Shown: positions 1-43,215 of the stretch, piece by piece
Numbering within the stretch: position 1 is the first letter of the stretch
How the letters are laid out: every line of letters starts with the position of its first letter
From: a virus
Reading direction: 5' to 3' (one strand)
IMG/VR virus record: IMGVR_UViG_3300046011_002503
Span: 1-43,215 of that record
Length of the DNA: 43,215 bases
Notes under the pieces: generated by a model
Databases searched by the model: none
What the model saw: the letters and a program-made list of their open reading frames with translations, nothing else
Told to the model about the DNA's origin: nothing
Position numbers and translations under genes: made by a program

Positions 1-29
1 CAAACAAGGAAGAAAAGGTGGTTGCATAA
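1..29 (+). CDS. C-terminal end of a gene cut by the left edge
   Basis: A reading frame enters from the left edge and ends in NKEEKVVA followed by TAA at 27-29. The last A of the stop is the first base of the next ATG (TAATG), the same stop-start coupling used throughout this phage, so this is very likely the tail of a real gene. Nothing can be said about its function. Confidence 0.5.
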
Positions 30-271
30 TGAAATTTCTTACTTACATCAAGGCACCAAACACTACAAATGGAAATCCACAGCGCGGATGGATTCTCTGC
101 GATAGCAATGGCAACTTCGAGCGATTCATTGATGAAGGCTACGAAGGTCGTGGAGCAATCTCTAAAGAATTATGGGATGGCGCTCAAGAGATAAACAGCG
201 GTTATGGAATCTTGGTTGCATCAACTGAATACAAGCGTTGGAAGAAAATGAAATCGGAGGTAGCGGTATGA
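29..271 (+). CDS. Small hypothetical phage protein, 80 aa
   Basis: The ATG shares its A with the preceding stop and follows a purine-rich ribosome binding site (AGGAAGAAAAGG). The 80-residue product is soluble-looking, with no membrane segment or signal peptide; I do not recognise the family. It has a compact mixed composition with aromatic and glycine residues near the middle (GYEGRG, SGYG). Its stop overlaps the next ATG (ATGA at 268-271), so it belongs to the coupled set of small rightward genes on this arm. Function unknown. Confidence 0.75.
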   Translation: MKFLTYIKAPNTTNGNPQRGWILCDSNGNFERFIDEGYEGRGAISKELWDGAQEINSGYGILVASTEYKRWKKMKSEVAV

Positions 272-582
272 GTCAGCAATCAATGTCATGGGCAGAGTTA
301 GCAGAATTAACTCACGCCACACAGGTCGAGAAGTTTAACTTTTGCACCTGCGAAGATAACGAAGGCAACGAGAATCCTTACAAAGATTGCCCAACTCAAA
401 AGCCTTATGACCGCGTGAGCGCGATTATCGCTTTCGAATCAGGCGAATTAGATGGGGACAAGGTTGTTGAATTGTTCCAGCACTTAGTAGACACAGGGCT
501 TGCATGGCAACTCCAGGGTCACTACGGGCGCACGGCAATGGCACTTATCGAGCAAGGTCTAGTTAGCAAGGGAGGCAACTAA
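268..582 (+). CDS. Conserved phage hypothetical with LQGHYGRTA motif, 104 aa
   Basis: I start at the ATG at 268 because it has a good GGAGG upstream and overlaps the previous stop as ATGA; an upstream ATG at 238 in the same frame lacks a comparable site. The C-terminal third carries WQLQGHYGRTAMALIEQGL, a block I remember from many actinophage early proteins of unknown function (DUF7417-like, from memory). Two cysteines near residue 30 (FCTC) and one near residue 43 could bind metal but no full ribbon is visible. It is coupled downstream by TAATG. Confidence 0.8.
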   Translation: MSQQSMSWAELAELTHATQVEKFNFCTCEDNEGNENPYKDCPTQKPYDRVSAIIAFESGELDGDKVVELFQHLVDTGLAWQLQGHYGRTAMALIEQGLVSKGGN

Positions 583-1163
583 TGAGCGAGACAATTACAA
601 AATGCGCTGATTGCGAAACAGTTATCAATGAAGATGATGGTTATGCAATTTCAGATATGACTGAAAAAACATTTTGCTATGACTGCGAACAGTCAGACCT
701 GGAGAATTGCTCAACTCTTCTCAAGGTCCACGGTAATCATGAAGCCGAGAAGGTTATCTTCGGCGGTGATTTCTCGCGGGGCGAAGATGGAGAATCTCCT
801 GATTGGTTCTATGAACTCTTTGGAGAAAACAAAGGTCGTAAGTATGTAAAAACAGATGCGTGGCGCGGTCATTACGAGACGGTCAAGAACTTTGAGGGCA
901 TGACTGTTTTAGCATCGGGCTGGACAACTGGCTGGGCGGATGAATTCCATCAGCGTAAGGCTTTATTCAATGAGTTTGCAGAGCATGTATGCGAGAACTT
1001 CTATGGCGCTGTTGCTCCAACATACTTTTTGACAGAGCCAACATCTAATGTTTTCTCAGCAGGGATTGATTTCTTCTGCGCTACAAAGGATGTTGAAAAG
1101 GTAACTGCATGGCTTAACGAGATTGGTTATCCAGTCGAGAAGTTAAAAGAGTGGTTATCGTAA
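582..1163 (+). CDS. Zinc-ribbon-containing hypothetical protein, 193 aa
   Basis: The start overlaps the previous stop (TAATG) behind GGGAGG. The N-terminus has two CxxC knuckles (CADC at about residues 8-11 and CYDC at about 32-35), which look like a treble-clef or ribbon zinc site. The remaining ~150 residues are rich in aromatic residues (tryptophans in DWFYELFG, GWTTGWADEF) and unfamiliar. It is the last gene of the first coupled block; a promoter-like region and about 48 non-coding bases follow before the deacetylase gene. Function unknown. Confidence 0.8.
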   Translation: MSETITKCADCETVINEDDGYAISDMTEKTFCYDCEQSDLENCSTLLKVHGNHEAEKVIFGGDFSRGEDGESPDWFYELFGENKGRKYVKTDAWRGHYETVKNFEGMTVLASGWTTGWADEFHQRKALFNEFAEHVCENFYGAVAPTYFLTEPTSNVFSAGIDFFCATKDVEKVTAWLNEIGYPVEKLKEWLS

Positions 1164-1197
1164 TATCAAAAATAGATTATACTGGGGTTTAATATAG
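1155..1197 (+). promoter_or_regulatory. Candidate promoter with AAC-CCCN-GTT-like half-operator
   Basis: Between the zinc-ribbon gene and the deacetylase gene there is a -10-like TATACT at 1178-1183, directly abutting ACTGGGGTTT at 1181-1190. That block is an inverted, slightly degenerate copy of the AAC-CCCN-GTT palindrome found at the other promoters of this phage. At 17-nt spacing the -35 would be TTATCG at 1155-1160, which is weak. It would drive the deacetylase/proteasome-like pair. Confidence 0.45.
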
Positions 1198-1211
1198 AGG
1201 GAGGGGTAAAT

Positions 1212-2138
1212 ATGGAACACGCAATAATTGTTCATTCGCCCGAATATGCGAACTGGATATTCGATAAGTCGCACCCTACACAGGGACGACGATTCCTCCA
1301 TGGTCGTAATCAGATTATCTTGGAGGCTCAAAAGCGTCACCTCAATGTGGATGAACTTGAACCCGAGATGCCACATACCGATGACCTTTTGTTAGTGCAT
1401 GACCCAATCTATGTTCACGATGTCACCATCAAAGGTGAATCAGATGAATGGGATGGTCAGCGTCATGACCTTGGTGATTTAGCAAAGTTATTTGTCGGCG
1501 GTACTTTGACTGCTCTTAATACTTTGCTCGATAAGAAAACACTCCTTGCAATTCACTTGCCAGGTGCAAAGCATCACGCGATGCGTGACTACTCAAGTGG
1601 ATTCTGCGTGTTTGCAGATTTTGCTATCGCTGCGACGAAGGCAACTGAATTAGGCGAGCGCGTAGCAATCTTTGACATTGATGCACACCATGGCGACGGT
1701 ACTGAGATGTTGCTCAAGGCTAATAAAAATGTCATGACATTCTCGGTCCACCAATACGGAATCTTTCCAGGTACAGGTTTAATCTCTGATTACAAAAACC
1801 GCGCCTATAACTTTCCGCTCACTCATGGTTCAACCGATGAAGATTTGATGTCTGCAACTGAAGCCTTCTTTGAGGCTTGCTCTGAATTCCAGCCTACGAT
1901 GATTTTCGTGGCATGTGGGGCGGATGGTCTCAAGGATGACCCATTGAGCGAACTCGCTTACACGCCAGCGGGCTATTGGAGGTCACTCCGAGCCGTTAGA
2001 GAGCAATTCCATGACATGCCCATCCTTCTCGGTGGGGCTGGTGGTTATCTGCCTGATACGGGAACTCCCGAGGTATGGCGCAACGCCATGCTTGCTTTGA
2101 CGGCGGTTCAAACCGAGGTTGTTATTCCCGACTTGTAG
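1212..2138 (+). CDS. Histone-deacetylase-fold amidohydrolase (arginase/deacetylase superfamily)
   Basis: The 308-residue product has the complete catalytic set of the class I/II deacetylase family (PF00850; bacterial AcuC and acetylpolyamine amidohydrolases). The His dyad is H121-H122 in PGAKHHA. The GFCVF block follows at 130-134. Zinc ligands are D157 and H159 in DIDAHHGDG and D238 in GADG. The substrate-side loop is FPGTG at 185-189, and the transition-state tyrosine is Y279 in GGAGGY. It should therefore be an active cytoplasmic zinc deacetylase acting on acetyl-lysine or an acetylated amine; the substrate cannot be told. The length is slightly short for AcuC. The start has a strong site (GGGAGGGG). 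It lies 10 bases before the proteasome-like gene, suggesting joint expression. An enzyme of this fold is unusual in a phage. Confidence 0.92.
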   Translation: MEHAIIVHSPEYANWIFDKSHPTQGRRFLHGRNQIILEAQKRHLNVDELEPEMPHTDDLLLVHDPIYVHDVTIKGESDEWDGQRHDLGDLAKLFVGGTLTALNTLLDKKTLLAIHLPGAKHHAMRDYSSGFCVFADFAIAATKATELGERVAIFDIDAHHGDGTEMLLKANKNVMTFSVHQYGIFPGTGLISDYKNRAYNFPLTHGSTDEDLMSATEAFFEACSEFQPTMIFVACGADGLKDDPLSELAYTPAGYWRSLRAVREQFHDMPILLGGAGGYLPDTGTPEVWRNAMLALTAVQTEVVIPDL

Positions 2139-2148
2139 ACTAGCGGGC

Positions 2149-2709
2149 ATGACAACTCTCGTCGGTATCCAAGGTCGTAATTGGGCGCTCTTGGGTGCCG
2201 ATACTCGCATTGCAGATGATTCAACAATTTACAGAATGGCAAAAGGTCATTCAAAAATTATTGAAAACGATAACTTTACAATCGCATGTGCAGGTGATGT
2301 GCGAGCAATCAACATTTTGCAATCTCAAATCAAACTGCCTAAAACTTTTGTTGCAAAAGATGATGGACATTTCATAACTGGATTTCTCATCCCAGCAATG
2401 CGTAAGGCTTTTGCAGATGCGGGCTACGAGAAAACTACGGAAGGGCAATCAAGTCATGAATCTGAATTTCTTATCGTCTACAACGGCAAGATTTATGAAG
2501 TCGGTTCTGATTACTCATGGGTACAAGATTCTCGCGGTATTTACGGACTTGGCTCAGGTGGCGCTATTGCTCTTGGTGCCTTGGCTTGTCTTAGCGGAGA
2601 TTTAGTAACTCGAGCAGAGGCTCGTAAATGGGCGAACAAGGCTCTTGAGATTGCATGTGAATACAACTCGGATTCTGCTCCACCGTTTCATATTGTAATT
2701 AAAGAATAA
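2149..2709 (+). CDS. Proteasome beta/HslV-like Ntn hydrolase
   Basis: Starting at the ATG at 2149 gives MTTLVGIQG. Removal of Met would expose Thr as the N-terminal nucleophile, as in HslV and mature proteasome beta subunits, so I prefer it to the in-frame start ten codons upstream. Counting from that Thr, Asp lies at position 17 (GADTR), exactly as in 20S beta subunits, and the lysine of HSKI (position 35) matches Lys33. Further family marks are AGDVRA, GSGG (S136) and a C-terminal DSA at 175-177 matching the catalytic Asp/Ser pair. The 186 residues are close to a mature beta subunit. No alpha subunit or ATPase gene is seen here, so it may self-assemble or join a host particle. The ribosome binding site is weak, which fits coupling to the deacetylase gene. 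Confidence 0.85.
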   Translation: MTTLVGIQGRNWALLGADTRIADDSTIYRMAKGHSKIIENDNFTIACAGDVRAINILQSQIKLPKTFVAKDDGHFITGFLIPAMRKAFADAGYEKTTEGQSSHESEFLIVYNGKIYEVGSDYSWVQDSRGIYGLGSGGAIALGALACLSGDLVTRAEARKWANKALEIACEYNSDSAPPFHIVIKE

Positions 2710-2712
2710 TTC

Positions 2713-2742
2713 CTGTATTCTAACCCTAGTTGTATTAGAGGA
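2713..2742 (+). promoter_or_regulatory. Degenerate copy of the phage promoter/operator
   Basis: AACCCTAGTT at 2722-2731 matches the AAC-CCCN-GTT palindrome of the strong promoters at 3751 and 4239. The following GTATTAG aligns with their TGTTATAC. The -10 and -35 elements are poor, so it may be a weak promoter or only an operator. It precedes the small membrane protein gene at 2762. Confidence 0.4.
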
Positions 2743-2761
2743 TACAACATGAGAGGAACAC

Positions 2762-2944
2762 ATGGAAAATCAGCAAGATGTAGATAAGAGATTCGAGGAA
2801 ATCATGAAGTCAAAGAATGTAAAGGTCGAACGACCACCTGCAAAGTTTCCTGAACTGCGCTACTTATGGGGCATTACTGGAATTGTTTGCGTAACGCTTT
2901 TAGTTGTATCAGCAACTCTCAGCACATTTCTTGAGGCGCTATAA
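2762..2944 (+). CDS. Small single-pass membrane protein, 60 aa
   Basis: A charged N-terminal half of about 33 residues is followed by one hydrophobic segment (about residues 36-57, LWGITGIVCVTLLVVSA) and a short tail. No signal-peptidase site is obvious, so an inner-membrane protein with cytoplasmic N-terminus is likely. The ribosome binding site GAGAGGAA is good. The gene ends convergently with the leftward zinc-ribbon gene, overlapping it by 6 bases, and is followed by a strong terminator. Function unknown. Confidence 0.75.
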   Translation: MENQQDVDKRFEEIMKSKNVKVERPPAKFPELRYLWGITGIVCVTLLVVSATLSTFLEAL

Positions 2945-3133
2945 ATTAAATAATGCTTCGGGGTCATAAACCTCAAGGGCTTTCACTACGAGAGAGTCCT
3001 TGAGGTTTTTTGCATGATGTCCGCAAAAATGTAATTCGCCTGACAAGAATGTTGCTCGGACTTTAGCCGTAGCAGGGCATCTGTCACACAATTGATTCGG
3101 CTGGATTGGCAGACGAACTATTGTCTCGGTCAT
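2939..3133 (-). CDS. DUF7455-type zinc ribbon protein, 64 aa
   Basis: CDRCPATAKVRATF at residues 16-29 and CGHHA at 37-41 give a CxxC...CxHH metal site, the pattern of the actinobacterial DUF7455 family as I remember it. This family is common in actinobacteria and their phages and has no established role. The gene is the last of three leftward genes coupled by TAATG junctions behind an SOS box. Its 3' half carries, on the opposite strand, the terminator of the convergent gene. Confidence 0.85.
   Translation of the reverse strand: MTETIVRLPIQPNQLCDRCPATAKVRATFLSGELHFCGHHAKNLKDSLVVKALEVYDPEALFNL
2968..3011 (+). terminator. Rho-independent terminator on the + strand
   Basis: AAACCTCAAGG (2968-2978) pairs perfectly with CCTTGAGGTTT (2998-3008), giving an 11-bp stem, and the T run continues to 3011. 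It ends rightward transcripts from the deacetylase/membrane-protein region. It is embedded in the coding sequence of the leftward zinc-ribbon gene. Confidence 0.85.
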
Positions 3134-3267
3134 TAACTGACTTTCTTTGGATGTTTCGGTAAGTAGCGGTCAATCTTGGCAAGGATTCGTCCATCTTTAG
3201 ACATGCGGACAATCCAACCATCTTTAATCTGCATCGAGTTAAACGCGCCCGCTTTTCTCTTCGGCAT
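3133..3267 (-). CDS. Very small basic protein, 44 aa
   Basis: An ATG at 3267 shares its A with the stop of the upstream gene (TAATG), and its own stop TAA shares an A with the ATG of the zinc-ribbon gene. The product begins MPKRKAGAFNSMQIKDGW and is strongly basic with no membrane segment. Perfect coupling on both sides is the main reason to call it. Function unknown; nucleic acid binding is possible from charge only. Confidence 0.75.
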   Translation of the reverse strand: MPKRKAGAFNSMQIKDGWIVRMSKDGRILAKIDRYLPKHPKKVS

Positions 3268-3686
3268 TATTTTTTATTCTTATCCGTAATTGGTCCGCCT
3301 GAAATCCAGGCACGGCATGTCCGAGCGCTGGCACACTTGAAGTCGAACGCCTCGCAATACCCCAACTCACCCGCATCTGTTACATCCCATGCGGTCTCGC
3401 GGGTATCGCCTTGGGCTAATCCGCCCGTAATACATTCCTTCATTGCTGAAGTTTGGATAAACGCCGCACAATTGCCACATCGCTGTTTTTTGGCTTCCTC
3501 GACTGATACAGACCATTCGGCTGCAATCCCGTCCCAGTAGGCGTTATTCGGCTCTGAAGGGTTGAGAGGACCGTAGGAGGCGTCGTCGATGGCTTTCTTG
3601 CGGTTTTTAAGATTAGTCCTTACATCCTGAGTCGCTGTTGGGCATGAAGCCTTCAAAAGAGCGGAGACTGCTGGTGTAAGAGACAT
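3267..3686 (-). CDS. Cysteine-rich HiPIP-like phage protein, 139 aa
   Basis: The C-terminal half holds six cysteines: CGNC, KECI, GYCEAF, FKC and RTC, ending in WISGGPI. I recall proteins with the GYCEAFDFKCASARTC block from many aquatic phages, where they are annotated as high-potential iron-sulfur-like proteins; an Fe-S or zinc centre is therefore likely but unproven. The ATG lies 17 bases downstream of a LexA-type box, so expression is probably damage-inducible together with the two small genes that follow. Confidence 0.75.
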   Translation of the reverse strand: MSLTPAVSALLKASCPTATQDVRTNLKNRKKAIDDASYGPLNPSEPNNAYWDGIAAEWSVSVEEAKKQRCGNCAAFIQTSAMKECITGGLAQGDTRETAWDVTDAGELGYCEAFDFKCASARTCRAWISGGPITDKNKK

Positions 3687-3703
3687 AAGCCAAGGGTATC
3701 AGG

Positions 3704-3717
3704 CGAACAAATGTTCG
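3704..3717 (-). promoter_or_regulatory. LexA-type SOS box
   Basis: CGAACAAATGTTCG is a perfect inverted repeat (CGAAC-N4-GTTCG) and fits the LexA/DinR box of Gram-positive bacteria and actinobacteria. It sits in the divergent region between 3686 (leftward) and 3810 (rightward), close to the leftward start codon. Host LexA repression of the leftward three-gene cluster is the natural reading. Confidence 0.7.
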
Positions 3718-3750
3718 AATTGTGTGCCACAAAATTCTTTGTGTTTTGGG

Positions 3751-3780
3751 ATGATTATTAACCCCCGTTGTGTTATACTT
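3751..3780 (+). promoter_or_regulatory. Phage promoter with operator palindrome in the spacer (copy 1)
   Basis: -35-like ATGATT (3751-3756), a 17-nt spacer and -10 TATACT (3774-3779). The spacer contains AACCCCCGTT (3760-3769), a palindrome AAC-CCCC-GTT. The 28 bases 3753-3780 recur with one mismatch on the minus strand at 25211-25184 and with three mismatches at 4241-4268. It drives the rightward genes from 3810. Confidence 0.8.
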
Positions 3781-3809
3781 AGTGTACGAGGTAAAGAGAG
3801 GAAACAAAA

Positions 3810-4241
3810 ATGTCAGATAACATCGCAACAGTAGTCGCCATTGGCGACAAGCCTATCGAAAACGGTCTTTGGGTAACTCCAAAGGTAGGCGACATTCTTT
3901 ACTCATCATGGGGCTACGACCAAACAAACATTGAGTTTTTCAAGGTGGTCAAGGTCAGCAAGTTCTCTGTTTGGATTCAAGAAATTGGCAAGGAAGTTGT
4001 CGAAGTGACAGGGTGGGCGCATCAAAATGTGGTGCCAGTCGATTCCCCTGAATATCAGGTTCGCAACTGGGACAACGAAAAAGATGATTGGGACAATGTA
4101 AACACATTCATCACAAAGACTCACCCAATCCAACGCAAGAAGATTCAGGCTTACGGAGATGGTTACGGTGTCAGCCTTAACTCATTCTCATCGGCTTGGT
4201 TATGGGATGGAAAGCCAAAGGGTCAAAGTCAGACTTGCTAG
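3810..4241 (+). CDS. Hypothetical protein, 143 aa
   Basis: The start has GAGAGGAAAC upstream and lies 30 bases after a promoter -10. The product is hydrophilic, rich in tryptophan (WVTPKVGD, FSVWIQEIG, DDWDN) and without membrane segments. I do not recognise the family. The VGDILYSSWGYDQTNIEFFKVVKV segment resembles a small beta-rich domain. It is transcribed as a unit of its own, because a second copy of the promoter begins just before its stop. Confidence 0.75.
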   Translation: MSDNIATVVAIGDKPIENGLWVTPKVGDILYSSWGYDQTNIEFFKVVKVSKFSVWIQEIGKEVVEVTGWAHQNVVPVDSPEYQVRNWDNEKDDWDNVNTFITKTHPIQRKKIQAYGDGYGVSLNSFSSAWLWDGKPKGQSQTC

Positions 4242-4268
4242 ATTATTAACCCCAGTTATGTTATACTG
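4239..4268 (+). promoter_or_regulatory. Phage promoter with operator palindrome in the spacer (copy 2)
   Basis: -35 position TAGATT (4239-4244), 17-nt spacer, -10 TATACT (4262-4267). AACCCCAGTT at 4248-4257 lies at the same offset (14 bases) from the -10 as in copy 1. It precedes the coupled genes from 4295 to 5679. Confidence 0.8.
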
Positions 4269-4294
4269 GACTTGTTCTTAGAGAGGAGAACAAA

Positions 4295-4501
4295 ATGACT
4301 CAAGGAATCAAAGACCCAACAACAGGTAAGACCTACATCTTCAAAGGTCTTGCTCCTTTAAGCCGTGTCACCGACGCTTGCAATTACGACGACCATGGCT
4401 CATGTAAGTCTGCTCATCAAGACTTAATCAAAGACTTTAATTTCGAATTTACAAAAGCCGTTTGCTGCTTATGCAAGTGCCACTTCGAGGGAGGTAACTA
4501 A
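4295..4501 (+). CDS. Small Cys/His-rich protein, 68 aa
   Basis: A strong GAGAGGAGAAC site precedes the ATG. Cysteines at about 29 and 37 plus the C-terminal CCLCKCHFEGG cluster and nearby histidines suggest a zinc-binding knuckle. The family is not recognised. The next gene starts directly after its stop (TAA then ATG), so the two are coupled. Confidence 0.75.
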   Translation: MTQGIKDPTTGKTYIFKGLAPLSRVTDACNYDDHGSCKSAHQDLIKDFNFEFTKAVCCLCKCHFEGGN

Positions 4502-4885
4502 ATGGGATGGGATGTCACTCCAGTCGGTAAGAACATCACTACTAAAAAGTATGTCGTGCATTACCTAAAGACTATGTACAACGATTCTTACGAAGTAGTC
4601 AAAATTGTTGAGGGTAAAAACAATTATGGCGAAAAGGCTTTCTATGTCGCTGCTAAGAAAAAGGGCGATAGCAAAGTTTTCGCTGTTGTCTTTTTAACTC
4701 GCCGTAAGAATGGCTCCATCGCCGTGAAGGTCATCGGAGAATCATCACTTCCAGGATACATTGAGGCTCCAGCAAACTTCATCTATCTGCTATCTCCAAC
4801 TGATAGCGAATGGGCTAACCAATGGAGAGCAGACTGCATCAATCGCTATATCTCGACCAAGATACTCAAGGAGGATGTAGCGTGA
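4502..4885 (+). CDS. DUF6927-like phage protein, 127 aa
   Basis: The protein starts MGWDV and ends with a block (LLSPTDSEWANQWRADC, about residues 97-113) that matches what I remember of DUF6927-type phage proteins, in which a P-x-L-LTPTD-x4-A-x2-WR-x2-C signature closes the domain. Function of the family is unknown; many phages carry it near other small early genes. It is coupled upstream (adjacent stop/start) and downstream (GTGA overlap). Confidence 0.75.
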   Translation: MGWDVTPVGKNITTKKYVVHYLKTMYNDSYEVVKIVEGKNNYGEKAFYVAAKKKGDSKVFAVVFLTRRKNGSIAVKVIGESSLPGYIEAPANFIYLLSPTDSEWANQWRADCINRYISTKILKEDVA

Positions 4886-4950
4886 GAATGTTTATTTACA
4901 GAAAGCATGGAAAAGTTCGTTTATCAATCGTTCGCAAGGGAGGTAAGTAA
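4882..4950 (+). CDS. Mini-protein, 22 aa, basic
   Basis: GTG at 4882 overlaps the preceding stop (GTGA) with GGAGGA seven bases upstream, and the stop is followed immediately by the next ATG at 4951. The product (MRMFIYRKHGKVRLSIVRKG...) is strongly basic. It may be a real peptide or may serve mainly to carry ribosomes to the next gene. Confidence 0.5.
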   Translation: MRMFIYRKHGKVRLSIVRKGGK

Positions 4951-5364
4951 ATGGGATACACACATTATTGGACAATCAAGGAAGAACTCACACCTGCTCA
5001 ATTCAAGGAGTGGACTGAGGGAATCAAGGCAATCGTCGAAACTGCTACTGAGGCTGGAATTCCACTAGGTAACGGTCTAGGTTTTGATGCACCAAACATC
5101 GATGAAACTCTAGTTGCTTTCAATGGTGTTGGAGAAGGCGGACATGAGACTTTCGGAATCAGACTTGGTGACGAGGGCTTTGATTTCTGCAAGACAGCAG
5201 AAAAGCCTTATGACGCCGTTGTTACTGCAAGCCTTATCCACGCCAAGAAAATCTTTGGTGATGCAATCGAGATTAAGTCAGATGGCAACTGGGATGATTG
5301 GGACAGCGGGAAGGTTCTTTACGAGACTGTCTTTGACATCCAGCCTGAGAGCGTAATCGCATGA
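4951..5364 (+). CDS. Conserved phage hypothetical (MGYTHYW family), 137 aa
   Basis: The start MGYTHYW, a central FNG with nearby glycines, and FDFCKTAEKPYDAVVTASLI (about residues 77-96) form a pattern I recall from many phage early proteins with no assigned function. The product is acidic and soluble. The ribosome binding site is GGGAGG. It is coupled to the next gene by ATGA at 5361. Confidence 0.8.
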   Translation: MGYTHYWTIKEELTPAQFKEWTEGIKAIVETATEAGIPLGNGLGFDAPNIDETLVAFNGVGEGGHETFGIRLGDEGFDFCKTAEKPYDAVVTASLIHAKKIFGDAIEIKSDGNWDDWDSGKVLYETVFDIQPESVIA

Positions 5365-5537
5365 GCGAGGTACTTAACGACCTAGTGGATGAGTTTGGCA
5401 AGGGAATTCTCTCGTCATCTCATCCACATACAGGTTTAACTTTGAGGCAATGTCAGATAATCTTGAATGAGCATGGATTTGAAAAAGGTATTGAAATTGT
5501 CAAAGAATGGAAGGAAAAGAATCGTGGCGCTAACTGA
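5361..5537 (+). CDS. Small hypothetical protein, 58 aa
   Basis: The ATG overlaps the previous stop (ATGA). The product (MSEVLNDLVDEFGKG...) is predicted to be helical with a histidine-rich turn (SSHPHTG). The same arrangement of short acidic helical proteins is common in actinophage early arms. No known family. Its end overlaps the next gene by 14 bases. Confidence 0.7.
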   Translation: MSEVLNDLVDEFGKGILSSSHPHTGLTLRQCQIILNEHGFEKGIEIVKEWKEKNRGAN

Positions 5538-5679
5538 AAGAGAACGAATCATTAAAGAGATTCAAGCGTTTGCATCTGAATACGCACATCCAATTACGCG
5601 AAATGGCATCTCACGGGATGTTGTAATTGTTGAACAACTACTAGACTTCATCACACCTACAACAGAATCGGATAAGTAA
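5524..5679 (+). CDS. Small hypothetical protein, 51 aa
   Basis: I start at GTG 5524 (MALTERERIIKEI...) because AAGGAAAAG lies just upstream and the overlap with the previous gene stays short; an ATG at 5467 in the same frame would overlap by 71 bases. The product is helical, possibly an HTH-like or regulatory peptide, but no family is recognised. Confidence 0.65.
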   Translation: MALTERERIIKEIQAFASEYAHPITRNGISRDVVIVEQLLDFITPTTESDK

Positions 5680-5680
5680 T

Positions 5681-6409
5681 ATGACAAAAAAAATACTTTT
5701 CAAATCTTGTTATCCTTGGTTTTTTGAAGTTGCACCGAAACCAATCCCAGCAAGTAAAAATTTGCCTGATTGGTTTAGAAAAATGAGTCCCTATATGGTT
5801 ACACCAAATAATCCTTTGGGTAAGAGTTTTTCTCTTATGAACTTAACCGCAAACACTTCGGGGAAAAAATGTGTTCCTATGTTAGACGCTCTTACGAGTG
5901 GTTACTTAATACCTTTATGGAGCGATGTTTTTGTGGATGCTACAAGTGAATCAGAAATTCCCCGAATAACTTGGCGAGTATCGAGACCTGTTTTTGAAAT
6001 GCACGGCGACCAAACTCAAGGCGTAGAGGCACCCGAGGATTTTCACCAGCGACCCTTTAAGTATTTGAATTATTGGCGAATCATCACTCCACCTGGATAC
6101 TCAATTTTAGTAACTCAACCTTTTGGATTTAGGAATACAAATTTTCAAGCGATTCCCGCTGTCATTGACACGGATAAATCCAACCTACAAATTCTGTTTC
6201 CCCTTTGGATTAAAAAAGGTTTTAAGGGTGTTATTGAAAAAGGTACTCCAATTGCTCAAGTAACTCCTTTTAAGCGTGATAATTGGGAAGCCGAATACTC
6301 GACTTATTCTAACGATACAGATTATCAAAACTTAGAAGATAAGAACTTTAATGCACATCTAATCAATAATTACATGAGACGAGAGTGGTCTAAAAAAACT
6401 TATGAGTAA
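5681..6409 (+). CDS. DUF6065 family protein, copy A, 242 aa
   Basis: This is a paralogue of the gene at 28969-29670. Shared landmarks are a PxPAS block followed by LPDWF/IPEWY, KKCxPxxDxxTxGYxI, a TPPGYS/TPKGWS block, VDTD/IDTD, and the C-terminal GTPxxQVxPFKRxxW. The family (DUF6065, from memory) is seen in cyanophages and other aquatic phages and has no known activity. The conserved histidines and acidic residues around the central beta-rich part suggest a metal-binding or oxygenase-like cupin fold, but this is a guess. The gene is more A+T rich than its neighbours, which suggests separate acquisition. It ends one base before the convergent leftward nuclease gene. Confidence 0.8.
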   Translation: MTKKILFKSCYPWFFEVAPKPIPASKNLPDWFRKMSPYMVTPNNPLGKSFSLMNLTANTSGKKCVPMLDALTSGYLIPLWSDVFVDATSESEIPRITWRVSRPVFEMHGDQTQGVEAPEDFHQRPFKYLNYWRIITPPGYSILVTQPFGFRNTNFQAIPAVIDTDKSNLQILFPLWIKKGFKGVIEKGTPIAQVTPFKRDNWEAEYSTYSNDTDYQNLEDKNFNAHLINNYMRREWSKKTYE

Positions 6410-6410
6410 A

Positions 6411-6791
6411 TTAGAAACCCCGAGCCACCTGAAGCAAGTCTGTAACTTTTATTAGATAACCTTTTGAGTAGTTAGGCGGAATCGAACACTCAATTGGATG
6501 ACCGTACTTTTCAACGGTGTGCTTTAACTGCTCGGTAGGCACAATGAGCGCCATCGCCTCCAGCACGAAAGCCCAATGCGTCGCCTTGGTTGCCTGTAAT
6601 CCTGATGGATACCATTCGGAATTGTTGTCGCTCCAGCACCAAGTTTCGATGTAAAGGTTTCCAGTATTTCTCCAGCGCTTATCTCGCTTGACCTCAACAG
6701 TCTCGATGTTAAGTAAAGATTTAATGTAGGACTCACCCGCTTGTCCGTATCGTAAATCTAAATCAAAGTCAGAGCGCTTTACATCGTCCAT
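6411..6791 (-). CDS. PD-(D/E)XK-like nuclease, 126 aa
   Basis: After an N-terminal G-x-x-x-E (GQAGESY, about 16-22), the protein has VEVKRD (32-37) and then TGNLYIE (43-49), the core of a PD-(D/E)XK fold: E...xEVK-D...GNxxIE. WYPSGLQATKATHWAFVL resembles the W-x-SGI-x-TxAD-x-W block of small phage Holliday-junction-type or VSR-like nucleases. The start overlaps the end of the terminase gene by 13 bases. A role in DNA processing near packaging or recombination is likely; the exact substrate is not known. Confidence 0.65.
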   Translation of the reverse strand: MDDVKRSDFDLDLRYGQAGESYIKSLLNIETVEVKRDKRWRNTGNLYIETWCWSDNNSEWYPSGLQATKATHWAFVLEAMALIVPTEQLKHTVEKYGHPIECSIPPNYSKGYLIKVTDLLQVARGF

Positions 6792-8377
6792 GGATTTGTT
6801 TGTCCAATCGAAATAGGTGCAACGGTAGGGATAATGTTCTTGTTTTCATATACTGCGAGAAGTATCGCTTCGGCTCGGTCAGGGCTGTGAACGCCACGCC
6901 GTTTCATGTCAGCCTTGGCTTCAATCTGTATGCGACCTGACGAATCAGATTTATAGGTAGGTCCTGCTAACTGCGCCAAAACTTGTCTATCGACATCAAG
7001 GCGTAATTCCTGCCTGTCATCTCGAGGCTGCAAAAGGGTACGAGCGTTCCACCACATTTCTGCTCTTTGATTCTTGAACTTAGTTTGGTCTTTCGGCTTC
7101 TCAGCAACATTGACCCCAATAACCACCGCTCGCAATCCACGCTCTTTTACCCATCTATCTAAAAGGGAGACGACACCCCAGCCAACTCCAATCGTGTCAA
7201 TCTTGACGCGGACTAAATCCGATAAGCCTCTGTCTTTGTGAATGGCAACTGCCTTCTCAATCTCAGCAATGACCACACCAGCGACATCAACAGCGTTTGC
7301 ATTGACCTTGCCTGAACTGCGATGAATAATCGATGCGACATAACCATCCGCCTTTGCGATAACAAATTCATCTCCACCATCGGATGCAATATCCACACCC
7401 AATCGGATAACTGCGCTTTCCAGCATCTCTTCGTTTTGTGTTGCCAACTCAGCCCAATGGTAGGGAATGACCTTGCCTGTTCCCGTTTGTGGGAATCGTG
7501 CATGAACACGGGCTTCAACGAATGGAGAATCTTCTCCGAATTCGCTGATTACATCATCAACCCAAGTTTGGTCTACTAAGTGCGTTGCCACATCATGAGC
7601 CTCGACATGCGGTGGACATGACCGACATTGACCAGTCGCCTCACCCGTAAAGTTTGGTGTATCAAAAGCGCTAATCGGCAAAATGTTATAGAGCGGACTC
7701 GCACAGATTCTTTCAAACCATGACTGTTCTTGGTCTGTAGGCGGGTTTCCCAATACGAGAAGGCGTGTGTGTCCACCTGTCATGAGCGCTTCAAGTGCGC
7801 CACCAATCTTGTCTGAGATACCTCCAGCCTCATCAACCACAATCAATAAATGCGGTGCGTGGATACCCTGAACTGCTGCCTCATTATTATCGGCAGGACG
7901 GAAACCGTAGGCAACTACCGTGCCATCCATTTTCCATTCGGTAGTTAAAATCTCTCCAGGCAATTCATGGGATGTGTGAACTTTACGAATCTGCGCCCAC
8001 ATGATGTTTCTAACCTGTTTGAAAGTCGATGCCGTAGTAATCGCAATCGCTGTTCCAGGAGGATGAACTGAAATCCACCATGCAACGGCTCTTGCTGCTA
8101 AGTGAGATTTTCCAGGTGCGTGACATGCTGGCACTACTGTTCTTTTGTTATCGCGAATGGACTCAAGAATCTCGCGCTGCTTTGACCACAGACCTTCGCC
8201 TAATCCATCTTGAATGAATCCAACTGGGTCGTTCTCCCAGCGCCCCCACGGGTTATCAATCTCAGCATCAAGGATGACCGATAGCGCGTACTTCTCATCA
8301 TCTGTGAGTGAGAGATAAATCTTTGTTCGCTCTTCAGGTGTGGCATTGAGAACGAGGTCTACCAGCCGTTCACCCAT
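6779..8377 (-). CDS. terL: Terminase large subunit
   Basis: The 532-residue product has an N-terminal packaging ATPase: a variant Walker A CHAPGKS at 85-91, Walker B LLIVVDEA at 177-184, and a coupling motif LVLGN at about 207-211. The C-terminal RNase H-like nuclease starts at GVDIASDGGDE (D329) and ends with DRAEAILLAV. A CxxC (251-254) sits between the domains. It forms the motor that cuts and translocates DNA into proheads. It starts two bases after the small subunit stop with AAGAGG as ribosome binding site, so the two are co-translated. Confidence 0.95.
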   Translation of the reverse strand: MGERLVDLVLNATPEERTKIYLSLTDDEKYALSVILDAEIDNPWGRWENDPVGFIQDGLGEGLWSKQREILESIRDNKRTVVPACHAPGKSHLAARAVAWWISVHPPGTAIAITTASTFKQVRNIMWAQIRKVHTSHELPGEILTTEWKMDGTVVAYGFRPADNNEAAVQGIHAPHLLIVVDEAGGISDKIGGALEALMTGGHTRLLVLGNPPTDQEQSWFERICASPLYNILPISAFDTPNFTGEATGQCRSCPPHVEAHDVATHLVDQTWVDDVISEFGEDSPFVEARVHARFPQTGTGKVIPYHWAELATQNEEMLESAVIRLGVDIASDGGDEFVIAKADGYVASIIHRSSGKVNANAVDVAGVVIAEIEKAVAIHKDRGLSDLVRVKIDTIGVGWGVVSLLDRWVKERGLRAVVIGVNVAEKPKDQTKFKNQRAEMWWNARTLLQPRDDRQELRLDVDRQVLAQLAGPTYKSDSSGRIQIEAKADMKRRGVHSPDRAEAILLAVYENKNIIPTVAPISIGQTNPWTM

Positions 8378-8379
8378 TT

Positions 8380-8892
8380 TTACCTCTTACGAATCGCTAG
8401 AACTTTTGCAATCTTATCTTCTAAGTCGCCCATTTCAACTTGGATTTTAATTGGGTCGCCGTTGTTTCCACCAATTTCAAACTTCTCTGTCTTTCCGAAC
8501 TCCTCGGGAACTTGACGCTCCAACCACCACGCCGCCGCTCTCCAATCACCATCGTTACCGCTCTTGGCAATAACTGCAACTTTTTTAGCAATTGCCTCTG
8601 CTCTTGCTTGCTCAACTCGCTGTAAAAATTGCAGAAATACAACTTCGGTTGCATTAGATTTTGCGGTCATTGATAAAGATAAGCGCTCGCGTTCTGCTAA
8701 TCCGCGACTCATCCAGTTATAGAAAGTCTTTTCGGCTATCCCTGAAGCGGTAACTGCCTTTCGAACAGGTGTACCAATTCGGATGTAGTCAAGCAAAGTT
8801 TGTTCCTTTGAGACATCGAGAAGGGCTGTCTTTCGTCCCGCGTTGCTCTTTGGCTTTGCTGTTGGTTTCTTCTTTTCAACTGCCATCGCCAT
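8380..8892 (-). CDS. terS: Terminase small subunit (HTH)
   Basis: I choose the ATG at 8892, which overlaps the stop of the small upstream gene as TAATG; a TTG at 8916 is possible but unnecessary. The 170-residue product has a basic N-terminus (KKKPTAKPKSNAGRKT), a helix-turn-helix (VRKAVTASGIAEKTFYNWM), a helical oligomerisation part and a C-terminal tail (DWRAAAWWLERQVPEEFG) typical of phage small terminase subunits. It would recognise the packaging site and regulate the large subunit directly downstream. Confidence 0.85.
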   Translation of the reverse strand: MAMAVEKKKPTAKPKSNAGRKTALLDVSKEQTLLDYIRIGTPVRKAVTASGIAEKTFYNWMSRGLAERERLSLSMTAKSNATEVVFLQFLQRVEQARAEAIAKKVAVIAKSGNDGDWRAAAWWLERQVPEEFGKTEKFEIGGNNGDPIKIQVEMGDLEDKIAKVLAIRKR

Positions 8893-9020
8893 TAAAATTC
8901 CATCCCGATGTACCAAAAGCCGAATTCAAAATAACAGTTATATTTCGAGATAGTGAAACCAATTGCAAGTCCGCCTGTGCGTCCATACATAAGCCAATGC
9001 TTACCTAGTTTTTTCTCCAT
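8892..9020 (-). CDS. Small conserved phage protein, 42 aa
   Basis: An ATG at 9020, four bases after the ParB-like gene, opens a 42-residue frame that ends in a TAATG junction with the small terminase gene. The peptide MEKKLGKHWLMYGRTGGLAI... and its C-terminal FGFWYIGMEF block are familiar from several phages near terminase genes. It is aromatic and partly hydrophobic but lacks a clear membrane span. Function unknown. Confidence 0.75.
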   Translation of the reverse strand: MEKKLGKHWLMYGRTGGLAIGFTISKYNCYFEFGFWYIGMEF

Positions 9021-9024
9021 GGGT

Positions 9025-10209
9025 TTATTCTACCTCCATTGAACATGCTTCAAGTGGCAAACCTAATAACTGCGCGATGTCTTTCCAGTTATAGATGGCG
9101 TTAGCCCATTCATTCAAATCTTCAGTATGAACTCGCATCGAGTGTTCACCGACTCGGATTGTAGAACGACCCACAGGAATATGCCCTGGCTTGGATTTTC
9201 CCCCCGCGAGAATCTCAGCCACTTCTTCAGGACTAAACCCTGTTCCCGTTAGATTTGTTGTCGTGAGAAGTTTGTTCAACTCCTGTGGGTCGTAGGTTGC
9301 AAGGTCGCTGGTTCGATTATCAACGATGAGGATTTTGATTTCCTCAATGTCATCAACATCAATCCAATGAACCGCAATCTTTTCCCATCCTAATTGAACT
9401 GCTGCCTGATATGTGTGATTTCCTGAAAGTATGTGTCGTGTCCGCTTATTGACCACGATAGGTCGATACTGCCCCATCTTGTTAAGGGACTCAATAATCG
9501 AGCCTATGTCGCCCTCACGCGGGTTCATAGGGTGAACCTTTATCTCATTGATGCCAACTGTCTCGACATCCTCAATCTTTGTATCGCTCTTCTCCCCGTT
9601 TGGCTCGGGTTCAACTGGCTTACGCTCGGGAAAGCCCAATCGGGTTTTAATCTCTTTGATGGCTTTTTGTTTTGTCGGTGCCTCGGTGTATAACTGCTCT
9701 TTCCAAGCCTTGTACGCCTCGCTATCGACCAAAAACTTCCATGCCCCTATCTTTACTTCAGGCTCGCTAGGTAAAGGCTTAAAGGCAATCGAACTCTTCT
9801 CTTCACCGCTGGTCAATCGGTCAAGGGTTTCAACCTCAGAAGCGCTAAATCCCGTTCCCTCCAACTCAGGCAAGGCTTGCAGCAAACTCTTCAAAAGAGG
9901 CTCGTTATATCCTGCAAGGTCGGTTAAGCGGTTATCGGCTAGAACTATCTTTCGGGCTGCTACTTCATCAACTTCGATATAAGTAACTTTAATTTTCTTC
10001 CAGCCGAGTTTCTTCGCCGCTTTGTAGGTGTGATTACCAGCAAGGATAAAATTCGTACCGTACTGGACGACGATAGGGCGGTATTGTCCGTGCGCTTTAA
10101 GTGATTGTGCAATTGCGTCGATGTCTCCACGACGCGGATTTGTTGGGTATCCCTCGAGCGACGAAATAGCAACTGAATCAACCTGCCCTACCTTGATGTT
10201 GGCTTTCAT
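9025..10209 (-). CDS. Protein with two tandem ParB-like nuclease/NTPase domains, 394 aa
   Basis: Two copies of the ParB N-terminal domain are present. Copy 1 (about 12-125) carries NPRRGDIDAI, GQYRPIVV and ILAGNHTYKAAKKLGW. Copy 2 (about 222-340) carries NPREGDIGSI, GQYRPIVV and ILSGNHTYQAAVQLGW. Each is followed by DNR and a leucine-rich helix with GTGFS. A charged linker (about 190-215) joins them. The GNHTY box replaces the classical GEHR of chromosomal ParB, as is usual for phage and Noc-like variants. Such proteins are thought to bind CTP/ATP or cut DNA; next to terminase it may mark DNA for packaging or regulate replication. Internal duplication in one chain is unusual. Confidence 0.85.
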   Translation of the reverse strand: MKANIKVGQVDSVAISSLEGYPTNPRRGDIDAIAQSLKAHGQYRPIVVQYGTNFILAGNHTYKAAKKLGWKKIKVTYIEVDEVAARKIVLADNRLTDLAGYNEPLLKSLLQALPELEGTGFSASEVETLDRLTSGEEKSSIAFKPLPSEPEVKIGAWKFLVDSEAYKAWKEQLYTEAPTKQKAIKEIKTRLGFPERKPVEPEPNGEKSDTKIEDVETVGINEIKVHPMNPREGDIGSIIESLNKMGQYRPIVVNKRTRHILSGNHTYQAAVQLGWEKIAVHWIDVDDIEEIKILIVDNRTSDLATYDPQELNKLLTTTNLTGTGFSPEEVAEILAGGKSKPGHIPVGRSTIRVGEHSMRVHTEDLNEWANAIYNWKDIAQLLGLPLEACSMEVE

Positions 10210-10508
10210 TACAAAGTTGGTTTCGCTGGGCGTCCTCGTCTGCGTACGAGATTACCTTGAGAATCGAACTCAGGTTCTCTTGAGATGTCATTGCGGATGA
10301 TTTTGTAAATCAATTGCTCTGATACTCCCATTGCTTCAGCAATCTCACGATAGGTAATGCGCTGTTTGCGAAGTCGAAGAATCAACTGCTTGCGTCGCTT
10401 ACCTAAATCTTGAATCTGTGATTGATGAGTGCGAATAGCATCAGTCAAAATCTTTACCTCGTCAAGACCTTTACCGTCTAACTCCGTTGCTTCCATTACT
10501 GTTGTCAT
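10209..10508 (-). CDS. Small HTH DNA-binding protein, 99 aa
   Basis: The N-terminal half is helical and basic (QDLGKRRKQLILRLRKQR). It is followed by a sigma-region-4-like helix-turn-helix (ITYREIAEAMGVSEQLIYKII, about 51-71) and a basic tail ending GRPAKP (AT-hook-like). It is a candidate transcription regulator of the phage. A perfect LexA-type box ends 16 bases upstream of its ATG. It overlaps the upstream gene by 4 bases and couples to the ParB-like gene by TAATG. Confidence 0.8.
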   Translation of the reverse strand: MTTVMEATELDGKGLDEVKILTDAIRTHQSQIQDLGKRRKQLILRLRKQRITYREIAEAMGVSEQLIYKIIRNDISREPEFDSQGNLVRRRGRPAKPTL

Positions 10509-10711
10509 TCTGCTACTCCCTCTTCGAACAGGCGTTCGACTGCTTCATCGAATTTAACTTTTTTCTCAATGTGGTTTGCTGTTGCTAAAAACTCTAACTG
10601 TGTTTTGGCTCTTGCTTTATCAAGGGCTATAAACATTGCTAGATAAAACGGGGCAACGATTAAACCTGCGAAAGCAAGTGCAACTGCTGTCCAAAAGAAT
10701 TCTTGGTTCAT
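10505..10711 (-). CDS. Small membrane protein, 68 aa
   Basis: The N-terminal 30 residues are hydrophobic (FFWTAVALAFAGLIVAPFYL and onward) and form one transmembrane helix. The rest is charged, helical and cytoplasmic, ending VERLFEEGVAE. No family is recognised. Both ends overlap neighbours by 4 bases. Its 3' end contains the SOS-box palindrome at 10524-10539. Confidence 0.75.
   Translation of the reverse strand: MNQEFFWTAVALAFAGLIVAPFYLAMFIALDKARAKTQLEFLATANHIEKKVKFDEAVERLFEEGVAE
10524..10539 (-). promoter_or_regulatory. LexA-type SOS box (perfect 16-bp palindrome)
   Basis: TCGAACAGGCGTTCGA matches the actinobacterial SOS box TCGAAC-N4-GTTCGA with complete symmetry. It lies inside the last codons of the upstream gene and just before the HTH regulator start at 10508. 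If used, it would tie the regulator, ParB-like and terminase genes to host DNA damage. No clear -35/-10 pair is visible, so function is less sure than for the box at 3704. Confidence 0.55.
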
Positions 10712-11118
10712 CTAAACTTCCTCTCTTTTTCTACCCCGCGTATGTAAAGCACTAATGAATTTTTGTCGTTGCGTGGCGGTAAGAAAATTAACGATTTCAT
10801 ATATTGCGAAGAGTCATCGGGTAAAACTCCTGCATCAACAATTCCGTCAATCGCCGCCTTTACAGATGGATTACATGCCCCTACATCTTGAAGGCGACCC
10901 CCTTTTTGATGCGGTTCAACTGTGACACTAATCCATGCCATAGGAGGTATCCTCTCACTTTTAGCCAAAAGTTGAAAACCGAGTCTCCACTCTTTCGTAA
11001 GGGTTGCTCTTTCCCAGCGGTTCCCAGCGCGTTCGGCGTTGGTCGTCCAAGGACGCTGTTCGAACTCAAGTCGGTAAATGACCTGTTCGGCTTCTTCGGC
11101 ATGACATAAGCAATACAT
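10708..11118 (-). CDS. RusA-like Holliday junction resolvase
   Basis: The core QDVGACNPSVKAAIDGIVDAGVLPDD (about 77-102) is the RusA signature: an acidic residue in DxxxxxPxxKAxxDGLxDAGVxPDD supplying the Asp ligands. The N-terminal EFEQRPWTTNAERAGNRW is also typical of actinophage RusA-like proteins. It would resolve branched recombination intermediates made by the ERF/Gam pair before packaging. The start codon at 11118 has a weak ribosome binding site; the gene begins four bases after the HNH gene. Confidence 0.85.
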   Translation of the reverse strand: MYCLCHAEEAEQVIYRLEFEQRPWTTNAERAGNRWERATLTKEWRLGFQLLAKSERIPPMAWISVTVEPHQKGGRLQDVGACNPSVKAAIDGIVDAGVLPDDSSQYMKSLIFLPPRNDKNSLVLYIRGVEKERKFR

Positions 11119-11121
11119 GGG

Positions 11122-11508
11122 TTAAGCATCAGAGCCTTCTTCCCGAATGTCAAATTGCTCCTTTTGTCCTAAATTGTCTATTTTCCACCATTTGCCTGAA
11201 TTGTCACGAAATGGTATGTCTTGGGCGGATTCGACTTTCATAATCAGATAACCCAACTCACGGGCTTTGTCACGATTAGATTCGACCCAGCCGTGACAGC
11301 CAGTAGTTCCCGAGCCACATAATGCAATTAGGTTTGCGGGCTGGTGGAGCAACTCATTCTTTGAGCCTCCCATCATTCGAGGTCGTCTATGGTGAACTGA
11401 TACGCCCCACAGAAAGTCCTCGCCACACTTTTCGCATTTGTATCCGTTGCGACCTAGGACTGTGAATCGGGTTTCGTCACTAACTTTGAGAGGTCTAGGT
11501 TTAGCCAT
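11122..11508 (-). CDS. HNH endonuclease
   Basis: CEKCG (CxxC) is followed by VSVHHRRPRMMGG, then NLIALCG and GCHGWVESNR. This gives the beta-beta-alpha metal HNH core (HH...N...H) with a structural zinc site from four cysteines. I start at ATG 11508 (MAKPRPLKVSDET); a TTG at 11541 adds eleven residues. Phage HNH enzymes often work with terminase, but this one sits in the replication/recombination block. It couples to the RusA-like gene three bases later. Confidence 0.85.
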   Translation of the reverse strand: MAKPRPLKVSDETRFTVLGRNGYKCEKCGEDFLWGVSVHHRRPRMMGGSKNELLHQPANLIALCGSGTTGCHGWVESNRDKARELGYLIMKVESAQDIPFRDNSGKWWKIDNLGQKEQFDIREEGSDA

Positions 11509-11633
11509 TGAAGTCTCGAGTCCGCGATGGCGTCCAAGCAAGCAGGGCAGACCTTTGCGCTCGTCTGCGTCGCCACATGTACAACCAACCTACAAATCGC
11601 AATATCCTCATAGGTCAGATGCCAACTGCCCAT
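11454..11633 (-). CDS. Possible overlapping small CxxC protein, 59 aa
   Basis: A frame running MGSWHLTYEDIAICRL... with VCPACLDAIADS fills the gap between the upstream replication gene and the HNH gene. It overlaps them by 26 and 55 bases. The CPAC knuckle and helical pattern look like other actinophage small proteins. The ribosome binding site is poor and a longer start at 11654 is possible. Called with modest confidence because otherwise about 100 bases of this tight operon would be empty. Confidence 0.4.
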   Translation of the reverse strand: MGSWHLTYEDIAICRLVVHVATQTSAKVCPACLDAIADSRLQWLNLDLSKLVTKPDSQS

Positions 11634-12000
11634 TATCAGTTTCCAATGAAGCATCTTTCCCCTTTTGAAAATTCTTTCGTATCTCTTCTAAATACTTTTG
11701 CGCTTGGTCATACGACAAAGCATTTTGTTTTGCCTCTTCGAACTCACGGCTAATCGCCTCACTTCTAAGGCGCTCTTTTTCCGAGCCAACACGAACTCTC
11801 CAATGCCGATTCAGATGGCTGGGGTTAATCGCTTGGTCAGAGTTAGCGTAATGGAAAGAAACGATTTTCTTCGCTTCGGCTAAAGTCATGTCAGAGTCAA
11901 GTGATTCTGCCCATGCACGAACCTTCAATTCATCAACCTGAACTCGAAGGTCATAGATGCCCACAAAGCCGAGCAGGAGTGCGATGTCAGAAAGATTCAT
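11608..12000 (-). CDS. Replication-associated protein (helicase-loader-like), 130 aa
   Basis: The start at ATG 12000 (MNLSDIALLLG) overlaps the initiator gene by 14 bases; an in-frame start at 12048 would overlap more. VQVDELKVRAWAESLDSDMTLAEAKKIVSFHYANSD... followed by INPSHLNRHWR is a pattern I recall from small actinophage proteins directly downstream of replication initiators, with a role comparable to helicase loaders or primosome proteins. The C-terminal half is a charged coiled-coil-like helix. Assignment rests on context plus remembered similarity. Confidence 0.6.
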   Translation of the reverse strand: MNLSDIALLLGFVGIYDLRVQVDELKVRAWAESLDSDMTLAEAKKIVSFHYANSDQAINPSHLNRHWRVRVGSEKERLRSEAISREFEEAKQNALSYDQAQKYLEEIRKNFQKGKDASLETDNGQLASDL

Positions 12001-12703
12001 TCCGTAATTTTTCTGATAACTCGATTGCCTTGATTGCTCCAGTTTCATGTTTGGTCTTAACTCCTACTCCCCTAAGAACTAAATCCATTTGACGCATCGT
12101 GGGAACTGTCCCAATGTAATCAAGTGCCAACTCAATCTGTTGCTCGCTATAGCCTCGGGCTTCGGCTGCCTTGGTTATCTGAAGGAGCGAGTGCCATGCT
12201 CCCTTGCCTAATGGTTTAACTCTTTGCTTTTCCCACCATCGTCTAGCAACTACTTCAGCGAGCGCGATAACTGCGATAGCAGTTTCGTCGCTCTTTGTTG
12301 TAGATAGGACGGGTGTATAGGACGGATGCTGCGGAGTGGAGTTGGGGAGTGAAGCCTCCAAAGTTGGGGAGTGAGGGGTATCTGAGTTGGGGAGTTCGTC
12401 ATCTTCGATGGGTAAAGCCTCCCCAACAGAGTTGGGTAGTTTTTTCCATAAAAGTTGATAAGTCGTAGCCTTACCTCGAGAGTTTCCCTTGCTGATTATC
12501 TTGATGTGTCCCTCTTCAACCATTTGATTGATGACCTTTCGGACATACTCGATAGAACAGCGACCCTTTGCAGCCAACATTTTCTGAGATGCAAAAAAGC
12601 GCCCGTCATCGTGAGAGATGTCGGCAAGGGCAAGATGGATTAAAAGTCGAGTCCCGTCATAAGGTGAATCGGACCAAACCTTTGTTATCCATCTAATGCT
12701 CAC
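11987..12703 (-). CDS. Winged-helix replication initiator-like protein, 238 aa
   Basis: Residues about 5-70 form a winged-helix/HTH domain (ALADISHDDGRFFASQKMLAAKGRCSIEYVRKVINQMVEEGHI...). A proline-rich low-complexity linker (about 84-130) contains LPNS three times. The C-terminal domain (about 140-238) includes RRWWEKQRVKPLGKGAWHSLLQ. This plan (DNA-binding wHTH, linker, helicase-loading domain) is that of phage replication initiators such as lambda O and DnaD-like proteins. The linker DNA carries phased iterons, as in lambda O. The start is a GTG overlapping the previous stop (GTGA) behind GGAGG. An alternative is a plain HTH regulator. Confidence 0.65.
   Translation of the reverse strand: MSIRWITKVWSDSPYDGTRLLIHLALADISHDDGRFFASQKMLAAKGRCSIEYVRKVINQMVEEGHIKIISKGNSRGKATTYQLLWKKLPNSVGEALPIEDDELPNSDTPHSPTLEASLPNSTPQHPSYTPVLSTTKSDETAIAVIALAEVVARRWWEKQRVKPLGKGAWHSLLQITKAAEARGYSEQQIELALDYIGTVPTMRQMDLVLRGVGVKTKHETGAIKAIELSEKLRNESF
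12341..12440 (-). repeat. Phased iterons, candidate replication origin inside the initiator gene
   Basis: GTTGGGGAGT occurs at 12341-12350, 12363-12372 and 12386-12395, with variant GTTGGGTAGT at 12431-12440. A degenerate copy is near 12407, and an inverted copy CTCCCCAAC lies at 12419-12427. The direct copies keep a pitch of about 22.5 bases, two helical turns. Copy 2 is read in a different codon phase from copies 1 and 3, so the repeat is kept at DNA level, not as a peptide repeat. The last two copies form a 6-bp hairpin (CCCAAC-AGA-GTTGGG). Confidence 0.65.
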
Positions 12704-13059
12704 AAATTACCTCCGCAATGAGGGCAACATTTATTGCGCCCTTGTTTTTCGACGACTCGATTTTGTACCCAACTCAATCCCACATAGACCTTACAGCCAT
12801 TACGAGATTCTTTGAGTCTTGCGATTCGACCCGTCTTATGGAGAACGGAGAGTACACCCGAAGCGGTGCCATGGTGAAGTCCAGTTATGGAACTAAACTC
12901 TTTCCATGTCAAACCGCGTTCGTAGTTTTCATTGAGTAAATCAATTGCTTGAGCCTGACGCATGGCAGTCTTTCCTGACCTGTCCGCCTCTACTGCTCTA
13001 GCCTTTGAAGTATCCGTCCCGCTGTGTCCTGAAGTTTGGTCGTAAGGCAACTCAGGCAT
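12700..13059 (-). CDS. HTH protein with C-terminal zinc ribbon, 119 aa
   Basis: I start at ATG 13059, overlapping the ERF stop by 8 bases. The middle has a winged-HTH (WKEFSSITGLHHGTASGVLSVLHKTGRIARLK, about 61-92) and the C-terminus has CCPHCGG, half of a zinc knuckle. It resembles small phage MarR/DprA-WH-type regulators or accessory replication proteins. It sits between the ERF and initiator genes and overlaps the latter by GTGA. Confidence 0.7.
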   Translation of the reverse strand: MPELPYDQTSGHSGTDTSKARAVEADRSGKTAMRQAQAIDLLNENYERGLTWKEFSSITGLHHGTASGVLSVLHKTGRIARLKESRNGCKVYVGLSWVQNRVVEKQGRNKCCPHCGGNL

Positions 13060-13732
13060 TAACAGTAACGATTGGCTCCTCTGTTGTTGTCTCATTGGTG
13101 TCCTCTTCCAATTTAGGTACGATTAAGTTTGCCTGTTGCTCCTTGAACTTAACACGGAATTGTTCAAGCAACTCAGGGTTGTATGAGTCTTTGTTTGTCG
13201 TGATGTATTGACCGATTTCAGCAAGTGCATCAATGGCTGTTGCTTGGACAATCTTTGTCAAGATTGCACTTGGCGCTAGTACATCTTTTGCACTTGAGCG
13301 CTCATAACTCGATGAGTCAGGGTCAGGTTCATCTGTCGGTAGAGATAGCGCTTGCAGTAATGCAGTTCGAAATGCCACAGACATTGCCTTTGCTGTTGCC
13401 TTATCGCCTGAGTCCATTGCCTCACCGACTACCGTGGCTTTGATTGCATCTGCATTAGCGCCGATAAATGTGTAAGTAACTTTTACTTTCACATGTCCCA
13501 TTGCTGTGCGGTTGCGTCCAATCTCAACTGTTGCATATTCGTAATCCTCAACTGATGGGACAACGATTACGCCGTACTTTTGAAGTGCTGGAGATACTGC
13601 ATTGACGACTGAATCAATCCCACGGAAATTAAATCCCTGTGAAGTATTCTTGTCCTTCTTTGCGATGGCTCCAACTTCCTTCATGATTGCGCTCATTGCT
13701 TGAGCGATTGGAAGTGCTGTTGTATCTGTCAT
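13052..13732 (-). CDS. erf: ERF-family single-strand annealing protein
   Basis: The 226-residue product has the ERF signatures KDKNTSQGFNFRGIDSVVN (about 31-49), VSPALQKYGVIVVPSV, and GEAMDSGDKATAKAMSVAFRTALLQ, ending in a variable acidic tail. ERF proteins anneal single-stranded DNA and circularise or recombine phage genomes. The ATG at 13732 has GAGAGGAA upstream and is preferred to the in-frame TTG at 13747. The Gam-like gene lies immediately upstream and a RusA-like resolvase lies downstream, giving a complete recombination module apart from an obvious exonuclease. Confidence 0.92.
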   Translation of the reverse strand: MTDTTALPIAQAMSAIMKEVGAIAKKDKNTSQGFNFRGIDSVVNAVSPALQKYGVIVVPSVEDYEYATVEIGRNRTAMGHVKVKVTYTFIGANADAIKATVVGEAMDSGDKATAKAMSVAFRTALLQALSLPTDEPDPDSSSYERSSAKDVLAPSAILTKIVQATAIDALAEIGQYITTNKDSYNPELLEQFRVKFKEQQANLIVPKLEEDTNETTTEEPIVTVNA

Positions 13733-13743
13733 GAGTTCCTCTC

Positions 13744-14292
13744 TCAATCTGCTATGACGAAGGAAACTGAGGTCTCGGCTGGAATTACTCGAACCGATGG
13801 CACAATTTCGCCTTGAGTTGATATTACATCACCTGAATCGGTAAGTAAAGCATTTAGAACCTTTTTGTCGATTTCTTTTTTAATGCGAATCAACTCAGGT
13901 TCGCTCTTTTCTGCCCACGCTAAGAACTCAACTTCGTTCTGAATTTCAATCTTAGGACGCCCAGCCGTAGTTTTGACTGTGCCATGGGGTAGAACTAGGG
14001 ATTTACGCCCGTTGGAGCGCTCTGTGAGGGCGTATGGGGTAAGGACTGCCTCGAAATACAGGGCATCTTTGTCAAGGGCTGTATTGACCGCTGAGAGCCA
14101 TTCCGTGATTCGGATGACCTCTGCATCAAAGATATTTTTATTCTCTGCTTGCTTACGGCGAATGACTGCTAACTTGCGTAATGCCCAGTCAGCCTTTTGG
14201 TCGTCATCAACTTTGAAGCCCTCATTTTCCTCAGATATTGAGGATAAAGCGGGATTGTCGAACTCATCGATTTCGGGTTGTACATTTGACAT
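13744..14292 (-). CDS. gam: Mu Gam-like host-nuclease inhibitor
   Basis: The 182-residue product has an acidic N-terminus, then a long helix around ADWALRKLAVIRRKQ...IFDAEVIRITEWLS, and a beta part with NGRKSLVLPHGTVKTTAGRPKIEI followed by LAWAEKSEPELIRIKKEIDKKVL. This is the layout of the Mu Gam family (PF07352), which coats double-strand ends and protects them from host exonucleases. The ATG at 14292 has GAGAGGAG upstream. It is the first gene after a promoter with TTGACA at 14344-14339. Confidence 0.88.
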   Translation of the reverse strand: MSNVQPEIDEFDNPALSSISEENEGFKVDDDQKADWALRKLAVIRRKQAENKNIFDAEVIRITEWLSAVNTALDKDALYFEAVLTPYALTERSNGRKSLVLPHGTVKTTAGRPKIEIQNEVEFLAWAEKSEPELIRIKKEIDKKVLNALLTDSGDVISTQGEIVPSVRVIPAETSVSFVIAD

Positions 14293-14314
14293 GGTTGTTC
14301 TCCTCTCATCCGAG

Positions 14315-14344
14315 AGGGTACACAACCCCTGTTGGTTATGTCAA
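14315..14344 (-). promoter_or_regulatory. Promoter of the recombination/replication operon, with operator
   Basis: Reading leftward, a perfect -35 TTGACA (14344-14339) and an 18-nt spacer lead to -10-like TACCCT (14320-14315). The spacer holds AACAGGGGTT, which is the AAC-CCCN-GTT palindrome (AACCCCTGTT on the + strand, 14324-14333). The start codon of the Gam-like gene is 22 bases beyond the -10 element. Confidence 0.7.
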
Positions 14345-14347
14345 GTC

Positions 14348-14632
14348 TCAGATGCCGATTATTTGTCCAACATACATTGAGGCACCGACAACTGACATGA
14401 TGAATAAACCGCCGACTGTACGAATGACCCACTCTGAGCGCGATTCCATTTTTTCAAGTCGGTCAGTTATGTGTGTCATTGCTTGAGCAAAACGCTCGGT
14501 ATCTGCATCATAAACATCTTTGCGAAGATAAGTCTGACCAACATTAAGATTCATCTGCTTGACTTCCATTGTAAGGTCGTCAAGCCGTCTCATTACTTCT
14601 CCTAAAGTTGGTTGGATTTCTTCGACAGCCAT
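14348..14632 (-). CDS. XhlA-like lysis/membrane protein, 94 aa
   Basis: A predicted coiled coil (MRRLDDLTMEVKQMN..., and TDRLEKMESRSEW) is followed by one C-terminal transmembrane segment (VGGLFIMSVVGASMYVGQII, about 73-92). This layout matches XhlA/hemolysin-type accessory holins encoded beside endolysins. It begins two bases after the endolysin stop and is the last gene of the lysis cassette. Confidence 0.7.
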   Translation of the reverse strand: MAVEEIQPTLGEVMRRLDDLTMEVKQMNLNVGQTYLRKDVYDADTERFAQAMTHITDRLEKMESRSEWVIRTVGGLFIMSVVGASMYVGQIIGI

Positions 14633-14634
14633 AT

Positions 14635-15183
14635 TTATGCCTTTGCTCTTGCTGCGTCTGCTGACTTAGACATAGCCTCAAAATTTGGACGCCCAAAGCC
14701 CACAATTGCAACTGGCATGTTTGGCTTGAACTTATTTCGGTTCTTTTTCTTGAAAGCGCGAATCTTGAGGCAAACTTCTCCGCCGTTTCGCTGGTCTCCC
14801 TTTTTGTCTGAACTAGTATTGCCCTCTACACAGGTCACGGTTCCATCGTTATTGTCTTTCACAACAATTCCGACATGACTAATACGGTCCACGCCATCTG
14901 AAGGAAAATCAAAATAAACGATGTCCCCAGGAAGAGGCATTGCATTTTCACCCTCATGCCAACGCTTCATTTTTTTGAAAGCATCTGCACCCGCTGGGGT
15001 GTAAACCGTGTTCGGAATTTCGACTGAGGCTTTTTTACCGCACCAATTTACGAAGGCGCCACACCATGCTTGATTAGCCTTTTGATACTTGGTTTTATTC
15101 TCGGGAACTGCCTCTTCAATATAGCCAACTTCTTTAAGGGCTATCTCAATAAGCAACTCAGCCGTGCCTTTTGGTGCTGGCAT
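14635..15183 (-). CDS. CHAP-domain endolysin
   Basis: The CHAP fold is read from the catalytic cysteine C41 in AWCGAFVNWC, the hydrophobic PGDIVYFDF strand, the catalytic histidine H103 in ISHVGIVV and the acidic E120 in CVEGNTS. The C-terminal ~45 residues are basic (KKKNRNKFKP) and may bind the wall. It cleaves peptidoglycan peptide or amide bonds at lysis. At 182 residues it is a single-domain enzyme. It follows the holin gene directly. Confidence 0.92.
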   Translation of the reverse strand: MPAPKGTAELLIEIALKEVGYIEEAVPENKTKYQKANQAWCGAFVNWCGKKASVEIPNTVYTPAGADAFKKMKRWHEGENAMPLPGDIVYFDFPSDGVDRISHVGIVVKDNNDGTVTCVEGNTSSDKKGDQRNGGEVCLKIRAFKKKNRNKFKPNMPVAIVGFGRPNFEAMSKSADAARAKA

Positions 15184-15453
15184 TTAATTCTTCTTTGCTG
15201 ACTTCTTTGCAGTAAGTTTTCCAACAACTGCTTCAGTAACTCCATCGGCAATCTTGCCAAATGCAGGGTCTTTAGGATTGGCTGCGCGAATTGCAACGGG
15301 AAGAACTGCTGAGATACCTGCTGCAAGGATTGCCTTGAGTGCATCTCCATCAAGTGCGAGAATGTCTCCACCTGTAATCATAAATGCTGTAGTGACCGCT
15401 GCTAAAAATGAGCGTCCGTATGAAGCGAGCATCGCCTGTGTTTTCTTGTCCAT
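15184..15453 (-). CDS. Holin, two transmembrane segments
   Basis: The 89 residues contain two hydrophobic helices (about 14-30, RSFLAAVTTAFMITGG; and 39-57, LKAILAAGISAVLPVAIRA), then NPKDPAFG and a lysine-rich tail (KLTAKKSAKK). SYGRSFLAA...R-x-x-NPxDxxFG is a pattern I recall from actinophage holins. It forms membrane lesions that release the adjacent endolysin. A good GGAGAAAT site precedes the ATG. Confidence 0.85.
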   Translation of the reverse strand: MDKKTQAMLASYGRSFLAAVTTAFMITGGDILALDGDALKAILAAGISAVLPVAIRAANPKDPAFGKIADGVTEAVVGKLTAKKSAKKN

Positions 15454-15494
15454 TATTTCTCCTAATCTTAGGTGAGTTAATTCTAACCTATAGT

Positions 15495-16184
15495 TTATGA
15501 ACCGAGGTAGGTTAAAGATAGTGCATTAAAATAACCTGTATGGTCTACTCCCCCGACACTCAGAATTAAATCATTATCAGGGTTATGGTCATGATGAACT
15601 CCCATACGAATGAAGTCTCCCTTAGTAAAAGTGATAGGTATTGAACTAACCGCCATGTGGTATCCATGTTCTTTTGTTGTTAATACACCATCTTGTCTAG
15701 CGATTTCCTGTGTGCCTTTTTCAATAAATACAGAGCAATAGCCGCTATTTTGCCCTTCCCATAAAACTGATGCGGTGGCAATGTAACGACCAGTAACAGG
15801 GATTGTAAGTTTTGTAGGGTCGCTGACTGTCCAGCATCCCCACCCGTCTGAATTATCGGCTTCGAAAGAAATATAGGTGTTCGTATCTTTTGTAACTGTG
15901 AGGGCGCTAGTTCGATAAGCAACTGGGGCAAGAGTTCTATCTGCGCCAGCAACCATTCCAATACCCAGCAAGTCCGCACCTGAATTTAATAACCATACTT
16001 GGTCATCAGGTTTCGGAGCGTAATTACTCAAGTATCGAACTGAAGGCAAGGTATTGGTGTCACCTGCAATTTGAACATCCATTGTTCTATCGGCATTGAC
16101 TGTGATTACTTTGCCTTGACGGATGCGTAAAGTCGGGGCAATGGTGTCGCCCTTGATTTGATTAACAAGATAATTTAAGTCCAT
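15495..16184 (-). CDS. Tail spike/baseplate protein with C1q/TNF-like C-terminus, 229 aa
   Basis: The N-terminal part (about 15-80) reads GKVITVNADRTMDVQIAG...VRYLSNYAPKPDDQVWLLNSG...GIGMVAG, the OB-like module of gpV/gp5-type baseplate hubs. The C-terminal ~140 residues (YRTSALTVTKDTNTYISFEA...DGWGCW...GRYIATASVLWEG...FTKGDFIRMGVHH) look like a C1q/TNF jelly roll, a receptor-binding or capping fold. It lies at the distal end of the tail module, next to lysis genes. Confidence 0.7.
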   Translation of the reverse strand: MDLNYLVNQIKGDTIAPTLRIRQGKVITVNADRTMDVQIAGDTNTLPSVRYLSNYAPKPDDQVWLLNSGADLLGIGMVAGADRTLAPVAYRTSALTVTKDTNTYISFEADNSDGWGCWTVSDPTKLTIPVTGRYIATASVLWEGQNSGYCSVFIEKGTQEIARQDGVLTTKEHGYHMAVSSIPITFTKGDFIRMGVHHDHNPDNDLILSVGGVDHTGYFNALSLTYLGS

Positions 16185-17302
16185 CAGAATCTCCGACTTC
16201 TTCCAATTGCGTTCATCGTGTTTTGTGGACTCAAAGGAATCGTAATTGAATCGAGCATCAAAGTAGCATCAACTCCCGAAGGAGTACGAGTTATCTTTAC
16301 TAAGTCATAAACATCGTGAGCAGGATTCACAACTTGGTCCCATGAAATTTGTTCAAGCGCTCCAATGACTTTTCGAAGTTCAGCAATTGCTGCCTCTTCT
16401 GCCTCGGCTACTGTCAAGATGAATGGCGATGACTTGAAAATCGGGACTGAACCATAAGTCTCTACATAAGTTGGAGAGGCTGGGTTTTCATCCTTAGCCT
16501 CGCCAATAACACCGATTGAAAGGTTAGTTCCTTCACCTGTATAAATGACATGGTTAAATGATTCATCGCTTGAAAGCGAGCGACTCAAAGAAGTTAGGAC
16601 AGATTCAGTATTGTCCTCATAAACTACTAAAGGTAATCCGTTATCAGGGTCAGGGATTGGGCGCATACGAGCCGTTCCGTTTTCATCGAAGTACAAATCC
16701 ATACCAGCCGACTCTGCAATTTTGAGCGCTTCTTTCCAAGGGTTTGATGACTGGTCAAGAGTTGGATAAATAATGTCGGTCACTTGATTTGTTGCAGGAA
16801 AGATAGTTTGAACTGCTGGGTATCTATCTTTGAGAATCTGCTCAATGGCTGTTTCTTTTGCCGTTGCATCATTGATGAAAAAATCATGGCTTGTGAATTT
16901 CGCTCGAATAACCCGAAGGCTTCTATCGGAACCTTGCACATTGATTCGAACTCCATCGGGAGTATCGGTAATTTCAACGGTTGTCAGAATAAAAACTCCG
17001 AGAGGCACTAATTCTTCGGTGCCGTCTCCAAACTGCACACCTCGGTAGATTTTGATTTCGCGGTTGTAGGGCAACAGAATAGAGGAACGATTGTTTGTTG
17101 GAACAAGTGTTCCATCTCTATCGATGAACTCAATGGAGCATTGGCGTCGAATGTCTCTGCGTGAGTCGATAGTAACTTCACCTGAGATTGGTTGAGCCGT
17201 ACTAATAATCTCATTGTTCGCCATGTCGTAAATCTCAATCCTGACATTGCTGATATGAGACTTACGAACTGACGATAAGAAAGCGTCAGATACGGGATAC
17301 AT
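16184..17302 (-). CDS. Minor tail/baseplate hub protein (DUF5047-like), 372 aa
   Basis: The ATG at 17302 overlaps the preceding stop (TGATG) behind GAGG. The N-terminus (VSDAFLSSVRKSHISNVRIEIYD...) is followed by a beta-rich hub region (YNREIKIYRGVQF...VPLGVFILTTVEITDTPDGVRINVQGSDRS) and a second domain with DLYFDENGTARMRPIPDP. This is typical of gp27-like hub/tail-associated proteins of siphoviruses. It probably forms the tip that meets the host surface. Confidence 0.75.
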   Translation of the reverse strand: MYPVSDAFLSSVRKSHISNVRIEIYDMANNEIISTAQPISGEVTIDSRRDIRRQCSIEFIDRDGTLVPTNNRSSILLPYNREIKIYRGVQFGDGTEELVPLGVFILTTVEITDTPDGVRINVQGSDRSLRVIRAKFTSHDFFINDATAKETAIEQILKDRYPAVQTIFPATNQVTDIIYPTLDQSSNPWKEALKIAESAGMDLYFDENGTARMRPIPDPDNGLPLVVYEDNTESVLTSLSRSLSSDESFNHVIYTGEGTNLSIGVIGEAKDENPASPTYVETYGSVPIFKSSPFILTVAEAEEAAIAELRKVIGALEQISWDQVVNPAHDVYDLVKITRTPSGVDATLMLDSITIPLSPQNTMNAIGRSRRF

Positions 17303-17727
17303 CAAGGAGCCTCGACCTCAAAGTAATTAACCTTGGCGTTACGAATCAAATTGTTGATGTCGCCTACCTCGGTCCAAGTTCTATCAACAAAGCGCACATA
17401 CTTTTGGCGTCCAAGCGGGTCATGCACATGCAAGATTCCTTGATAGGTCAGAACTGGATACAAATTATTCCACTCTGCCTCACCTTGAGTAGTGAACTCA
17501 TAAGAGCCATCAATTCCATAAATGCTGGTAGCCACTACGATACTTTTAGATGCACCCAAAGGCTTAAAAACTCCGTAAGATTCAACGATTGAGGAATTAA
17601 GCGGTTGTTGAACGCGCAGTTCAGTAACTCGAGTCGTTGGACTTTGAACAGCGGTAAATGACCATACAGCAGGATTAACAATTTGAATCGGCTCTGTGAC
17701 CGTATAGCCTGATGATAGAACAGCCAT
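17302..17727 (-). CDS. Tail tip structural protein, 141 aa
   Basis: This is a compact beta-rich protein between the hub protein and the large minor tail protein. The phrase GVFKPLGASKSIVVATSIYGIDGSYEF and the C-terminal LGRQKYVRFVDRTWTEVGD resemble distal tail (Dit-like) beta-sandwich proteins. Identification is by position and general character. It overlaps both neighbours in stop/start junctions. Confidence 0.6.
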   Translation of the reverse strand: MAVLSSGYTVTEPIQIVNPAVWSFTAVQSPTTRVTELRVQQPLNSSIVESYGVFKPLGASKSIVVATSIYGIDGSYEFTTQGEAEWNNLYPVLTYQGILHVHDPLGRQKYVRFVDRTWTEVGDINNLIRNAKVNYFEVEAP

Positions 17728-19298
17728 TAGATTTCAGCCCTCGCTTTCGCACGATAAGTAACTGTCTTGTCTAAAGGAACTTCAAAATCGTTCAATGTTG
17801 CAATTTGAGAAGTGTTTGCACTCACGGGGCTATTGCGGATTGCGGCGTAAGTTACTCCTGAATCATCTGAGCGTTCAACATCAAAAGAGAATGTGCTAAA
17901 TCCACCTCGAGTCCAAAACGGTTCATCTCCAGCGTGGAAAGCAATCTTATCTACATAGTGAACTTCACTTGTTTCAGCAGAAACTATTTTGACAGCAACT
18001 AATGCTGTTGCTGCGGTTGCAGGTGCCGTCGCTGTTACTGTGCATTGATTCCATGCACTCGCTGAATCTGTCTCGACAGTTCCAAAGGCTGTAGAAATTG
18101 TTGTACCTGCTGCATTTCGCCACACAATGCCAACTGCTGTTGAGCGAACCGTTGAATTGGCTCTGAACTCAGCAGTAGCAGAAAACTCGGTGGATGGCGT
18201 TACCGTGAAAGCCGTCGCAGTAGTTGTGGTTGCAACTGCATCCCCTGCTGCTGTGGCGGTCACGGCAAGGGAAGCAGAACCGTTTGATGCTTGAGCAGTC
18301 GAGCGAGCAACTGAACAATTTGTCAAAGCAACCCAACCGTCTCCATTTGTTTCTAAAGATGCCTGATTTGTACTCAGAACATTTGTACGACCAAAAAGAG
18401 TTATCGCAACAGAGCCAATATCAGATTCAAAGAAAGCCGATACTGTTGGATTGGCTGGGGCATCTACGGCTAAACTAAATTGTGAAAATGACCATTCGCT
18501 AAAATAATTTACACCGTTTGCTAATTGAGCAACTCGAACATAAGCACGATAAGTGGTGCTGTTTGCCAAGTCAGCCTCAAGAGTTTGTCCATTATTACTA
18601 GAGGCGACTATGCCAGTTTGAACTGAAGGTGTTGATGTGTCAGGGCTAAATCCACTTGCACCGTAGGTAGTTGAATCAAATATCTTTACCTCATAAGCAG
18701 ATTGTGGGTCGCCCTCTGTATCGGCGTATGTCCACACTACCGATGGAAATGAAGTAGTTGTAATTGAGCCTGTTGGCGCGGTAACTGTGACCGTTGGTTG
18801 AGTTGTCGTGACAACATCAACATAAACTTCATAGACGCTAGTTTTATCACCTGATGCTGTTGCATTGTCTGTGAACTTAAATACTAAGTTATCAATGAGG
18901 GTCTGAGTCCATGCAGCACCGTTTGGAGCGCTTGTCATATTCAATGCAAAATCAACTGTAGAAAGAGCCAAAGTATTTTGCTTGGTTATTGGAACGGAGT
19001 AATAAACAGTTCTACCGTTACGGTCTGTAATTACACCAAGGCTGAACTGAGCATTACCCGCTGTTCCAACTGCAATTCTTGCCCGCAGGTTTACAGAAGT
19101 GACTCGCTCCGTTGCACCAAGCGTCGTAGTTCCGAACTCTCCTTCATAAAATGCTGGAACTGTATTACTTGTTCGTGTGATAAAAGTTGAATCGCTGTTA
19201 TCTGCTAGTGCTGCGTGAACTGACCCCGAGCCTCCCGAGATGGTGAAGAGGGTGTCGTTGTTCCAATTAGCATTAGGTCTTAATACAGTAGTAGCCAT
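17727..19298 (-). CDS. Large minor tail protein with Fn3 and carbohydrate-binding-like domains, 523 aa
   Basis: Residues 1-170 form a beta sandwich resembling galactose-binding modules. Residues about 174-280 look like a fibronectin type III domain (TAPTGSITTTSFPSVVWTY...YEVKIFD...STTYRAYVRVAQ). About 295-460 resembles a CBM4/9-type jelly roll (WVALTNCSVARSTAQ...GSASLAV...VHYVDKIAF). Such modules decorate siphovirus tail tips and bind cell-surface glycans. It follows the tape measure gene by a stop/start overlap. Confidence 0.75.
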   Translation of the reverse strand: MATTVLRPNANWNNDTLFTISGGSGSVHAALADNSDSTFITRTSNTVPAFYEGEFGTTTLGATERVTSVNLRARIAVGTAGNAQFSLGVITDRNGRTVYYSVPITKQNTLALSTVDFALNMTSAPNGAAWTQTLIDNLVFKFTDNATASGDKTSVYEVYVDVVTTTQPTVTVTAPTGSITTTSFPSVVWTYADTEGDPQSAYEVKIFDSTTYGASGFSPDTSTPSVQTGIVASSNNGQTLEADLANSTTYRAYVRVAQLANGVNYFSEWSFSQFSLAVDAPANPTVSAFFESDIGSVAITLFGRTNVLSTNQASLETNGDGWVALTNCSVARSTAQASNGSASLAVTATAAGDAVATTTTATAFTVTPSTEFSATAEFRANSTVRSTAVGIVWRNAAGTTISTAFGTVETDSASAWNQCTVTATAPATAATALVAVKIVSAETSEVHYVDKIAFHAGDEPFWTRGGFSTFSFDVERSDDSGVTYAAIRNSPVSANTSQIATLNDFEVPLDKTVTYRAKARAEI

Positions 19299-22200
19299 TA
19301 CTTACTCGCTAACTGACGGGCTAGGATTGCAAAGGTTTCTTCAATTCGCTTAGTAATGATGTCTGCCTTTTCTTCCTCGTTAGTAGCACCCGAAGTATCA
19401 ATCATCACTTGGAAGGCTCCCTGTTCGATAAAAACATTACCTCCAGCAGTACCAGTTCTCATCTCACCGTATTGAAGTGAACGAAGAGTATTAGTTGCCT
19501 CAGAAATTTTATCTGCAAAGGCAACTTCACTTCCGTAGGCACCAATGACTGCCCCCGTAAACTGAATTTCTTTTTGCAAACGACTAATTTCATCAATTGC
19601 TGACTGTCCGCCACCAAGAATGGATGCAGCAATTTGCGCTCCCTTGATTGGACCTTCTTCAATAATTGCCTTCAACGCATCTGAGTCCAAGCCCATTGAC
19701 TGCAATTGAGCGATTTGTCCTGCGAACTGCTTGCTCTTGTCGAGTCTTTTGGACATGTTATCAATCAGAGACTTAGCCTTTGGGATAAATCCATCAGGCA
19801 ACTCAATGCTCTTAAGACCTGCAAAACCTACGATTGTGTCTTTGAGGCTATCTGCAAAATCCTTAGATGCTTGCTGTAAATCATCAAGGACACCCTTAAT
19901 AGAATCAATACCTAATTGCATTGCATCACGGATTGTTTTGATGCGCTTTGCTGACTTTTCAGCATCCGTTTCTGTGTCAGGGGTAATTACACCTGTTGCT
20001 GCTGAATACTTCTTTTTTTCGTCAGCGAGAATGTCGCCAAAACCAAGTCCTTCTTTAAGGCTGTCTTTAATTTTTGTAATAAAGTCGCCAATTTTATCGC
20101 CGACAACTGCTGCAAAATCTGTTTTGTCTGCAAACTCTTGCATCGTTACTGCAAGCCCCATCACAAACTCGCCCGCTTTATCAACCTTGTCAGCAATGCC
20201 GTCAATAAAATCACCAACAGTAGTAGAAAGAGGCGCATCTATTACTTTTTGAATTGCATCAATAACAACCGTGAGTCCCTTTGATGCACCCTTGGCGCCC
20301 TTGACTAATAACTCAATCATTTTGGCGCCATTGTCTTTTTGACCAAATTCAACTACTTTTGCAGAGAATTTAGACAATGTGGATTCAACTCCACGCAAAG
20401 TCTTTTCGGTGCTAGTTCCAATGTTAGAAATCCCATTAACCGCTGTTTTAACTCCATTGACAACACCCGTGAAAACAGATTTACCAAGGTCTACTCCTAG
20501 ACTTGCAATCCCTTTAATCGCACCCTTTGCAGCATCGAGTCCACCATTGAGGGCATTAGCAACCAATGGTCCAATACCAGGAATCTTAGAGAACAAACTC
20601 AACAAGCCTCGTATCCAGCCTGTTAAAGCATCAAAGACCATCCCAAGGAAACCACCAATTCCCTTAGCAACATTTTCAAGTATTTTGAAAATACCATTAC
20701 CGACTCCTGAGATGGCGTCTAGGATTGACAAGAAGATTGACCTCACGCCTTTGAATAGGAAGTTGAATACACCGAGTAAATCGGCAACTCCTCCCACAAG
20801 ACGAGCAAATATGTTAATAATTCCGCCAATAACAAGGGTGATAATTCTTAGCGCAGCGTTGAAAATAAACTTAACCGCATCATAGAAAATGCCTTGACTC
20901 TCCATAAGGGAAACGAAACCATCAATGAGATTTCTGAAGCCTCTGAGGGCTGAAGAAATAACCGTCAAAATAATGTCGAGTACAACTTCAAAGACCTTCA
21001 CAACTGCCTCAACGAAGAATCCAAAGACTCTAATCAAGAAGGCAATACCTTGAATCCACATGCCAAAGGCAGTAACAATTGAGGAAACGGCATAAATAAT
21101 TACCTTAATAACAAAGTTAAAGACTTTTTTGACAACTGCTGCAAAATCCTCATTTGTTGCCATGAGATAACCGAAGGCTGCCATCAACGCAATTACCAAG
21201 CCGATAATTAAAGGAATTGGATTTAGCGCCATGGTTGCGTTCATGATTGCTATTGCCTTAGTGAGCGCAGCAGTAACAAAGGCTGCTGCTCCCATAACGG
21301 CGGAGTAAGCAATTTGAGCGCCCATTGCAAGCAAGATTGCTAATCGATAACCGCCATAGGCAAGGGCAACTCCAGCAACAACTAACCCTAAAGTCTTAAA
21401 AATTTCTATGTTTCTTTGAACGAAACCAATTACTCCACGAACAATCGCTGCCAAGATATTGATGGCTTTTGCAAGAACCATAACTCCAACGGCAGCGACA
21501 GTTCCCATGATTTTACCAATTTGAACAATTATAGGTACCAAGGGCTTGAAGGCTGTAAATAGATTCACCAAAGCCTTACGAACTTGAGTTGAGGTTAGCG
21601 CCATTGCAAGAAGGGCAACTGGGAAAGGCTTTAATTTAGAAAACACAGTTCCGATAATTGGAACGCCTGGAAGAAGTGCTTTACCTGCAAAAGCGGCGAA
21701 TCCCGCTGCTACACCCGCAATAGCGGGGAGAATCATCTCAAATGTTTCTGCTAATTTTCTAGTGTCAGGTATAACTCTCTTTATACCCTTTGCAGCATTG
21801 TCAGCGCTCGTATACATGATGTCCATGCCTTTAATGGCACCTGTAATTTTTGTTATGAAATCTGTAATTGGTTGAGTGAGTTTCATAAATACTTCTCGTA
21901 AAGCACGAAGAATTACTTGAAGTGTCGCATTTTTCTCAACTGCTTTTGTAACTGCTTTTTCAAGGTCGTAAGCAGCCAAAATAAGAGGACCAAAGGCTTT
22001 GAGCAATACATCACCCATTGCTACTTGCAACTCATTATGCAAACGAGCAAACGAACGCAATGTCTTGCCTGGAGATTTCATAGCCGCTTCGTAAGTACCA
22101 AAAACCTTCGTGCCTTCTGCCATTACACCCTGAAGGACAGCCTGTTGTTTTTCCTGATAACTTAGTTCTTTTGTTGTCTTGCCGATGCTCTTTGCAAATT

Positions 22201-22738
22201 TTGCATACATCTGACCAGCGTTTTCCTGAATACCAACTGACTTGAGAACTTCGCTTCGTCCTGTGATGACGGCGTGAGTTAATTTATTAAATGTCTCTGT
22301 TGAGTTCTCACCCGAGATAATTGCCAAGTCCTGAGCAATACGAGCGATGTCAGATGCTTTACCTAATTCAAGATTATTCTGAGCAAACTTGAGTACCGCT
22401 TTTTGGGCAATCTCCATCTCGATACCCATGCCTTTAACTTCGGCTGCTTCGTCTGCAAGTGCTTGTCCTCCTATACCTGTAGACTTACCAATTGCATCTA
22501 AGGCGTAATTCAACTCATCGACGCGAGCAGCAGCATTAAAAGATTTGATACCGAAAGCAATTACGGCGGCGCTGGCGGCGGCTGAGGCAACGCCAATTCC
22601 AATCATCGAACCTCTGAGGCGTCCCGTTGTTTTTGAGAAACCCTCAGCAGCCTGAGATGCTTGTTGCATCCCTCGGGTAAATTGTGCGGTATCGGCGCTT
22701 AATCGCGCCCGCATCTCCATCTGCGGTGCTTCAGCCAT
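19298..22738 (-). CDS. Tail tape measure protein
   Basis: The longest gene, 1146 residues, is rich in Ala, Ile and Lys, with long helical stretches and several hydrophobic segments (for example around 500-620, IIGLVIALMAAFGYLMA). The N-terminal SADTAQFTRGMQQASQAAEGF is typical of tape measure proteins. It sets tail length; at about 1.5 angstrom per residue this predicts a tail of roughly 170 nm. It directly follows the frameshifted chaperone pair (TAATG), the canonical siphovirus order. Confidence 0.93.
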   Translation of the reverse strand: MAEAPQMEMRARLSADTAQFTRGMQQASQAAEGFSKTTGRLRGSMIGIGVASAAASAAVIAFGIKSFNAAARVDELNYALDAIGKSTGIGGQALADEAAEVKGMGIEMEIAQKAVLKFAQNNLELGKASDIARIAQDLAIISGENSTETFNKLTHAVITGRSEVLKSVGIQENAGQMYAKFAKSIGKTTKELSYQEKQQAVLQGVMAEGTKVFGTYEAAMKSPGKTLRSFARLHNELQVAMGDVLLKAFGPLILAAYDLEKAVTKAVEKNATLQVILRALREVFMKLTQPITDFITKITGAIKGMDIMYTSADNAAKGIKRVIPDTRKLAETFEMILPAIAGVAAGFAAFAGKALLPGVPIIGTVFSKLKPFPVALLAMALTSTQVRKALVNLFTAFKPLVPIIVQIGKIMGTVAAVGVMVLAKAINILAAIVRGVIGFVQRNIEIFKTLGLVVAGVALAYGGYRLAILLAMGAQIAYSAVMGAAAFVTAALTKAIAIMNATMALNPIPLIIGLVIALMAAFGYLMATNEDFAAVVKKVFNFVIKVIIYAVSSIVTAFGMWIQGIAFLIRVFGFFVEAVVKVFEVVLDIILTVISSALRGFRNLIDGFVSLMESQGIFYDAVKFIFNAALRIITLVIGGIINIFARLVGGVADLLGVFNFLFKGVRSIFLSILDAISGVGNGIFKILENVAKGIGGFLGMVFDALTGWIRGLLSLFSKIPGIGPLVANALNGGLDAAKGAIKGIASLGVDLGKSVFTGVVNGVKTAVNGISNIGTSTEKTLRGVESTLSKFSAKVVEFGQKDNGAKMIELLVKGAKGASKGLTVVIDAIQKVIDAPLSTTVGDFIDGIADKVDKAGEFVMGLAVTMQEFADKTDFAAVVGDKIGDFITKIKDSLKEGLGFGDILADEKKKYSAATGVITPDTETDAEKSAKRIKTIRDAMQLGIDSIKGVLDDLQQASKDFADSLKDTIVGFAGLKSIELPDGFIPKAKSLIDNMSKRLDKSKQFAGQIAQLQSMGLDSDALKAIIEEGPIKGAQIAASILGGGQSAIDEISRLQKEIQFTGAVIGAYGSEVAFADKISEATNTLRSLQYGEMRTGTAGGNVFIEQGAFQVMIDTSGATNEEEKADIITKRIEETFAILARQLASK

Positions 22739-22932
22739 TATCTTCTTGCCTTAGCCTTTCTTTCCGCTTTTTCCCGCTCTTTCCCTCTTAGGATGTAGAG
22801 GGCAGACCACTCGGTTAATTCCATACTAGATAGGGGGCGGTGGGCTGGACTCCCGTAAAGAAGTTCGCCCACCGTCCGACCTAATTCTTCAGCAAGTTCG
22901 AAAAGAAACCTACGCTCGGGATTCTTCAGGAA
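22738..22932 (-). CDS. Tail assembly chaperone, frameshift extension (gpGT-type)
   Basis: This frame has no usable start but encodes LKNPERRFLFELAEELG... and SSMELTEWSALYILR, the conserved C-terminal half of phage tail assembly chaperones. It lies in the +1 frame relative to the upstream chaperone gene, overlaps its end and stops in a TAATG with the tape measure gene. With a shift at 22933-22930 the fusion would be about 178 residues (115 + 63). It keeps the tape measure soluble and recruits tail tube subunits. Confidence 0.8.
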   Translation of the reverse strand, partial: FLKNPERRFLFELAEELGRTVGELLYGSPAHRPLSSMELTEWSALYILRGKEREKAERKAKARR

Positions 22933-23275
22933 ATCGTGCTTGTGCTTCGTCTACCGCCTTTTCAGACAGACCTGAGTTGCCGAGAGCCTTGGTTGCAAGG
23001 CGTTCGATAACTGCACCATTCTTTGAAAGGATGGCTTCTTTATCCTGTGTTGTAAAGACTGGCAGACCAGTTTCAGGGTCATAAACAGTTGCAATAACAG
23101 TTAGTGCGTACATTGCAGCAACATCGGTCTTGTCGCCTTTAGCAGCGCCTTCTCCGAGTTTTGCTCTTTCGTTTGCGGTCATCGAACGAACCTCGACAGT
23201 TACTCCCCATTCAGGGATTTCTACGAGTTCCTTTGTGATGTCATCGCTACTGAAAATTGCTTCTTTTAGACTCAT
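22910..23275 (-). CDS. Tail assembly chaperone (gpG-type), 121 aa
   Basis: VEIPEWGVTVEVRSMTANERAKL at about 17-39 is the familiar start of small phage tail assembly chaperones (VPEWG-x-V-x-VR-x-L/M-x2-xER). The rest is helical. It lies between the tail tube and tape measure genes. Most ribosomes should terminate at 22910; a minority should shift into the extension frame. The ribosome binding site is GGAGAAAT. Confidence 0.88.
   Translation of the reverse strand: MSLKEAIFSSDDITKELVEIPEWGVTVEVRSMTANERAKLGEGAAKGDKTDVAAMYALTVIATVYDPETGLPVFTTQDKEAILSKNGAVIERLATKALGNSGLSEKAVDEAQARFPEESRA
22930..22936 (-). promoter_or_regulatory. Candidate +1 programmed frameshift site
   Basis: In the chaperone reading frame, CGA-TTT-CCT allows the Phe tRNA on TTT to slip forward one base to TTC, its cognate codon, after the slow CGA codon. 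This joins ...QARF to LKNPERRF in the downstream frame. The +1 frame is open only from 22950 (after a TAG) and the zero frame ends at 22910, so the shift must fall in this 40-base window. Confidence 0.5.
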
Positions 23276-23327
23276 TTATTTCTCCTTGGACACTAGGTTG
23301 GTCACGACTTATTAAATTGTTATTAAA

Positions 23328-23747
23328 TTATGAAGAATAAGTACCGCGTGTAACGGCACCTGTAACTTGGAACTCTGCTGAGAAAGTTACAACATCGCCA
23401 ACTGCGCCACTCTTCTCGTAAGAAGTCATGAGGCACTCGCCTGTGTACTTTGCATCTCCGTTTGCTGAACCTTCAGGTCCATACTCAAACGACAAAGATG
23501 CCGCTTGTCCTAGAACCGCGCTAAGGTGTGTATCAACTGTTGTATCGAAGTTACCTGATACTGAAATGGTTGCATCGCTCAAACCAACAATGTAGGTCTT
23601 TGCGTTTGAACCAAAACTTGTTGTCTCGGCTGTTTCGACTGTCTGTGGGAATGAAACATCTGTCAGCACATCGCTGATAGTAGTTAAACTTCCCGCTGCA
23701 TTGTCCACCTTGAATACGGTGGCTTTACCGTGTGTGAATGTAGGCAT
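23328..23747 (-). CDS. Major tail tube protein paralogue 2, 139 aa
   Basis: This protein and its upstream neighbour share the start MPTFxHGK, VETAExxxFGSNAKxYIVGL, the VSGxFD/LSGMFDG block, FSAVLG/LSAVLG and a TSYExSGAVxDVV...SAEFQ block. These are tail tube (gpV-like) proteins. Either one copy is the tube and the other a minor or decoration version, or both copolymerise. It lacks the extra C-terminal domain of paralogue 1. Confidence 0.75.
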   Translation of the reverse strand: MPTFTHGKATVFKVDNAAGSLTTISDVLTDVSFPQTVETAETTSFGSNAKTYIVGLSDATISVSGNFDTTVDTHLSAVLGQAASLSFEYGPEGSANGDAKYTGECLMTSYEKSGAVGDVVTFSAEFQVTGAVTRGTYSS

Positions 23748-24472
23748 TAGTTTCTCCTTGCGAAAGCCACTACTGGGGTGGCGGTACCTGTGGAACCTGC
23801 AACCGTGTAGTTCACGCGCAGGTATCTTGCTACGGTTCCAGCAACTTCAACTCTTTCAAAAGTTTTCTGTGTGCTGGTCACGACTGTAAAGGTAATCAAA
23901 TCAGTAAAGGTTGAGTTGTCGGCTGACTGCTGAACCTTGACTGTTATGTTGCCATTACGAGTATTAGTTGGAACGCTTAGAAAGCCTACTCCACCATTGG
24001 CAGATGAGAGGGCGTTATCAACAGATGTTCCATTGCCTGTTGATGAAATGGCGGTGCCTGAAGAAAGAATCTTTCCGTGTTCAACGCCATCGCTTGATTG
24101 GAACTCAGCACTTGTCTGAACAACATCTGCTACTGCTCCTGAAACTTCGTATGAGGTGTCATCTGCCTCAAGCACGATTGCGCTTGCACCATTTGAGTGA
24201 CCTGATGGGGCAACAATGACATTTTGCTTTGTGGTGGAGCCGAGAACTGCCGAAAAAACCACATCTGTTCCTGTTGCTGTTCCATCAAACATCCCGCTAA
24301 GAGAAACTGTGCCGTCGAGCAAACCAACAATGTACTCTTTCGCATTTGAGCCAAAGGCTGAAACTTCAGCAGTCTCTACTGAGGTTGTTGCGCTTACATC
24401 ATTAAAGTAAGTAGAAAAATCGTATTCATTGACAAAAACATTTACATTTTTACCATGTGCGAATGTAGGCAT
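23747..24472 (-). CDS. Major tail tube protein paralogue 1 with extra C-terminal domain, 241 aa
   Basis: Residues 1-140 match the 139-residue downstream paralogue. The last ~95 residues (GGVGFLSVPTNTRNGNITVKVQQSADNSTFTDLITF...ERVEVAGTVARYLRVNYTVAG) form an additional beta-sandwich, resembling the discoidin/Ig-like domains that decorate tail tubes. It couples to the second copy by a TAATG-type junction. Confidence 0.75.
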   Translation of the reverse strand: MPTFAHGKNVNVFVNEYDFSTYFNDVSATTSVETAEVSAFGSNAKEYIVGLLDGTVSLSGMFDGTATGTDVVFSAVLGSTTKQNVIVAPSGHSNGASAIVLEADDTSYEVSGAVADVVQTSAEFQSSDGVEHGKILSSGTAISSTGNGTSVDNALSSANGGVGFLSVPTNTRNGNITVKVQQSADNSTFTDLITFTVVTSTQKTFERVEVAGTVARYLRVNYTVAGSTGTATPVVAFARRN

Positions 24473-24792
24473 TATTCAGTCTCCTCAACTGGGCGTTGGT
24501 GTGGAGTTCCATCTTGAACAAAACCATCGCCATCACCATCTGTTGCATCAGGGTCAAAACCCTCTGCTTCAACGACAGGCTCAACTGGAGCCTCGACAAT
24601 TGGTTCTTCTTTGACAGGCTCAACTACAGGTTCTTCAATTATTGTTTTGGCAGGTTTGTTGGCATCTTCAATTGCGCCAATTTCAGTAAGCCACTTGATA
24701 GATGTGGCTGGTAAATCTTCAACAACATCGCCCGCTTCGGCGCGTTTGTTGGGTGGGTAATCGATACCCTGTAGAACTCGATAGCGAGCCAT
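24472..24792 (-). CDS. Acidic head/tail protein with DGDGxVxDGT tail, 106 aa
   Basis: The N-terminal ~42 residues (MARYRVLQGIDYPPNKRAEAGDVVEDL) form a small beta domain like that of the protein at 34453. Then comes a Pro/Glu/Val-rich linker and a C-terminal DGDGDGFVQDGT, an EF-hand/dockerin-like calcium loop also present at the end of the head protein at 41514. The two-part plan suggests a virion accessory protein with a flexible tail. Function unknown. Confidence 0.65.
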   Translation of the reverse strand: MARYRVLQGIDYPPNKRAEAGDVVEDLPATSIKWLTEIGAIEDANKPAKTIIEEPVVEPVKEEPIVEAPVEPVVEAEGFDPDATDGDGDGFVQDGTPHQRPVEETE

Positions 24793-24805
24793 TCTTACCT
24801 CCTAT

Positions 24806-24836
24806 GACGGCACTTGGGTAGCCCAAGTAAACCGTC
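24806..24836 (-). other. Two-tier hairpin upstream of the tail genes
   Basis: ACTTGGG (24812-24818) pairs with CCCAAGT (24822-24828) around a 3-nt loop. The outer arms GACGG (24806-24810) and CCGTC (24832-24836) pair after a small internal bulge. It lies in the 110-base gap before the gene at 24792, just 5' of its AGGAGG. It has no T run, so it may be an RNA stability or processing element and not a terminator. Confidence 0.55.
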
Positions 24837-24902
24837 TAGGTCACACGGACACAAAGGTAAGACGACCAACTGGGGCGACTAGCGCACATTGCTCATAGTG
24901 TA

Positions 24903-25163
24903 TCAGGCGACTTTTTTTGATTCTTGCAATCTCTTCAAAGTGGCAATCGCGCTGGACTTCAACGCCTTCATATCTTCTTCACCGTACTCAGCATCGTATG
25001 TTGCATAGAACTCAGCATCGCTATAAATATCTTTCCATGATTCTTCGTCGAGTTCGACGGTCACATAAATTTTGTTTCTTTTGAGTTCGATTGCCGACTC
25101 AGAGCAGCCACGATATTTATGGTCGCTCCAAAACTTTAAGGGCAAAACAACAACTTTTGTCAT
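24903..25163 (-). CDS. Hypothetical protein, 86 aa
   Basis: I start at ATG 25163 (MTKVVVLPLKFWSDH...), just downstream of a strong site GGGGGAGGAAA. The product is acidic in its C-terminal half, with no membrane span or recognised domain. It is the only gene between copy 3 of the phage promoter and the tail genes, so it is probably expressed early, with the accessory cassette, although it lies in the structural region. Confidence 0.75.
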   Translation of the reverse strand: MTKVVVLPLKFWSDHKYRGCSESAIELKRNKIYVTVELDEESWKDIYSDAEFYATYDAEYGEEDMKALKSSAIATLKRLQESKKVA

Positions 25164-25184
25164 TTCCTCCCCCTTCCTTATACA

Positions 25185-25213
25185 AGTATAACACAACGGG
25201 GGTTGATAATCAA
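25185..25213 (-). promoter_or_regulatory. Phage promoter with operator palindrome in the spacer (copy 3)
   Basis: Reading leftward: -35 TTGATT (25213-25208), 17-nt spacer, -10 TATACT (25190-25185). AACCCCCGTT (25204-25195) lies at the same offset as in copies 1 and 2. 27 of 28 bases match copy 1 at 3753-3780. It drives the gene starting at 25163. Confidence 0.85.
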
Positions 25214-25491
25214 GGAGCGCGACGGAGCCTTTCTTCTTGAATCATGTTAAGAGTTAGAAAATAGCCAATGCCATCCACGACTGTATCGGGCTTGGTTTGA
25301 TTGACTTCACGGGCAATCTTCATACCGACCATGCAAAGGCTCACTTGCTCGGCAGAAACCTCACAGCCGAGGATTACAGACCATATCTGTGCTGCCCTAG
25401 TAAAGTTATCTAAAGGATGCCCATAGGCGTCCTGACGCTCTCCTGAGACCAACTCAGCAGCGTACATGGCGATGTCTCTAGGGTCGTTCAT
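25210..25491 (-). CDS. DUF6378 family protein, 93 aa
   Basis: From ATG 25491 (ATGA overlap with the phosphoesterase stop) the product reads AELVSGERQDAYGHPLDNF...AAQIWSVILG...VSLCMVGMKIAREVNQTKPDTVVDGIGYF. This is the DUF6378 pattern common in actinophages, which resembles helical all-alpha NTP-pyrophosphatase or deoxynucleotide-metabolism proteins. A role in nucleotide pools is conceivable but unproven. A longer start at 25617 would lie inside the preceding gene. Confidence 0.8.
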   Translation of the reverse strand: MNDPRDIAMYAAELVSGERQDAYGHPLDNFTRAAQIWSVILGCEVSAEQVSLCMVGMKIAREVNQTKPDTVVDGIGYFLTLNMIQEERLRRAP

Positions 25492-26708
25492 AACAACTGG
25501 ATGTCCGACACTCCCTGACTGCTCACTAGGAATGTTAGAACTCCCACATCGGCAATCTCCCCCGTCGATTGTCTCCACCACACGCTTCCCCCGTCGAGGG
25601 CTGGTGCTTGAATCCATTTAACGCCTCCCCAATCTGCAAGTTTGAATGAATGGTAGTGACCAGTTACTAAAATGTCACAATCGCCGATTCTTTGACGCCC
25701 GAGGGTTTGGTCAGCAATCCAACGCCGTAACTTCGCCTCTGTTCCTGCTCCTGAACGAGCAAGGTGTCCATGAGTAATTCCAATAATCTTGCCGTGGACT
25801 TCAAGAGTCAAACTCAACTCATCGGTAGGTATTGCAAACTTTATGTGTCCGTAGGCTTCAGGGTTTGCTTGGAAGATTTCGGCAACGGACTCAACCAAGG
25901 CAACATCATCATTATCTGCAAGTGTTGTAAACGCTTTTCCGTTCTTACGGTTCTCGCCATGGTTTCCACCAATCGCTGCGACGGTAATCGATGGGACAAC
26001 TTTTGACCAGCGAATGAGAGCATCTCTCAAAAGGCGACGAGCAATCTTTACTTGGTCACGCCTATCAACCTCAACTGTAAAAGTCTGAATGTCATAGTGA
26101 CCATCGCATCCTTCAACTAAATCGCCCAAACATAAAACCGTGATGGAATCTATCGGGCGACCCAACTTCTTTAATTCCTTCAATCTCAACTCAACATCAT
26201 CGACTGCTTGAAGCCAACGACCAACTAAACCTTTAAGTCCATCGCCATCTCTTTTTCCTACTTGCCAGTCAGAGGCACAAACAACAAGACTTGCCCCGCC
26301 TTCAATTTCTTTTCTTTCGCGAGGTTTGTGTTTTTTAATCTCTTGAATTAAAGCATCGATGTCAGCAGTTTCTTGTCTGCCTTTGCGAACTACTTTGCCT
26401 TTCCATTGGCGATTGAGAATTCCTAAAGTATCGCCCCACACATTGAAAAGAACTGGCTCTACAACTGCAAAATGTTCAGGGTCTAATCCCCACATTCGTA
26501 GAACGCCTGACCAATCAGGATGACTCTCACCCTCAACTGGAGGTGTAGTTATTGTGCCTTCGTCGCCCATCCATGTAACTCCAGGCGTCCATTCGGCTTG
26601 CCTTTGTCGTGGCTCAGTCTTTTGAACTGAGGCAATCTCTGTAGTCTTTAAGAGATTGTCTAAAGCGTCATCAATGTTCAATTGGACACTTACATCCGTC
26701 TTTGCCAA
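25488..26708 (-). CDS. Calcineurin-like metallophosphoesterase, 406 aa
   Basis: The five metallophosphoesterase motifs appear in order: SDWQVG at about 146-151 (a DxQ variant of DxH), GDLVEG near 195-200, GNHGENR near 248-254, THGH at 312-315 and GHYHS at 350-354. The N-terminal ~110 residues are variable and may bind DNA. I choose TTG 26708, which has AGAAGG four bases upstream; ATG 26738 in the same frame is also possible. Relatives in phages are annotated as Mre11/SbcD-like or DNA-repair phosphoesterases. It is an early-type gene placed inside the structural region. Confidence 0.85.
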   Translation of the reverse strand: MAKTDVSVQLNIDDALDNLLKTTEIASVQKTEPRQRQAEWTPGVTWMGDEGTITTPPVEGESHPDWSGVLRMWGLDPEHFAVVEPVLFNVWGDTLGILNRQWKGKVVRKGRQETADIDALIQEIKKHKPRERKEIEGGASLVVCASDWQVGKRDGDGLKGLVGRWLQAVDDVELRLKELKKLGRPIDSITVLCLGDLVEGCDGHYDIQTFTVEVDRRDQVKIARRLLRDALIRWSKVVPSITVAAIGGNHGENRKNGKAFTTLADNDDVALVESVAEIFQANPEAYGHIKFAIPTDELSLTLEVHGKIIGITHGHLARSGAGTEAKLRRWIADQTLGRQRIGDCDILVTGHYHSFKLADWGGVKWIQAPALDGGSVWWRQSTGEIADVGVLTFLVSSQGVSDIQLL

Positions 26709-27054
26709 ATAACCTTCTACGATGTCTACGCATAACATCAGAGCCTACCGCAATGTTAAATGTTGCTAACAATTCAACTAAGCGAGCCGAGTTAATCTTT
26801 TCATTCAACAATGCTTCCTTGAATTTAGTTCGTGCTGGTTCGGGCAACTCATTTGTAATTCTTCCTACCGAACATCCGTTTTGAACTTTCCATACACCAA
26901 CTAATTCATCAAGTGCTGATACGAACTCATCCTGATTTATTTTTGGATTTACAGCGGGGACAGCGGATACTCCACGGGCGCGTTGCGCTTTCGAATAAGA
27001 GACGGTCACATTTCCAGCATCGCTGGAACTCGTCGGTTGTTGCGTTTCTGCCAT
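26671..27054 (-). CDS. Hypothetical, probable DNA-binding protein, 127 aa
   Basis: A low-complexity Ser/Thr-rich N-terminus precedes a helical part and a C-terminal RLVELLATFNIAVGSDVMRRHRRR...CKCP. This resembles the HTH-plus-C-x-C ending of small actinophage regulators. Its first ~128 bases overlap the Com-like gene in another frame; a GTG at 27009 would shorten this overlap. It also overlaps the phosphoesterase gene. Function unknown. Confidence 0.65.
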   Translation of the reverse strand: MAETQQPTSSSDAGNVTVSYSKAQRARGVSAVPAVNPKINQDEFVSALDELVGVWKVQNGCSVGRITNELPEPARTKFKEALLNEKINSARLVELLATFNIAVGSDVMRRHRRRLFGKDGCKCPIEH

Positions 27055-27112
27055 ACGGGTCTACCACTCTCTCTTGTGGAGGAAACTCCTCGTTTACATT
27101 CGCACTAGACAT
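26927..27112 (-). CDS. Com-like zinc finger protein, 61 aa
   Basis: RCWKCDRLLFE (about 31-41) and IRCPRCKSKN (49-58) form the C-x2-C...C-x2-C ribbon of Mu Com, the small RNA-binding activator of mom translation. No mom-like gene follows. The next start codon lies inside this gene, so a translational control role on the neighbour is possible. It overlaps the tail terminator gene by 19 bases. Confidence 0.65.
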   Translation of the reverse strand: MSSANVNEEFPPQERVVDPYGRNATTDEFQRCWKCDRLLFESATRPWSIRCPRCKSKNKSG

Positions 27113-27519
27113 CGGAAATTCACCGAAATTAGCGGACGATACTTTGGGTCTACTCCTAGTAGGTTTACCGAACCCATAGGTTCAATACGCATAATATGCA
27201 CCCCTGAGACGGTTTGTTCAAGCACCGACGCGAGCAAAATTCTAATCGTGTCGGCTTTGTCTCTAGCCGTTGGATAGTCCTCGCGCCCTGCTCGGCAGAT
27301 AATCTGAAGCATTGGGTAATCAATGCGGATACCACCCGCCCCCATAGTAAAGGTTGGGGAACTGCCTGAGTTCTCATAAACGGCAACACACGCATCGGGA
27401 GTCTCGGGCAAGGTACCTAAAAAGATGGATGTTCCAAGGGTGCCTTGGCTGGCATGAGCGCCAAATGCGCTCGCGGTGTTTTGGAGATAGTCGCCTATCG
27501 ATTCAAGAATTGTTGCCAT
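27094..27519 (-). CDS. Tail terminator protein
   Basis: Length (141 aa), position next to the connectors, and the pattern of an N-terminal helix (TILESIGDYLQ), beta strands including FLGTLPETPDACVAVYENSG, YPMLQIICRAG, ARDKADTIRILL and a final strand pair (YRPLISVNFRCLV) match the minor capsid/tail terminator family of siphoviruses. It caps the tail tube at its head end. Confidence 0.8.
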   Translation of the reverse strand: MATILESIGDYLQNTASAFGAHASQGTLGTSIFLGTLPETPDACVAVYENSGSSPTFTMGAGGIRIDYPMLQIICRAGREDYPTARDKADTIRILLASVLEQTVSGVHIMRIEPMGSVNLLGVDPKYRPLISVNFRCLVRM

Positions 27520-27923
27520 TATGCACTCCTACTTTTTAGAATGTGGATTATTCTACGCGAGATGTTATTTTGGATTTCAGCAAGAGATTGCATGAATGGC
27601 TGTTCAAGGTATTTAGCCTGTGTCGGTGGCTTATGGTAGTTGCCGATAATCTCATGGACATAAAGCGCATAGGAGGCTGCTGGACCACCGTAAAAGATGT
27701 CCACATACATTCCTTGCCCTGAACCTTGGATAGCGCTAACGCCACCTGAGCCACGAAGGGCGCCTGTATCAACTGGGACAAGAACCTGAGACTTGGCAAA
27801 AATAACATTTGCCTCTTCATAAATTGCTATAGCAACTGCTTTGGGAGCCTCTAACTGGGCTGCGCGTAGAACGGCTTGCAACTCAACATCACCCTCAAGG
27901 GTGAATGTGTAGGTTTTTGCCAT
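27519..27923 (-). CDS. HK97 gp10-like neck/tail completion protein
   Basis: VPVDTGALRGSGGV (about 49-62) followed by SYALYVHEIIGNYHKPP... and a long C-terminal helix is the hallmark of the HK97 gp10 family (PVDTGALR...YAxYVHE). These proteins join the head-tail interface and tail completion. It is coupled to its neighbours by overlapping or adjacent junctions. Confidence 0.88.
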   Translation of the reverse strand: MAKTYTFTLEGDVELQAVLRAAQLEAPKAVAIAIYEEANVIFAKSQVLVPVDTGALRGSGGVSAIQGSGQGMYVDIFYGGPAASYALYVHEIIGNYHKPPTQAKYLEQPFMQSLAEIQNNISRRIIHILKSRSA

Positions 27924-27925
27924 GA

Positions 27926-28264
27926 CTACCGCCCAAATCGAATGACGGTGTGATGCGCTCCGTTTTCATCTGCGATGTTATCGATTGCATTGATAGTAAA
28001 AGTGTCCGCCCCGACAACCATTCTATGAGCAACAGTAATTGTAGTTTGTGGTCCGTTTGTAATAAATCGCCCGATGTCTACGACTTCAATACCTTGTACA
28101 TCTTTAGATTTTGTTGTGTCGTAAATGAGACGACCCGTTGCTGACACATTTGTATTGGATGCGCCAAAGGTAGGTTTGTTGTACTTATCAACTGATGCCC
28201 TTGGTGTGAAAACAACCGTATCAGTCATGAACTCCGCGACTTTGGAATAGATAGCGTCAGCCAT
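27926..28264 (-). CDS. Head-tail stopper/connector protein, 112 aa
   Basis: This is a small beta-barrel-like protein with TDTVVFTPRASVDKYNKPTFG and a C-terminal GAHHTVIRFGR, resembling gp16/HK97 gp8-type stoppers by order and size. The TGRLIYDTT block is typical of this group. Its position between the adaptor and the gp10-like gene is canonical. Confidence 0.7.
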   Translation of the reverse strand: MADAIYSKVAEFMTDTVVFTPRASVDKYNKPTFGASNTNVSATGRLIYDTTKSKDVQGIEVVDIGRFITNGPQTTITVAHRMVVGADTFTINAIDNIADENGAHHTVIRFGR

Positions 28265-28272
28265 GATTACTC

Positions 28273-28719
28273 CTACTCAGGTACGCGCTGGTCGTAGATG
28301 TTGTTCGGGTTGTCGTGGACACCAGCATAGAAATCTGTGTTGTAATCTTGAACACTTCTATCATTGGTTGAAAGCAAACTGTTGGCATTAGCCTTCATTG
28401 ATGGAGGCGCTTTACGCATCTTACGGTCAAGGAATGAGTTGGCAAGGTCTTGGTATTGCTTGCTTTTTGCAGTAAAGGACTCAGAAACAGAGATGTCTCC
28501 AACACTCTTTGAAGTGCTATCTGCCAAACGGCTAAAGCGTGAGACTAGAGTTTCACACGCAGCGCGACAGATTTCATAAACATTTGTTCCCCACTCGGTA
28601 ATAAGGTAATCCAACTCTTCATCAGAAAACAACACATCAGTTGATGTTGTGTCATTGATGAGAAAGCGCACTCTGTTACGAAGGCTTGTTGTTGGGTCGC
28701 CCGAGTAGGTAAAAGTCAT
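28273..28719 (-). CDS. Head-tail adaptor (gp6-like), 148 aa
   Basis: NRVRFLINDTTSTDVLFSDEELDYLI (about 16-41) is the signature start of gp6/gp15-type adaptors: V-R-xLI-x-D...xFSDEEL. A helical core (CRAACETLVSRFSRLAD) follows. The adaptor docks to the portal ring and is the first connector of the operon. Its start overlaps the stop of the gene upstream (TAATG). Confidence 0.85.
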   Translation of the reverse strand: MTFTYSGDPTTSLRNRVRFLINDTTSTDVLFSDEELDYLITEWGTNVYEICRAACETLVSRFSRLADSTSKSVGDISVSESFTAKSKQYQDLANSFLDRKMRKAPPSMKANANSLLSTNDRSVQDYNTDFYAGVHDNPNNIYDQRVPE

Positions 28720-28931
28720 TACATCCCACCGAGCATGAAATTGATAGTACGAACGCTGTCATCTGTTGCCGAAGCGGTCAAAGTAGCGTAAGTAGAAGCA
28801 GCGGTAGCCGTAGTCAAATAATCATTCAACTCAGTATCCACATCGGTAGCCAAATTGAGAAAGTCTGTGTGAACGGCAGGATTATCACCTGCGGTTGGGT
28901 ATCGTAACCCTTTAGATGTAGTACCTGGCAT
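28719..28931 (-). CDS. Small virion protein (MPGTTSKGLRYP type), 70 aa
   Basis: The N-terminal MPGTTSKGLRYPTAGDNP...LNLATDVDTEL is familiar from many actinophage structural genes located near tail fibres. The C-terminal half is Thr/Ala rich. Likely a fibre-related or trimerisation protein; function unproven. It follows a stretch with several hairpin-forming bases and starts the connector group. Confidence 0.65.
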   Translation of the reverse strand: MPGTTSKGLRYPTAGDNPAVHTDFLNLATDVDTELNDYLTTATAASTYATLTASATDDSVRTINFMLGGM

Positions 28932-28968
28932 TGCAACTCCTTAGTTCAGGGTTTTATTGTACCCGACC

Positions 28969-29670
28969 CTATTTGTACTCTTTTCTTTGCCACCAAAATC
29001 TCTTATAGCGGTCAAAAAATACTGTGCCAAACTTTCGTGCGTCAAAGGCGTATTTCTTTTTTTCTCTTTCCCCACCTAACTCGGATGTCCAATTTTCTCT
29101 CTTGAAAGGAATCACTTGAACAAAGGGTGTTCCAGCAGGAATCATGCCTTCAAAATTAGGGTCGCGTAATTTAATAAACATGTTAAATGGCATCGAAAAT
29201 TCATCAGTATCTACAATTCCATTGGCTGTAATTATCGGAGTTGGTTCATGATGCTGGGGTTCGCAAATTAAAACTGACCAACCTTTAGGAGTTTTGATGC
29301 TCCAAGGATGAACAATCCTTACCGCGTAATTTATGTCTCGGGAGTACGGGTGATTTTGAAATTGCTCCATAGATTGAAAAGCAATGGCTTTCATTTCATT
29401 CCATTGAAAATAAGGACCTTCAGGAGTTTGGCGTACATAAATGTCATAGGGGGTCTCAATAATGTAACCAGCAGTCATTAAATCCCAAACAGGCATACAC
29501 TTTTTAATTGTGCTGTAAGGTCCATTATCTAATCTTGGTGCTTTTTTGCCGTCAGGTGAGGTGTAACTTTTTGCTTTTTTGTACCACTCAGGTATGTATT
29601 CTGAAGCGGGTTTTGGTTTTGCCAATACACCTTCAGGGTTATCTATGTCTGTAAAAATAATTTTATTCAT
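28969..29670 (-). CDS. DUF6065 family protein, copy B, 233 aa
   Basis: This is a paralogue of the gene at 5681, sharing KPxPAS, KKCMPVWDLMTAGYII, TPKGWS, VDTD and GTPFVQVIPFKRENW. Copy B also has HPYSRDINY and HEPTPIITANGI. The family has no known reaction. Here it lies between connectors and tail fibre genes, so it may be packaged or act late. Its ribosome binding site AGGGAGG is part of a small hairpin. Confidence 0.8.
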   Translation of the reverse strand: MNKIIFTDIDNPEGVLAKPKPASEYIPEWYKKAKSYTSPDGKKAPRLDNGPYSTIKKCMPVWDLMTAGYIIETPYDIYVRQTPEGPYFQWNEMKAIAFQSMEQFQNHPYSRDINYAVRIVHPWSIKTPKGWSVLICEPQHHEPTPIITANGIVDTDEFSMPFNMFIKLRDPNFEGMIPAGTPFVQVIPFKRENWTSELGGEREKKKYAFDARKFGTVFFDRYKRFWWQRKEYK

Positions 29671-29675
29671 TAAGC

Positions 29676-29696
29676 CTCCCTTAACAGATTAGGGAG
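29676..29696 (-). promoter_or_regulatory. Hairpin covering the DUF6065-B ribosome binding site
   Basis: Reading leftward, CTCCCT (29696-29691) can pair with AGGGAG (29681-29676) around a 9-nt loop. The second arm is the Shine-Dalgarno sequence of the gene starting at 29670, so translation may be dampened unless the hairpin is opened. Confidence 0.45.
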
Positions 29697-29705
29697 AGCG
29701 TACTA

Positions 29706-30104
29706 CTATTTAGGTGATTTAGTAAAGGACTCCCATGAAATTGTGTTTTCGTTCCAATACCACCCAATAGTTTCTGTTGTTTCAGGCTCTACGATAGGAG
29801 GTTTCCATTGACAAGTCTCTAAATCTAAGATAAAAGATGGGTTCAAGTCAGGTTTTGGTGGAACAAAAGCATCTTTTTCTTCATCATAAAAATAACCAAT
29901 TCCCGCATAATTTTTGCGAAATGGTGTTCCTCCTGCGGCATGTGTGTTAGCAAAAGTGTTATAGGAAGTTTGTTTCCAAACACCGCTCAACCCAATAGAA
30001 GCAATGAAATCTTGTCCTTCTTGTTCTGTAGTCGCACATTCATTTGCAACAACAATGACTTGCTGAACGACACCGTTTGAATCTATCTCTGCGAAATGTG
30101 CCAT
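29706..30104 (-). CDS. Conserved aquatic-phage virion-associated protein, 132 aa
   Basis: MAHFAEIDSNGVVQQVIVVANE at the start and a middle block WKQTSYNTFANTHAAGGTPFRKNYAGIGYFYDEEKDAFVPPKP are recognisable from many cyanophages, pelagiphages and freshwater phages, where they occur beside tail fibre genes. The function is unknown; the fold is thought to be small and beta-rich. It is placed directly after the adhesin gene. Confidence 0.8.
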   Translation of the reverse strand: MAHFAEIDSNGVVQQVIVVANECATTEQEGQDFIASIGLSGVWKQTSYNTFANTHAAGGTPFRKNYAGIGYFYDEEKDAFVPPKPDLNPSFILDLETCQWKPPIVEPETTETIGWYWNENTISWESFTKSPK

Positions 30105-31552
30105 TAGAAAGTTATGCTTCCACTAGTAAGGAATGTGTAAATTGTGTTTCCGCCTGATGTAGTTTTAGTACCATTCGTAACGCTAGTAGCATCACGGAAA
30201 GTATTTGCGTAAGAAATAATAACAAGCCCTGAACCACCATTACCTCCAGAGGTGGTATTTGGGTTTTGAGAAAAACCACCACCGCCACCGCTACCTGTAT
30301 TAGTAGTTCCAGTACCACCGCCAGAGGTTGCTCCTGTGCAAGGGTTCATTCCACCGCCAACGCCACCGCCACCGCTACCAGCAGCACCTCCAGGGTTTCC
30401 GCAAATACCACCGCCACCACCGCCACCTGCCCGTGTTACAGCACTACCAGTAATACTGCTACTTGCTCCATTACCACCAGCGCGACCAACATTTGAGTTT
30501 CCACATTGTCCTGCGCTTGAAGCACCTCCTCCACCACCTGCCGCCCAGTTTGCGGTGTTTGTACTACCGTCAAAGCCTTGTCCTGCGGTTGCAGTACCTC
30601 TTACACCTGTCGCTGGAAATCCTCTTGAATTACCGCCACCGCTACCACCATTACCTCCATTTAGACTTGCAGCACTTCCGCCCTTACCGCCACCTATTGA
30701 AGTAGTACCGCTAAAAGCAGTTGTTGAGTTTGTTCCATTAGTCGCGGGATTACCGCGAGAACCACCGCCACCAACGGTAATTGAATAAGTTGTTCCGCCT
30801 ACAACAGAAGGAGTAAGCACTAAATAACCTCCAGCGCCACCACCACCGCCACCTGCACTACTAGGACCTACAATCACTCCATCACCACCGCCACCGCCAC
30901 CTGCAATTTGCAAAAGAGTGACTGAAGAAGGAGCGGGAAGGTTAGGAGTTACGCTGTTAGAAGCGGCAGAAGCCGTTGAAGTTCCGTTTGCGTTTGTTGC
31001 CGTGACTGTAAATGTGTAAGCAGTTCCATTGGATAATCCTGAAACTGTGATTGGACTTGCGCCTGTTCCTGTAATTGAACTTGGAGTTGAAGTTGCTGTA
31101 AAAACAGATACAGCCGCTCCACCTGTTGCGCCCGCTGTGTAAGCAACGGTTGCATTTGTGTTACCAGCCGTTGCGGTGCCAATCGTAGGAGCCTGTGGAA
31201 CAGTTGTTGCCGTGATTGCAGATGATGCAGATGAAGCATCGGATGTTCCAACTGAGTTTGTTGCGGTTACGGTAAATGTGTATGAAGTTGCAGATTGCAG
31301 ACCTGTGACAGTAATAGGAGAAGATGCTCCACTTGCTGTATATCCGCCTGGACTTGAAGTCACCGTAAAGGAAGAAATTGTTGCGCCATTATCTCCACCT
31401 GAAGTAAAAGCCACAGAAGCAGCGCCGTTGTTAAAGGCACGACCCGAAGGGGTATTTGTTGCAACTACGCTAACAGGAGCGTTTGGCTTACCTATACCCG
31501 CAAAGCCATACGAACGAGGACTGATACCGCGTGAACCTAAAATTGGTGACAT
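30104..31552 (-). CDS. Tail adhesin: two Fn3 domains plus glycine-rich domain, 482 aa
   Basis: Two tandem fibronectin-type repeats (about 25-115 and 116-205; each has TYTFTVTATN-type strands and an ITVxGL turn) are followed by a glycine-rich domain (about 215-440) with long GGGGG runs. The end reads GGSGLVIISYANTF...GGNTIYTFLTSGSITF. The latter matches the Gly-rich phage adhesin family (PF21722-like), whose polyglycine II helices present receptor-binding loops in S16 gp38-type tips. It is the likely host-range determinant. Confidence 0.85.
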   Translation of the reverse strand: MSPILGSRGISPRSYGFAGIGKPNAPVSVVATNTPSGRAFNNGAASVAFTSGGDNGATISSFTVTSSPGGYTASGASSPITVTGLQSATSYTFTVTATNSVGTSDASSASSAITATTVPQAPTIGTATAGNTNATVAYTAGATGGAAVSVFTATSTPSSITGTGASPITVSGLSNGTAYTFTVTATNANGTSTASAASNSVTPNLPAPSSVTLLQIAGGGGGGDGVIVGPSSAGGGGGGAGGYLVLTPSVVGGTTYSITVGGGGSRGNPATNGTNSTTAFSGTTSIGGGKGGSAASLNGGNGGSGGGNSRGFPATGVRGTATAGQGFDGSTNTANWAAGGGGGASSAGQCGNSNVGRAGGNGASSSITGSAVTRAGGGGGGGICGNPGGAAGSGGGGVGGGMNPCTGATSGGGTGTTNTGSGGGGGFSQNPNTTSGGNGGSGLVIISYANTFRDATSVTNGTKTTSGGNTIYTFLTSGSITF

Positions 31553-31564
31553 TTAAGACTCCTG

Positions 31565-32368
31565 TTAAGCGAACTTAGTTTGACCTGCTAAAACCGTGAA
31601 TGTGGCGTCTGCTGTCTTAATGATTGTGTATGTGTAAATATCAATAGAACTTGCATTGCCAGCAGAGAAAGCAACACCATTTTGGAACTTAGGTGTATTT
31701 GCGCTTCCATCAATTGTTAAAGCACTTCCATAGTAAGGAGTTACTCCGTTTGTTGCTAGGAATACAACTGTAAGAGCATCTCCCGTTGTCATCAATGAGT
31801 TTAATGTTGTTGAGCCATCGCCACGAACATTGATTGTCCAGTCACCTGTTGAGTTTGATGTGTAGTACAAAACACCTTGAGTCTTTACATCGAACTGGAC
31901 TGTTGAACCAGCGCCAGTCGCGCTAATGGTTGTTCGCTCTTCAGGAGAGATGAGAACTGGCTCATCAAGAATTCCGAAGTTTACCGTTGGAGATGTAAGA
32001 GTCTTATTTGTAAGGGTCTCTGAAACATCCTTGAGCAAAGTTCCGTTTACATAATAAGACTTACCTGATGCAAGGTTGAGGTGTTCTGAAGAAGTCCACG
32101 CATCTGTTGCATCTACCCAGTTAAGAGTCTTAGTAGTTGCACCATTAAGAGAGATACCGCCACCATCAGCGTTAGCATCGGTTGGGCTTGTCACATCGTT
32201 AATAACAATGTTCTTATCTTCTACGACAAGGTTTGTCGTATTGATGTTTGTGGTTGTGCCAGTAAAGGTTGGGTCTGAAATTGTTGGAGCAGTTAGTGTC
32301 TTATTTGTAAGGGTCTGTGTGCCATCAAGTGTGACATCTCCAGCCTTAGCATTAGTAATAATAGCCAT
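31565..32368 (-). CDS. Tail fibre protein, 267 aa
   Basis: LTNKTLTAPTISDPTF and LTNKTLTSPTVNFG are the repeated stalk motifs of many aquatic-phage fibres. NLVVEDKNIVINDVTSPTD, GGGISLNGATTKTLNWVD and WTSSEHLNLASGKSYYVNGT match blocks I recall from T4-like cyanophage structural proteins. The C-terminal half is a beta domain with DWTINVRGDGSTTLNSLM. It probably forms a trimeric fibre; the two stalk repeats are also DNA repeats. Confidence 0.8.
   Translation of the reverse strand: MAIITNAKAGDVTLDGTQTLTNKTLTAPTISDPTFTGTTTNINTTNLVVEDKNIVINDVTSPTDANADGGGISLNGATTKTLNWVDATDAWTSSEHLNLASGKSYYVNGTLLKDVSETLTNKTLTSPTVNFGILDEPVLISPEERTTISATGAGSTVQFDVKTQGVLYYTSNSTGDWTINVRGDGSTTLNSLMTTGDALTVVFLATNGVTPYYGSALTIDGSANTPKFQNGVAFSAGNASSIDIYTYTIIKTADATFTVLAGQTKFA
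32001..32316 (-). repeat. 19-bp direct repeat inside the fibre gene
   Basis: GTCTTATTTGTAAGGGTCT occurs identically at 32001-32019 and 32298-32316. Both copies encode the LTNKTL stalk motif. Such conserved fibre DNA could serve recombination between fibre genes. Confidence 0.7.
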
Positions 32369-32694
32369 TATGCAATCTCGCTTCCGAAGGCGTTGAAGGA
32401 CATGTCAGCACTTGATGCGTAAATTGTTACAACATCAGAGGCATCAATTGTGAGACCAAGAGTGAGTGAAACAAAAGAATTTGCGCCAATTGGTGCGTCA
32501 TAGGCGATGTAGTGTTCGCCTGAAAGAGAGGCTCCGTTAGGACGGATAGCGATACGGTAAGAACCGCTTGTGCCTTGATTGGTGACGACCAAACTTGAAA
32601 TCACAGTCTGAGTTGCCGATGGGCAGGTATACAGCGTTGTTGCTGTAGTTGCTGCGGGCTTGGACTGACCAAGCACCTTATAGGTTGTTGCCAT
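32368..32694 (-). CDS. Small virion protein, 108 aa
   Basis: MATTYKVLGQSKPAATTATTLYTCP...VISSLVVTNQG...YRIAIRPNGASLSGEHYIAYDAPIGAN...LGLTIDASDVVTIYASS is a conserved beta-rich protein of many aquatic phages, found beside fibre genes. Probably a fibre-associated or capsid-decorating protein. Confidence 0.75.
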   Translation of the reverse strand: MATTYKVLGQSKPAATTATTLYTCPSATQTVISSLVVTNQGTSGSYRIAIRPNGASLSGEHYIAYDAPIGANSFVSLTLGLTIDASDVVTIYASSADMSFNAFGSEIA

Positions 32695-32697
32695 GCG

Positions 32698-33375
32698 TTA
32701 TCCTCCGATGAGAAGCAATGGGTTTATTGTAGCGGATGCGTTATTTAGGGCTGTAGTGGCACTTGTCGATGCGGTTGAGGCATAGGCTTGAGCCGAAGAA
32801 GTAAAAGCAGCAATGTCCGTGCCGTCTAATTCATAAGAAGCAGCGGTAAGAGCGGTGTAGGTAGTAAAAGCCGTATCAAGGGCTGTATAGGTAGCAAACT
32901 GAGATGGGATATACCAATACTTGCCCGATGCAAGGATTTTATCTGTTGTCTGATTGATATTAGTATCTAAAGTATCAATGTTGGCGTCAAGTGCATTAAA
33001 TGTGATTTGGTCAATTAACTGAACATAGGTTGTATCTAAACTTGGGGCAGGGCTGATGTCTGCTAAATCTAAAGACCCAGCGCTGGTGTATGGGACGCTA
33101 ATTGTGTATGAGCGACCCCCAGCAAAAGACTCTTCAACATCATAAGTAAAAGGGTTTGGTACTACATCAGGGTCATTGGTTGCTGGCAAAGTGACAGAAA
33201 AAGAACCGCTCACTAAAGGGACAACAACAACTGAAGGTGCAACCATTTGGTCATCTGTTCCATTACGCAAGACATCTGATGTGCTGAAGCGAATCTGACC
33301 AGCAATCGCAGTTCCTTCGTAATCAACATAAGTTCCAGTAATTTGAACTGTGGTTAAATTTGCTCCTAGTGCCAT
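32698..33375 (-). CDS. Fibre/appendage protein paralogue 1, 225 aa
   Basis: The N-terminal ~110 residues (GTYVDYEGTAIAGQIRFSTSDVLRNG...SGSFSVTLPATNDPDVVPNPFTYDVEESFAGGRSYTISVP) form a carboxypeptidase-regulatory-like beta sandwich shared with the gene at 33574. The C-terminal half is Ala/Ser/Thr-rich and helical (YASTASTSATTALNNASATINPLLLIGG). The shared hydrophobic last residues suggest an anchoring tail. Confidence 0.7.
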   Translation of the reverse strand: MALGANLTTVQITGTYVDYEGTAIAGQIRFSTSDVLRNGTDDQMVAPSVVVVPLVSGSFSVTLPATNDPDVVPNPFTYDVEESFAGGRSYTISVPYTSAGSLDLADISPAPSLDTTYVQLIDQITFNALDANIDTLDTNINQTTDKILASGKYWYIPSQFATYTALDTAFTTYTALTAASYELDGTDIAAFTSSAQAYASTASTSATTALNNASATINPLLLIGG

Positions 33376-33572
33376 TACGCACCGACCAAAAATAGAATGT
33401 CAAACTTTTGAGCAAGAGCGGACTCAGCCGTGTTCTTTGAAGTCAAAGCAGAAGTTTGAGCGGTATTAAGAGCGTTTGCATTTGTTTGAGCGCCATTTGT
33501 CGCATCTTCTAATTCCGTTAAAAGCGCACTCGCCGCTGTTAATTCTGCTATCGGTACATACGGTTCAGCCAT
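33375..33572 (-). CDS. Short appendage protein, 65 aa
   Basis: From ATG 33572 the product is mostly an Ala/Asn/Thr-rich helix (LLTELEDATNGAQTNANALNTAQTS...) ending KFDILFLVGA. It resembles the C-terminal halves of the two flanking fibre paralogues and ends in the same hydrophobic pattern. Possibly a free copy of the trimerising helix. Confidence 0.65.
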   Translation of the reverse strand: MAEPYVPIAELTAASALLTELEDATNGAQTNANALNTAQTSALTSKNTAESALAQKFDILFLVGA

Positions 33573-33573
33573 C

Positions 33574-34119
33574 TTAGACCCCCATAAATAGAAGAGATTT
33601 GACGGTGAATGATTCCAACTCATTAGCCGCTGCGGTTGCGGCTGAGGCGTAAACCTGAGCGTTGCCTTCGTAATCCTCTGCATCCACCACAATCACACGG
33701 ATGCCCTCTGCGGTAGTGTAGCGAGTCAATAGAGCCTGATACTGGTCAGTAGTGACATAAGAGGCAGCGGTAGCGCTATCAACGGCTGGAAGAAGGTCTG
33801 CAAGGTTCTGAGTGGTATTTGCAACTGATAGAGGAAGTGCGATTTGGAACTCACGCCCGCCTGAGAAGTTCTCCGTGATGTCATAGATAAATGGCTGTGG
33901 AGCCACATCTGTGTCACTTGTGACAGGCAAGGTAATAGTAAAGGAGCCAGTCGCATCTAAAGTCTTAACAATGCTAGTTGGCATGATAATAATGTTTTGG
34001 GTTGTCTCTTTTAAGATTGTTTGCGGAAGAAAGGTCAAAGACCCGCGAACAGGGTTGCCAATTAAATCAACATAGGTGCCAACAATTGTGGCTGTTGAAA
34101 GAGATGTTGGCAACGCCAT
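33574..34119 (-). CDS. Fibre/appendage protein paralogue 2, 181 aa
   Basis: It shares with the gene at 32698 the start GTYVDLIGNPVRGSLTFLP, GSFTITLPVTSDTDVAPQPFIYDITENFSGGREFQIALP and a helical end closing LLFMGV. Two beta-sandwich appendage proteins in one fibre cluster suggest hetero-oligomers or recent duplication. Confidence 0.7.
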   Translation of the reverse strand: MALPTSLSTATIVGTYVDLIGNPVRGSLTFLPQTILKETTQNIIIMPTSIVKTLDATGSFTITLPVTSDTDVAPQPFIYDITENFSGGREFQIALPLSVANTTQNLADLLPAVDSATAASYVTTDQYQALLTRYTTAEGIRVIVVDAEDYEGNAQVYASAATAAANELESFTVKSLLFMGV

Positions 34120-34121
34120 GA

Positions 34122-34394
34122 TTAAACTCCTTGGCGCAGGATATTAACGGTCAAGGTGCTTGATGCAACTACGCCGTAAAGTTCTTCTCCATTTTGTAGG
34201 TCTACTGACATGTCTGAACTTGTCCCAAGGGCATAGCCATAACTTGTTGTAGTTACTCCAACGCCACCGATATAGACAGTCACAGTTGTCGATGGGTTTT
34301 GAACAGAAACGGTCTGACCATCTTTTCCTGCGTATTGTGAAGAAAGTCGCGTCGCTGTTGTGCCAACCGAGACTCTTTCGTGTGCTAATGCCAT
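34122..34394 (-). CDS. Small beta-rich virion protein, 90 aa
   Basis: MALAHERVSVGTTATRLSS...GQTVSVQNPSTTVTVYIGGVGVTTTSYGYALGTSSDMSVDLQNGEELYGVVASSTLTVNILRQG is a compact all-beta protein of the type found in phage capsid and tail appendages. The family is not named here. It follows a strong hairpin that separates it from the capsid genes. Confidence 0.7.
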   Translation of the reverse strand: MALAHERVSVGTTATRLSSQYAGKDGQTVSVQNPSTTVTVYIGGVGVTTTSYGYALGTSSDMSVDLQNGEELYGVVASSTLTVNILRQGV

Positions 34395-34415
34395 TAAAAC
34401 TCCTTAGAGAAAGAT

Positions 34416-34447
34416 AGGGGACGACTCATTGTAGCGAATCGTCCCCT
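34416..34447 (-). terminator. Hairpin between capsid and fibre genes
   Basis: AGGGGACGA (34416-34424) pairs with TCGTCCCCT (34439-34447), 9 bp around a 14-nt loop. In the leftward direction the next bases are TATCTTTCTC, moderately U-rich. It probably reduces read-through from the very active capsid genes into the fibre genes. Confidence 0.65.
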
Positions 34448-34452
34448 CCTAC

Positions 34453-34701
34453 TTATTCGGCTTCTTTTGCCTTTTTCTTTGTTTCTTTAGGTTTTACTTC
34501 TTCATCAACAGGGAGGGCTACAGGTTCTTCAATTGGAAGCGCTACAGGCTTTACAGCCTTTGGAGCCTCTTCTTCAATTAACTTGATGTAGCGACCTGAG
34601 ACGAGATTTCTTGTATGACGCCATCCTGAAACATCAACGATGTCACCAGGATTAAGAGTCTTTCCGTCAGAAACCATTACCTTCAGAATTGTGGCTTTCA
34701 T
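34453..34701 (-). CDS. Small head protein with acidic/lysine tail, 82 aa
   Basis: The N-terminal ~45 residues (MKATILKVMVSDGKTLNPGDIVDVSGWRHTRNL...GRYIKLI) form a small SH3-like domain. The rest is a low-complexity tail of Glu/Val/Pro and Lys (ETKKKAKEAE). The plan resembles the protein at 24472. Likely a capsid-associated or connector accessory protein. Confidence 0.65.
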   Translation of the reverse strand: MKATILKVMVSDGKTLNPGDIVDVSGWRHTRNLVSGRYIKLIEEEAPKAVKPVALPIEEPVALPVDEEVKPKETKKKAKEAE

Positions 34702-34703
34702 AA

Positions 34704-35183
34704 TTACTTTCGGTAAATTACAACTGCGTCTGTTGCAGCCAAGCGAGCAACGAATGTTGCACTTGTTGCTGGCTGAACTGTTGCTAGACCAACAATTGTT
34801 GTTCCAGTATTAACTGTCAAAGTTAGTACATGTGTTGAACTAGCAAGGTTGATGACTGTGAACTCAAAGCCAAGACCTGTCTCTGTGTCAGCATCTACGG
34901 CTGTAATAAGTGCTGAAGCCGTTGGTGCCTGTAGGTCGCGAGCGGCTGTTGGAGTTGCTGTAATGATTCCTGAAAGCAAGTTTGCTGCCGTGAAAGTCAT
35001 TGACGCGCCATCTGCGATGTTTGTTACTGCTACGCCCTTACCGAACGCTCCAGTTACATAAGCATCATCAGCAACTTCTAAATCTGTACCAACATTTACT
35101 TCACCAACAGAGTCAATATCTGAACCTGAAATAAGTTTTCCTGCAATTGCTTCACCTTTGGTAAGGCGTAATGGATTTGCCAT
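34704..35183 (-). CDS. Capsid-associated structural protein, 159 aa
   Basis: The sequence MANPLRLTKGEAIAG...TFTAANLLSGIITATPTAARDLQAPTASALITAVD...FEFTVINLASSTHVLTLTVNTGTTIVG...SATFVARLAATDAVVIYRK contains a beta module I recall from structural proteins of aquatic phages. It lies directly downstream of the major capsid gene, so a decoration or head-fibre role is likely. Confidence 0.65.
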   Translation of the reverse strand: MANPLRLTKGEAIAGKLISGSDIDSVGEVNVGTDLEVADDAYVTGAFGKGVAVTNIADGASMTFTAANLLSGIITATPTAARDLQAPTASALITAVDADTETGLGFEFTVINLASSTHVLTLTVNTGTTIVGLATVQPATSATFVARLAATDAVVIYRK

Positions 35184-35218
35184 TTATTTTCCTTTTCTAA
35201 AATTAGATTTAGTAAGTA

Positions 35219-35252
35219 AGAAAGGGAGAGCCAATTAAGACTCCCCCTTTCT
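35219..35252 (-). terminator. Strong hairpin downstream of the major capsid gene
   Basis: AGAAAGGGAGAG (35219-35230) pairs with CTCCCCCTTTCT (35241-35252), 12 bp with one G-T pair and a 10-nt loop. It lies 10 bases after the capsid stop. The downstream U tract is poor, so partial termination or 3'-end protection of the capsid mRNA is the best reading. Confidence 0.7.
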
Positions 35253-35262
35253 ATTAACTTAA

Positions 35263-36240
35263 TTAAGCGACGATTGTAGACCAGAAGTAACCAAGGTCAG
35301 CCGCGATAACCTTGTTATCGAAAGCCATTTCTGCTTCGATACGGTCTGACTTGATTGATTCCATACGGAACTGTGAAGTACCGATTGTCTGTCCAAGTCC
35401 GCCTGATACGCCAGTCCATGAGAATGTGTATCCAGCAGAAGGAGTCATTAGTCCTGGATTTGGAGCAACATGTGTTAGTAGAGCGCCCTTGCCATAAGCA
35501 AATGAGTAAGCCTCTGCTGCACCTTCGTTGTTCGTTGCCTTGACTGCCTTTGCAACCATAACGCGAGGAATGTCAAACATTGCTGCCAACATGTCGGTTG
35601 TGATTGTCTGTGAAGATGTGTACTTGATACGGTCTACCAAGTCAGGGTGATTCTTCAACTGACGGAATGTTTCGTAGCCAAGAACAAGTGTGTTGGCTTC
35701 CATTCCTGTGTTACCAAGAATCTCAGACTTTCCAGCCTCGATGTCATTGATTGGGTCTGAAGATGTGTAATCTGACCATTGCTTTGTCTCACCTGATGAT
35801 GGACTACCAGCAACACCAGTTACATCGTCTGCCCATACGCCTGTTGTAAAGAAATCAGAAACGAACTGAAGTTCCTTACGAAGCATTAGACGGCGTGTAA
35901 CGAACTCTGTTGCCTCACGGAGAGGGTTCAAAGGAGCATCTGCGTTTGCAGTAGTTTGGTCATCAACATCCTTATGGAAAGCCCATACATCTGCTGAATA
36001 TGTACCTGTTGAAAGGTTGTAACCTCCACCAGCAGATTCAGTTCCAGGCGCACGGCGTTGAGCCTCATCGCGGAACCAATCGTTCTTGGTGTAAGTGAAA
36101 TACTTGTCAGACTTCTTATCCACAGGAATTACTGGGAATACCTTGTCTGCAATGAAGTTGTCCTGATTTTGTAGGTATGCAACTGAGATGTTTGTCAGAA
36201 TTGCATCAACATGGACGGAGTTAATATGTGGCTGTGGCAT
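35263..36240 (-). CDS. Major capsid protein (HK97 fold)
   Basis: The 325-residue product starts with a helical N-arm (INSVHVDAILTNISVAYLQNQDNFIADKVFPVIPVDKKSDKYFTYTKNDWFRDEAQ), contains the helical spine FVTRRLMLRKELQFVSDFF, a P-domain with ANTLVLGYETFRQLKNHPDLVDRIKY, and ends SDRIEAEMAFDNKVIAADLGYFW. These are features of the phage major capsid E-like group. It forms the icosahedral shell. It has a strong ribosome binding site (AAGGGGGAAC) and lies between the decoration gene and a hairpin. Confidence 0.92.
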   Translation of the reverse strand: MPQPHINSVHVDAILTNISVAYLQNQDNFIADKVFPVIPVDKKSDKYFTYTKNDWFRDEAQRRAPGTESAGGGYNLSTGTYSADVWAFHKDVDDQTTANADAPLNPLREATEFVTRRLMLRKELQFVSDFFTTGVWADDVTGVAGSPSSGETKQWSDYTSSDPINDIEAGKSEILGNTGMEANTLVLGYETFRQLKNHPDLVDRIKYTSSQTITTDMLAAMFDIPRVMVAKAVKATNNEGAAEAYSFAYGKGALLTHVAPNPGLMTPSAGYTFSWTGVSGGLGQTIGTSQFRMESIKSDRIEAEMAFDNKVIAADLGYFWSTIVA

Positions 36241-36254
36241 TTGTTAGTTCCCCC

Positions 36255-36650
36255 TTATGCCGCACGGTGCGGAGTCGCACAGTTGATTACGGCTGTAACG
36301 ATGTTTCCATCGGCAGCAGATTCGGTTAGAAGTGTGCCAACGACATACTTGGTTGTATCTGTTCCTGCTGTAAGAGCAACTGCCTTACCTGTAGAACCTG
36401 TACCAATTTGTGCGCCTTCTCCAATTGCTGCACCAGCAACAATCTTTGTTCCACCAATGACGAGAACTTCTGCTTCTTGTCCTGATGTTGGAGCGTTCTG
36501 TAGGACTCCGATAACAATGTCAGTTGCCGCTGCTGCTGCTACTGCCTGTCCTGATGAATCCAACTTAACGAATGTGTACTGCTTTGTGGAAAGGTCGGCA
36601 CCTGCAACGAGGGAGACCTTTACCGAGTAATTACTGATTTCATATGCCAT
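36255..36650 (-). CDS. DUF2190-like capsid decoration protein, 131 aa
   Basis: The sequence VAGADLSTKQYTFVKLDSSGQAVAAAAATDIVIGVLQNAPTSGQEAEVLVIGGTKIVAGAAIGEGAQIGTGSTGKAV is the typical beta-rich DUF2190/gpD-type decoration domain located just before the capsid gene. It would bind the outside of the shell at its trimers. Confidence 0.85.
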   Translation of the reverse strand: MAYEISNYSVKVSLVAGADLSTKQYTFVKLDSSGQAVAAAAATDIVIGVLQNAPTSGQEAEVLVIGGTKIVAGAAIGEGAQIGTGSTGKAVALTAGTDTTKYVVGTLLTESAADGNIVTAVINCATPHRAA

Positions 36651-36652
36651 GG

Positions 36653-37426
36653 TTATGCACCCTTTTCGGATAGGTATTGGCTGTAAAGGTCAGGGTTCTT
36701 TGTAGCGACATCAGCGAGCGCTTGCTCGAATGACTTTGCTACGCCCTCTTCAACAGCAGACTTAGCAAGCGTAGTCATACGCTCATAAGCATTGCCTGAT
36801 TTGAAGTCCGCAGATTTGCCGATTTCTGCAAAAATTGCTGCTGATTCAGCCTGTGCATTAACAGATGCAAGTAGTTCTTCAACTGACTTTGCTAGGTCTG
36901 CGTCTACATTTGATAGACGGCGAAGTGCTGGACCAACTTTTTCTGCATCGAGATTGAGGTTTGCCCAACCCTTTGCCTTTTCAACTGCCTCTGCATCAGC
37001 ATGAGCATCGCGTTCCTTCTTCAGTTCTGCGGTTGCTTCTTCTGCTTGCTTGCGGAAGTTTTCAATCATTTTGACGACTGACTCAGGAGCAGACTTCATA
37101 TAGTCCTCATCCTCGGTCTCTTCTGATTTTGGCTCTTCCTCTTTCGCCATTTCCTTTTCGGAAAGTTTGGCTTCGAGTTCAGCGATTTTAGCCATCGCAT
37201 CTTCAAGAGTCATTTCAGCCTTTGCGACCTGCTCATCAGTAGCCGTGGTTGTTGTATCCTCCATTATGGAGTCCTCCTCGGTGAGCGATTCGTCTAAAAC
37301 CCTCTGAACTTCAGATTCTTCGGCAGACTTCATTACAAGCCAACCTTCGTGTAGATGAGCGGGATGGTCTACCCCGCTAGTTTCCTCAATGGATAAATTC
37401 ACCATTTTGCGAGTACGACCAGCCAA
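36653..37426 (-). CDS. Scaffold protein, 257 aa
   Basis: Starts at TTG 37426, five bases after GGAG; the N-terminus (MAGRTRKMVNLSIEETSGVDHPAHLHEGWLVMKSA) matches the leading segment of phage capsid maturation/scaffold proteins. The middle is strongly acidic and coiled-coil (EDAMAKIAELEAKLSEKEMAKEEEPKSEE; MIENFRKQAEEATAELKKERD). The C-terminus is helical and Ala-rich. It is the expected internal scaffold degraded or removed during maturation by the XkdF-like protease upstream. A ~100-base leader without genes (37427-37529) precedes it. Confidence 0.8.
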   Translation of the reverse strand: MAGRTRKMVNLSIEETSGVDHPAHLHEGWLVMKSAEESEVQRVLDESLTEEDSIMEDTTTTATDEQVAKAEMTLEDAMAKIAELEAKLSEKEMAKEEEPKSEETEDEDYMKSAPESVVKMIENFRKQAEEATAELKKERDAHADAEAVEKAKGWANLNLDAEKVGPALRRLSNVDADLAKSVEELLASVNAQAESAAIFAEIGKSADFKSGNAYERMTTLAKSAVEEGVAKSFEQALADVATKNPDLYSQYLSEKGA

Positions 37427-37529
37427 TGTGACTCCTAACGAAATAGAGATAGCCTCTTAGCAACACGCTAACAAACTAACTCGGGTCTAAACATACGAAG
37501 AATACCATATGCGTAATTTGACCCTTTTG

Positions 37530-37793
37530 TTAGTTTATTAAAACCCTCGTTTTGGCAAGAGCCTCGGGCAAGTTTGGACAAATCCACATTGAGAAGGGAT
37601 TGTCGTTTGCCCAAAACCGCGCTGTCCTGAAATGAAAGTCATCATCATCCATTTTGCTCCACACAAAAAAGGCTTGGGAGTCGTTAGGTAAATCAATTTG
37701 AATCCCTGCATAGCCAGGTGGCGTAGTGACTTTGTTTGCCTTGAGATTCATTGAACTCAGAATCTCAATTGTGCTATCGATGATTGTTTTCAT
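37530..37793 (-). CDS. Hypothetical protein, 87 aa
   Basis: A beta/alpha mix (VTTPPGYAGIQIDLPNDSQAFFVWSKMDDDDFHFRTARFWANDNPF) with conserved-looking acidic and aromatic residues; no family recognised. Its ATG overlaps the stop of the frameshift extension (ATGA), showing that ribosomes that shift are expected to reach it. Confidence 0.7.
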   Translation of the reverse strand: MKTIIDSTIEILSSMNLKANKVTTPPGYAGIQIDLPNDSQAFFVWSKMDDDDFHFRTARFWANDNPFSMWICPNLPEALAKTRVLIN

Positions 37794-38029
37794 CGCTTGT
37801 TTCTAGCAGGTGGGCGAAGGATGTCCATGTCATCCATCCATCGCGGGTCATCGGCATTATTGTCGAACTCTCCGTCGTTATCGCTGTCCTCATAACTAAT
37901 CTTAGGTTTTTTATTCCTATAGTTTTTTGGCTCAGAACTATCTTCACCCTCAGAGTCATCGGTGTCGTATTTTCCACCGTGACTTTGTTGGTCGTGCTGA
38001 GCGCCTAGATGTTTGTCTAGGCTTAGGCT
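37790..38029 (-). CDS. -1 frameshift extension of the Tudor-like head protein, 79 aa
   Basis: This frame contains no ATG, GTG or TTG near its beginning; the first ATG codons lie in its last dozen residues. It is entered only by slipping -1 at A-AAA-AAA at the end of the gene at 38023-38427. It encodes KHLGAQHDQQSHGGKY, the HDQ-x-[ST]-HG motif of the neighbouring head proteins, then a very acidic tail (YDTDDSEGEDSSEP, EDSDNDGEFDNNADDPRW). It ends in an ATGA coupling with the next gene. The full fusion would be 212 residues (133 + 79). Confidence 0.75.
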   Translation of the reverse strand, partial: SLSLDKHLGAQHDQQSHGGKYDTDDSEGEDSSEPKNYRNKKPKISYEDSDNDGEFDNNADDPRWMDDMDILRPPARNKR

Positions 38030-38035
38030 TTTTTT
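38003..38035 (-). promoter_or_regulatory. -1 programmed ribosomal frameshift signal
   Basis: Reading leftward, the slippery heptamer A-AAA-AAA (38035-38029) is in the zero frame of the upstream gene. A 6-nt spacer GCCTAA containing the stop (38028-38023) is followed by a perfect 7-bp stem GCCTAGA/TCTAGGC (38022-38016 with 38009-38003) and a 6-nt loop. Slippery site, spacer length and stimulatory hairpin are all canonical. Confidence 0.75.
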
Positions 38036-38427
38036 AGTGTTGAAACCTTATGTCCAACTTTTGTATCAGTTGGCTTACCATCACGGTACAACTGAATCAA
38101 GGCTGCTGGGTCATCCTCTGTTCCCTCAATCTCAAAACTTGAGTCAGGAACATTGATTTTGCCCTCGCGCACAATGCGGACAATCTTGCCTCTAGCCGTA
38201 CCACCTGATGAATTCCAAGAAACCATGTCACCAGTCGATACAGAAAGCGCCTTTTTCATTGAATAAGCCATATCACGCATAGCCTTTTCAATCATTGACT
38301 TTGCATAGCCTTTAAGACCTTTGATGCCCTTTTCATGAACTTCTTTTTCAATCATCGCGTATTCATCGTCCTTCATGTTTTTCATAGGACCATTGCGAAG
38401 TTCTTTGAGGATTTTGTCGTCTTTCAT
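38023..38427 (-). CDS. Head protein with HVA1/DUF2945-type Tudor domain, 134 aa
   Basis: The N-terminal ~60 residues are charged and helical (MIEKEVHEKGIKGLKGYAKSMIEKAMRDMAYSMKKAL). Residues about 63-134 (VSTGDMVSWNSSGGTARGKIVRIV...EDDPAALIQLYRDGKPTDTKVGHKVSTLKK) match the hypervirulence-associated Tudor domain (DUF2945, PF11160). Its last codons form a -1 frameshift site. It overlaps the protease gene by ATGA. Role unknown; fusion of this domain to proteases and portal-region proteins is known to me from actinophages. Confidence 0.8.
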   Translation of the reverse strand: MKDDKILKELRNGPMKNMKDDEYAMIEKEVHEKGIKGLKGYAKSMIEKAMRDMAYSMKKALSVSTGDMVSWNSSGGTARGKIVRIVREGKINVPDSSFEIEGTEDDPAALIQLYRDGKPTDTKVGHKVSTLKKA

Positions 38428-39125
38428 TTGGTTTCCTTTGGTTTCTTTTTCTTCGGATTCATAATTGTATCAACATGCACATCGGTAACAGTCGGGTCGT
38501 TCTTTTCCATGTCCACATAAAGTCTCTCTGCTTTTCCACCAATCGAATAGCCAAGAATCTCTCCGCGTTGAATCTTCTCCCATGCCCACTCTTCCCAAAT
38601 AACTCCTAGAAATACGGTGTTTGCTGGATAAGTATGATTGACGGTAATTCCACTTGGGGTTGTAATTGGAACTGTTAGTTCGTATGGGAATGACATAACT
38701 TCAACCCATTCACCTGCAACGATGTCGCGATTATGTTGCAATCGGATACGGCGGTCATTGCTTCGGACATAATCCCAAACTGCTCTTTGCAACTCCTCGG
38801 CATCTGTCCATTCATTGTGTGCATCTAATCTGTCAGGGATGTACATGGCTCCAAGGGTGTAGCGCTTGTCGCCCTCAGCCTTAGAAACCTCGTAGGAGCC
38901 AATAGATTTAGCCATTGTTTCGAAAGCATTAGGGAAGGTCTTTTGAGCCAACTCAGGAGTAATCTCCTCAAGGTTCTTCTCGCCAAAGACTAGGTATTCA
39001 GCAACAACATCAGATGGCGTCCAGTTAGGCGCATCCCAGCGCTCTTCAAGAATCTTGTTTGGCTGTACCTCAAAGCGCCATAGAGTATGTGGCTCATTAC
39101 GGTAAAAGTTTACAAAGTATCGCAA
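38424..39125 (-). CDS. XkdF-like prohead protease, 233 aa
   Basis: The C-terminal region ANTVFLGVIWEEWAWEKIQRGEILGYSIGGKAERL (about 170-204) is the conserved block of XkdF-type phage serine proteases, and VAGEWVEVMSFPYELTVPI with NDRRIRLQHN precedes it. I start at TTG 39125 because the strong GAGAGGAGGG lies just upstream, although frame-compatible starts further upstream exist (ATG 39146). It should cut the scaffold and possibly the HDQ-motif head proteins. Confidence 0.8.
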   Translation of the reverse strand: MRYFVNFYRNEPHTLWRFEVQPNKILEERWDAPNWTPSDVVAEYLVFGEKNLEEITPELAQKTFPNAFETMAKSIGSYEVSKAEGDKRYTLGAMYIPDRLDAHNEWTDAEELQRAVWDYVRSNDRRIRLQHNRDIVAGEWVEVMSFPYELTVPITTPSGITVNHTYPANTVFLGVIWEEWAWEKIQRGEILGYSIGGKAERLYVDMEKNDPTVTDVHVDTIMNPKKKKPKETK

Positions 39126-39129
39126 TTTA

Positions 39130-41331
39130 TTAAGCCCTCCTCTCATGGGATAGTTTACCAACTGGGGTTGATTTAATCAAGCCCGCCTGTTGCGCTGTCT
39201 CAAACTGCTGCAAGATGAGTGTTCCGACCCCAAGAACTGTTGTGTAGTTAGAAGGGCGAGGAACTCGCTTGGCAATACCTACCATCTTGTTCCAAGTGGA
39301 CTCTCGGACAGAATCATCTGTGGACTTTCGGTAAACATCATAAACATCATGCAAAGTCTTTTCCTTAATTTGGTACGACTTTGGCGTGTGAACTTGAACC
39401 TCAACTTTAATGCCGTCGCGCTCTGCCTTTACATTGACTCCATCATAAGGGTCGCCCGATTGCCAAAAATTCTTAACTCGAACTTTCCATCCAGTTTCTT
39501 CAAACGCTGAAACTGTAGATTTCAATGTATCTGCATAATCATTATCATTGACAGAGATTGTGTAACGGTTAGCATCTGAGATTTCCTCTGCTGCCTTGTT
39601 TCTATCGCCCTGATATTCCTTCTCTGCATCGAGGTCAATCTTTCTTGAAAGAGAATCTGTTGATTTGATTCGCTGTGATAAGCCCTCAAGTTTTGCACCT
39701 GACTGGTCGGCAATTGCTTGAACTAATTTTGTGATGGCTGGTTCAGCAGCAACCGCTCTTTCTCTTACTCCGCGAGCAAGAGCAATCGCTTCTTTTGACT
39801 GTCCCTGTTCAGGCTCTTTATCTGCAACAGCGTTGTTTGCCCATGAGCCGTGAGTGCGTTGGTCATGGTCTCCGTGCTTTTCGAGAGGTTCCCATAGGAG
39901 TGATTTCTTAGCAGGTGCATCAATTGCTTGACCTTCAAAACCATTGTCCTTTGACCACTTTGAAGAAATGTCTAACGCTTCTTGCGCTGTAACTGATAAA
40001 CGGTAAACAGGTAATTTAGTGCCAGGATTATCGAAAGCAAAGGCAACAGCAGCACCCCATGTGTGGTGTCCATCTACGACAAAGCCATCTTTTGAAATCA
40101 AAATTCGTTCATCGGCTGGGATTCCACCATCTTCGCGGAACTTGTTATAGATAGCACCTGAACGAGCAGCAGAGATTTCTTTTTGAATTGGCTTCAAAGT
40201 TGTAGGGTCAATCTCTTCAGCCGTAGATGAAACACCTTGTCCTTTGTCAATCTCCGCCAAGAAGCGAGCGCGTTCCTTGCCAGGAATTTGTGGCATATCT
40301 TTACGGGCAATTCCCATACCTTCATCGCCGTAGAGCAATGTTCCTTCAACGCTTATCTCAGTCAAATCAGGGTGGTCTGTGCGCTTAGCAGCACTCATTA
40401 AAAATGCTGAAACATTTTCTTTCTCAACTGTCGGATGCTTTCCAGCAAAGATTGCATCTGCGATTCCGTCTGCCCATGAGCCATGAGTTTTTTGGTCATG
40501 CTTGCCTGGGTTATGTTTTGCAACTTCTTCGTCTCTTTCGGCGCGAGCAACCATGGACTCAGCCCATGCAAATCCTGCATCTCCGCCCCAAGCATCCCAA
40601 GCAACTCGACCTGGAGATGGATAGCCCTTTTCGCCTTGACTAAATCCGAGTGCGTTCTTGTCTACTTCATGGCGTGAGAAAAAAGATTTCATTCGCTTGA
40701 GAGTTTCTAATGAGACAGATTCTCCTGAAGCCAACTGCGATGCGCGGGCGCGACCAACTGAAGTAAATCCTCCGCCAGCCTTGCCTTCGCTAATCCAATC
40801 GAGTGCGCGACGGGCAGCGGTACGAACTGCCTTCGGTGGAGTGTTATCTGCCTTTGAGAATCTTTCGATTTGTGCAAGGCGCTCTTCAGCCTTTTCCTTT
40901 GATGGATAAGTTCCAAACTTGCGTCGTCCTGACGAATCGTAAACCGTGAACTTGCCATCCTCTTCACGAATCATCTTCTCGATAGGGTCTAACTCAATCG
41001 GTTCGATTCGCATTTCATAACCTTGAGAGGTTAGGAAAGTCTGTACATTGCCAACATTGCTACCGCTAGATTTGATGACCTCTGCAACCATCTCGGCTGG
41101 CAAAGAAGAGCCAAGGGATGTCAGGTCTACATCGTTAATTGAATCAACGAGAATCTCGTACTCATCCCATTCATCCTGTGGAGCCTCCATCTTGCGACGA
41201 GCCAACTCATTGAGGATTGTGTGGTGAACTTCGATTGTCGCTGAATTGGCTTGAGACTTATGGATACGCTCATGAAGCGCGAGTAGTTTCTCAGCGCTTA
41301 AAGAAATTAACTTTGGGGCTATGTCCGCCAT
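39130..41331 (-). CDS. Mosaic head protein: two HDQxTHG motifs, ParB-like and RelA/SpoT-like domains, 733 aa
   Basis: Order of modules: helical N-terminus; EEDGKFTVYDSSGRRKFGTY (123-142); a conserved phage domain with RTAARRALDWI...ERMK-type helix and AWDAWGGDAGFAWAESM (about 168-260); first motif HDQKTHGSWA (278-287); a ParB-like domain with FVVDGHHTWGA (417-427); second motif HDQRTHGSWA (489-498); and a C-terminal RelA/SpoT synthetase-like fold (about 535-670) with RIKSTDSLSRKID, DANRYTISV, NFWQSGDPYDGVN and VEVQVHTP. The last resembles (p)ppGpp synthetase or toxin-like nucleotidyl transferases. I cannot tell whether it is active. It lies beside the protease, so it is probably an internal head protein; these can be ejected into the host. 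Confidence 0.75.
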   Translation of the reverse strand: MADIAPKLISLSAEKLLALHERIHKSQANSATIEVHHTILNELARRKMEAPQDEWDEYEILVDSINDVDLTSLGSSLPAEMVAEVIKSSGSNVGNVQTFLTSQGYEMRIEPIELDPIEKMIREEDGKFTVYDSSGRRKFGTYPSKEKAEERLAQIERFSKADNTPPKAVRTAARRALDWISEGKAGGGFTSVGRARASQLASGESVSLETLKRMKSFFSRHEVDKNALGFSQGEKGYPSPGRVAWDAWGGDAGFAWAESMVARAERDEEVAKHNPGKHDQKTHGSWADGIADAIFAGKHPTVEKENVSAFLMSAAKRTDHPDLTEISVEGTLLYGDEGMGIARKDMPQIPGKERARFLAEIDKGQGVSSTAEEIDPTTLKPIQKEISAARSGAIYNKFREDGGIPADERILISKDGFVVDGHHTWGAAVAFAFDNPGTKLPVYRLSVTAQEALDISSKWSKDNGFEGQAIDAPAKKSLLWEPLEKHGDHDQRTHGSWANNAVADKEPEQGQSKEAIALARGVRERAVAAEPAITKLVQAIADQSGAKLEGLSQRIKSTDSLSRKIDLDAEKEYQGDRNKAAEEISDANRYTISVNDNDYADTLKSTVSAFEETGWKVRVKNFWQSGDPYDGVNVKAERDGIKVEVQVHTPKSYQIKEKTLHDVYDVYRKSTDDSVRESTWNKMVGIAKRVPRPSNYTTVLGVGTLILQQFETAQQAGLIKSTPVGKLSHERRA

Positions 41332-41362
41332 GTTGCAATGATAGCGGATAGGTTTACAACTG

Positions 41363-41509
41363 TTATTTAGTTTCCTGAACCGAGGTTAGTTTTTGTTCTA
41401 TCGTCTTATCCAAGAAAGCGATTTCGTTATCGTCAGGCAAGCCTTCCATCTCAACAGGCATGGAGGCATGGAGTTTCGATAAAGCGTCTAGTCTCTCTTG
41501 TCTCTTCAT
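41363..41509 (-). CDS. Small protein, 48 aa
   Basis: MKRQERLDALSKLHASMPVEMEG..., starting four bases after the upstream stop, fits between two large head genes. It is acidic and helical. The ribosome binding site is weak, so it is probably coupled to the gene before it. Function unknown. Confidence 0.55.
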   Translation of the reverse strand: MKRQERLDALSKLHASMPVEMEGLPDDNEIAFLDKTIEQKLTSVQETK

Positions 41510-41513
41510 AAGG

Positions 41514-43215
41514 CTAGTTTACCGTAGGAGCGGGCTTTTCGCGAGCCGTTCCGTCATAGACCAATCCATCGCCATCTCGGTCAATTGGACCTTGAGTGAT
41601 TGAGCGTCCCTCTTTGCTCAAGCCCTTCTGATACTTCATATTAAGATTATCTAGCAACCTTGCCCCAGCCCACGAATATACGGGTTTTCCTGTAATGCGA
41701 TTAGTGTCTGTCTCAAACCTATCTGCATACCCAATCATTAAAAAATCATGTGGGATTGGAAAATCATCTAACCTAATTGGTTTTGTTGAATTGAATGACC
41801 TTGAACTTGGGTCGTAATCAGTCACCATTCTTGAAATTAAAGAATCAAACTCAGCACGGTTTGGCGAGCCTTCTTCAAAATCAGCCGAGTTAAATGCTCT
41901 TCCTTTTATCAATTCATTTATATTTTGACGCATACTTCTCTCGTCAAAGTCATAACCTGATTTAGCCCAATGGCGAGCGCCATCCCAAGCGGTGCCTACA
42001 TCAATTCTACCAATCCCGACAGCGGTGTACCAAGCCTCTTGTCGGGCTATAAACTTTGAACCAAATCCAACTCCTGCGTATTCATCATCCATTTTGAATA
42101 AGTCATGCTCAACAGCCCAAATCTCGTTGCCTTCTCTGTCTTGGCTTTTGAAAAAGGCGCGTTGGAACTCTCCAGCCCAATTACCAGCATCATCCATAAT
42201 TTCACCAGTTACAACTAATCTTTCACCATCAAGATAAATGTTATTTGTTTGCGAAGTAAGAGTTGTGGCAACTTCACCCTGAGCATTTTTAACATCATGG
42301 CTTATTCCAAAAACATCATCAAAGAATGGATGTAATTCTTCGGGGTTAAATTCTTCACTACCATTTTGTTCTTGCCACAACTGTGCAATGGTTCCATCAT
42401 CATTATCAATGTATTCTTCAACCATCGTATCTAATTCTCGTTCTTTAAGTTTATTGTATTCTTCCTCAGTTAAATTTTGGTAACGCTCTTTCATTCTTTC
42501 GTCAATTCCTTCAATGGCTGCCTCGTACATACCCGCATCGTTATTGACATAATCTTTTAAGTCGGTGTAGTCAGGCTGTTCCGCAGGAGTTAGAGCATTT
42601 TCTAAATCTTGTAGCGATGGACCTAGATTCTCCATCTCATTGATAAGCAGTTCCTCTTGTTCAGTATTACCACGCGCCCAACTTCCATGAGTGGACTGGT
42701 CGTGTTCTTGATGCTTAAAGATTGGCTTTAATCCAGCAGCAAAACGAATAACTTTAATCTTTTGGAATACCGCTGGCACAGACCAAAACTCTTCAGGGAG
42801 CAAGGCAACCTTTTGGTCAGCGAACTGCTTACCTCTGTTGTTAAAGAATGAATTTTGTCCGCGTGTTTCTGTTGTTAATGCAGCGCGAGCCTTGAGTGTA
42901 AACATTTGAGAGTGATGAACCCAGGCAGCCTCTTCGCCATCTTGACCGAATCCACGACCAGTAGCAGCGTGTCCAAAGTAATCGTGAACTGCTCGGAATT
43001 TATTGTTCTGCTCATCTGAGAAAAGCGGGTGTGCGCCTGTTGTCTCTGTTTGCAAAACTTTAAGTGTTCCACGACTGACATCTTCGAACATCTCTTTGGA
43101 TGTCTTGTATGGGTCATCGGCAACGAACTCAACCTTGACTCCTAGAGTCTTAGTCATGAAGTCGAATTGCTCTTCTACTTCAGATGCTAACGCTTCGTAT
43201 TCATCGACTGCATCT
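41514..43215 (-). CDS. Large head protein with HDQxTHG motif and acetyltransferase-like domain, 5' end outside window
   Basis: The frame is open to the right edge; the ATG at 43157 is inside it but codons upstream (AVDEYEALASEVEEQF...) continue the domain, so the true start is beyond 43215. Residues are counted from that ATG. The N-terminal domain has DPYKTSKEMFEDV, FRAVHDYFGHAATGRGF and ALTTETRGQNS, a phage family with HD/GH residues that look metal-binding. HDQSTHGSWA follows at 152-161. A later part (YAGVGFGSKFIARQEAWYTAVGI...AWDGARHWAKSGYDFD) has the look of a GNAT-like fold. It ends with DRDGDGLVYDGT, a calcium-loop-like tail shared with the protein at 24472. It probably belongs to the packaged head proteins. 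Confidence 0.7.
   Translation of the reverse strand, partial: DAVDEYEALASEVEEQFDFMTKTLGVKVEFVADDPYKTSKEMFEDVSRGTLKVLQTETTGAHPLFSDEQNNKFRAVHDYFGHAATGRGFGQDGEEAAWVHHSQMFTLKARAALTTETRGQNSFFNNRGKQFADQKVALLPEEFWSVPAVFQKIKVIRFAAGLKPIFKHQEHDQSTHGSWARGNTEQEELLINEMENLGPSLQDLENALTPAEQPDYTDLKDYVNNDAGMYEAAIEGIDERMKERYQNLTEEEYNKLKERELDTMVEEYIDNDDGTIAQLWQEQNGSEEFNPEELHPFFDDVFGISHDVKNAQGEVATTLTSQTNNIYLDGERLVVTGEIMDDAGNWAGEFQRAFFKSQDREGNEIWAVEHDLFKMDDEYAGVGFGSKFIARQEAWYTAVGIGRIDVGTAWDGARHWAKSGYDFDERSMRQNINELIKGRAFNSADFEEGSPNRAEFDSLISRMVTDYDPSSRSFNSTKPIRLDDFPIPHDFLMIGYADRFETDTNRITGKPVYSWAGARLLDNLNMKYQKGLSKEGRSITQGPIDRDGDGLVYDGTAREKPAPTVN

Follow-up and report, generated by a model that had tools for sequence, protein, structure and literature searches.

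A predicted proteasome-fold Ntn hydrolase encoded beside a deacetylase gene in a putative virus of freshwater actinobacteria

Many actinobacteria possess a 20S proteasome, and the rings of BPH and HslV form without alpha subunits. Proteasome homologues of phages are known from the work of Fuchs, Alva and Lupas (2021; PMC8665760), and some in cultured phages are annotated as 'protease'. That study reported no AAH in an actinobacteria-specific phage and no gene neighbourhood from which a function could be read.

The window described here is the whole of a 43,215-base virus record with tailed-phage genes. It carries a gene for a predicted proteasome-like hydrolase next to a deacetylase gene, and the local arrangement is as follows.

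1212–2138, + strand: histone-deacetylase-superfamily protein of 308 amino acids (PF00850, E = 2.5e-55)
2139–2148, + strand: intergenic gap of 10 bases, deacetylase to hydrolase
2149–2709, + strand: proteasome-like Ntn hydrolase of 186 amino acids, start MTTLVG, predicted nucleophile Thr2 after removal of the Met
2762–2944, + strand: next gene downstream of the hydrolase, encoding a 60-amino-acid protein whose single hydrophobic segment probably spans the membrane (judged by eye)

The hydrolase gene and its predicted active site

The ORF call places the hydrolase frame at exactly 2149–2709 on the + strand with an MTT start and the deacetylase frame at 1212–2138, leaving ten bases between them; the original prediction was correct on the hydrolase frame, its start and the ten-base gap. 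An upstream TTG exists at 2119; the conserved protein starts at the ATG (M-T-T), and no propeptide precedes Thr1. The product matches PHROG 1040, 'peptidase HslV family', with an E value of 1.1e-23, and falls barely past the family cut-off for Pfam Proteasome (PF00227, 8e-5). It is already known to databases, as a viral protein in BFVD (UniProt A0A1B0XTP6) is 92% identical to it and of equal length. Both genes are under purifying selection, with a median dN/dS of about 0.09 (hydrolase) and 0.07 (deacetylase). In-frame stops are apparent in some homologue matches, but when three of these (L114, L141 and L122) were read the proteins proved to be intact, the appearance arising because the profile match extends beyond the stop.

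Structure prediction had been proposed as a check on the original prediction. The AF2 model, calculated with an alignment of 43 relatives, has a pLDDT of 93.3 and a pTM of 0.90 and contains the proteasome beta-sheet core with helices H1–H4, without the C-terminal S12/H5. The helices span residues 51–60, 72–90, 138–148 and 155–172, and the chain stops after a strand at 180–185. A Foldseek search of the PDB with this model returned BPH as the top fold (5ovt/5ovs; E = 1.8e-11, TM about 0.8), and a profile of the 43 relatives, compared with the sequences of solved structures, placed BPH first (5ovu, 1e-13) and HslV next. As judged from the sequence and the predicted structure, 2149–2709 is a real gene for a proteasome-fold Ntn hydrolase.

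Most of the catalytic residues that had been proposed are present and are conserved across 172 unique homologues. Thr1 and Asp17 (Thr2 and Asp18 in the window) are each invariant (172/172), Lys33 (window Lys36) is kept in 171 of the 172 and Gly47 (window Gly49) in 170, and the Ser129 position (window Ser136, in the GSGG motif) is occupied by Ser in 158 homologues and Thr in 14. The further suggestion that a DSA motif represents Asp166/Ser169 did not hold. Asp is found in the Asp166 column in 156 of the 172 homologues, but Asn (Asn173 of the window) takes its place in the window and throughout its close clade, so that the canonical position is not that of Asp175 in the DSA.

In yeast beta5 the substitution D166N strongly reduces activity, while Thr1 remains reactive (PMC4792962). 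Asn173 across the window's clade is a natural counterpart of this mutant and, given the yeast result, the window enzyme may be a slow hydrolase or a specialized one. One such alternative is a highly specific or transpeptidating enzyme, in which the Asn in place of Asp166 may tip the balance from hydrolysis towards acyl transfer. The slowed turnover of the yeast mutant, with Thr1 still reactive, would suit it, and there is a precedent among proteasome homologues in connectase, which is a ligase (PMC8665760). We nevertheless consider this improbable, given that Asp is retained at this position in most homologues, including other deacetylase-linked ones, and that the predicted secondary structure contains no connectase-like insertion.

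Pairing with the deacetylase and exchange of the hydrolase

A deacetylase-seeded scan gave 80 deacetylase loci, which come from related phages and are not independent of one another. A hydrolase lies downstream in 75 of them, three are cut by contig ends and two (L080 and L095) are without one; thus, of the 77 loci whose contigs extend far enough, 75 carry it. Among the 75 paired loci the hydrolase is no more than 60 bases away in 56, is separated from the deacetylase by a GP88 gene (PF17338) in 15 (L029, L043, L053 and 12 others) and by an AdoMet decarboxylase gene in four (L039, L049, L052 and L093; PF02675, 2.3e-12 for L052). An ORF related to the 60-residue protein at 2762–2944, for which there was no Pfam match, lies downstream in 46 deacetylase loci.

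The deacetylase match in L080 is limited to residues 1–230 and is followed by unrelated sequence, reflecting either a deletion or an assembly join. No recognized hydrolase lies next to the deacetylases of the more distant phages Magritte, E3 and L095; gp203 of Rhodococcus phage E3, which follows its deacetylase gene, was considered and rejected, as its translation of 160 amino acids lacks an MTT start and does not look like the hydrolase. Deacetylase matches were also noted in the Staphylococcus phage records OR844993, OR849944 and MG543995, one of which is 4,272 bases long; these are possibly host sequence.

The metal ligands and the catalytic His-His/Tyr residues of the deacetylase (His121, His122, Asp157, His159, Asp238 and Tyr279) are invariant in 23 sequences. 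Its AF2 model (pTM 0.89) lies nearest in Foldseek to 5ji5, HDAC8 and bacterial lysine deacylases; the best 50 folds comprise a Burkholderia HDAC-superfamily protein, HDAC8, other HDACs, HDAH and lysine deacylases, and none of these 50 is an acetylpolyamine amidohydrolase by name. The proximity to HDAC8 and the lysine deacylases favours protein deacetylation over polyamine deacetylation. This bears on the possibility that the genes form a polyamine module, in which an acetylpolyamine amidohydrolase would work alongside an AdoMet decarboxylase and the Ntn hydrolase would control one of the pathway enzymes. Virus-encoded acetylpolyamine amidohydrolases are known (PMC9992855) and would provide a precedent, and the decarboxylase gene does occur at the junction in 4 of the 80 loci. 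However, an AdoMet decarboxylase was found in only one of 17 phage records searched. As the decarboxylase occurs in few of the loci and the modelled deacetylase is nearer to lysine deacetylases, we have rejected the polyamine module, which seems to us very unlikely.

Superposing the window on the L023 locus reveals an abrupt break. The deacetylase genes share 88% nucleotide identity, the stretch 2165–2714 cannot be aligned and the alignment returns from 2715 at 79%, yet each virus encodes a hydrolase within the unalignable stretch, the two proteins being about 31% identical. Comparable breaks separate L019 from L028 and L089, and L050 from L043. In the tree the deacetylase-linked hydrolases are polyphyletic, with eight changes, at least four of which are forced by well-supported branches. 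Taken together, the alignments and the tree indicate that the hydrolase at the deacetylase slot is replaced by homologues of roughly 30% identity.

Conserved pairing in related phages had been named as a check on the original prediction. It was found in the 75 of 80 deacetylase loci described above but is not universal, as many actinophages carry the hydrolase without the deacetylase. Replacement with the pair retained argues for cooperation between the protease and the deacetylase; the case for positional inertia comes from recombination in the flanking genes and from the many phages that carry the hydrolase without the deacetylase. On the latter reading the pairing is merely positional: the hydrolase would be a mobile accessory gene at a permissive site, kept there by flank recombination, and the two enzymes would have separate roles. 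The insertion of GP88 and AdoMet decarboxylase genes at the same junction is consistent with this, as is the presence of the hydrolase elsewhere in a lysis cassette on a related tail–endolysin backbone and in a slot next to the portal gene. It accounts less readily for the presence of a hydrolase of this one family in nearly all evaluable loci even though the members of the family found there represent several clades. We regard positional pairing as a substantial possibility, somewhat short of an even chance; it concerns the pairing alone and is compatible with the threonine-protease explanation of the enzyme that is given below.

Were the two enzymes to cooperate, the deacetylase would strip acetyl groups from host or phage proteins that the adjacent ATP-independent proteasome-like chamber would then destroy or trim, and the protease module would be swapped between phages as targets change. 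We put forward this deacetylate-and-degrade unit tentatively and rate it as unlikely.

Other genomic contexts and phage hosts

Profile searches of viral contigs yielded more than 560 relatives of the hydrolase; as these searches were seeded with the hydrolase family, the contexts described here should not be taken as an unbiased sample. In one group of roughly 40 kb phages, represented by 51 collected loci, the hydrolase gene lies directly behind the portal gene (for example L104, L107, L111, L114, L121, L141, L150 (G001–G006) and L014, several with WhiB). The slot after the portal gene is the usual location of the prohead protease. Tailed-phage genes of the window include the following.

6779–8377, − strand: terminase
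35263–36240, − strand: major head protein
38424–39161, − strand: XkdF-type (Peptidase_S78_2) prohead protease

The original prediction allowed that the enzyme might process phage proteins, and a virion-assembly protease or virion component acting on capsid or ejection proteins would be one form of this. The portal-linked loci favour it, and in G001 there is no other recognized prohead protease from the portal gene to the major head protein gene. In the window phage, on the other hand, the hydrolase lies outside the structural module and, because the phage has its own XkdF-type protease, a prohead-protease role is unlikely; similarly, in Microbacterium phage LeeroyJenkins gp16 is the hydrolase and gp25 is annotated as a capsid maturation protease. 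As a general explanation we consider the virion protease quite unlikely and have rejected it for the window phage, while retaining a threonine-type head maturation protease as possible in the portal-linked group.

A third context is found in phages whose tail and lysis region is related to that of the window. Here the hydrolase gene is part of the lysis cassette, with holin-like genes before it and, where the contig is long enough, an endolysin gene related to that of the window after it (L212, L224, L227, L228 and L233). A search for the deacetylase in 23 records found 22 without it, and the sole match, G035, belongs to a deacetylase-linked locus (L250). Each of the 19 records searched for copy number carries exactly one hydrolase gene (19/19).

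Of 19 related phage records, 17 carry a WhiB gene. Although it is not found in the window fragment, it is carried by the near relative G013, whose hydrolase is 96% identical to that of the window. The presence of WhiB in related phages points to actinobacterial hosts and, with the PHROG 1040 match and the predicted fold, upholds the proposal of a proteasome/HslV-like Ntn hydrolase in an actinobacterial phage. The nearest cultured relatives of the window terminase are from Arthrobacter phages (53–57% identity). We take the window virus to be one that infects freshwater actinobacteria. Cultured relatives with the hydrolase are LeeroyJenkins, Arthrobacter phage Pitbull (gp77) and Actinomycetia phage DSL-LC01, in which the function can be tested. 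Elsewhere in the window, 5681–6409 and 28969–29670 encode proteins that appear by eye to be related, the first with a weak match to DUF6065 (6.3e-4).

Comparison with known proteasome homologues

The original prediction raised the possibility of a beta subunit that would join the host proteasome. Such a beta-type subunit would dock on the host alpha ring or replace PrcB, the bacterial 20S beta subunit, and so redirect pupylation-dependent proteolysis. The actinobacterial hosts speak for this, as do catalytic residues like those of beta subunits, and the window hydrolase shares the proteasome fold and Thr1 chemistry with PrcB. It differs from PrcB in having no propeptide, no alpha partner gene that we could see and no match to the NCBIfam model 20S_bact_beta (TIGR03690), which was weakly matched by 12 of the 43 relatives (best 1.5e-4). 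Scores against the NCBIfam archaeal beta models were far under their cut-offs, and the curated cut-offs of the NCBIfam HslV models were not reached either (NF003964, 19.6 bits against 137; TIGR03692, 17.3 against 157.75). Pup (PF05639) was absent from 17 related phage records, with Corynebacterium glutamicum positive as a control, and an HslU/ClpX-type AAA_2 ATPase (PF07724) was found neither in the window nor in 16 further phage records, with all 14 control genomes positive. With no propeptide, Pup or ATPase of this type found, and with BPH and HslV as the nearest relatives, partnership with the host alpha ring is unsupported; we have rejected it as the main reading and give it very little credence indeed. 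A search of cellular genome contigs with a short-form profile gave a single weak match, in Alkalibacterium.

By profile similarity and modelled fold the window hydrolase instead groups with the HslV/BPH-like (group I) homologues and not with the actinobacterial 20S beta subunit PrcB. The interpretation that we favour, with moderate confidence, is that it is a self-compartmentalizing threonine protease of this group that acts as an exchangeable accessory infection factor. Host methionine aminopeptidase would strip Met1 and expose the catalytic Thr, after which the subunits would self-assemble into a ring chamber with neither a propeptide nor alpha subunits. The chamber would be either ATP-free or dependent on a borrowed host unfoldase, and may degrade or trim host or phage proteins during infection. 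In the window's lineage it would be expressed from one operon with the lysine-deacetylase-type enzyme, presumably by co-transcription, and the two may act on a common target; at the deacetylase slot the protease module can be swapped for distant homologues. Natural replacement, together with a single copy in each of the 19 records searched, is documented for a hydrolase family in phages of freshwater actinobacteria. Within the open-licence papers searched, the deacetylase pairing, the replacement at this slot and the portal-adjacent group are undescribed, and all three appear to be new.

PHROG 1040 is matched by the window hydrolase and also by the portal-linked form (7.8e-22), although the match spans about half of the profile (14–154 of 277) and the function of that family is annotation only. 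BPH (5ovs/5ovt/5ovu) is the closest described system, being the top match by both fold and profile over the full length and having the Thr1/Asp17/Lys33 pattern in common with the window enzyme. It differs in that the identity is about 20%, in that its gene is bacterial and chromosomal and in that it keeps Asp166 where the window has Asn. PPH and AAH (PMC8665760) are likewise group I homologues borne by tailed phages and have the active-site pattern in common. PPH, however, has about 140 amino acids and no helix H2 (PMC8665760), whereas the window hydrolase has 186 amino acids and four helices, the second being 72–90; the four helices and the lack of a C-terminal extension place it in group I and not with PPH. 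Compared with AAH, as that paper describes it, the family reported here is found in actinophages and has a conserved gene context. It recurs in three settings, the deacetylase pair, the lysis cassette and the portal slot, where the earlier study (PMC8665760) found none that hinted at function.
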